From: a bacterium
Lineage (GTDB): Bacteria; Myxococcota_A; UBA9160; SZUA-336
Assembly: GCA_024226335.1 (NCBI GenBank)
Contig: JAAELY010000342.1
Coordinates: 1-34,093, forward strand
Length of the DNA: 34,093 nt
Direction of reading: 5' to 3'
The notes below the pieces were generated by a model that was given only the letters and a program-made list of their open reading frames with translations, was not told the origin of the DNA and searched no databases. Made by a program: the position numbers and the translations under genes. The first letter of the stretch is position 1. Each line of letters starts with the position of its first letter. Below, piece after piece: positions 1 to 34,093 of the stretch.

Positions 1-263
1 GTCGATCCTTCCCGGAGGCCGAGAACGTGCTTCCTGCCGTCGCTGTCGATGCCCAGTACGATCAACACCGCATGGTCGCGGAAGTGGATTCCATCGATCA
101 CAAGGACGCGGAGATCCAGGTCCGACAACGGCTGCGAAAGCGAGGCGAACCGGCCCGGTTTCTCCGAAGAAACCTCAGGAAAAGGAGGTTCACCCGGCCC
201 CTTGAGGAGAGATCTGTATGTGCCCGAGAAATTGCGGTTTTCGCCGATACTTCCATCCAGGAC
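1..263 (-). pseudogene. IS256/mutator-family transposase remnant, cut by the left window edge
   Basis: Reading the minus strand from 263 to 1 gives an open frame whose last part, about 195 to 1, contains DLDLRVLVIDGIHFRDHAV and GIDSDGRKHVLGLREGS. This matches the region around the first catalytic Asp of IS256/mutator-type DDE transposases (pattern LxxDG, then G-[IV]-xxDGxKxxLG-LxxGS). The frame opens at a stop at 264-266 and has no ATG, GTG or TTG before the conserved part, so the N-terminal third of a normal transposase of about 400 residues is missing or out of frame. The 3' part runs off the window. I read it as a decayed or truncated insertion-sequence gene at the inner part of the integrated element. 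No terminal inverted repeat could be identified. Confidence 0.6.
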
Positions 264-289
264 TCATCGGTCTGCGGGGCAACTCAAAT

Positions 290-309
290 GCTAACAATTG
301 CTAACAATT
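290..309. repeat. Tandem 10-bp repeat (GCTAACAATT x2)
   Basis: Two perfect adjacent copies of GCTAACAATT at 290-299 and 300-309, followed by T-rich sequence, lie between the transposase remnant and the first plus-strand gene. This AT-rich patch stands out in GC-rich DNA. It could be part of a promoter, a regulator or recombinase arm site, or the edge of the lost insertion sequence. Nothing in the window decides between these. The rest of 264-391 shows no gene. Confidence 0.5.
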
Positions 310-391
310 TTTCCCGTCGGTTCGCGTCCGCGGCGTGCGATCGTTGTCACTAGAACGGGGGTGACAGCCATGTTGGGTTACTCTTCCAACA

Positions 392-1066
392 ATGGTTCAC
401 GATCCCACAGGCGGCCCTCATCCAACACGCTGGACGCTCGTCCGCCGTTTTAGAGAGCCCCTCGCGATGCTGAGAGAGGTACTTGCGAATGACCAGATAG
501 ACCCGGTCGCGCTGCAGCTTGACTGGAGCACTGAGCTACGGTTTCAAGAATTGCGTCCCGAGAGAGCCGATGATGCGCTGCTAGCCCTACAGAACGCTAC
601 CGCCAGAGTCGAAAACGGACTCACCGAGCTGATGATTGAGAGCAACCTGTGTCGAGCCGCTTTCCGTCACGTTCACAAGCGGCGCCCCCGCGGCTCCGTC
701 ATCCCGCGGTGGCAGCAGATCGCGCAGAGGAGCCTCTCCGCTGGGGCGCTTCGCAGGTGGATTCTGAGGGCGGTGTCCGGGAACATTCGAGACCTGAAGC
801 GTCGAGGTGTGCCTCGGCGGGCACCCCGTGAGCATGATGAGGATGCTCTCCTTGAGCTGCAGTTGCGCCTAAAGCCACTTCCAGGGTTCACGGAGCGACG
901 AATAGAAGTGCTCTACGCGATGATTCGCGGCGAGTCAGACCGCCGGACAGCTCGGCGATTGGGCGTTGCGGCGGTCACCATCCGCAGGCATCGCCAAGCG
1001 GTCTACCGCGCCTTGGAGCCGTTCGGGGTGACACCCGAGGAGTTGGGGAGAGCAGTCGGAGGCTGA
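392..1066 (+). CDS. Sigma-70 region-4-like helix-turn-helix protein of the integrated element
   Basis: A 224-residue, Arg-rich protein. The last 50 residues hold a clear HTH of the sigma region 4/LuxR type: RRIEVLYAMIRGESDRRTAR, then RLGVAAVTIRRHRQAVYRAL. The middle (about residues 70-135) is basic and helical but carries no sigma region 2 motif that I can recognise. It may be an ECF-like sigma factor or a phage-type transcription activator. It is the first plus-strand gene after the transposase remnant. The start at 392 has no obvious ribosome-binding site, and an internal ATG at 467 is a possible alternative. DNA binding is a reasonable inference; sigma activity is not shown. Confidence 0.6.
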   Translation: MVHDPTGGPHPTRWTLVRRFREPLAMLREVLANDQIDPVALQLDWSTELRFQELRPERADDALLALQNATARVENGLTELMIESNLCRAAFRHVHKRRPRGSVIPRWQQIAQRSLSAGALRRWILRAVSGNIRDLKRRGVPRRAPREHDEDALLELQLRLKPLPGFTERRIEVLYAMIRGESDRRTARRLGVAAVTIRRHRQAVYRALEPFGVTPEELGRAVGG

Positions 1067-1139
1067 AACGGTGCGAAGGGGCAGATGAACGTTCTTGCGT
1101 ACGGGTAACGGGAACCACTGCGCAGGAGCGAATCCGACC

Positions 1140-1334
1140 ATGCCTACCCAAGTCGAAGTGAGCCTAGTCGAGTTTCTGGATGCCGAGGAGGGAGGCGTCC
1201 GTCTTCTTGGCCGGACGAGTGACCCAGATGTTGTCCAGTACGTCCGGGACCGAATCGCCCGCGAGCGACGCATCGACCTGAGGAGGTTGGCTCCTCCGGC
1301 TCGCCAGATTCCCAGCGATGGGGACCACGAGTGA
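1140..1334 (+). CDS. Small hypothetical protein of the integrated element
   Basis: A 64-residue protein beginning MPTQVEVSLVEFLDAEE. The frame can be extended to a TTG at 1095, but the ATG at 1140 gives a more natural N-terminus. It is charged, with a helical C-terminal half (YVRDRIARERRIDLRRL), and I recognise no family. Its stop lies beyond the start of the next gene (17-base overlap), which suggests both belong to one plus-strand transcript. The evidence for translation is only the frame, its position and this overlap. Confidence 0.4.
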   Translation: MPTQVEVSLVEFLDAEEGGVRLLGRTSDPDVVQYVRDRIARERRIDLRRLAPPARQIPSDGDHE

Positions 1335-2052
1335 TGAAACAGCCTGCGATCGCGCGGTATATCGCGGATCACTCTCAAGGCGGCCGCTAGTGGCGACGCC
1401 GAAGCGCACGTGGTTTCGCGGCCACGCGGGCACAGGAGACTTGCTCCAGGACAACGATCTACTTGCGTTCTTCTGGCGGCTCCATGAGCGGCTTCGTCGC
1501 GAGACCTTCGAGCGTGGACGGGATGAAGCCGATATAGCCCGTGGAGCGACGTTCTCACTCACCTACCTAATGCAAGACACGGGCAAGGGAACGAAGCCCG
1601 CGGCGATACGCCTCGCGCAAAGGCTCGAAAAGCTCTCTGTCGAGATGACCGATACCGTCGCCTCCGGCTGGTGCTTTGGGGTGATTCGCTTCGAGGTTGG
1701 GGAGAACAGATGGACGTGCATCTGGCCCAAGTGGGCAGAATTGCAGGAGCGCAGACCCCAATATGCTTCCCGCAAGCGCCCGGAAGCTAGCCCGGATGTT
1801 GCCCCAGAGGAGAGGAAACGAGACGAGAGGAAGAGAGAAGAGATGAGGGGGAAAGAAGACCGCAACCCGGCCTGGACCAATATGGTTTCCCTCTGGGACC
1901 GTGAGACGGACGGGGAGTATGGAAGCCTGCGGGATTGGCTCCCTGAAGCCCGGAAGTTCTTCAAGGCAAGGTCGCAGAACGCGACCGATGAAGAAGTTGT
2001 CCACGAGGCAGCCCGTCGGGCCGGGTTGCGCCGCAGCAAGGAAGAGCGGTAG
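1318..2052 (+). CDS. Hypothetical protein, possible winged-helix replication-type protein
   Basis: A 244-residue protein with no firm family. Residues about 40-145 are compact and include FSLTYLMQDTGKGTKPAAIR (helix-turn-helix-like) and WTCIWPKWAELQ. A Trp-x-Lys-Trp element after a basic wing resembles that of phage replisome-organiser proteins. A highly charged linker (about 160-182, almost all Glu, Arg and Lys) follows, then a small C-terminal domain (about 185-240). The start at 1318 overlaps the upstream gene by 17 bases, and a GTG at 1390 (residue 25) is a plausible alternative because the first 24 residues look unstructured. Its place just before excisionase and integrase genes fits a replication or control role, but that is inference. 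Confidence 0.5.
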   Translation: MGTTSDETACDRAVYRGSLSRRPLVATPKRTWFRGHAGTGDLLQDNDLLAFFWRLHERLRRETFERGRDEADIARGATFSLTYLMQDTGKGTKPAAIRLAQRLEKLSVEMTDTVASGWCFGVIRFEVGENRWTCIWPKWAELQERRPQYASRKRPEASPDVAPEERKRDERKREEMRGKEDRNPAWTNMVSLWDRETDGEYGSLRDWLPEARKFFKARSQNATDEEVVHEAARRAGLRRSKEER

Positions 2053-2058
2053 GCCGCA

Positions 2059-2286
2059 ATGCGTGGCGACCGACTCTCCCTTCGCATTTCGGAAGCCGCA
2101 GAGGCACTCGGCATCAGCGAGCGACACCTCCGAGCCCATCTCTCTGAGATCCCCCACCTCCAGATCGGCTGCTGCGTGGTCATCCCGGTCGATTCCTTGA
2201 AGGAATGGCTTCAAGCGCAGGCTCGTCAGGTATCACAGGACGCTGATTCCATCGCCAACGCCATCATGGAGCAACTGGATGATTGA
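2059..2286 (+). CDS. Excisionase-like HTH protein (MerR/HTH_17-type)
   Basis: A 75-residue protein. Residues about 6-52 form the small winged-HTH seen in excisionases and the 'DNA-binding domain, excisionase family': LRISEAAEALGISERHLRAH, then a short wing (IGCCVVIPVDSLKEWLQ). In the family the first helix pair binds DNA and the VIPVDSLKEWL segment closes the fold. The gene lies six bases after the previous stop and overlaps the next gene by eight bases, three genes from the end of the element and shortly upstream of the integrase. The likely role is recombination directionality factor or small repressor. Which of the two cannot be told from sequence. Confidence 0.7.
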   Translation: MRGDRLSLRISEAAEALGISERHLRAHLSEIPHLQIGCCVVIPVDSLKEWLQAQARQVSQDADSIANAIMEQLDD

Positions 2287-2539
2287 TTCATGTTTGACGA
2301 ACCAAGATGACAGCGCCATGATGAACGCTGTGGCGACGAGAAAACCGGCGAAGGGGAACTGGGGTGGGCCTCGCCCAGGCTCGGGCAGGAAGCCCGTCCT
2401 GGAGAACCCGCACCGCGTGACGCTGGACCTTGAAGGCCCCCAGAATGCTGCTGTACGCGAGATTGCCGATCGGCGTGAGGTTTCGGTCGCGGAAGTCATT
2501 CGCGCTGCAGTACGCGCCTACGTGAAGCGGAGTTCGTAG
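2279..2539 (+). CDS. Ribbon-helix-helix (CopG/Arc-type) small DNA-binding protein
   Basis: An 86-residue protein. Residues about 28-39 carry the basic GGPRPGSGRKP arm common at the N-terminus of small ribbon-helix-helix proteins. Residues about 45-83 fit the fold itself: a strand (HRVTLDLEG), a helix (AAVREIADRR), then VSVAEVIRAAVRAYVKR. Such proteins bind DNA as dimers and usually repress their own operon or act as antitoxins or plasmid and phage regulators. There is no toxin gene next to it, so I favour a regulator. Starts at 2318 or 2321 (residues 14-15) are also possible and would remove the overlap with the excisionase-like gene. Confidence 0.6.
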   Translation: MIDSCLTNQDDSAMMNAVATRKPAKGNWGGPRPGSGRKPVLENPHRVTLDLEGPQNAAVREIADRREVSVAEVIRAAVRAYVKRSS

Positions 2540-2541
2540 TC

Positions 2542-3836
<1,295 letters not shown>

Positions 3837-3900
3837 CAGAACTGAAAGAGGTACCGAGCAGTCCGGTTCGCTCGCCTGTTGGGAATCAGTCTACCACCCC

Positions 3901-3929
3901 GAGCGTCGGCGCGGCAGGGCGCGCCGCTC
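3901..3929 (-). terminator. GC-rich hairpin at the end of the pil/aro operon, no T-tract
   Basis: On the minus strand CGGCGCG and CGCGCCG form a 7-bp stem around a 6-base loop, with flanking GAG and CTC able to extend it past a short bulge. It begins 13 bases after the stop of the ExeA-like gene and lies upstream of the tRNA on the same strand. There is no run of T after it, so it is at best a factor-assisted terminator or a 3'-end stabiliser. Confidence 0.45.
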
Positions 3930-3941
3930 TGAGGATCGCTG

Positions 3942-6269
3942 TCAGTCTCCGAGCTGAATCGAGTCGAAGAGCGCGTCCAGATCTTCCTCCCCATCGGGAA
4001 TCTCGATCTTGGGCCCCGCAGCAGGCGCGGCCTGTACGGGCGGCGCGGATGCTGGCGCCGCAGGGGCTACCGGCGCTGGTGCGGGTGCTGCAGGTACGGG
4101 TGCGGGTGCGGGTGCTGCAGGTACGGGTGCTGGCGCGGGTGCTGCAGGTACGGGTTCCGGTGCTGCGGGTGCTGCAGGGATTGGAGCTGCGGTCGGCGCG
4201 GCCGATTGAGCGGGATCGGTTTTCCAATCCTCGTCCACGTCGGAAAGCAGTTCCCCCAGATCGAAGAGGCTCCCGGGACCCGCATCGTCGCTGACCTCGA
4301 GTGGAGAAGCGGCAGCTGCAACCGGAGCCTGGCGGGGAGCGACGGGTTCGGGCGCCGCAGCAGTCGGAGCCGGGATCTGCGTCTGAGTCCCGGTGGAATC
4401 GAGAATCGATCCCAGGTGGAAGCCTTCATTTGAGGTCGTCACCTCGGGTGGCGCAGGCGCCACAACAGGTGCTGCTACGGCCTGAGGCTGGACGGGCGCA
4501 GCCGTCGGAGCCGGAACAGGAGCCGCGACCGGAGCCATGTCTGGGATCGGTGTCGGAGCTGTAATTCTCGTGTCTGCAGCGTCTGCCTGCTTGCGCAGTT
4601 CAGCCTGCTGCTCGGGTGTGATCACGCCCGCGAGGCTCAGCGGAGTCTTGTCGTCTTCATCGTCTGGCAGCGAGAGTTCGAGCGCCGTCCCGCTTTCCGA
4701 GGTCAGCGGCTGCACGTCCTCAACCGGCATGTTCAACTCGATTTCGACTCCGAACGAAGGCGCGGTTTCGTCGTCAGAATCCTGCGAGAGCGGGTCCGCT
4801 TCCCCGCTGCCCATCACCGGGGAAACCGGATCAAAGGCCGACGCGACAGGAGGCGCGAGCTCCTCCTCGGTTGGCGGATCGGGGGGACTCAGTACGAGTT
4901 CTGGTTCGCTTTTGGGTTCGAGCCGGCTCTCGACCACGGATTCGAGTTCGAGTGCACCGGTTGAGCTATCGGATGCAGCCGGCATCGCGGGTGGAACGAA
5001 CTCGCGGTTCAGCGGCGGGAAGTCGTCGGCCACCAACTGCGTTGCAACCTGTGGGGCCGGCGAGGGGTTCGGGTCGGCGATCACTTCAAGCGCCGCAGCG
5101 GCTTCATCGAGCACGGCCGGATCGACCGGTGGCCGCACGGGCTCTGAGGACAATACGGGCTCGGGCGGTGCAGGAACGGGCTCGGGAGGTACCTCCGGTG
5201 TCATCGCGGGGAGAACAGGAATGAGTTCGTCTGCAACCTCGAGCGCGGGCACCGGCAGCGGAGGAACCGGCGCGGAGGCGACCTCTGGTGGCGCTGCAGG
5301 CGAAGCGGGAAACGAACTCGGGCTCGGAGCGGCCGGTTCGACCCAGGGCGCGGCACCACTCTCGGACTCCCCGATGCTCTGGATACCCGGAGCTTCCGCG
5401 ACCTCGCCGATGGCGAGATCCAGTTCCAGGCCACTGGGTTGTTCGCTGGCATCGGCGGGCGAAAGACCTAGCGCGTCTGCCGCCGCGGCGACGAGTGAGG
5501 CATCCGCGGGGTTCGCGCCTTCGAGCGAGGCGTCGAACAGAGTGTTGTCCGCGAGCGAGTTCATCACGCGCGGCACGCCTTCGGAGTATGCGTAGATCGC
5601 ATCGATCGCATCGGGCGTGAAGATCTCGAGCGAGCCGCCCACGTTCTTCAAGCGATGTTCGAGATACCGGGCGGATTCTTCTCGATCCATAGCCTTGAGT
5701 TCAATGCGAATATCGACGCGCTGGGCCAGCGGTGGATCCAGGCGCAGAATCTCGCGGAGTTCATCCAGGCCAAAGAGCACGAGCGAAACGAGCTTCTTGC
5801 CTTCGTGCAGGAGATTCAGCAGACCTCGGAACTCCTCCATCGCATTGCGATTTCGGAATAGCTGGGCCTCATCGACGAAGATCACCGGGTATTTTCCGGC
5901 GGTATTCACCTCAACCAGGCGGGCGTGTACCTGATCAACCTGCTCTGGGATCGTCGGCGCGAGCTGGACGATCCCGTACTGGCGAGCGACGTTGGGCAGA
6001 AACCAGCCCGAGGAGCAGCCTTCGTGGGGAATCGACAGGAAGCGAACCGCAACATCGCTGTCGGCGAGGTCGCGCAGTAGATAGTGCGCGAGTGTGGTCT
6101 TGCCGCGTCCCGGCCCGCCGTACACGACGGTCAGAGCCTTGCGCTGGTGGATCCCGCGCAGCACGCGCAAACGAGCCTGTCGTTGCGGCTCGCTTTCGTA
6201 GTAGAAACGACCGTCGAGATCGTTCTGGAACGGCTCAGCTTCGAGGTCGAAGAATTTCAGGTATTCCAT
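3942..6269 (-). CDS. ExeA/GspA-like AAA ATPase with a long Pro/Ala-rich tail
   Basis: 775 residues. Residues 1-265 are an ExeA/GspA-type AAA domain: an N-terminal MEYLKFFDLEAEPFQNDLDG, Walker A GGPGRGKT (51-58), Walker B VIFVDEAQ (129-136), then an arginine-containing sensor region (LAQRVDIRIELKAMD) and a C-terminal lid with SEGVPRVMNSLAD. In type II secretion, ExeA helps secretin assembly through peptidoglycan. This protein lacks a recognisable peptidoglycan-binding domain and membrane helix, and ends instead in about 500 residues rich in Pro, Ala, Glu and Ser, closing with an acidic patch (DGEEDLDALFDSIQLGD). It is the last gene of the operon, 33 bases after the large TPR gene, with a good ribosome-binding site (GAGGATTGC before ATG). 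A role in pilus or PilQ assembly is inference from context. Confidence 0.8.
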   Translation of the reverse strand: MEYLKFFDLEAEPFQNDLDGRFYYESEPQRQARLRVLRGIHQRKALTVVYGGPGRGKTTLAHYLLRDLADSDVAVRFLSIPHEGCSSGWFLPNVARQYGIVQLAPTIPEQVDQVHARLVEVNTAGKYPVIFVDEAQLFRNRNAMEEFRGLLNLLHEGKKLVSLVLFGLDELREILRLDPPLAQRVDIRIELKAMDREESARYLEHRLKNVGGSLEIFTPDAIDAIYAYSEGVPRVMNSLADNTLFDASLEGANPADASLVAAAADALGLSPADASEQPSGLELDLAIGEVAEAPGIQSIGESESGAAPWVEPAAPSPSSFPASPAAPPEVASAPVPPLPVPALEVADELIPVLPAMTPEVPPEPVPAPPEPVLSSEPVRPPVDPAVLDEAAAALEVIADPNPSPAPQVATQLVADDFPPLNREFVPPAMPAASDSSTGALELESVVESRLEPKSEPELVLSPPDPPTEEELAPPVASAFDPVSPVMGSGEADPLSQDSDDETAPSFGVEIELNMPVEDVQPLTSESGTALELSLPDDEDDKTPLSLAGVITPEQQAELRKQADAADTRITAPTPIPDMAPVAAPVPAPTAAPVQPQAVAAPVVAPAPPEVTTSNEGFHLGSILDSTGTQTQIPAPTAAAPEPVAPRQAPVAAAASPLEVSDDAGPGSLFDLGELLSDVDEDWKTDPAQSAAPTAAPIPAAPAAPEPVPAAPAPAPVPAAPAPAPVPAAPAPAPVAPAAPASAPPVQAAPAAGPKIEIPDGEEDLDALFDSIQLGD
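4084..4164 (-). repeat. Three 27-bp tandem repeats inside the ExeA-like gene
   Basis: Copies at 4084-4110, 4111-4137 and 4138-4164 all begin GGTGCTGCAGGTACGGGT on the plus strand and differ by a few bases at the end. They are in frame and encode 9-residue units of the type APAPVPAAP in the disordered tail. The multiple-of-three period lets copy number change without a frameshift. Confidence 0.85.
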
Positions 6270-6285
6270 GCAATCCTCATATGCG

Positions 6286-6301
6286 ACGCCGCTCGCGGCG
6301 T
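6286..6301 (-). promoter_or_regulatory. Intercistronic hairpin after the large TPR gene
   Basis: ACGCCG-CGAG-CGGCGT is a perfect 6-bp stem with a 4-base loop, directly after the TPR stop codon (6303-6305) and before the ribosome-binding site of the ATPase gene. With no T-run it is unlikely to end transcription. It could protect the upstream message or lower expression of the last gene. Confidence 0.4.
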
Positions 6302-6302
6302 T

Positions 6303-9300
6303 CTACTGGAGTTCGGAAATCCGCGCCGTCACATCGCGGAAAGTCGGGTCGGCGGAAGCCACAGCCTGGAAGGCGGCGAGTGCCTGTTCGCGCTTGTTTG
6401 CGGCCAGGAGCACTTCTCCCAGGTCGTAGCGCAACGAGGTTCCAATCTCGTCTCCACTCGCGACCATGGTGAGAGCGGTCTGCAGATCGGTTTCAGCTTC
6501 GCCAAAACGGCCCAGTTCGAGCTTGCAGTGCGCCATGAGCGAGAGCGCGTTGATGCCCATGGTTCCGCTGCGCCGAACGATTTCGAGTTCGCGAATCGAG
6601 TCTTCGAGAAGTCCCATTTCCTTGTAGGCGATCGCCAGGTCGTAATGCGCACCGACCTCTTCTTCACCGACCTGTTCCTGGATGCCTTTCTTGAACGCTC
6701 TGAAGACCTCGTCGAATCCGATCTGTTCTTGACCGGAGGCTCCGGCGGGCGCTTCGAGTTCGGCTTCGAGTTCCTTCGCGAAATCAAACAGGTCTTCCTC
6801 GTTTGCATCGTCTCGAGCGGGCACCGGCACGGCTGCGGCGGGAGCGTCTGCGAGCATTGGCTCGGCTGAATCCACAACAATGATGGGATCGGCATCCACC
6901 GGCTCTAAGGTGCTCTCGAGTACGGCCTGTAGATCGACCTCCGGCTCGCTGCTTGCCACGGGTGCAGCAGCCGCGACCGGCGCGGGCGCCGGTTTGGAAA
7001 TCGGCACGGGCTCAGGCTCAGGAATCGGTTCGGGCTCGGCTTCCAACTCGGGCTCGAGAACTGCGTCTGCAGGCGAACCCTTGCCGAGCATTTCGGCAAA
7101 GCTGGCCTCGTCGGACTCCATTTCGACCGCGAGTTCCAGCTCCGATCCCGGCTGCCCGGGCGCACCCGTGTCTTCGACGACCGCGGCTTCCTCCAGTTCG
7201 CGTTCGATGGGCGGCATCGTGTCTTCTGCCGCGATCCTCGGCTCCTGTGTGAAGTGGATCTCCGGAATCGAAGCGGGGGTTGCCGTGGCGGGCCCGACGT
7301 CGACCGAGTCGGACGCTGGCTTCGCTTCGCTTCGGGCTGCCGGTTTGCTGTTCGCGGGCGGCGTTGCTGCGGACTCTCCATCGACGACTAGCGTCTCATT
7401 GCCAGCCTTCCGCGCCTCGATTTCGCCCAGACGGACCTGCGCCTGTGGGTGGTTCGGTACGATCTCGAGGATTGCGCGATAGGCCTGCTCTGCCTCATCG
7501 AGTCTGTTCGCCTCGAAATCGCTATCGGCCTTGCCGATCATATCTGCCAGGTCCGGCTGCTCTTTGAACGAGTCTGTGGAACTGCCGAACATCGCCGATT
7601 CACCCGGCCCGCCGTCAGAGGGAGTGACTTCATCGAGCGCCGCATCGATATCGAGTGACTCGCCTTCCAGCTCGACGTCGATGTCCACATCGATCTCGAC
7701 GTCGATATCGAGGTCGACCTCGAGTTCCGGCTCTGCGTCTGGCTTGACATCCGCCTGGGGCGTTTCAATGACCTTGCTCGGCTGGGAAAGACCTAGCATG
7801 AGCTCGTCGGGCGGATCGACGGACGCGTACGTCGAATCATCGTCGCCTCCATCGGCCAGGACGATCTCGACGTTGGGCAGGGAATCCATACCCGGCGGTT
7901 CGGGCCTGGGCTCGGGCCTGGCTTTCGCCTGTTTGGGCTCGGGCCTGGCTTTCGCCTGGCCAGGCTCGGGCCGAGCCTTCACCCTGGGGTTCGCGGTCGC
8001 GGGTGATGTCGGCTGCCGCTTCGACTTGGAGGGGGGTTGAGACGTACGAAGCGAAGGGGCTGTCGCTTTGCCCTGCGTCGCGGGAGCCGGAGGCTTCGCG
8101 GTGGTTCGGTTCGGAGAAGCGCCGGTCTTTGGCCCGCGAGCGGCCGGAACCGGGCGCGGAGTCATCGACACACCGACTTCTTCGAGTTGAGCGGCCAGGT
8201 CTTCGACACCGGGATCGTTAGGCTTCTCGAGCTGCGCCAACAGGATTCCCAGCTCCACGGAAGTGGGATTGGTCTCGGCCGCCTGCTTTGCGAGTCGCGC
8301 CGCGGTCGCCGGATCGCCGAACTCGAGCGCGACCTTGGCCTCGGCGATCAGATCATCGGCGGACGATAGATCCAGTCCAGGCGAATGATCGAGATCGGGA
8401 ACATCGAGCATGACCGGAGCCGATTGCGATCCCGGAGTGCGCGGCGTCAGCTCCTCGCCCGCAGAAAAATCCGCCTCCTCGCTCTTGCCCGGTTCGCTCT
8501 TGCCAAATTCGCTCTCTTCACCCAGATCGAGCGAGAGCTCACCCATCGTCTCCTCTGTGAGCAGGATGCTGGGCGAGGTGTAGGTATCATCCCCTGCAGT
8601 AAACGACTCGGCTACGACGAAGCGCTGCAGGATATCGCGCGCTTTGTCGTTGTCGCCGCGGCGCTTGAACATCTCGGCGATCTCGCGATAGGCGCGCTGC
8701 TTGCCCACCTCGTCACCAGCGGCGTTGTACGCCATGACGAGAGCTTCGAGAATCCCCTGTTCGTCCGGAAATCGATGCTGCGCGTCGTTGAGCAGGCGGA
8801 TCGCGTCCTCTGCTTCACCGAGCGATACTTTGGCCTGGGCGAGCAGCTCGAGAGCGTGGTAGTGATCAGGGAAGGCGTCGACGGCGTGCTCGGCGACACG
8901 CGCGAGCAGATCGTTTGCGGTCTGGCGCTGCACTTCCTCGAGCAGAGAGTCGAATTCCGCGCGCGCCTCGTCGACCAATTTTTCGCGCAGGAACAGATCG
9001 GCCAGATTGAGACGGTTGGAAACATTGGAGGGATCGAGCGAAGCGACCTTCTTCAACAGGTCCAGGGCTTCGCGCTTGAGTTCGCGTTCCTGGCACAGGC
9101 GGACACCTTCCTGGAACTCGCGCAAGGCGTCGCTATTGAGCCCCATGCGCTGGAAGTGCTCGCCGAGCTTGACGCGAGCTTCGAGGAAATCCTCGTCGAC
9201 GCGCAGGATCTGCTTGTAGATGGCGACGGCCTTGGCGTCGAAACCACCCTTCGAGAACTGCTCGGCCACCTGGCCGTAGGATTCGATAGCGGCCTGCTTG

Positions 9301-9467
9301 TCGCCCTTTTTCAGGTACAGGTCCCCGATCTTCAGACGGATGTTCGGATCCTGGGGATCCGCCTTCAGCAGCTTCAAGTATTCCTTGAGGGCTTTATCGT
9401 ACGCGCCTTTTTGGGCGTACTTCTGCGCTGCTTCGAGCGCCTTGCGCTTTTTTGGCGTAAACGCCAC
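6303..9467 (-). CDS. Large tetratricopeptide-repeat protein with acidic and Pro-rich linkers
   Basis: 1054 residues from GTG 9467, preceded by GAGGACGA. Residues about 1-300 are a string of TPRs (for example YDKALKEYLKLLKADPQDPN and AVAIYKQILRVDEDFLEARV). A low-complexity stretch follows (KARPEP repeats, then an Asp/Val/Ile run EVDLDIDVEIDVDIDVELEG), a short central TPR pair (LDEAEQAYRAILEIVPNHPQ), another Pro/Glu linker, and a C-terminal TPR block from about 890 (FDEVFRAFKKGIQEQVGEEE, YDLAIAYKEMGLLEDSIREL). The FKKG-QVGEE-YKEMGL block occurs in TPR proteins of other former deltaproteobacteria. There is no signal peptide or membrane helix, so it is probably a cytoplasmic scaffold. It sits between the LipM-like and ExeA-like genes. 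Binding partners cannot be read from sequence. Confidence 0.85.
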   Translation of the reverse strand: MAFTPKKRKALEAAQKYAQKGAYDKALKEYLKLLKADPQDPNIRLKIGDLYLKKGDKQAAIESYGQVAEQFSKGGFDAKAVAIYKQILRVDEDFLEARVKLGEHFQRMGLNSDALREFQEGVRLCQERELKREALDLLKKVASLDPSNVSNRLNLADLFLREKLVDEARAEFDSLLEEVQRQTANDLLARVAEHAVDAFPDHYHALELLAQAKVSLGEAEDAIRLLNDAQHRFPDEQGILEALVMAYNAAGDEVGKQRAYREIAEMFKRRGDNDKARDILQRFVVAESFTAGDDTYTSPSILLTEETMGELSLDLGEESEFGKSEPGKSEEADFSAGEELTPRTPGSQSAPVMLDVPDLDHSPGLDLSSADDLIAEAKVALEFGDPATAARLAKQAAETNPTSVELGILLAQLEKPNDPGVEDLAAQLEEVGVSMTPRPVPAARGPKTGASPNRTTAKPPAPATQGKATAPSLRTSQPPSKSKRQPTSPATANPRVKARPEPGQAKARPEPKQAKARPEPRPEPPGMDSLPNVEIVLADGGDDDSTYASVDPPDELMLGLSQPSKVIETPQADVKPDAEPELEVDLDIDVEIDVDIDVELEGESLDIDAALDEVTPSDGGPGESAMFGSSTDSFKEQPDLADMIGKADSDFEANRLDEAEQAYRAILEIVPNHPQAQVRLGEIEARKAGNETLVVDGESAATPPANSKPAARSEAKPASDSVDVGPATATPASIPEIHFTQEPRIAAEDTMPPIERELEEAAVVEDTGAPGQPGSELELAVEMESDEASFAEMLGKGSPADAVLEPELEAEPEPIPEPEPVPISKPAPAPVAAAAPVASSEPEVDLQAVLESTLEPVDADPIIVVDSAEPMLADAPAAAVPVPARDDANEEDLFDFAKELEAELEAPAGASGQEQIGFDEVFRAFKKGIQEQVGEEEVGAHYDLAIAYKEMGLLEDSIRELEIVRRSGTMGINALSLMAHCKLELGRFGEAETDLQTALTMVASGDEIGTSLRYDLGEVLLAANKREQALAAFQAVASADPTFRDVTARISELQ
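7671..7732 (-). repeat. Asp-rich degenerate repeat tract in the TPR gene
   Basis: The plus strand shows repeated TCGACGTCGAT/TCGATATCGA-type hexamers. They encode alternating acidic and aliphatic residues (EIDVDIDVELEG). The tract is low complexity and palindrome-rich, and is likely to vary in length between strains. Confidence 0.55.
7908..7988 (-). repeat. Three 27-bp tandem repeats inside the large TPR gene
   Basis: Units at 7908-7934, 7935-7961 and 7962-7988 share GGCTCGGGCC and then diverge, the third most. In frame they encode KARPEP followed by three variable residues, a basic 9-residue repeat in the linker between TPR blocks. The period equals that of the repeats in the downstream ATPase gene although the sequence differs. 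Confidence 0.8.
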
Positions 9468-9533
9468 TCGTCCTCGATTCCGCCTGCGACCTTGAACAAT
9501 CTCCCGCCACCAGCGACAGGAGTAGGGTCCTCG

Positions 9534-10322
9534 CTACGGAAGACTATCGGCGGATCGAAGGAATGTTCTTAGGATAAGTGGCGGTGCGCATAGGTTCTTT
9601 TGGGCACGAAATTCGACGCGCTCCCTCGCCACAGCCGTCTCGCGCGCCGTGAGCGGCATCTCCGCCAGGTTCCCTCCGACTCGTTCCCTGAAGGCCGCGA
9701 TCAGCGACGCAGAGACGTGGGAAACATCTGCGCACGACACGGGCGCCTGGCCGGCTCGTGTCGTGCCCGTGATGGATTCGTACAGTTCCGAGTCGTCACT
9801 CAGGCGGATGGCACCGTGCTGGAGAAAACCGGAACCGATCCGGCGTTGCGCACTGCCGATCAACTTCTTTCCCTCGAGTTCGATCTCGAAACCTGTCGCT
9901 CCGGCAAAGCACAGGTCGAGTCGCTCGGCATCGGGTTCAGCTCGACTGGGCTGTGCAGAAAGCCCCGCTCGGCGCAATCCGTCGACCAGTACCCCGCGGA
10001 TCCACTCGTAGCTGCCGCGCAGATCTTCGGGTAGACCGGGCAGGCCGGACGGCGCGACGACCGCATAGGTCAAATCCCCTGCGTGCAGGACACTGCCTCC
10101 CCCGCTGACGCGCCGCACGGTTGCGACGCCGAGTTCGTCACAACGCCCGAGCCAATCGGGTGGGCTCTGGCGGTATCCGAGGCTGAGCGCAGGTAGCGAC
10201 CAGGTGTACAGACGCAGGCTGGGACCGGACTCTGGAGCGCAGAGCAGGAGAGCCTCGTCGACCGCCATGTTCCAGCTTGCGGAACCGGGACCGTCGACCA
10301 ACAGGCGCCATGACTGCGTCAC
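9534..10322 (-). CDS. LipM-like octanoyltransferase / lipoate-protein ligase A family protein
   Basis: 262 residues of the BPL_LplA_LipB fold. Visible motifs are NMAVDEALL (18-26), [20 protein letters not shown] (70-89), LDLCFAG with Cys138, and [11 protein letters not shown] (151-161) followed by FLQHGAI. The Arg-Arg-x-Ser-Gly-Gly-Gly motif and the GKK lysine bind the acyl group and attack site in the family. A Cys at 138 in a CF context just before the GKK motif is the nucleophile position of LipM octanoyltransferases and is not needed in ATP-dependent ligases. I therefore favour transfer of octanoate from acyl carrier protein to lipoyl domains, with lipoate ligase as the alternative. The GTG start overlaps the aroQ stop by four bases (GTGA), so the two are translationally coupled. 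Confidence 0.85.
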
Positions 10323-10750
10323 TGCAGGCGTTCGATCAACGCACCGAGGGCGAGTTCATAGCCCTTCGCACCCAGTCCCGTGATCTGTGCCACAGCGACG
10401 GCCGCCACGCAGGAGTGGTGCCGAAACTTCTCGCGTGTGTGAATATTCGAAAGATGCACTTCAATGACCGGTAGCGAACAACCCGCGAGCGCATCTCGCA
10501 GAGACACACTCGTATGTGTCAGGCCACCGGGATTGATGATCACGCCCTGGTGCGTCTTGCGAACGGCCTGGATGCGATCAATCAGCTCACCTTCGTGGTT
10601 CGACTGGAAAGTGTCGACCGTAACGCCCTGCTCTGCTCCGAGCTTGACCAGAAGGTGATCGATCTCGGCCAGAGTGGTCGAGCCGTAGATCTCGGGCTCG
10701 CGCTCACCGAGCAGATTCAGATTAGGGCCGTGGAGAACCAGGATCTTCAT
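10319..10750 (-). CDS. aroQ: Type II 3-dehydroquinate dehydratase
   Basis: 143 residues, full length for the type II (AroQ) family. It converts 3-dehydroquinate to 3-dehydroshikimate in the cytoplasm, shikimate step three. The N-terminal [18 protein letters not shown] contains the active-site Arg17 and Tyr22. [17 protein letters not shown] and [17 protein letters not shown] are the substrate-binding Asn/His/Arg segments. The gene starts 12 bases after the roadblock gene and overlaps the LipM-like gene by four bases. With aroK and aroB in the same operon it supplies three shikimate steps. Confidence 0.97.
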
Positions 10751-10762
10751 GGGATCCGGGTA

Positions 10763-11128
10763 TTACAGCGTCTCCCTGAGATCGTGCAACACCATGCGCG
10801 TGAGATAGCGCATCTTGCCCAGAATCCCCTCGGGAGTCAGGACGATCAGCAGGAAGAACTCTCCGTCGATCGGGCGGAGCAGGATCTGGTGCTTCTCAGT
10901 GGCCAGAATCATCTCCTGCAGGGCGTTGGGCGCGCCCTCGTAGACCGACGAGGTCGCCTTGCGGACCTGTTCGAGCATTGGCTGTAGCTCGACCGCGAGC
11001 GCCGCGAGATCGACCTGATCCGTCTGACCGTACTCGTCGATCGGAATGCCGTCACCGGCCATGACCGCGCCCGCCAGCGCGCCTTCGGTCTGGTCGATGA
11101 GCTGTGCCAGGATCTCGCGGAACGTCAT
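10763..11128 (-). CDS. Roadblock/LC7 domain protein (MglB-like family)
   Basis: 121 residues, essentially one roadblock/LC7 domain. A first helix (FREILAQLIDQTEGALAG) is followed by a strand pair (AVMAGDGIPIDEYG), a long helix (DLAALAVELQPMLEQVRKAT), then strands (QEMILATEKHQILLRPIDGE, FFLLIVLTPEG) and a C-terminal helix. Family members dimerise and act on small Ras-like GTPases; MglB is the GTPase-activating partner of MglA in myxobacterial polarity. The start at 11128 is chosen because it overlaps the upstream stop in an ATGA, and residues before it in the open frame look like out-of-frame read of the neighbouring gene. No GTPase gene is in the window. Its position in a pilus operon hints at motility control, which is inference. 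Confidence 0.8.
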   Translation of the reverse strand: MTFREILAQLIDQTEGALAGAVMAGDGIPIDEYGQTDQVDLAALAVELQPMLEQVRKATSSVYEGAPNALQEMILATEKHQILLRPIDGEFFLLIVLTPEGILGKMRYLTRMVLHDLRETL

Positions 11129-11607
11129 GCGATTGCCTCTCTTTGGCTGCGGCGTTGCGCCGCGGCCAGCAAGCGTTCGAGCTTCAATATCGTACGCGCG
11201 CGGCGGTCTTCCAGCGGGCTGCCCAGAGAATCGCGCACCGCCCGTGCGCGCTCGTTGTCCGGATCCTTTTCGAGTACGACGTTGGCGACCGCGCGCGCCT
11301 TTTCGGGGTGCCCCTGGTCCGCGAGCAGCTGGGCCATGGTCGGAGTCGCGAGCGGCTCGGGCAACTGGAAGCCGGCCTTGATTTCCATTCGCTCGAGGAT
11401 GCAATCGCGCAAGGCGATCAAACGCTCATTCACGGGTTCAGAAGCGACATCGTCGAGCAGGGTACCGACGACCAGCATCAACGTGTTGGGATCCAGCGCA
11501 GCGGAAACGGCCCGCTCCAGACAGACCACGGCCTCCTCGATTTCGCCCAGGGCCCAATGTCCCCGCGCGATCTCGATGCGCAGCTGCGTCGGATCCTTCT
11601 TGCTCAT
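11125..11607 (-). CDS. TPR-like protein of unknown function
   Basis: 160 residues, alpha-helical. Two TPR-like pairs are visible: QLRIEIARGHWALGEIEEAV (N-terminal) and MAQLLADQGHPEKARAVANV with VLEKDPDNERARAVRDSLGS. The C-terminus is basic and Gln/Arg-rich. There is no signal peptide, so it should be cytoplasmic. It overlaps aroB upstream and the roadblock gene downstream by four bases each (both ATGA), and is therefore expected to be made in step with the roadblock protein. The pair may form a complex. I do not recognise a named family. Confidence 0.7.
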   Translation of the reverse strand: MSKKDPTQLRIEIARGHWALGEIEEAVVCLERAVSAALDPNTLMLVVGTLLDDVASEPVNERLIALRDCILERMEIKAGFQLPEPLATPTMAQLLADQGHPEKARAVANVVLEKDPDNERARAVRDSLGSPLEDRRARTILKLERLLAAAQRRSQREAIA

Positions 11608-12674
11608 TCTGCTCCCGCCAGGATCTCTTCAGGACTGAGCCGAACCACCTCGGCGCGCCCGATCTCGCGAAGCGCGACGAAGCCCACCTTCTGGCTCCGA
11701 ACCTTCTTATCGACAGCAATCGCCTGAAGGTAAGCGCTCTTCTGCTCGCTCCAGTCGGGCGCTGTCGTGCGCAAACCAGCTCGATCGAGCAATGAGATCA
11801 AACGCTCAGCGGTTCCCTTTGGCGCCAGTCCGAGACGCTCCGAGAGTTCCGCGGCGAACGCCATGCCCATAGCAACCGCCTCCCCGTGCCGCACTCCGCG
11901 GAAACCCGCGACACTCTCGATCGCGTGACCCAGTGTGTGGCCGAAGTTCAGCAGGGCGCGCAGCCCCCCCTCACGCTCATCCAGGCTCACGACTTCCGCC
12001 TTGATCGCCACCGAGCGCGCGATCGTCTCGCTGATGATCTCGGTGTCGAGTTCGAGAGCCGCCTGCACATTCTCTTCCAACCACGAGAAAAACCCCTCGT
12101 CCCAGAGGGCGCCGTGTTTGATCACCTCCGCCATTCCCGAACGACGGTCACGCGCCGGGAGCGAAGCCAGGACATCGGGATCGATCGCGACGAGATGCGG
12201 CTGGTAGAAGGTGCCGATCAGGTTCTTGCCTCGCGGGTGGTTGACGGCCGTCTTGCCACCGACGCTCGCGTCGACGTGCGCGAGCAAGGTCGTCGGCACC
12301 TGAATCAACGGAGTGCCCCGCATATACGTCGAGGCCACGAAGCCGGCCAGGTCGCAAACCGCTCCGCCCCCGAGTCCAATGATCAGAGTCTGACGATCGG
12401 CACCCAGGTCGGCGAGTTCCCCGTGCAGACGGGAAGCGGTTCGCATGGTCTTGGCGCGTTCGCCATCGGGAACAGAGAGTCGGTGCAGGTCGAGACCCAG
12501 ACTGCGCAGCCCACCTTCGAGGGCGTCGAAGTACAGCCCGCCAACGCGAGGCGTGGTCACTACGACGATGCGATCCACATCCTCGCTGAGCAGTTCAGCG
12601 GCGTTCCCCAGACAGCCAGAACGGATTACGACCGGATAGCTGCGATCGTTGAGCATGACGGTAACGGTGCTCAT
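11604..12674 (-). CDS. aroB: 3-dehydroquinate synthase
   Basis: 356 residues, the normal AroB length. It turns DAHP into 3-dehydroquinate with NAD and a divalent metal. NAD-binding GGGAVCDLAGFVASTYMRG (102-120) and substrate-binding VDASVGGKTAVNHPRGKNLI (134-153) are intact. The metal ligands fit Glu183 (MAEVIKHG), His246 (FGHTLGHAIE) and His263 (VRHGEAVAMGM). It overlaps aroK by four bases. The pilQ-aroK-aroB arrangement is conserved widely in bacteria with type IV pili. Confidence 0.98.
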   Translation of the reverse strand: MSTVTVMLNDRSYPVVIRSGCLGNAAELLSEDVDRIVVVTTPRVGGLYFDALEGGLRSLGLDLHRLSVPDGERAKTMRTASRLHGELADLGADRQTLIIGLGGGAVCDLAGFVASTYMRGTPLIQVPTTLLAHVDASVGGKTAVNHPRGKNLIGTFYQPHLVAIDPDVLASLPARDRRSGMAEVIKHGALWDEGFFSWLEENVQAALELDTEIISETIARSVAIKAEVVSLDEREGGLRALLNFGHTLGHAIESVAGFRGVRHGEAVAMGMAFAAELSERLGLAPKGTAERLISLLDRAGLRTTAPDWSEQKSAYLQAIAVDKKVRSQKVGFVALREIGRAEVVRLSPEEILAGAE

Positions 12675-13207
12675 GCAGTGTGCTCCCGCAATGCTTCGAG
12701 TACGGTATGGGCGACGGCGTTCACATTGAGCTCGTCGGTGGAAACGCGCAGATCGGCCGCGGCATAAGCTGCTTCGCGTTTCTGGGCGATCTCGCGCAAC
12801 CGCTCGAGCATGGCCTGCGCATCGAGTCCGGCCAGAAGCGGACGACTCGCGGTGTGGGCAAGACGCGCCACGAGCCGCTCAAGACCGATGTCGAGACAGA
12901 CCAGCGTGCCCTTTTTCGACAGGATGGCTCGATTTTCCTCGGACACGATGGCTCCGCCTCCCAGCGCGACCACCGCGCCTCGATCGGGAAGCTCATCGAG
13001 CACCGCTCGCTCCCGGCGCCGAAAACCGTCTTCGCCCTCACGGGCGAAGATCTCGGCCACAGCAACACCGCAATCGCTCTCGATCTGCGAGTCGGTATCG
13101 ATGAACTCGAGATCGAGAAGCCGGGCCAGGACCTTGCCCACACTCGACTTTCCCGACCCCATCATTCCGGTCAGGAGCACCGACCGATCGCGCCTCGCTC
13201 TCCCCAT
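12671..13207 (-). CDS. aroK: Shikimate kinase
   Basis: 178 residues. It phosphorylates shikimate with ATP. The P-loop is GMMGSGKSS (14-22), the shikimate-binding Asp/Arg positions are in FIDTDSQIE and GFRRRE, and the glycine triplet is ALGGGAI (81-87). The lid region has TASRPLL. It starts 43 bases downstream of pilQ and is coupled to aroB by an ATGA overlap. No residue appears missing. Confidence 0.97.
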   Translation of the reverse strand: MGRARRDRSVLLTGMMGSGKSSVGKVLARLLDLEFIDTDSQIESDCGVAVAEIFAREGEDGFRRRERAVLDELPDRGAVVALGGGAIVSEENRAILSKKGTLVCLDIGLERLVARLAHTASRPLLAGLDAQAMLERLREIAQKREAAYAAADLRVSTDELNVNAVAHTVLEALREHTA

Positions 13208-13250
13208 TTCCAGAGAATAGCAGAAGGTCGCGATCGGTCAGAACGGCTCC

Positions 13251-16200
13251 CTACAGGTCGGAGTCCGAGGCGTGGATCACGCGAGGCGTGACGAAGACCA
13301 GCAGCTCGCGCCGCTCGTCCTGGATGCTGAAGCTCCGGAAGGCAGCCCCTAGCAGCGGAATATCGCCGAGAAACGGAACCTTGGTCTGGCCGCGGCCGTT
13401 GTCGACCACGTAGATCCCACCCAGGACCATCGTCTCGCCATCTCGGACGATCGCCTCGGTGTTGGTCTCGTTCTTTTCGATACCGACGATCGTACCACCG
13501 TCGCCCGACAGAGACGGCGCGTTTCGCGAGACCTTGATCTTCATGATGATCGAGCGATTGGCCGTGATGTGCGGCGTCACGCGCAACTGGAGCACGGCAT
13601 CGATGAACGAGATAGTGGTCTTGTCCGAGGTCGACTCGACGAACTTGATGGCGACACCCTGCTTGATCGTCGCTTCCTTGTTGTCGAGCGTCACCACTCG
13701 CGGCGACGAAATCACCTTGCCCTTGGCATTCCGCTCTGCGGCTCTCAGCTGCAGATCGAGCTGCAGGTGATCCCGAGCCGTCAGCACACCCAGGGTCAAT
13801 AGACCCGTCGCTGCGGCCACGGGATTGTCCGAAAGGAAGTGGTTCTGCTGTGCGGTCTGACCCGGGAGCGTGCCGCCCGTCACACCGGTCGGCTGTAGGC
13901 CGCTCGGTGCGTCGTAGGCCGAACCCCAGGTTGCTCCGAGACCGCGCGAGAAGTTCAGGCTCGCCTCGACGATCTTGGTCTCGATCATGACCTGCGGCGT
14001 CTGCGTGTCCAGCGCTTTCACCAGGGCCGTCGCCTCGTGAATGACCGAGGGGATGTCCTTGATGATGAGCGTGTTCGTGCGCTTGTCGACGTTGACCGAA
14101 CCTCGCGAAGAGAGCAGGCGCTTGACCAGCTTGCCCACGTTCTTGGCCTTCGCGTAGTTGACCGGCTGTAGCTTCACGACCAGGTCTTCGAGCTTCTCGC
14201 GAGCGCGGCGCTCCTGGAGTCGAGCCTGGCGCTCGAGCTTCAGGGTCTCCACAGGTGCGATGCGCAGGATGTTTCCGATGCGCACGAAGCCCAGGCCCTT
14301 GGTCAGAAGGATGACATCGAGTGCCTGGTCCCAGGGCACATCCACAAGGCGGATCGTCACCCGGCCAGAAACCTCTTCACCCGCAATCACGTTGAGGTCG
14401 GAGACCTCGGCGATCAGACGCAGGATGTTCGCGATGTCGGCGTCTTTGAAGTCCAGGGAGATGCGACGGCCTTCGTAGCCCTTCTCCTCGTCGAAACCAC
14501 CCTCTTCCAGGATGTCGATCGCGGCGGGGTTCGCCGGACCGTCCAGGAAGGGATCCAGTTCCATAGCCTGTGTCTTCTGGATTGGCGGTGTGGGCATCGC
14601 GGGAGCGACCGGGGCCGAACTCGGCATCGCCGCCGCAGGAACCGCAGATGCGGTGAGCGGCATCGCGGGATCTGCCGCGTTCTGCTGCTCGTCGGGCATC
14701 GCCGGAGGCATGCTCGCGCTCTCGTCGCGTTCCATTTCGATGTAGAGCTGTCCGTCTTCCCAATCGATCGTCGCCGACTCATTGGCAGATCGGTGCAGCA
14801 CGACGCGCACCTCGTCATTCGAAATGTCCGGAGTCTTGAAGACTGAGAACATCTTGACCGGTCCGCCGAATTCCGTGGTATCGACGCGGCGCTCGTTCTC
14901 CTGCTGGATCACAGCGCCGGGAAGCATGACGATGAGCGTGGCCGCATCCGGCTCGACGACCTTCGGCGTCCCTTCCGTGTTCATGCTGACCACCACGCGG
15001 TCGAGTCCGGGTAGCGACTCGAAGTGCACACTGGTGATTTCCTGCGGGCCTGAGGATTCGTCAACAGCCGGCGAATCGTCGACCATTGCGGCCCCGTCCG
15101 GCATCTCGACGACGGGCTCCAAGGTCTGTTTGGGAGCTGGAGTCGTCTCCGACCCGCTTGCCGCAGCCACCAGCTCTTCGACAGGCTCGGCAACTTCTTC
15201 GACTTCAGCCACGGGCTCGACAACCGGTTCGCGGGTCTGTTCGGCTTCCGCCTCTTCCACAACCGGCTCGTCGCTCGGCTGCATCTGCTCGCCGATTTCC
15301 TGGGAGGGCGCGGCGGGAAGCTCTGCAGCAGCAGGCGCCGGAACCTCCGCATCGAGCGTCACCATCATGCCGTCCGCGACGGGTGTGACTTCGTGGCCGT
15401 TCAACTTGCCGCGCAGGTCGAGAACGACTCGAACCTTGCCGGGATGCTCGCCCACACGAACGCGTGCGACAGCGCCGGACTCAAAGCTCTGGCGATCGGG
15501 CCATACACCACTCTCCGCTCCCCAGAAGTCGATCACGAGGCGATCGGGATCGTCGAGGGTGAAAGAGTCGACCTTTTCGAAGGGGCCGTCGGCGCTGATC
15601 TCCAGGCCGGATTCGGCAATCATGACCTTAAGGAGCTTGCTGGTCTCGGACTCGCCCATCGCAGCGGGAGCAGCCGGAACGATCTCGTTCTCCTTGACGC
15701 CCGGACGCACGACCTCGGGAGCCACGACATCGGGCTCATTGGTCTCGGCCGGTTCGACGACCTCTGGCGTTGTGGCGAGAACCGGAGCCGGTGCTGCGGG
15801 AAGCTCGTCGGCAAGTGCTGCTTCCGGAGCCGCAGGAACGACCTTGGGCTCGACCTTTGCGACGCTCGTGTCGGGCCCGCTTCCGGTTTTGAACTCAACG
15901 ACGATCTCGTCACCCGCCGGTATGACTTCGTACTCCGACGCGTGGGTCAGGCCGATGCTGACACGCGCCATACTGTGTCCCAGCTGCGCGTCTCCGAAGG
16001 TTCCCAGTGTAACGTCGTTGACCAGCCCGTTGTTCACGTTGATCGGAGCGTCAACCCCGTCAAAGCTCATGTTCGGGAGTTCAATGATCAGCCTGGGCGG
16101 ATCTTCGCGCATGAACGCCGTGTAGATCGCATCGCCAGCACCGCGAAGCACGATTCGAGTCACGCCTTCGTCCTGCCGGACATCGACTGCCGTTATCGTG

Positions 16201-16307
16201 GCTGCTTCGCGAGCAGACAGCTCCGCCTGAGTCAGGAATAAGACGATTCCCAGACCCAGGGCAAAACACACCGCACGCCCAGAGAAGGTGATACCCATCC
16301 GCCTCAT
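13251..16307 (-). CDS. pilQ: Type IV pilus secretin PilQ
   Basis: 1018 residues, longer than many PilQ proteins because of three AMIN-type domains and Pro/Glu/Ala linkers. Order: a signal peptide (about 1-33), AMIN 1 (about 36-141), AMIN 2 (about 222-322), AMIN 3 (about 423-526), an STN/N0 domain (614-690, RRISLDFKDADIANILRLIA), an N1/NolW-type domain (709-770, VNVDKRTNTLIIKD) and the secretin barrel (about 855-1012) with VPFLGDIPLLGAAFR and ELLVFVTPRVI. AMIN domains bind peptidoglycan and place the pore. The oligomer is the outer-membrane gate for the pilus. It overlaps pilP by four bases (ATGA). A second ATG at residue 4 is possible. Confidence 0.97.
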   Translation of the reverse strand: MRRMGITFSGRAVCFALGLGIVLFLTQAELSAREAATITAVDVRQDEGVTRIVLRGAGDAIYTAFMREDPPRLIIELPNMSFDGVDAPINVNNGLVNDVTLGTFGDAQLGHSMARVSIGLTHASEYEVIPAGDEIVVEFKTGSGPDTSVAKVEPKVVPAAPEAALADELPAAPAPVLATTPEVVEPAETNEPDVVAPEVVRPGVKENEIVPAAPAAMGESETSKLLKVMIAESGLEISADGPFEKVDSFTLDDPDRLVIDFWGAESGVWPDRQSFESGAVARVRVGEHPGKVRVVLDLRGKLNGHEVTPVADGMMVTLDAEVPAPAAAELPAAPSQEIGEQMQPSDEPVVEEAEAEQTREPVVEPVAEVEEVAEPVEELVAAASGSETTPAPKQTLEPVVEMPDGAAMVDDSPAVDESSGPQEITSVHFESLPGLDRVVVSMNTEGTPKVVEPDAATLIVMLPGAVIQQENERRVDTTEFGGPVKMFSVFKTPDISNDEVRVVLHRSANESATIDWEDGQLYIEMERDESASMPPAMPDEQQNAADPAMPLTASAVPAAAMPSSAPVAPAMPTPPIQKTQAMELDPFLDGPANPAAIDILEEGGFDEEKGYEGRRISLDFKDADIANILRLIAEVSDLNVIAGEEVSGRVTIRLVDVPWDQALDVILLTKGLGFVRIGNILRIAPVETLKLERQARLQERRAREKLEDLVVKLQPVNYAKAKNVGKLVKRLLSSRGSVNVDKRTNTLIIKDIPSVIHEATALVKALDTQTPQVMIETKIVEASLNFSRGLGATWGSAYDAPSGLQPTGVTGGTLPGQTAQQNHFLSDNPVAAATGLLTLGVLTARDHLQLDLQLRAAERNAKGKVISSPRVVTLDNKEATIKQGVAIKFVESTSDKTTISFIDAVLQLRVTPHITANRSIIMKIKVSRNAPSLSGDGGTIVGIEKNETNTEAIVRDGETMVLGGIYVVDNGRGQTKVPFLGDIPLLGAAFRSFSIQDERRELLVFVTPRVIHASDSDL

Positions 16308-16801
16308 CCTCCGTTCTTCCCGTAGAGCTTCATCTCGACTTCCTTGCTCGTCGCGCGATCCTGAAAGTCGACATAGGTTTCCTTGACCACGACACGGTTG
16401 TCCTCGATCAGGACAATCCGCCCTTTATTCTTTCCAACCGGCGTGCCTTCGTTGACCACATAACCCTTACCGGTTGGGTCCTTGATGAGCGCCCGGGGCA
16501 TCTTCATACTCCAGATAATTCCGGTGATCTCGAGCTGTGAGAGGTCGAATCGCTCGAGTGGCGAGGTCGCACCATCTTCGAGCTTTCTCTCCTGCCGGAT
16601 CCAGGAACGGAATGGATCGGGTTTGTCCGTCGGGTCGTAGCGGTAGGCCGCCTCGACCACGTTTCCCTCGTCCATCTTCTTGCCCGCCTTTGGCTTGTAG
16701 ATCTTCCCGACCTTGCCGGTTTTCGCCGGCCCATCGTCCGAGCAGGCCACCAGTAGGGACATGCCAGCAACGAGAACGACGGCGATTCTGATTGATCGCA
16801 T
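16304..16801 (-). CDS. pilP: Pilus assembly lipoprotein PilP
   Basis: 165 residues. The signal peptide is MRSIRIAVVLVAGMSLLVAC with the lipobox cysteine at position 20. A flexible region (about 25-60) is followed by the beta-sandwich PilP domain: FDLSQLEITGIIWSMKMPRA, then LIKDPTGKGYVVNEGTPVG. This is the typical PilP pattern of a 'ligand-free' sheet that contacts the N0 domain of PilQ. The protein links the inner-membrane PilNO dimer to the secretin. It starts immediately after the pilO stop with no spacer and overlaps pilQ by four bases. Confidence 0.93.
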   Translation of the reverse strand: MRSIRIAVVLVAGMSLLVACSDDGPAKTGKVGKIYKPKAGKKMDEGNVVEAAYRYDPTDKPDPFRSWIRQERKLEDGATSPLERFDLSQLEITGIIWSMKMPRALIKDPTGKGYVVNEGTPVGKNKGRIVLIEDNRVVVKETYVDFQDRATSKEVEMKLYGKNGG

Positions 16802-17419
16802 CTACTCTGCTCCCGCCGACTTCGTGTCTTTGTCGTTGAAATAGAACGTCGCTGCGACGCCCTTGACCTTGAGCTTGGGGCCGTCGAGACCATCGTTGAC
16901 GACGTTGATCTCGAGATTGCCGAGATTCACGATGCGCGAGAGATTTGCGAGGCGATCGAAGAAGATGCCTACGTCGTGATAGCTACCGAGGAACTCGAGC
17001 CGGATCTGCTGCTCGGAATAGAAGCCGCGATTGACCTGCTTGCCGCGCTTGAATGAGCGGATCTCCAGTCCCGACTTCTTGCCCAGGGTGGTGATGTCGG
17101 TAAGCAATTGAGGCAGTTCGCTCGAATTCGGCAGCTTCTGCAGTGAAGCCTGGAGCTGCGCTTTGAGTTCCTTCTGCTTGCGCTTGAAGGTCTCGAGGTT
17201 CGAGGCTACTGCCTTGGCCGACTGGATGTTCTGCTCCAGCTTGGTCAGCTTCTTCTCCACACCGTGAAGAACGGTCCGCTGCCCACCAAAGAGTGTGACC
17301 CAATAGATACCGACCATCAGCACGGCCACCAAAGCCAGCGCGCCGTAGCGCGCGGGAGCCGGCAGACGCCCGAACTGCTCCAGCATCTGTTGTGCATCGA
17401 AATTGTCGCCAATCGCCAC
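16802..17419 (-). CDS. pilO: Pilus alignment protein PilO
   Basis: 205 residues. A cytoplasmic N-terminus (1-22), one membrane helix (about 24-44), a periplasmic coiled coil (about 50-98, many Lys, Gln and Leu), then a ferredoxin-like domain (LPQLLTDITTLGKKSGLEIR, VGIFFDRLANLSRIVNLGNL). This is the standard PilO layout. PilO pairs with PilN to form the periplasmic alignment subcomplex. It begins 12 bases after pilN and abuts pilP. Confidence 0.94.
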   Translation of the reverse strand: MAIGDNFDAQQMLEQFGRLPAPARYGALALVAVLMVGIYWVTLFGGQRTVLHGVEKKLTKLEQNIQSAKAVASNLETFKRKQKELKAQLQASLQKLPNSSELPQLLTDITTLGKKSGLEIRSFKRGKQVNRGFYSEQQIRLEFLGSYHDVGIFFDRLANLSRIVNLGNLEINVVNDGLDGPKLKVKGVAATFYFNDKDTKSAGAE

Positions 17420-17431
17420 GAGGTGCTCCTA

Positions 17432-18037
17432 CTACTTCCGCTGCCGTCCGCGTCGGCCTTTTCTCTTCTTCTTCGCAGAGGCCGCAGCGGTTGGCTTTAG
17501 ATAGGGATAGTTCGCTTTGAGCGTAAACCGGTTGAGCTTGAGGCCTTCGGTCTCAGTGACCGAGGTCTCCTGCAGCTGAACGCCTGAAATCATGTTCGAG
17601 GTCTCGAGCCGCGAAGCGAAGTCGGCGACGATTTCCGGATCCAAACTCAGGCCGCTCAGATTGAGCTTGCCTTTCTTCGCCGTCAGCTTTCTCAACCAGA
17701 CGCGGCTGGGAATGCTCTTGGCGATGTCGTCCATGATTCGCACGGGTCCAGAACGCGCCTTCTCGATCTGTGTGATCACATCGAGTTTGCGCTCGATCTC
17801 TTCCTGTTCCACCTGGAAGCGCTTTACTTCCTTGCGGGTCTCCTCGAGCGCCTTCAGTTCTTTCTTCTTGACCACGATCGCAGCTCTTTGACTGCTAATC
17901 TGTGACTTGATGGAGATGTGCATCCCCAGCGCGATGACGACTCCGCAGGTCGCAGCGACACCGAGCAGTACACCCTGCTTGCGAAGGCCGGCCTTTTTTC
18001 GGGCCTCACGAACAGGTAGCAGGTTGATGCGAATCAC
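17432..18037 (-). CDS. pilN: Pilus alignment protein PilN
   Basis: 201 residues. The extreme N-terminus MIRINLLPVRE is the conserved INLLP peptide that docks into the groove of PilM. A membrane helix (about 21-41), coiled coil (about 45-90) and a small alpha-beta domain (about 95-180) follow. The C-terminal tail is strongly basic (KKKRKGRRGRQRK), which is unusual for a periplasmic end and may contact cell wall or lipid; that is a guess. It overlaps pilM by four bases. Confidence 0.95.
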   Translation of the reverse strand: MIRINLLPVREARKKAGLRKQGVLLGVAATCGVVIALGMHISIKSQISSQRAAIVVKKKELKALEETRKEVKRFQVEQEEIERKLDVITQIEKARSGPVRIMDDIAKSIPSRVWLRKLTAKKGKLNLSGLSLDPEIVADFASRLETSNMISGVQLQETSVTETEGLKLNRFTLKANYPYLKPTAAASAKKKRKGRRGRQRK

Positions 18038-19092
18038 TTGTCATCTCCTCGGCGAAGGGCAAGCCCGACGGCCACCGAGAGCCCAGGGGCCAACTCTCGA
18101 AGCACTTCTTCATCTCCCGCCCTTGGCGCGATGTCGATCTGATTGAACGGATCTGCGATCTCGACGGGCAGTTCGATCTTTTCCTGAAAGAGCCTGTCCA
18201 GCAACGGAACGCGAGCGGCGCCTCCGCAGAGCACAAGCTTCTGAAGTGGCGCACTGGATGCTGTGGCGCGGTAGAAATCCAGAGAGCGCTGGATCTCCCC
18301 TACGAGGGTCTCGGAGACGTCACGCATGGCCTCTTCGACTTCTTGCGGAATGACTTCCTTGCTCACCTCACCGGGACGGCCTCCCACCTTGATGCGCTCG
18401 GCCTCTTCGAAACTGATCCCGAGAGCCTTCTGGATCTCTTCGGTGTATTGGTTACCACCGGTCGTTATGTCGCGGTTGAAGACTGGAATCCCGCCCTGCA
18501 TCACGTTCATATTGATGACAGAAGCACCAATATCGACCAGAGCGACAGCACCCGCGTCGTCGTAGTTCTCCAGGTACATATTGCCGACAGCGAAGCCATC
18601 AACATCGAGTACCGCCAGATTCAGGCCGCATTCGGTAATCGCACTCACGTAGTCGTGAATCAGGTCCTTTTTCGCGGCGACCAGCAGAACATCCATCTGG
18701 CCATCGAGACCGTTGTCGTCCAGGACCTGGTGGTCGATGTTCACTTCGTTGATATCGAATGGGATGTACTGCTCAGCTTCCCACTTGATCGTTTCCTCGA
18801 GTTCTTCAGAACTCTGCACGGGCAGCGAAATGCGCTTCACGATCACGGAGTGTCCGGAGACCGACGTCGCCACGTCCTTGGTCTTGAATCCGCCACTCGC
18901 GCAGACTTCACCAATCGCCTCGGAGATGGCGGGTGCGTTCATGAAGGAGCCTTGAACGATGGCTTCGGAAGACAGTTCGGCAATGCCGAAGCCTTTGAGC
19001 CGATATCCACCATTCGCCGTTTCCAGCTCCACCGCCTTGACGGAACTCGAACCAATGTCGAGACCGATGATCGATTTGGAACGAAAGAACAT
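18034..19092 (-). CDS. pilM: Actin-like pilus assembly protein PilM
   Basis: 352 residues, the usual size. It has the actin/FtsA-type nucleotide fold: the phosphate-1 loop IIGLDIGSSSVKAVEL (8-23), phosphate-2 VALVDIGASVINMNV, and an adenosine motif near LVLCGGAARVPLL. PilM is cytoplasmic and binds the N-terminus of PilN, linking the alignment complex to the motors. It starts nine bases after the HTH regulator stop with AGGA upstream. It is the first structural gene of the pilMNOPQ block. Confidence 0.97.
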   Translation of the reverse strand: MFFRSKSIIGLDIGSSSVKAVELETANGGYRLKGFGIAELSSEAIVQGSFMNAPAISEAIGEVCASGGFKTKDVATSVSGHSVIVKRISLPVQSSEELEETIKWEAEQYIPFDINEVNIDHQVLDDNGLDGQMDVLLVAAKKDLIHDYVSAITECGLNLAVLDVDGFAVGNMYLENYDDAGAVALVDIGASVINMNVMQGGIPVFNRDITTGGNQYTEEIQKALGISFEEAERIKVGGRPGEVSKEVIPQEVEEAMRDVSETLVGEIQRSLDFYRATASSAPLQKLVLCGGAARVPLLDRLFQEKIELPVEIADPFNQIDIAPRAGDEEVLRELAPGLSVAVGLALRRGDDK

Positions 19093-19101
19093 CTAGCCGT
19101 C

Positions 19102-19335
19102 CTAGCTGTACGGGTTCGTCGACGTGAGTTCAGCAGCCGATCCGGCGCCGAATACAGAGTCCCGGTCTGATACTTTCAGTCCGAGCGCATGCAGGATTTT
19201 TCGCTTCGTATCGAGTCGACAGGTCTTGCCCGACTCGACTCGGTCGATCGTCAGAGTTGAGAGGCCTGCCTTACGAGCAAGTTCAGCCTTGCTCATCATC
19301 AGTGCTTCGCGGATTTGTTGGACATTGTTCGCCAC
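19102..19335 (-). CDS. XRE-family HTH regulator upstream of pilM
   Basis: A 77-residue protein if it starts at GTG 19335, which is preceded by GGGGAA at good spacing. The HTH is MSKAELARKAGLSTLTIDRV, followed by ESGKTCRLDTKRKILHALGL, an XRE/Cro-type domain filling nearly the whole protein. The open frame extends to an ATG at 19482, but those extra 49 residues look unlike protein and related short regulators start at this point. It lies nine bases from pilM, so it is probably co-transcribed and may control the alignment operon. A palindrome sits 15-24 bases before its start. Confidence 0.75.
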   Translation of the reverse strand: MANNVQQIREALMMSKAELARKAGLSTLTIDRVESGKTCRLDTKRKILHALGLKVSDRDSVFGAGSAAELTSTNPYS

Positions 19336-19349
19336 AGCGGTTCCCCAGT

Positions 19350-19359
19350 TTCTCGAGAA
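19350..19359. promoter_or_regulatory. Palindrome TTCTCGAGAA, candidate operator
   Basis: A perfect 10-bp palindrome lies just upstream of the chosen start of the XRE-type regulator, in the 164-base region between it and the lipoprotein gene. This is where an autoregulatory operator would sit. No clear -35/-10 pair was recognised in the same region. Chance occurrence is possible. Confidence 0.3.
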
Positions 19360-19499
19360 GGCAGAATCTGTGAGTTCTTTGAGCATCCCCGAGGAGTAGA
19401 CCCCTCGATTCATTCGTCTGCTTGATCGGCGGCTTAGAAATGCGACTTGAGGGTGCGCGAAGCCAAAGTTTGCGTCAGCCACGCGCGGTCGCTGCGCAC

Positions 19500-20633
19500 T
19501 CAGAACTCTTCTTCTGCCTCCCCTTCTTGATCTTCGAACTCCTGCTCGGAGTCCTCCATTTCCTCATCAGCTTCGTAGTCCGTAGAAGGCCGAGTGATGT
19601 CTCTATCGTGGGCCGCGTTCGCGGGATCACTTTCGGCATCGAATTCGGCCTCGTCTTCGGGATCAACGGGTGCAGGATCGCTGGCCTCAGCATCGCGCCA
19701 GTCGACTTCCAACTGGTACTTCTGCGAAGCGAGCCCGCCAAAGGGATCTGAGACGGCCAGTTCAACCGGAAACTTGCCACTTGTCCCGGGCTGGATCGTC
19801 CAACTGACGAACCCCGCAGTCGTGCTGATTTCCATGCCCGGAGGTCCCGATATGAGTTCGTATTTCAGAGGCAGATCACCATCCGGATCGGCCACCTGCA
19901 TCTGGTAGGAGTACTGAGTCGGGCCGGACAGTTCGTAGTTCGGCTGTGAAGCGATCTTCGGTGGCGCGTTGCTCACCTTGACCGGATGCGATGTCACCCA
20001 GTCACTGGCTTCGTCCTCGTCGAGCGCGCGGACCTGGCCGGTGACTTTGACGGAGCGCTTGAGCTTGCTCGAGACCAGGCGCGAGCCGGTCTCACCGGGG
20101 ATCAACTGGTTGTTCAGAAGCCAGCGATATTCGTAACGATATGAATCACCATCAACGTCCGAAGCCGAGACCTTGACTTCAATCATGTCCGTCGACATCG
20201 GGTTCTTTGGCGTCAACTCGAACGAGGTTATGCGTGGTGGCGAATTCTCGATCACCACGGCTTCACTCTCTTCAGTCACCTCGTGAATGCCGTCCGACGC
20301 CCAGACGACCACGCGAACGCGGTCCCCTTTGCGAAATTGATAGGGCTCGAGATTCGGCTCGGTAATGTTGAAAGACGCACCATTCACGAACCACTCGAGC
20401 TCAACATCAATCGAATCGAGATCGGGGTCTTGAACCTGCACGGCGACAGTGAGCCCGTCGGCGACGGTCGGCTCAGCCGGACTGATCTCTACAGCCTCAA
20501 TCACGGGTGCGCCGCCATCCGCGCTCTCTTGCGACGGCGCGGTCCTGGCGGCCTTTTCGGTCGGCGCCTGCGACTCTTCAGCGCTGCACGCGAGAGATAG
20601 TGCGACCAGTGCGACTAGATATATTCGAGCCAT
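19500..20633 (-). CDS. Lipoprotein with Ig-like/cadherin-like repeats and an acidic tail
   Basis: 377 residues. The signal peptide is MARIYLVALVALSLAC with the lipobox cysteine at 16. At least three beta-sandwich repeats of the PKD/Ig/cadherin kind follow: about 45-130 (ISPAEPTVADGLTVAVQVQD, LEWFVNG), about 135-225 (TPKNPMSTDMIEVKVSASDV, DGDSYRYEYRWLLN) and about 228-318 (MQVADPDGDLPLKYELISGP, a putative-Ig type domain). Asp-Pro-Asp and Asp-Val-Asp-Gly motifs suggest calcium at domain edges. The last 45 residues are nearly all Asp and Glu. The ribosome-binding site AGGGGA is four bases before ATG. It lies between pilR2 and the XRE regulator. A cell-surface or periplasmic accessory role in pilus assembly is inference; I know no named homologue. 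Confidence 0.8.
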   Translation of the reverse strand: MARIYLVALVALSLACSAEESQAPTEKAARTAPSQESADGGAPVIEAVEISPAEPTVADGLTVAVQVQDPDLDSIDVELEWFVNGASFNITEPNLEPYQFRKGDRVRVVVWASDGIHEVTEESEAVVIENSPPRITSFELTPKNPMSTDMIEVKVSASDVDGDSYRYEYRWLLNNQLIPGETGSRLVSSKLKRSVKVTGQVRALDEDEASDWVTSHPVKVSNAPPKIASQPNYELSGPTQYSYQMQVADPDGDLPLKYELISGPPGMEISTTAGFVSWTIQPGTSGKFPVELAVSDPFGGLASQKYQLEVDWRDAEASDPAPVDPEDEAEFDAESDPANAAHDRDITRPSTDYEADEEMEDSEQEFEDQEGEAEEEF

Positions 20634-20651
20634 GACGTCCCCTACTGACGT

Positions 20652-20668
20652 ACGTCTGAAACAGACGT
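20652..20668 (-). promoter_or_regulatory. Hairpin between pilR2 and the lipoprotein gene
   Basis: ACGTCTG-TTT-CAGACGT (minus strand) is a perfect 7-bp inverted repeat with a 3-base spacer. It touches the pilR2 stop (20669-20671) and lies 18 bases before the lipoprotein start. Further GACGT copies flank it. It may be an operator or an intercistronic RNA stem. Confidence 0.4.
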
Positions 20669-22078
20669 CTAGTTGCTATCGGGTTTCGACGGGATCGGAT
20701 TGAGGGGCTCGACCGCGTATTCCTTGATCTTGTACTGAAGAGCCCTTGGACTGATCTCTAGAACGCGCGCAGCCTGGGTGCGGTTGCCAGAAGTGAACTC
20801 GAGCGCCAGACGGATCAAGCGTTCTTCGAGTTCTCGGGTGCGTCGTTTGATGGACAGATCCTCATCTTCCGAATTTCCTCCCGCTGGAGCCTTCCGGACA
20901 CTCTGCGCAGCGGGGAATGGGAAGAGATCGAGGCTTATGGATTCGGTGCGCGCAAGAATCAATGCCCGCTCGAGCATGTTTTCGAGTTCGCGCACATTTC
21001 CGGGCCATTCATACGCACATAGCGCATCGAGGACTTCTCGACCCAATGGCGCTGCGTGTTTTCCGATACGCCGTGACAGACCTTCCAGTAGATGGTCTGC
21101 GAGCAAGGGAATGTCTTCGGTCCGTTCGTGAAGGGGGGGGATGTGGAGCCGAAAGACATTGAGGCGGTAGAAGAGATCGGGGCGAAAGGCATTTTCGGAC
21201 ACCATCGCCTCGAGATTTCGCGCGGTCGCTGCGATGATTCGCACATCGACTTCTTGCGGCTTCGCTTCCCCGACCGGTCGGACTTCCTCGCTCTGCAAGA
21301 CGCGCAAAAGCTTCACCTGGGTCGAGCGCGACAGTTCTCCGATTTCGTCCAGGAAGAGGGTGCCGCCACTGGCTTCGCGAAACATGCCCGGGGAGTCCGA
21401 ATCTGCACCCGTAAACGCCCCTTTGACGTGACCGAATAGCTCGGACTCGATCAAGCTCTCGGTTATCGCACCGCAGTTGACCGCGATGAAGGGTTCCGAG
21501 GAGCGAGCGCTCAGATCGTGAACGGCCCGGGCGACCACTTCCTTGCCCGAACCACTCTCGCCCGTGATCAGCACGGTGGTCTTGTACTCTGCCGCCCGAT
21601 CGACCAGCCCGCAGATTTCCTGCATCGCCGAGGAAGCCGCCACGATCGACTGCGAGGATTTGCGTTCTGCACCCAATTCGCGTTTGAGCTGGCGGTTCTC
21701 CCGCTGCAGGCGCTCCCGCTCCTCAACCTTGCGAATCGTGAGCAGCAACTCCTGAGGCTCGAAAGGCTTCGCAAGATAGTCGTAGGCACCCCGTCGAACC
21801 GCCTCGAGACTATCCTCGATCTGACCATAGGCAGACATCATCAGCACGGTCGCCGAGGGTTGGAGCTGGATCAGATCCGGTAGAAGATCGAGTCCGCTGC
21901 GCCGCGGCATACGCACGTCGCAGAGCACGACATCGAAGGTCTCCTCCGTCGCGAGACCGAGCCCCTCTTCGGGCCCTCCGGCGACGGAGACGGTGTACCC
22001 TTCGTCTTCGAGAATCAGGCGCAGACTGGTGCGTACGCCTTCCTCATCATCAACAATCAGTACCCTGCGAGCACTCAT
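20669..22078 (-). CDS. NtrC-family sigma-54 response regulator (PilR2-like)
   Basis: 469 residues. A receiver domain (1-120) with acidic Asp10/Asp11, phospho-acceptor Asp54 (VLCDVRMP) and Lys in YLAKPFEP. A sigma-54 AAA domain (about 145-375) with Walker A GESGSGKE, the GAFTGA loop (KGAFTGADSD), Walker B GGTLFLDEIGEL and arginine finger region FRPDLFYRLNVF. A Fis-type HTH at the C-terminus (NRTQAARVLEISPRALQYKI). It should activate sigma-54 promoters when phosphorylated by the overlapping kinase. ATG 22078 is preferred; GTG codons at 22084 and 22090 also fit. The kinase stop lies 28 bases inside this gene. By position it matches pilR2 of myxobacterial pil loci. Confidence 0.93.
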   Translation of the reverse strand: MSARRVLIVDDEEGVRTSLRLILEDEGYTVSVAGGPEEGLGLATEETFDVVLCDVRMPRRSGLDLLPDLIQLQPSATVLMMSAYGQIEDSLEAVRRGAYDYLAKPFEPQELLLTIRKVEERERLQRENRQLKRELGAERKSSQSIVAASSAMQEICGLVDRAAEYKTTVLITGESGSGKEVVARAVHDLSARSSEPFIAVNCGAITESLIESELFGHVKGAFTGADSDSPGMFREASGGTLFLDEIGELSRSTQVKLLRVLQSEEVRPVGEAKPQEVDVRIIAATARNLEAMVSENAFRPDLFYRLNVFRLHIPPLHERTEDIPLLADHLLEGLSRRIGKHAAPLGREVLDALCAYEWPGNVRELENMLERALILARTESISLDLFPFPAAQSVRKAPAGGNSEDEDLSIKRRTRELEERLIRLALEFTSGNRTQAARVLEISPRALQYKIKEYAVEPLNPIPSKPDSN

Positions 22079-23582
22079 CCTCACTGGCACTATCGGCTTG
22101 TGGCACGATCAGCCTGAAGCAAGTTTCGCCGGACCGACTAGTGACTTCGAGACTTCCACCGAGAAGTTCCGCCATTCGATGCGCGTTCCAGAGCCCGAGA
22201 CCCGTGCCCTCCCCCGGATCCTTGGTGGTAAAGAACGGATCGAAGACCTGAGGCAGGTCTTCAGCGGGAATTCCAGGCCCGTTATCGATCACTTCGATGG
22301 CGATCGCATCGGGCTGTCTCCGGTGCATGTACGAGGCCCCCGCGCGATCTGCTCGACGTCGTTCCGGCATCGACTTTTTCGCGATGGCTGCACGTAACTC
22401 GATACAGGGCTCCTCGTGCCCGCATAGCGCGTGTGCGGCGTTCTCCACCAGATTGGTCAGGATCTGCTCGAAACGACTGCGATCGACTTCGATCTCCGGC
22501 AGTTGGCGATCGACGGAGACCGAAAGATCGATCTCGTCGAGCAGCTTTTGGGCGGTCAGACGACGCGCGACTTCTTCGAGAGCCCTGTGCGGGCGAATCC
22601 GGACCAGCTCCGCCGCTTTGGGTCGGCCTAGATCGAGCAATTCTCGCACCAGAGTCCGGATGCGCAGCGCCTCTTGATGAATGCGTTCACTCATCTCTCG
22701 ACTGCGATCCGATAATTCGGCGTCGCGCAGGGTAACTTCGGTATACCCCAGGATGGCCGCAACGGGGTTGCCCACCTCGTGAGCGACACCGGCAGCTAGT
22801 TGACCGACCGTGGCCAGCCGCTGAGTACGAGAAAGAGAATCGTGGGCGCGAACCAACGCGTCGCGCTGCCCCCCTAGTCCGGCCGCCATCCGATTGAACG
22901 AGTGCGCCAGTTCCGCGAGTTCTGCGGGTCCGGTCTCCTCGGTCCGGACATCGAGATCCCCAGTAGCCACGCGCGCCGTCGCCGCCGCCAGATCGCGCAG
23001 CGGTACAGCGATACGGCGCCGGAGCAGATAGGAACCAAAACCCACAAACACCAACGCCGCCATCAAGAGCACCCACGCGCCCGCCTGGACCAGCGGCAGC
23101 AACTCGCTGAGCAGTTCGTCGCGGGTGACCCGACCGATCAGGAAACCCGGTTCACCATGAGGAGGTTGAAGGCGCGACACCAGCACGACATCGGAGGCGA
23201 GCACGCCTCCGGCCTGAGCAACCTCGCGCTCGACGCGGGCCAGCTCGATCAACCTGGCCAGATCCGGCGAGTCGAGAGGGGTCTTCGGTCCGTAGCCGAC
23301 CGTGAAGCCGCGGTCATCGAGCACGCGAAAATGCCCACCCAGCGCAGCGACGCTGCGCGTTCGAGCCAGCGCAGCTGCATCGTTGAGAGAATGAATACCC
23401 GCGCCCGGGCTGCCTTCGAGCTGCCGCGCACCGAGGCGCAGGCGGTCGAGAGCGGCGTCTTCCACGAGCCGGGCACTGGCACTGGTCATGACGACCGCCA
23501 CGACCGTCAAACCCGCCAGCGTGAGCACCAGAAGAGACGCGATGATCTCCATCTGCAAACCGCCGCGACGGCCGCCGGTCAC
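22050..23582 (-). CDS. Sensor histidine kinase (PilS2-like)
   Basis: 510 residues from GTG 23582, which overlaps the pilD stop as GTGA; ATG 23552 is an alternative. Order: a membrane helix (about 13-35), a periplasmic sensor (about 36-165), a second helix (about 167-187), HAMP (about 188-240), HisKA with His268 (GVAHEVGNPVAAILGY) and HATPase (about 360-495) with N-box LTNLVENAAHAL, DNGPGIP and GEGTGLGL. Between N-box and G1 box lies an Arg-rich insert of about 30 residues (near 401-425), longer than usual. It presumably phosphorylates the downstream overlapping regulator. This kinase has the two-helix periplasmic design, unlike the multi-helix PilS further right, so the two pairs sense different things. 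Confidence 0.9.
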   Translation of the reverse strand: MTGGRRGGLQMEIIASLLVLTLAGLTVVAVVMTSASARLVEDAALDRLRLGARQLEGSPGAGIHSLNDAAALARTRSVAALGGHFRVLDDRGFTVGYGPKTPLDSPDLARLIELARVEREVAQAGGVLASDVVLVSRLQPPHGEPGFLIGRVTRDELLSELLPLVQAGAWVLLMAALVFVGFGSYLLRRRIAVPLRDLAAATARVATGDLDVRTEETGPAELAELAHSFNRMAAGLGGQRDALVRAHDSLSRTQRLATVGQLAAGVAHEVGNPVAAILGYTEVTLRDAELSDRSREMSERIHQEALRIRTLVRELLDLGRPKAAELVRIRPHRALEEVARRLTAQKLLDEIDLSVSVDRQLPEIEVDRSRFEQILTNLVENAAHALCGHEEPCIELRAAIAKKSMPERRRADRAGASYMHRRQPDAIAIEVIDNGPGIPAEDLPQVFDPFFTTKDPGEGTGLGLWNAHRMAELLGGSLEVTSRSGETCFRLIVPQADSASEDECSQGTDC

Positions 23583-24373
23583 AGTAGACTCAGAACGCGC
23601 TGAAGCAGTCCCGGCACGAACAGGTAGACGATTCCCGCGAGCGCGAGTGCCGGACCGAATGGGATGCGTGTCGCGCGCCCAGTTCCCTTGAATCCGATCA
23701 GAACCAGGCCGTAGATCAAACCCACGAGCGAGCCCACCACCATGATACCGAGCGCCGACTCCAGGCCCAGAAAACTGCCGAGCATGGCCACCAGTTTGAC
23801 GTCCCCCATGCCCAATCCAATCTGCCCGGAATACCACTCATAGCCGGCGGACAGCAGCCACATGAAACCACCGGCAATCAACAAGCCCAATGAGGCGTCC
23901 CAGAGACTCGGCGGTGGTGCAATCCAGGCCAGCAGTAGACCCAGTGGGATTCCCGGATAGGTGATTGCGTTGGGGATGATCTGATGTTCGGCATCGATGA
24001 ACGTGATTGCGATCAACGCCGCGGCCAGCAGCCAGTCCACGAGCAGGCGGGCGCTCAGAGCCTGCTCGACTCCGATCCAGCGGAACATCAACGCAGCAAA
24101 AAGGAGCCCGGTCGCGGCTTCGACCAGTGGATAGCGGGCGGAGATCCGCTCGCCACAACTGCGACAGCGCGCGCGAAGGGCCAGGTAGGAGAGGATCGGA
24201 ATATTCGCCCACCAGGCAATCGGCGAGTTGCAGCCCGGACAATGGGAGCCTGGCCACACCAGTGACTCATCGCGTGGCAAGCGGTAGATCACGACGTTCA
24301 GGAAGCTTCCAATACAAGCACCGAACAGAAACGCCATCCCGATCAGGAACAGCGGTGTATTGGGTGGGCTCAT
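23579..24373 (-). CDS. pilD: Prepilin peptidase / N-methyltransferase PilD
   Basis: 264 residues from ATG 24373. It cleaves type IV prepilins after Gly and methylates the new N-terminal Phe at the inner membrane. The cytoplasmic zinc domain has two Cys pairs, Cys45/Cys48 (CPGC) and Cys70/Cys73 (CRSC). The catalytic aspartates are Asp127 (TFIDAEHQIIPN) and Asp191 in GMGDVKL. Seven to eight membrane helices fill the rest. The frame is open further upstream, but that part overlaps the permease gene and does not look like protein. It sits 22 bases after the permease. Confidence 0.95.
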   Translation of the reverse strand: MSPPNTPLFLIGMAFLFGACIGSFLNVVIYRLPRDESLVWPGSHCPGCNSPIAWWANIPILSYLALRARCRSCGERISARYPLVEAATGLLFAALMFRWIGVEQALSARLLVDWLLAAALIAITFIDAEHQIIPNAITYPGIPLGLLLAWIAPPPSLWDASLGLLIAGGFMWLLSAGYEWYSGQIGLGMGDVKLVAMLGSFLGLESALGIMVVGSLVGLIYGLVLIGFKGTGRATRIPFGPALALAGIVYLFVPGLLQRVLSLL

Positions 24374-24395
24374 CTGCGAGACGATAGCTGCGCCG

Positions 24396-25172
24396 CTATC
24401 GGAAGTCCCGACGTTGGAACAGAACCATTGCGCCCGACAAGAGAACGGCGGAGTAGAGCATCGCGTACAGCGCCGCGAGCGAGATGCGAGCCATCTCGAT
24501 GGGATTTCCCGCCGACGCATCCGCTTTGATGTCGAGCCTGTCCAGGTTGGGCAGTGTCCAGTAGAGCGCCTCGGTGACCGCCCGCAGTCCCGGCGCCTCT
24601 GAGCGCAGACCAAAGGCGCGCACATCTGCCAGCAAATGCCCGATGATCCACAACGCGACGGTGAACATGCCCGCAAGATAGGGAGTGGTGAAACTCGAGA
24701 AGAAGATCGCCACGGCCGTGATGAGAGCGAGTTCCAGATAGATCAATCCGATCGCCCACATGAGCCCCCAGCTGAACTCGGAACCCATGAACAGAAGCAC
24801 CGCGATGAAACACACGCTCATCAGACCGACTTCCATCGCCAGTAGCGTGAGCAGACCGCAATACTTGCCGAGCAAGAACTCCCAGCGATGCACCGGTTTG
24901 GCCAGCATGGTGTAGACCGTCTTCTGAGACATCTCGCGATGTACGAGATTGATGCCCACAAAAATCGCAATCAACACACCGAAGAAGGCGATCGAGGACA
25001 ATCCCATGTCGCGATAGATCCGATCCTGTTCACCCAGGTGCAGCTGCGCCAGCAGGATCGAACTTCCGATCATCAAGGCGGCAAAGAACAACAGGTTGTA
25101 CAAGAGCTTGTCGCGAACGGCCTCTCGATAGGTATTCTTCGCCAGGACCCATATACGGAGGGCCGAGTTCAT
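24396..25172 (-). CDS. ABC-2 type transporter permease (PilI-like by position)
   Basis: 258 residues with about six membrane helices (roughly 26-42, 62-77, 105-127, 133-158, 171-188, 228-248), the ABC-2/NosY-type permease layout. The N-terminal cytoplasmic VLAKNTYREAVRDKLLYNLL is the usual coupling segment, and MSQKTVYTMLAKPVHRWEFL is the second conserved cytoplasmic patch. It overlaps the ATPase gene by four bases, so the two form one transporter. In Myxococcus xanthus an ABC transporter (PilGHI) is encoded at this place and is needed for pili. The substrate is unknown. Confidence 0.88.
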   Translation of the reverse strand: MNSALRIWVLAKNTYREAVRDKLLYNLLFFAALMIGSSILLAQLHLGEQDRIYRDMGLSSIAFFGVLIAIFVGINLVHREMSQKTVYTMLAKPVHRWEFLLGKYCGLLTLLAMEVGLMSVCFIAVLLFMGSEFSWGLMWAIGLIYLELALITAVAIFFSSFTTPYLAGMFTVALWIIGHLLADVRAFGLRSEAPGLRAVTEALYWTLPNLDRLDIKADASAGNPIEMARISLAALYAMLYSAVLLSGAMVLFQRRDFR

Positions 25173-26101
25173 GCCTGGTTCTCCTGCTTGACGCCTTCGA
25201 GCAATAGATCTTCGAGGCTCCGGCGTTGCGGTATCATGCTGCGGACTCTGCCCTTGGCCGCCCGTACCTGATCGAGTGCGGATTCCGCGTCGTCCTCGCT
25301 TGCGAACTCGAACAGGAAGCGCGGCCCCTGCTCGACCGCACGGCGCGCGGTGCCGCTGAGTTCGTTGAACATTCCGCCATCGATACCCTCGACGACCATC
25401 TCGACTCCATCGATCTCCTGTCCGAGAAGTTCGTCGAGATATCCCTGCTTCACGACCCGTCCGTGCAAGATGATCGCGACCTGATCACAGATCATCTCTG
25501 CGTCCTGCAGAATGTGCGATGAGAAGAATACGGTCTTGCCCTCTTCGCGAAGGGAGAGAATCAAGTCGCGTACATCTTTGCGGCCCAGCGGATCGAGACC
25601 CGACATGGGTTCGTCCAGGATCAGCACGTCGGGATCACCGATCAGTGCCTGAGCCAACCCCGCCCGTTGCTTCATGCCCTTGGAGAATCGTCGAATCTGT
25701 TGGTCGGCCGCGTGCGGTATACCGACGCGCTCGAGCAGCGCGGGAATCCGCTCGCGCCGGACCTCCGCGGGAATGCCCAGAAGCGATCCGTGGAATTCGA
25801 GAAACTCGGACGCGGTGAGGTATTCGTGAAAGAACGTGCCCTCCGGCAGAAATCCCAGGCGTTCGCGACTCGCGGGCAGGCTCGATGGCTGTTCGTGCAA
25901 CCAGACCCGACCTCTGGTAGGCAGGACCAGACCCGCCAACATCTTGATCGTGGTGGTCTTGCCCGCGCCATTGGGCCCGATGAAGCCGAAGATCTCACCC
26001 TCGCGCACGTCGAGATCGATGCCTTTCACGGCTTCTATCTCGCGCATCCAGAAGCCGGTGCGGAAGGTCTTCGCCAGATCTTTGGTTCGAATTGCGCTCA
26101 C
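25169..26101 (-). CDS. ABC transporter ATP-binding protein (PilH-like by position)
   Basis: 310 residues. Walker A is GPNGAGKTT (42-50), the signature [15 protein letters not shown] (about 139-153), Walker [14 protein letters not shown] (159-171), with the D-loop and the H-loop in [11 protein letters not shown]. The last 90 residues form the extra domain common to NodI/CcmA-type ATPases that pair with ABC-2 permeases. It begins nine bases after the PilG-like gene and is coupled to the permease. Position suggests the PilH role in pilus biogenesis. Confidence 0.93.
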
Positions 26102-26110
26102 ATCATCTCC

Positions 26111-26971
26111 CTAGCGCTTGAGCTTCAGTTCTTCGTACTCCATCTCGGTGCCGGCTTTGCCCGCACGGATGAAGTAGCTCTTGCCCATTGGATCTCGCGG
26201 CTCCGCAGGCAGCAGCTTGGCCTGAACCAGCGTGGCCACGTTTCTCGGATCGCTGCCGTTCGCCTCTCGGTAGCGGGATATCGCGCGATCGATGAGTCCG
26301 ATGTCCCGGGTGATCCAGATATCGTGTAGGCGGCGTCGGAGCTGTTTGCGTACCCGCGGATGTTCTTCCTGCTGCAAGCGAGCGTGGATGAAACTCATCG
26401 CGGTGGCCGGGTCGCCCCCATGGGTGTAGAGGCGCGAGACGAGGAGTTGAAGATAGGTCGGGCCACCGAGTTCCACCGCCCGTTTCAGGTGCTTCGCACC
26501 CGTCGCAAAATCATTGCGATCCATGAAGTAGTTGAAGCCGAGCAGGAAATGGATGCGCCAGTAGTCGCTGTTCTCGGCGCCCTTCTCGAGCAGACGGATG
26601 GCTGCATCGGGATCCCATCTCAGACCGTTGAGAACCGAACTCATCAGCACGTAGACGCTGTCGAATTCCGGGTCGATATCGGTTACGAGTTGGGCCAGGC
26701 GCTCTGCTGCAGGATAGTTCGCAGCGGCGGCCACATCGTCGCCCACGTAGTGGGTCGTCCGAACCCAGAAGAGGTCCGCCACCAATCGCTCGAAACCGAG
26801 CGAGAGCACCCGCACGACGTTTCCATCGGGAAGAGGTCCGATCTCTCCATCGGAAGCTTCCTCGACGATGCCCGTCTCGAGCATGAGGTTGATGCGATGA
26901 ACACCCCAGCCCGCGATGAGCATCGCGGGAACGAGCACCCAATGAAGCGCATGTGAGCGGAAAAAAGACAT
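26111..26971 (-). CDS. TPR-like membrane-anchored protein (PilG-like by position)
   Basis: 286 residues. One N-terminal hydrophobic segment (about 9-27, ALHWVLVPAMLIAGWGVHRI) likely anchors it in the inner membrane with the rest in the periplasm. The body is helical and TPR-like: LAQLVTDIDPEFDSVYVLMS, AIRLLEKGAENSDYWRIHFL, GAKHLKRAVELGGPTYLQLL. The C-terminus is charged. It lies between the second pilin and the ABC transporter, the position of pilG in the myxobacterial locus. I assign PilG only by position and general fold. The region before its start (26972-27048) holds no gene, and the ribosome-binding site is weak. Confidence 0.7.
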   Translation of the reverse strand: MSFFRSHALHWVLVPAMLIAGWGVHRINLMLETGIVEEASDGEIGPLPDGNVVRVLSLGFERLVADLFWVRTTHYVGDDVAAAANYPAAERLAQLVTDIDPEFDSVYVLMSSVLNGLRWDPDAAIRLLEKGAENSDYWRIHFLLGFNYFMDRNDFATGAKHLKRAVELGGPTYLQLLVSRLYTHGGDPATAMSFIHARLQQEEHPRVRKQLRRRLHDIWITRDIGLIDRAISRYREANGSDPRNVATLVQAKLLPAEPRDPMGKSYFIRAGKAGTEMEYEELKLKR

Positions 26972-27048
26972 CTCGAAGGAGATAATCGGGGACGCCAGAA
27001 GCGATCTTTAGATGAGGATCGAGTCGGCGAGAGTGACGGAGCCGTCCT

Positions 27049-27654
27049 CTAGAATACGCTCAGGCCATTCATCGGTTCGTCGCACGGACCGACCTGGCCG
27101 GTCATGGGCAGACCGTCCCCGGCGTTGAGGACTTCCGAGCAACCCAGGGGTCCAGAACTCATGGCCGCACCCGAGTTGTCGGGTCGCTTCACACCCCAGA
27201 GATTCAGCACACCGTCGCCATCGAGATCCGATTCAGCGGCGGCAAAGTACTGTGCACCCGTGAGCGGAACAGTTCCGTTCGTCGAAACTGCATAGTTGAA
27301 GTAGACCTCCCCCTCCGGCTCCCAGCCGATGATGCAATAGCCGGGAGAGCCACTCGAGGGGGGGAAAGAACATGCGGCACCGAAGGTGGTCTTGCTCTGC
27401 CCCGGCGGGCTACCCGCTGAGAGCGGCTGAGCCGACCAGGAGAGATACACACCCACTTCGGCGAAGTACCCGGCCTCGGCCTTGCTGATGCCCGCCAGGT
27501 TGAGGCGGCCTTCGGCAGCTTTCGTTCGCAGCTGCACGCGGATGAAATTCGGAATCGCCAGCGCCGCCAGAATTCCGATAATTGCAACCACGATCATCAG
27601 TTCGATCAGCGTGAAGCCGGAGGCGCGGCGGTTGCGCGTGCCCGTAGCGAACAT
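27049..27654 (-). CDS. Type IVa major-pilin-like protein, second paralogue
   Basis: 201 residues. The leader is 13 residues ending in Gly13, with mature Phe14 and Glu18 at position +5 ([20 protein letters not shown]). The globular domain has four Cys (95, 107, 172, 191), all matched in the upstream paralogue, implying two disulfides. [10 protein letters not shown] loop (143-151) resembles EF-hand/dockerin-type calcium loops. The end has GQVGPC. The ribosome-binding site AGGAG (27660-27664) is close to ideal. It is separated from the first pilin by two hairpins and no recognised promoter, so it is probably expressed at a lower level by read-through. Either a minor or alternative pilin, or the main one; sequence cannot decide. 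Confidence 0.93.
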
Positions 27655-27689
27655 GGGATCTCCTAGAGTCGTGCGGACGTGAGAAGTCC

Positions 27690-27713
27690 CGGCGGGACCC
27701 GTGGGCCCCGCCG
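27690..27713 (-). promoter_or_regulatory. GC-rich stem-loop between the two pilin genes
   Basis: CGGCGGG and CCCGCCG form a perfect 7-bp stem around a 10-base loop that can pair further (CCC/GGG). There is no T-run, so partial termination or mRNA protection is more likely than full termination. Confidence 0.5.
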
Positions 27714-27730
27714 AGACGGGTAATCCGTTC

Positions 27731-27757
27731 TTCTAAGGAACGAAAGGCTTCCTAGAA
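27731..27757 (-). promoter_or_regulatory. Stem-loop spanning the stop codon of the first pilin
   Basis: TTCTAGGAA and TTCCTTAGAA pair with one bulged T around an 8-base loop. The stop TAG (27754-27752) lies in the stem. Together with the next hairpin it could stabilise the first pilin message and reduce read-through into the second. Confidence 0.5.
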
Positions 27758-28339
27758 GATCTGGCGACCCATGCTCACGTTATTGCACGGTCCGACCTGG
27801 CCATTGATGGCCGAACCATCGGCGACGTTCAGGACGCTGCTGCAGCCCATCGAGCCGGCGGTGATATCTAACGTACCTGCCAGATCCGGACGCGAGATGC
27901 CCCAGATATTGACGTTTCCATCACCATCGATATCGGAAGCAGCGTCAGCAAAGAACTGGTTGCCGCTCGTGTTGGTATCGACTGCGTACTGGTAGAACAC
28001 ATCACCTTCCGGCTCCCAGCCGATGAAGCAGAAGCCCGGTGCGCTGCTTGCGGGCGGAATACTGCAGGCACTGGCGAAAGCAGACTTGACCTGACCCGGT
28101 GCCGAAGACGGCGTCGCGCTCCACGAGAAGTAGGTTCCCACCTCGGCGAAGAACGACTCCTGCGCGGTACGGATGGCCGCGAGGTTGATCTTGCCCTCAC
28201 TCGCCTTGGATCGGAGCTGGAACTTGATGAAGTTCGGGATGGCGATTGCTGCGAGAATACCGATGATCGCGACGACGATCATCAACTCGATGAGGGTGAA
28301 GCCCTCGCGCTTCTTCAGGTTCTTGAGAATCGAATGCAT
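27752..28339 (-). CDS. pilA: Type IVa major pilin PilA
   Basis: 195 residues from ATG 28339, chosen because AAGGAGA lies four to ten bases upstream (28344-28350) and because it gives a normal 13-residue leader. Processing is after Gly13, mature protein starts at Phe14 with Glu18 at +5 ([20 protein letters not shown]). Four cysteines (92, 104, 166, 185) probably form two disulfides, and DIDGDGNVN (136-144) is a calcium-loop-like motif. It follows pilR and has its own sigma-54 promoter and structured leader, so it is the best candidate for the major pilus subunit. It is closely related to the downstream paralogue over the whole length (shared GWEPEG, WGV/I-RPD, GQVGPC). Confidence 0.95.
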
Positions 28340-28343
28340 TGGG

Positions 28344-28350
28344 TCTCCTT
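28344..28350 (-). promoter_or_regulatory. Strong ribosome-binding site of pilA
   Basis: AAGGAGA followed by CCCA and then ATG 28339. This match decides the start against the longer open frame that reaches 28504. Confidence 0.85.
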
Positions 28351-28370
28351 GATGACTCTGACTACGACCA

Positions 28371-28390
28371 GGGGCTCTTCTGAAGACCCC
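28371..28390 (-). promoter_or_regulatory. Second stem-loop in the pilA leader
   Basis: GGGG-TCTT-CAG-AAGA-(G)-CCCC folds as an 8-bp stem with one bulged base and a 3-base loop, about 20 bases before the ribosome-binding site. A stem here could lengthen mRNA life or tune translation. Confidence 0.5.
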
Positions 28391-28392
28391 GT

Positions 28393-28408
28393 GCCGTAAG
28401 AATACGGC
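28393..28408 (-). promoter_or_regulatory. Stem-loop near the 5' end of the pilA mRNA
   Basis: GCCGTA-TTCT-TACGGC is a perfect 6-bp stem with a 4-base loop, starting about eight bases after the predicted transcription start. Such 5' stems protect abundant messages from decay. That role here is inference. Confidence 0.5.
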
Positions 28409-28426
28409 CGGCCTCCGCTGAGCTAG

Positions 28427-28442
28427 AGCAAGCACCGTGCCG
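28427..28442 (-). promoter_or_regulatory. Sigma-54 (RpoN) promoter of pilA
   Basis: The minus strand reads CGGCACG-GTGC-TTGCT. Against the sigma-54 consensus TGGCACG-N4-TTGCW only the first base differs. The invariant GG (-24) and GC (-12) are exactly ten bases apart. Transcription should start near 28416, giving a leader of about 77 bases. The neighbouring pilR encodes a sigma-54 activator, which supports this strongly. Confidence 0.88.
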
Positions 28443-28515
28443 GAACGGCACTGCGCATCCGGGAAGCGGCAGGAGCCGCCGTGGAAGCCCGAAGAATCTG
28501 GCAATCGTGCTCATC

Positions 28516-28579
28516 TGACGTCAAAGGTCGCCACCTGACCAGAAGCTACAAAGTGACGATTCCCGCGCTTTGCGGTGAC
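28516..28579. promoter_or_regulatory. Array of four TGAC half-sites, candidate PilR-binding region
   Basis: TGAC occurs at 28516, 28536, 28554 and 28576 (spacing 20, 18 and 22 bases), roughly two helical turns apart. The first is part of the palindrome TGACGTCA. The array is about 100-160 bases upstream of the predicted pilA start, where enhancer-binding proteins act. It is a candidate only, because the half-site is short. Confidence 0.45.
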
Positions 28580-28587
28580 GCGTCTCG

Positions 28588-29949
28588 TCACTCCAGTCCG
28601 AGTTTCTCGAGCCGGTAGCGGAACGAGCGAAAGCTCACGCCCAGAAGTGCTGCTGCGCGTTTCTTCACGCCATCCGTTCGCTCGAGGGCTGCGCGAATCA
28701 GTGACGCTTCGTACTGCGCAAGGGTTTCTTCCAGATCCATCCCCTCTTCTGGGATGGCGCGAACCAGCGGATTCTGAGATTCGGAGAACACCGTACCGGG
28801 AAGCTGCTCGGTTCCGATTTCCTCGGAACGCGCCAGGGTCACGGCCCGCTCGATGATGTTCTCGAGCTCACGCACATTCCCGGGAAACGCGTACCCTTCG
28901 AGTATTTCGATCGCTTCTGCGGACAGGCCCGTCACGCGCTTGTCCTGCTCATTTGCAAATCTCTGGACGAAGGAGTGGATCAGCTGCGCAACGTCTTCAG
29001 GCCGATCCCGCAGCGCAGGCAGCTCCACTTCGATGACGTTCAGGCGATAGAACAGATCTTCGCGGAATCTCCCCTCGCGAACTTCGTTCTCTAGACTGCG
29101 GTTGGTCGAACATACGATTCGAACATTTACGCGGATATCATTGGTCCCGCCAACCCGCCGGAAGATTCGCTCCTGGATCGCCCGCAAGAGCTTGACTTGC
29201 AAGTTGAGAGGCATCTCTCCGATCTCGTCGAGAAACAGCGTACCCTTGTCGGCGATTTCGAACAGACCTTGTTTGTCGGAAGTCGCACCCGTGAACGAGC
29301 CGCGCATATGCCCAAAGAGCTCGCTCTCGAGCAGGTTCTCGGGGATCGCACCGCAGTTGATCGCAACGTAGGCATTGTCTTTCCGATCGCTCAGCTTGTG
29401 AACGGCCCTTGCCACCAGCTCCTTGCCCGTGCCGCTTTCGCCCGTGATCAGCACATTCGTCTTCGACGGCGCTACCTGCCGTACGAGCGCAAAGACATCC
29501 TGCATCTGACGCGAGCGTCCCACGACCGAAGGCAGGCTCGTCTGCTCGCGAATCTGCCGTCGCAATCGCTCGTTTTCCGAGCACAATTCCCGCTTCTCGA
29601 GCGCCTTGCTCACAACCAGCCTGATCTCATCGATCGAGCAGGGTTTGGTGAGGTAGTCATATGCGCCGTAGCGCATCGCTTCAATCGCCGACTCGGTGGT
29701 GCCGTGAGCGGTGATCAAGATGACGGTCGTTTCGGGCGCGTTGTCCTGGATGTGCTCGAGAAGTTCCAACCCGCTCATGCCCGGCATGCGGAGATCGCTG
29801 ATGACCAGGTCGAACTCGTCGCCTTCGATGGCCAGGATCGCCTGCTCTGCCGAACCGCATGCGACGACGTCATGCCCCTCGCGCTGCAGGAGGATCTCGA
29901 GAAACTCCTGCATGCTCGTTTCATCATCTACGATTAGAATCCGTGCCAC
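28588..29949 (-). CDS. pilR: Sigma-54 response regulator PilR
   Basis: 453 residues from GTG 29949, which has GGGAG five bases upstream and gives the usual ARILIVDDE beginning. ATG 29982 with AGAGG is an alternative. Receiver domain with phospho-acceptor Asp52 (VISDLRMP); sigma-54 AAA domain with Walker A GESGTGKE, loop GSFTGA (a Ser replaces the second residue of GAFTGA, as in other PilR proteins that I recall), Walker B GTLFLDEIGEM; C-terminal Fis-type HTH (VKKRAAALLGVSFRSFRYRL). It should activate the pilA promoter located just downstream. The kinase gene pilS lies immediately upstream. Confidence 0.95.
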   Translation of the reverse strand: MARILIVDDETSMQEFLEILLQREGHDVVACGSAEQAILAIEGDEFDLVISDLRMPGMSGLELLEHIQDNAPETTVILITAHGTTESAIEAMRYGAYDYLTKPCSIDEIRLVVSKALEKRELCSENERLRRQIREQTSLPSVVGRSRQMQDVFALVRQVAPSKTNVLITGESGTGKELVARAVHKLSDRKDNAYVAINCGAIPENLLESELFGHMRGSFTGATSDKQGLFEIADKGTLFLDEIGEMPLNLQVKLLRAIQERIFRRVGGTNDIRVNVRIVCSTNRSLENEVREGRFREDLFYRLNVIEVELPALRDRPEDVAQLIHSFVQRFANEQDKRVTGLSAEAIEILEGYAFPGNVRELENIIERAVTLARSEEIGTEQLPGTVFSESQNPLVRAIPEEGMDLEETLAQYEASLIRAALERTDGVKKRAAALLGVSFRSFRYRLEKLGLE

Positions 29950-29997
29950 ACGTACTCCCTGGAACGTGCATCGGACCGGCATTTGCGCCTCTTGAGA

Positions 29998-31635
29998 TCA
30001 AGCTGCGGGCAAATCCACACTGACTACGGTTCCCTGTCCTTGTTCCGTTCGAACGCCCATCTGGCCGCCGTGCGCCTCGATCACGCGATGGACCGTTGCC
30101 AGGCCGAGCCCGGTACCTTTGGGTTTCGTCGTGAAGAAGGGTTCGAAGATGCGCTCGACGAGCTCCGGGGGAATCCCGCAACCACAGTCGATCACGTCGA
30201 TGTGCACCCTTGGAGCACCAGACTCATCCACCCGGCCTCTCGCTTCGATCCGCACCTTGTGATCTCGGGGTTCTGACTGAGCTGCGTTGATCACCAGGTT
30301 CCAGATGACCTGGCGGAGTTGATCCGGATTACCACGCGCACTCAACCCGTTTTCGATGTCAAGCTCCAGTTCGCAGCCGCGACCCTCCGAGTATTCGTCC
30401 AGCTCCGCGATCTCTGCCATCAGCTCCTGAAGAGGTACGGCGAGAAAGTGCCCGGGGCCGGGTCTTGCGTAGGTCAAGAAGTCGCTGACCAGACGGTTTA
30501 GACGCGCGGTCTCACGCTGCACGATTCGCGCGAGTCGCAAAGAACTCGCATCCCCGGAAGGCAGATCACCCTCCAGTAGTTCGATCGCTCCGGACAGGGA
30601 TGCAAGAGGGTTGCGAATCTCGTGCGCCAGTCCCGCCGCGAGCTGTCCGACCGCACCGAGTCGTTCGCTACGACGCAACTGCTCTTCCATCTGCACGACC
30701 TTCGTCAAGTCCTGGAAGATCACGATCGCCCCATCTTCATGGCCGCCCGCATCGCGCAGAATCGAAATCGACATTCCAAGATGCAACTCCTGGGCATTCC
30801 GACTTTCGAACACGAGTTCCATACGGCCGCGCTCCTGCGTCGCAGTACCCGGAAGATCCGCAGGGGCAGAATCACCCGTTTCTCCGGGATCGAGATTGGG
30901 GAAGAGCTTCGCGAGCGGCCAGCCCATGACCTCGGCGCTGCCGTAGCCGGTGATTCGCTCGGCCTCGCTGTTGAACGAAGAGATCCGCGCAGCTCGATCC
31001 ACCGTGAGTAGACCGCTGGCCACATTGTCGACGATTCGCTGGTGAATCTCTCCGAGTTCTCGAAGTTCGACGCGGCCCGCCTGGATCTGATCAGCCAGAT
31101 TCCGGGACAGGATCGCGACACCCAGAAATGCGAGTGCATGTGCACCCGCAGATGACAGCGCCTCGTGTACCCCCAGCTGACTGCCTGGCTCAAACGCGGG
31201 GAACGCCCCCAGCGCCGGTGCAAGACCTACGAGACCGTAACAGATCGTAGCTCCGGCCCATGCCAGTATCGTCGCGCGCGAGCCCGCCGCCAGTGCGACA
31301 TGAACGATCCAGATGATGTAGAGGGGACCAAAAAGCGAACGCGAGCCGCCCGAGCAATAGACGAGTCCGGTGAGAAGGATGAGATCCCCGGTAAGCTCGA
31401 AATAGTTGACCCGTTCGGAGTTTCCCCAGGCTCGCAGAGCTCCGTAGGCCAGCGAGAGGAGAAAGCCCGTGAGGACCAGAGCGTAGAGCGCTACGAGTTC
31501 GCGCTCAGAATAGGACCCGCCACCGCGAATCTCGCTGAGTACGGCGACCGCAAAGATGCCACCCAGCGCCGCCAGTCGGATCGCAAAGGCCCGAACCGGC
31601 AGCGCCGATTGCTGGGCATTCGCAGGAGCGCGCAC
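29998..31635 (-). CDS. pilS: Membrane sensor kinase PilS
   Basis: 545 residues from GTG 31635. Six membrane helices (about residues 15-175) with short loops match the PilS sensor that detects pilin in the membrane. A PAS domain (about 195-315), HisKA with His338 (GLAHEIRNPLASLSGAIELL) and HATPase with N-box VIWNLVINAAQ, DCGCGIP and GTGLGLATVHRV follow. The kinase is complete. It lies 20 bases after pilC and ends 48 bases before the chosen pilR start. It is expected to lower pilR activity when membrane pilin is plentiful. Confidence 0.94.
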   Translation of the reverse strand: MRAPANAQQSALPVRAFAIRLAALGGIFAVAVLSEIRGGGSYSERELVALYALVLTGFLLSLAYGALRAWGNSERVNYFELTGDLILLTGLVYCSGGSRSLFGPLYIIWIVHVALAAGSRATILAWAGATICYGLVGLAPALGAFPAFEPGSQLGVHEALSSAGAHALAFLGVAILSRNLADQIQAGRVELRELGEIHQRIVDNVASGLLTVDRAARISSFNSEAERITGYGSAEVMGWPLAKLFPNLDPGETGDSAPADLPGTATQERGRMELVFESRNAQELHLGMSISILRDAGGHEDGAIVIFQDLTKVVQMEEQLRRSERLGAVGQLAAGLAHEIRNPLASLSGAIELLEGDLPSGDASSLRLARIVQRETARLNRLVSDFLTYARPGPGHFLAVPLQELMAEIAELDEYSEGRGCELELDIENGLSARGNPDQLRQVIWNLVINAAQSEPRDHKVRIEARGRVDESGAPRVHIDVIDCGCGIPPELVERIFEPFFTTKPKGTGLGLATVHRVIEAHGGQMGVRTEQGQGTVVSVDLPAA

Positions 31636-31655
31636 CTGGTTTCCGGAAGCCCGGA

Positions 31656-32864
31656 CTAGACGACGGTTTCGGCGATCTTGAAGATCGGGAGATACATGGC
31701 CACCAGCAACGCACCGATCGAACCGCCGAGACCGACCATGAGGATCGGCTCGAGAAGGGACGTGAGCCCATCGACGGCCACATCGACTTCGTCGTCGTAG
31801 AAGTCAGCCAGCTTGGCGAGCATGGCATCCATTGCGCCGGTCTGCTCTCCGACTGCAATCATCTGCACGACCATCCCCGGAAAGACCTTCGACTGCTGCA
31901 GAGGTTCTGCGATCGTCTTGCCCTCGGAGATCGAAGCCTTCGTCACGAGCAATTCGCGCTCGACGATCACGTTTCCGGCCGTGCGCGCCACGATTTCGAG
32001 CGCATCCAAAATCGGAACACCCGAGGAGAGCATGGTCGAAAGAGTGCGACTGAAACGAGCCACAGCGACCTTCTTCAGCAGGGGCCCGAAGATCGGTAGC
32101 TTCAAAAATACTCCGTCGAAAAAGATTCGCCCGCGTTCCGTGCCGTAGATCTTCTTCAACACAAAACTCAGTGCCACCACTCCGACGATCATCCAGACGA
32201 TCCACGCCTGAAGGAAGTGCGATACGGAAATGACCATCTGCGTGGGTCCGGGAAGTGCTCCGCCAAAGTCCGCAAACATCTTCTCGAAGACCGGGATGAC
32301 CTTGACGAGCATCACGACGATAACGACGATCGCGATCACGGTGACTGCAACCGGATAGATCAGCGCGCTCTTTACCTTGCGGCGCAGACTATCGGCCTTT
32401 TCCAGATAGACGGCCAGACGGTTCAGGATCGTATCCAGAATACCACCGACTTCACCGGCAGCGACCAGGTTCACGTAGAGCCGATCGAAGACCTTCGGGT
32501 GCTTTTCGAGCGCATCCGAGAATGTCGACCCACTCTCGACATCCCCTTTGACCTGCAGGATGATCTTCTTGAAAGCTGGGTTCTCCGTTTGCGTGCCCAG
32601 GATGTCCAGGCACTGAACCAGCGGCAGACCCGCATCGATCATCGTCGCAAACTGGCGCGTGAAGATAACCTGGTCCTTGATCGTGATGCCCTTGGCCAGA
32701 AACGGGAACATCTCTCCAAGGTCTTTGGCCTTGGGCTTGATCAGTGTCGTTGCGATCTGCTGCATACGCAGCTGATTCTCAGCAGTCTCGAGATCATTGG
32801 CGACGATGAGACCCTTCTTGACCAGGCCCTCGCGCGTCTTCCCTATCCACTGAAATGTCGGCAT
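31656..32864 (-). CDS. pilC: Type IV pilus inner-membrane platform protein PilC
   Basis: 402 residues with two GspF/PilC domains. Cytoplasmic domain 1 (about 65-190, ITIKDQVIFTRQFATMIDAG) and cytoplasmic domain 2 (about 270-390, VAVARFSRTLSTMLSSGVPI) are separated by membrane helices near 168-190 and 215-235, with a final helix at 373-395. PilC couples rotation of the motor ATPases to pilin insertion. The ribosome-binding site AGAGGGG is a few bases before ATG. It is 28 bases after pilT. Confidence 0.96.
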   Translation of the reverse strand: MPTFQWIGKTREGLVKKGLIVANDLETAENQLRMQQIATTLIKPKAKDLGEMFPFLAKGITIKDQVIFTRQFATMIDAGLPLVQCLDILGTQTENPAFKKIILQVKGDVESGSTFSDALEKHPKVFDRLYVNLVAAGEVGGILDTILNRLAVYLEKADSLRRKVKSALIYPVAVTVIAIVVIVVMLVKVIPVFEKMFADFGGALPGPTQMVISVSHFLQAWIVWMIVGVVALSFVLKKIYGTERGRIFFDGVFLKLPIFGPLLKKVAVARFSRTLSTMLSSGVPILDALEIVARTAGNVIVERELLVTKASISEGKTIAEPLQQSKVFPGMVVQMIAVGEQTGAMDAMLAKLADFYDDEVDVAVDGLTSLLEPILMVGLGGSIGALLVAMYLPIFKIAETVV

Positions 32865-32892
32865 CTAACCCCTCTCCTATTCGGCTTCGGAA

Positions 32893-33981
32893 CTAGCCAG
32901 TCCTCCGCACGCGCGAAGCCTGCGGGTTGGAGATCATGGTTTGCAGTTCGTCTTGATCGTCACTCCGAGCCATGGCGTCTTCGAGTGTCACCTGGTGGCG
33001 CAGATACAGATCCGCCAGCGCCTGGTTCATCGTCTGCATCCCGTATTTTTCCTGGCCCATCTGCATCTGCGAATAGAGTTGATGGACCTTGTCCTCACGA
33101 ATCAGGTTGCGGATGGCCTGGTTGGGCACCATGACCTCGACTGCGATCGCACGACCGCCCGAGATCTTGGGAAGCAGGCTCTGACAGAGCACGCCCTCGA
33201 GTACAAAGCTCAGTTGCATGCGTACCTGAGCCTGTTGATGAGCGGGAAACACGTCGATCACGCGATTGATGGTCTGCGCCGCGGAGTTCGTGTGCAGAGT
33301 GGCGAGACACAGATGGCCGGTCTCTGCGACCGTTAGCGCAGCTTCGATCGTCTCGAGGTCCCGCATCTCACCGACGAGCACGACATCGGGGTCCTGACGA
33401 AGGATGTAGCGAAGCGCGCTCTTGAAGCTGGTGGTATCCGCGCCGATTTCTCGCTGATTCACGACACTCGACTTGTGCGGATGCAGGTACTCGATCGGAT
33501 CCTCGATCGTGATGATGTGGTGGTTCTCTTCGGAATTGATCAGGTCGAGAATCGACGCGAGTGTCGTCGACTTACCGCTTCCGGTCGGTCCCGTGACGAG
33601 CAACAGACCGCGAGGACGACGCGCGAGTTCGGTCATGACGGGCGGAAGTCCCAGGTCGTCAAAGCTCATGATCTGATAGGGAATCGTGCGGAAAGCCCCG
33701 GCTACGGCACCTCGCTGAACGAAGACATTCGCCCGGAAACGCGCGAGCCCTTTTACTCCAAAACTCAGATCGAGTTCGTTCTGGGATTCAAAACGGTGCT
33801 TCTGGGCATCCGTCATGATCGAGTAACAGGCTTGCTTCGTATCCTGTGGTGTGAGAGGCGGAACTCGCAGAGGAACCAGAGCACCATCAACGCGCAGTTG
33901 AGGTGGAGTCCCCGTCGTGATGTGAAGGTCAGACGCCCCCTTCTCGATCATTGCCTTCAATAATTGATGCAGATTCGCCAT
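32893..33981 (-). CDS. pilT: Pilus retraction ATPase PilT
   Basis: 362 residues from ATG 33981, with AGGGAA upstream; the longer frame is not used because it runs over the pilB end. Hexameric cytoplasmic ATPase that disassembles the pilus. Walker A is GPTGSGKS (131-138), the Asp box is TIEDPIEYLHPH (158-169), Walker B ILRQDPDVVLVGEMRD (193-208), His box TGHLCLATLHTNSA (221-234). AIRNLIRE (289-296) is the motif needed for retraction and separates PilT from PilU or PilB. It begins eight bases after the pilB stop. Confidence 0.97.
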   Translation of the reverse strand: MANLHQLLKAMIEKGASDLHITTGTPPQLRVDGALVPLRVPPLTPQDTKQACYSIMTDAQKHRFESQNELDLSFGVKGLARFRANVFVQRGAVAGAFRTIPYQIMSFDDLGLPPVMTELARRPRGLLLVTGPTGSGKSTTLASILDLINSEENHHIITIEDPIEYLHPHKSSVVNQREIGADTTSFKSALRYILRQDPDVVLVGEMRDLETIEAALTVAETGHLCLATLHTNSAAQTINRVIDVFPAHQQAQVRMQLSFVLEGVLCQSLLPKISGGRAIAVEVMVPNQAIRNLIREDKVHQLYSQMQMGQEKYGMQTMNQALADLYLRHQVTLEDAMARSDDQDELQTMISNPQASRVRRTG

Positions 33982-33989
33982 TCGTTTCC

Positions 33990-34093
33990 CTAGCTGTCCG
34001 AGGCCGATACGCGGAAGACCTCGCCGATTGTCGTCGTGCCTTCCATAACCTTGTTCAAAGCGCTTCTTCGCAGCGTACACATTCCACCGCGAA
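33990..34093 (-). CDS. pilB: Pilus extension ATPase PilB, C-terminal end only
   Basis: Only the last 33 codons and stop are present; the 5' part lies beyond the right edge. The frame reads RGGMCTLRRSALNKV, then TTTIGEVFRV, which fits the C-terminal GMxTLRxxxLxKVxxGxTTxxEVxRV pattern of GspE/PilB ATPases. The stop is TAG at 33990-33992, eight bases before the pilT start. Being directly before pilT and pilC supports the call. Confidence 0.88.
   Translation of the reverse strand, partial: RGGMCTLRRSALNKVMEGTTTIGEVFRVSASDS

Follow-up and report, generated by a model that had tools for sequence, protein, structure and literature searches.

A tailed AAA+ ATPase encoded directly behind sgmX in an uncultured class of Myxococcota ends in a predicted helix resembling that of MglB

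Introduction

Type IV pili (T4P) of Myxococcus xanthus are activated by SgmX, a protein that is bound by MglA-GTP and recruits PilB (PMC7519303, PMC7668184). The helix at the C-terminus of MglB (Ct-helix) occupies an allosteric pocket of MglA; it drives nucleotide exchange, and polarity depends on it. Within this helix, Asp150-152, Asp154 and Phe157 contact MglA (Lys181 and Lys185, with Leu64 and Ile67 close by), and the acidic helix of RomR, likewise preceded by a long unstructured stretch, can replace it (PMC6785124). The gene behind sgmX (MXAN_5766), MXAN_5765, is annotated as a 'putative Sec system ATPase' (PMC3983030). Inactivation of mxan_5765 leaves T4P motility unaffected (PMC7668184), as does deletion of MXAN_5763-5765 (PMC11580455), and the gene has been noted in M. 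xanthus and given no function, since its deletion left pilus motility intact.

Here we analyze an ATPase gene in the same position behind sgmX, located in a 34,093-nucleotide stretch of DNA (hereafter, the window) from an uncultured class of Myxococcota. A preliminary description of this gene had presented its product as an ExeA-like ATPase, encoded next to an extended PilQ operon, in which the part that delivers a secretin had been replaced by a disordered tail, and which might serve as a cytoplasmic assembly or positioning factor.

Results

The ATPase gene (3942..6269) is a real open reading frame of 775 codons on the reverse strand, as are all the operon genes and gene segments given below, and it is the last gene of an operon with the order pilM-N-O-Q-aroB-TPR-mglC-aroQ-lplA-sgmX-ATPase. 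The pilO, pilN and pilM genes (16802..19092) were assigned by a TIGR01175 match in the case of pilM (E 3.1e-77) and by position and conservation in the case of pilN and pilO, while the pilQ secretin gene (13251..16307) matches TIGR02515 (E 1.1e-124). These are followed by aroB, for 3-dehydroquinate synthase (11604..12674), and by the gene of a small TPR protein (11125..11607). The next gene (10763..11125) codes for a 120-aa Roadblock/LC7 protein of MglC type, which matches M. xanthus MglC (7ct3) with E 1.5e-12 over residues 2-117 and does not match MglB. Behind it come aroQ, for 3-dehydroquinate dehydratase (10319..10750), a lipoate-protein-ligase-like gene (lplA, 9534..10322) found in many copies of the operon, and the gene of a 1054-aa SgmX-type TPR protein (6303..9467), residues 7-279 of which match NF052243 with E 6e-64, under the full-length cut-off. 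The extended PilQ operon had thus been recognized correctly in the preliminary description, which had missed two of its members, sgmX and mglC.

Across 53 loci, most of them from one uncultured class of Myxococcota and a few from outside it, sgmX is followed by the ATPase gene after a gap of 9-85 bp. Within the class, 27 genomes besides this one, spread over nine families, share the operon order, which is also seen in further 'Deltaproteobacteria/Myxococcota' metagenome-assembled genomes; elsewhere in the phylum, it recurs, with the ATPase directly behind sgmX, in genomes G173 and G041, which represent two other families and lie in two other classes. Homologues consistently located away from pil genes, which would have spoken against a role beside the pilus operon, were accordingly not what the 53 loci revealed. 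Of the class genomes, five that are at least 91% complete (G017, G019, G021, G025 and G032) lack both sgmX and the ATPase, genus g17 retains sgmX in the same operon and lacks the ATPase, and SgmX with no ATPase behind it is seen in 34 loci sampled from the rest of the phylum. The occurrence of SgmX without the ATPase, together with the joint absence of both genes from five genomes, marks the ATPase as accessory to the SgmX operon and not as a core part of the pilus.

Like MXAN_5765, the ATPase gene lies directly downstream of sgmX, has an ATPase annotation and co-occurs with SgmX (PMC3983030, PMC11580455), so that the two can be regarded as counterparts by position. The M. xanthus gene is followed by tamB/tamA-type genes, whereas no gene downstream of the ATPase is conserved in the present class and no linkage to TamAB was seen. 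Beside the ATPase no transposase or TniQ gene was found, its neighbors being sgmX and the pil genes. A tyrosine integrase gene (2542-3836 of the window), the 3' end of which runs into a tRNA-Gly(CCC) gene (3761-3836), marks the edge of an integrated element directly behind the operon. Further along the window (27049-28504), two adjoining pilin-like genes share the same N-terminal pilin helix and possibly represent a duplicated major pilin.

The first 270 residues of the protein (5460..6269) form an AAA+ core, with a Pfam AAA_22 match at residues 42-175 (E 2.7e-16), a Walker A motif GGPGRGKT at residues 51-58 (6096..6119) and a Walker B motif VIFVDEAQ at residues 129-136 (5862..5885). TIGR03015 matches residues 3-253 with 139 bits, below its cut-off of 324.5, and AlphaFold2 (AF2), run on a 28-sequence alignment, assigns a pLDDT of about 95 to residues 1-270 and mostly below 60 thereafter. 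VchTnsC is the best solved relative by sequence (E 9.4e-11), and Foldseek returns ORC/Cdc6, TnsC and MuB as fold matches of the core (E in the 1e-8 range, TM to target 0.5-0.7), an AAA+ clade that makes the formation of a ring or filament plausible by analogy. A search of the genome contigs with the single full-length ATPase as query gave no match; a paralogue in the same genome (G000:C30) is 31% identical to the ATPase across residues 3-265. In three ATPases of family f7 (L050, L054 and L062, from genomes G033, G022 and G024), the Walker A lysine is changed to T (GxxGSGTT/S) and the C-terminal motif described below is retained; judged by their sequences, these are likely pseudo-ATPases. Nucleotide hydrolysis is hence probably not universal in the family, the tip of the tail being nearly so, which favors scaffolding over catalysis.

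The preliminary description was right in that the ATPase core of the ExeA/GspA family is kept. The protein shares with ExeA/GspA the AAA_22 core and its overall length, but it has neither a membrane helix nor a PG_binding_1 domain, and no gene for a GspB partner is present in the operon. It shares with the XrtA/PEP-CTERM-associated ATPases of TIGR03015 the core family, a match over the whole core and the lack of a wall domain, but it scores well under their cut-off and belongs to another operon. With TnsC and MuB it has in common the AAA+ initiator/TnsC-type fold, but it is not accompanied by transposase or DNA partner genes and its tail is disordered. The notion that a delivery part was replaced implies descent from a full-length GspA and does not hold up, given that TIGR03015-type ATPases and paralogues of about 300 aa in the same genomes also lack such a domain. 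In genome G227, nine identical-scoring copies of an ExeA-like ATPase of about 400 aa were seen, which are probably part of a mobile element.

The remainder of the protein (residues 271-775; 3945..5459) is a disordered tail rich in Pro, Ala and acidic residues, according to its composition, Pfam and AlphaFold2. The tail comprises about 500 residues (503 when measured from a common core boundary, 510 in the stretch searched against Pfam), 67% of which are P/A/E/D/S/G and 2% aromatic, in line with the low complexity reported earlier; the proportion of two thirds also holds for this protein, the tail of which is the longest seen (29-417 residues in homologues). No Pfam domain matches the 510-residue tail at E<=1, while the control search with paralogue G000:C30 recovers PG_binding_1 (E 3.9e-17), and no membrane helix is apparent in the tail, either in the AlphaFold2 model or by hydropathy, since the highest 19-residue value is 1.19. 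Hence, the reported absence of membrane and peptidoglycan-binding domains is borne out, and no hidden domain of either kind turned up. Two short helices are predicted in the tail, at residues 552-565 (4575..4616) and 764-772; the former was dropped as a shared feature on the grounds that it is private to the 775-aa ATPase and not conserved in other tails. A short FDLGEL motif at residues 669-674 (4248..4265) has similar FD[LP]xxL counterparts in four other tails of the window's own family (f1), for a total of five of eight f1 ATPases.

The tails cannot be aligned overall, but their last residues can. Expectation-maximization without any prior on position, applied to the full tails of 49 non-redundant members, retrieved the motif E-[LIV]-[DE]-D-L-F-x-[ED]-[LI]-[IV]-[ED]. 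In 47 of the 49 tails it lies no more than 15 residues from the C-terminus, against an expectation of 8.1 under random placement, and the earlier observation of an acidic C-terminus thereby extends across homologues. Its information content is 19.5 bits, as compared to 8.4-9.0 in ten shuffled sets, which ignore relatedness; the remaining tail, serving as an internal control, has no comparable motif. In the window the motif reads EEDLDALFDSI (residues 761-771; 3957..3989), a candidate docking motif that overlaps the predicted helix 764-772, the sole conserved helix of the tail. The motif is absent from paralogues not linked to sgmX, and we found no description of it in such an ATPase in the literature. 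A profile of the last 25 ATPase residues, which is too short for the purpose, had no match in the PDB.

An mglB-mglA pair, found through a search for small GTPases, is present on contig C54 of the same genome. The encoded proteins match M. xanthus MglA with E 1.5e-99 and, to the last residue, M. xanthus MglB with E 2.7e-56; the pocket residues of MglA that receive the helix (K181, L64, I67-type) are kept in the class, and MglB ends in a [DE][DE][DE]IDNLF-like sequence in nearly all complete class copies. The C-terminal ends of the two proteins read SDDDIDNLFSD in MglB and GEEDLDALFDSIQLGD in the ATPase. A position-specific scoring matrix (PSSM) built from 52 ATPase motifs assigns 22.7 bits to DDDIDNLF of M. 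xanthus MglB, above all 974 decoys (99.9th percentile 15.2), these being C-termini of unrelated ORFs from sampled loci. The same matrix gives 12.8 bits to the C-terminus of E. coli CheZ and 10.3 to the N-terminus of FliM, values reached by 3 and 5 of the 974 decoys, respectively, the peptides scored for these ends being QVDDLLDSL and EIDALL. Like the MglB Ct-helix and the acidic helix of RomR, the tip of the ATPase is a predicted acidic amphipathic helix that ends a flexible stretch and follows a [DE]3-[ILV]-D-x-L-F pattern; unlike them, it sits on an AAA+ core and not on a Roadblock or receiver domain. Moreover, the ATPase motif runs one hydrophobic turn past the end of MglB, so that its partner may differ from that of MglB.

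A related motif, [FY]ESFDD[LIV][IVM]AE, is present in one or two copies behind the last TPR of SgmX in 42 of the 45 ATPase-bearing operons outside f1, and hence behind the MglA-binding TPRs of this protein. SgmX of several ATPase-less families carries a single-copy C-terminal version (EFDRAFDDLL), the motif region is lost in family f1 (0/8), and the shortened SgmX of genus g17 (L208 and L209, from genomes G031 and G027), which lacks the ATPase, ends right after the first FDD motif (EEQYESFDDLMAEFKDD). A supposed hopping of the motif between SgmX and the ATPase, based on its count in the last 30 residues of SgmX (0/53 with the ATPase against 12/34 without, the latter counted by eye; Fisher p 3e-6), was withdrawn after the region behind the TPRs was searched, which showed that the zero had arisen because the count covered the far end of the protein alone. 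Most ATPase-accompanied SgmX proteins outside f1 (e.g. L045, L046, L051 and L055) possess a conserved basic end, [KR]KK[IV]S[FY][VLF]-COOH, which is complementary in charge to the acidic end of the ATPase; it is missing from f1 and from the SgmX proteins that stand without the ATPase in other lineages.

Discussion

The anatomy of the ATPase and the makeup of its operon are firm. As the single mechanism with the best support, though with somewhat less than even confidence, we tentatively propose that it acts in the cytoplasm as an AAA+ accessory to the SgmX-MglA polarity and T4P module and that its tail docks on MglA. The AAA+ core, of a ring- or filament-forming kind, would provide an oligomer, and each subunit would carry a disordered arm whose tip is an acidic amphipathic helix like the Ct-helix of MglB. 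This arm would serve as a tether, its tip docking on MglA, most likely at the alpha5/beta2-beta3 pocket used by MglB. Docking may keep the ATPase at the pole of MglA and SgmX, or the tip may compete for the pocket with MglB (and RomR) and alter MglA nucleotide exchange, or both. Binding to MglA, oligomerization and an effect on pili or polarity are steps that we infer, and docking on MglA is supported by the adjacency to sgmX and the joint absence of both genes, the C-terminal motif and its match to MglB, the presence of MglA and MglB in the genome, the pocket residues and MglB helix kept in the class and known as contacts in M. xanthus, the FDD motifs of SgmX and the persistence of the motif in f7. 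It is weakened by the dispensability for T4P motility of mxan_5765, a counterpart by position, the shortness of the motif, the good scores of CheZ and FliM, the extra turn and the SgmX of g17 without an ATPase. The lack of a motility phenotype suggests a modulatory or conditional role (e.g. in reversal, MglA cycling or pole switching) and not that of an essential pilus-assembly factor.

The resemblance among the motifs of MglB, SgmX and the ATPase suggests, at the level of sequence, that they share one receptor. Helices of this short, acidic and amphipathic kind are common, however, and the TPRs of SgmX, receiver domains and MglC must be weighed as receptors too. If the tip bound the TPR superhelix of SgmX itself, the ATPase would be a remodeller or clamp of SgmX without any contact with MglA. 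The invariable adjacency to sgmX is in agreement with this, the FDD motifs behind the TPRs could occupy the same groove intramolecularly, and the release of M. xanthus SgmX from MglA upon C-terminal truncation (PMC7668184) fits autoinhibition by its C-terminal part; nevertheless, the closest match found is MglB, the helix of which binds MglA, and we consider an SgmX-bound tip rather unlikely. The match to MglB also bears on the proposal that the tip binds a receiver domain in the manner of CheZ or FliM, its target being a CheY-like domain within the polarity system, of the kind found in FrzS or RomR. FrzS does bind SgmX through its pseudo-receiver (PMC11580455), and the CheZ and FliM peptides share the pattern, but they score far below MglB and the operon has no receiver gene, which leaves such a ligand with a small probability.

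Given that mglC lies in the same operon and that a positively charged cleft of MglC binds the C-terminal helix of RomR (PMC12719032), the tip might instead insert into the cleft of the MglC dimer; the interaction with RomR, however, requires tryptophan W394, and the ATPase motif contains no tryptophan, making this an improbable arrangement. As for a GspA-like ATPase dedicated to assembling the secretin or the pilus and acting on PilQ through some other partner, a GspA-type core and the presence of pilQ in the operon are both in keeping with it, but the protein lacks a membrane or wall domain, up to seven genes separate pilQ from the ATPase while sgmX is always its direct neighbor, and T4P motility does not require the positional counterpart, so that we regard such a role as highly improbable. 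The preliminary view of a cytoplasmic assembly or positioning factor consequently stands as to the predicted location, but nothing links the ATPase to secretin assembly, the partner indicated by the locus being SgmX, which regulates polarity and the formation of T4P.

A more specific form of docking on MglA, which we put forward as possible yet doubtful, would make the ATPase a third type of MglA regulator, that is, an oligomer displaying, on its long disordered arms, several Ct-helices like that of MglB, which would capture MglA and stimulate or block nucleotide exchange beside SgmX, with a pseudo-ATPase doing the same in one family. One short helix would then be used in common by MglB, SgmX and the ATPase within a single polarity network. 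For the gene behind sgmX, the conserved operon and the MglB-like tip provide a specific candidate partner. If docking on MglA is right, the allosteric pocket of MglA would be a hub for short acidic helices of several proteins, and an AAA+ oligomer on flexible arms would regulate a bacterial polarity switch.
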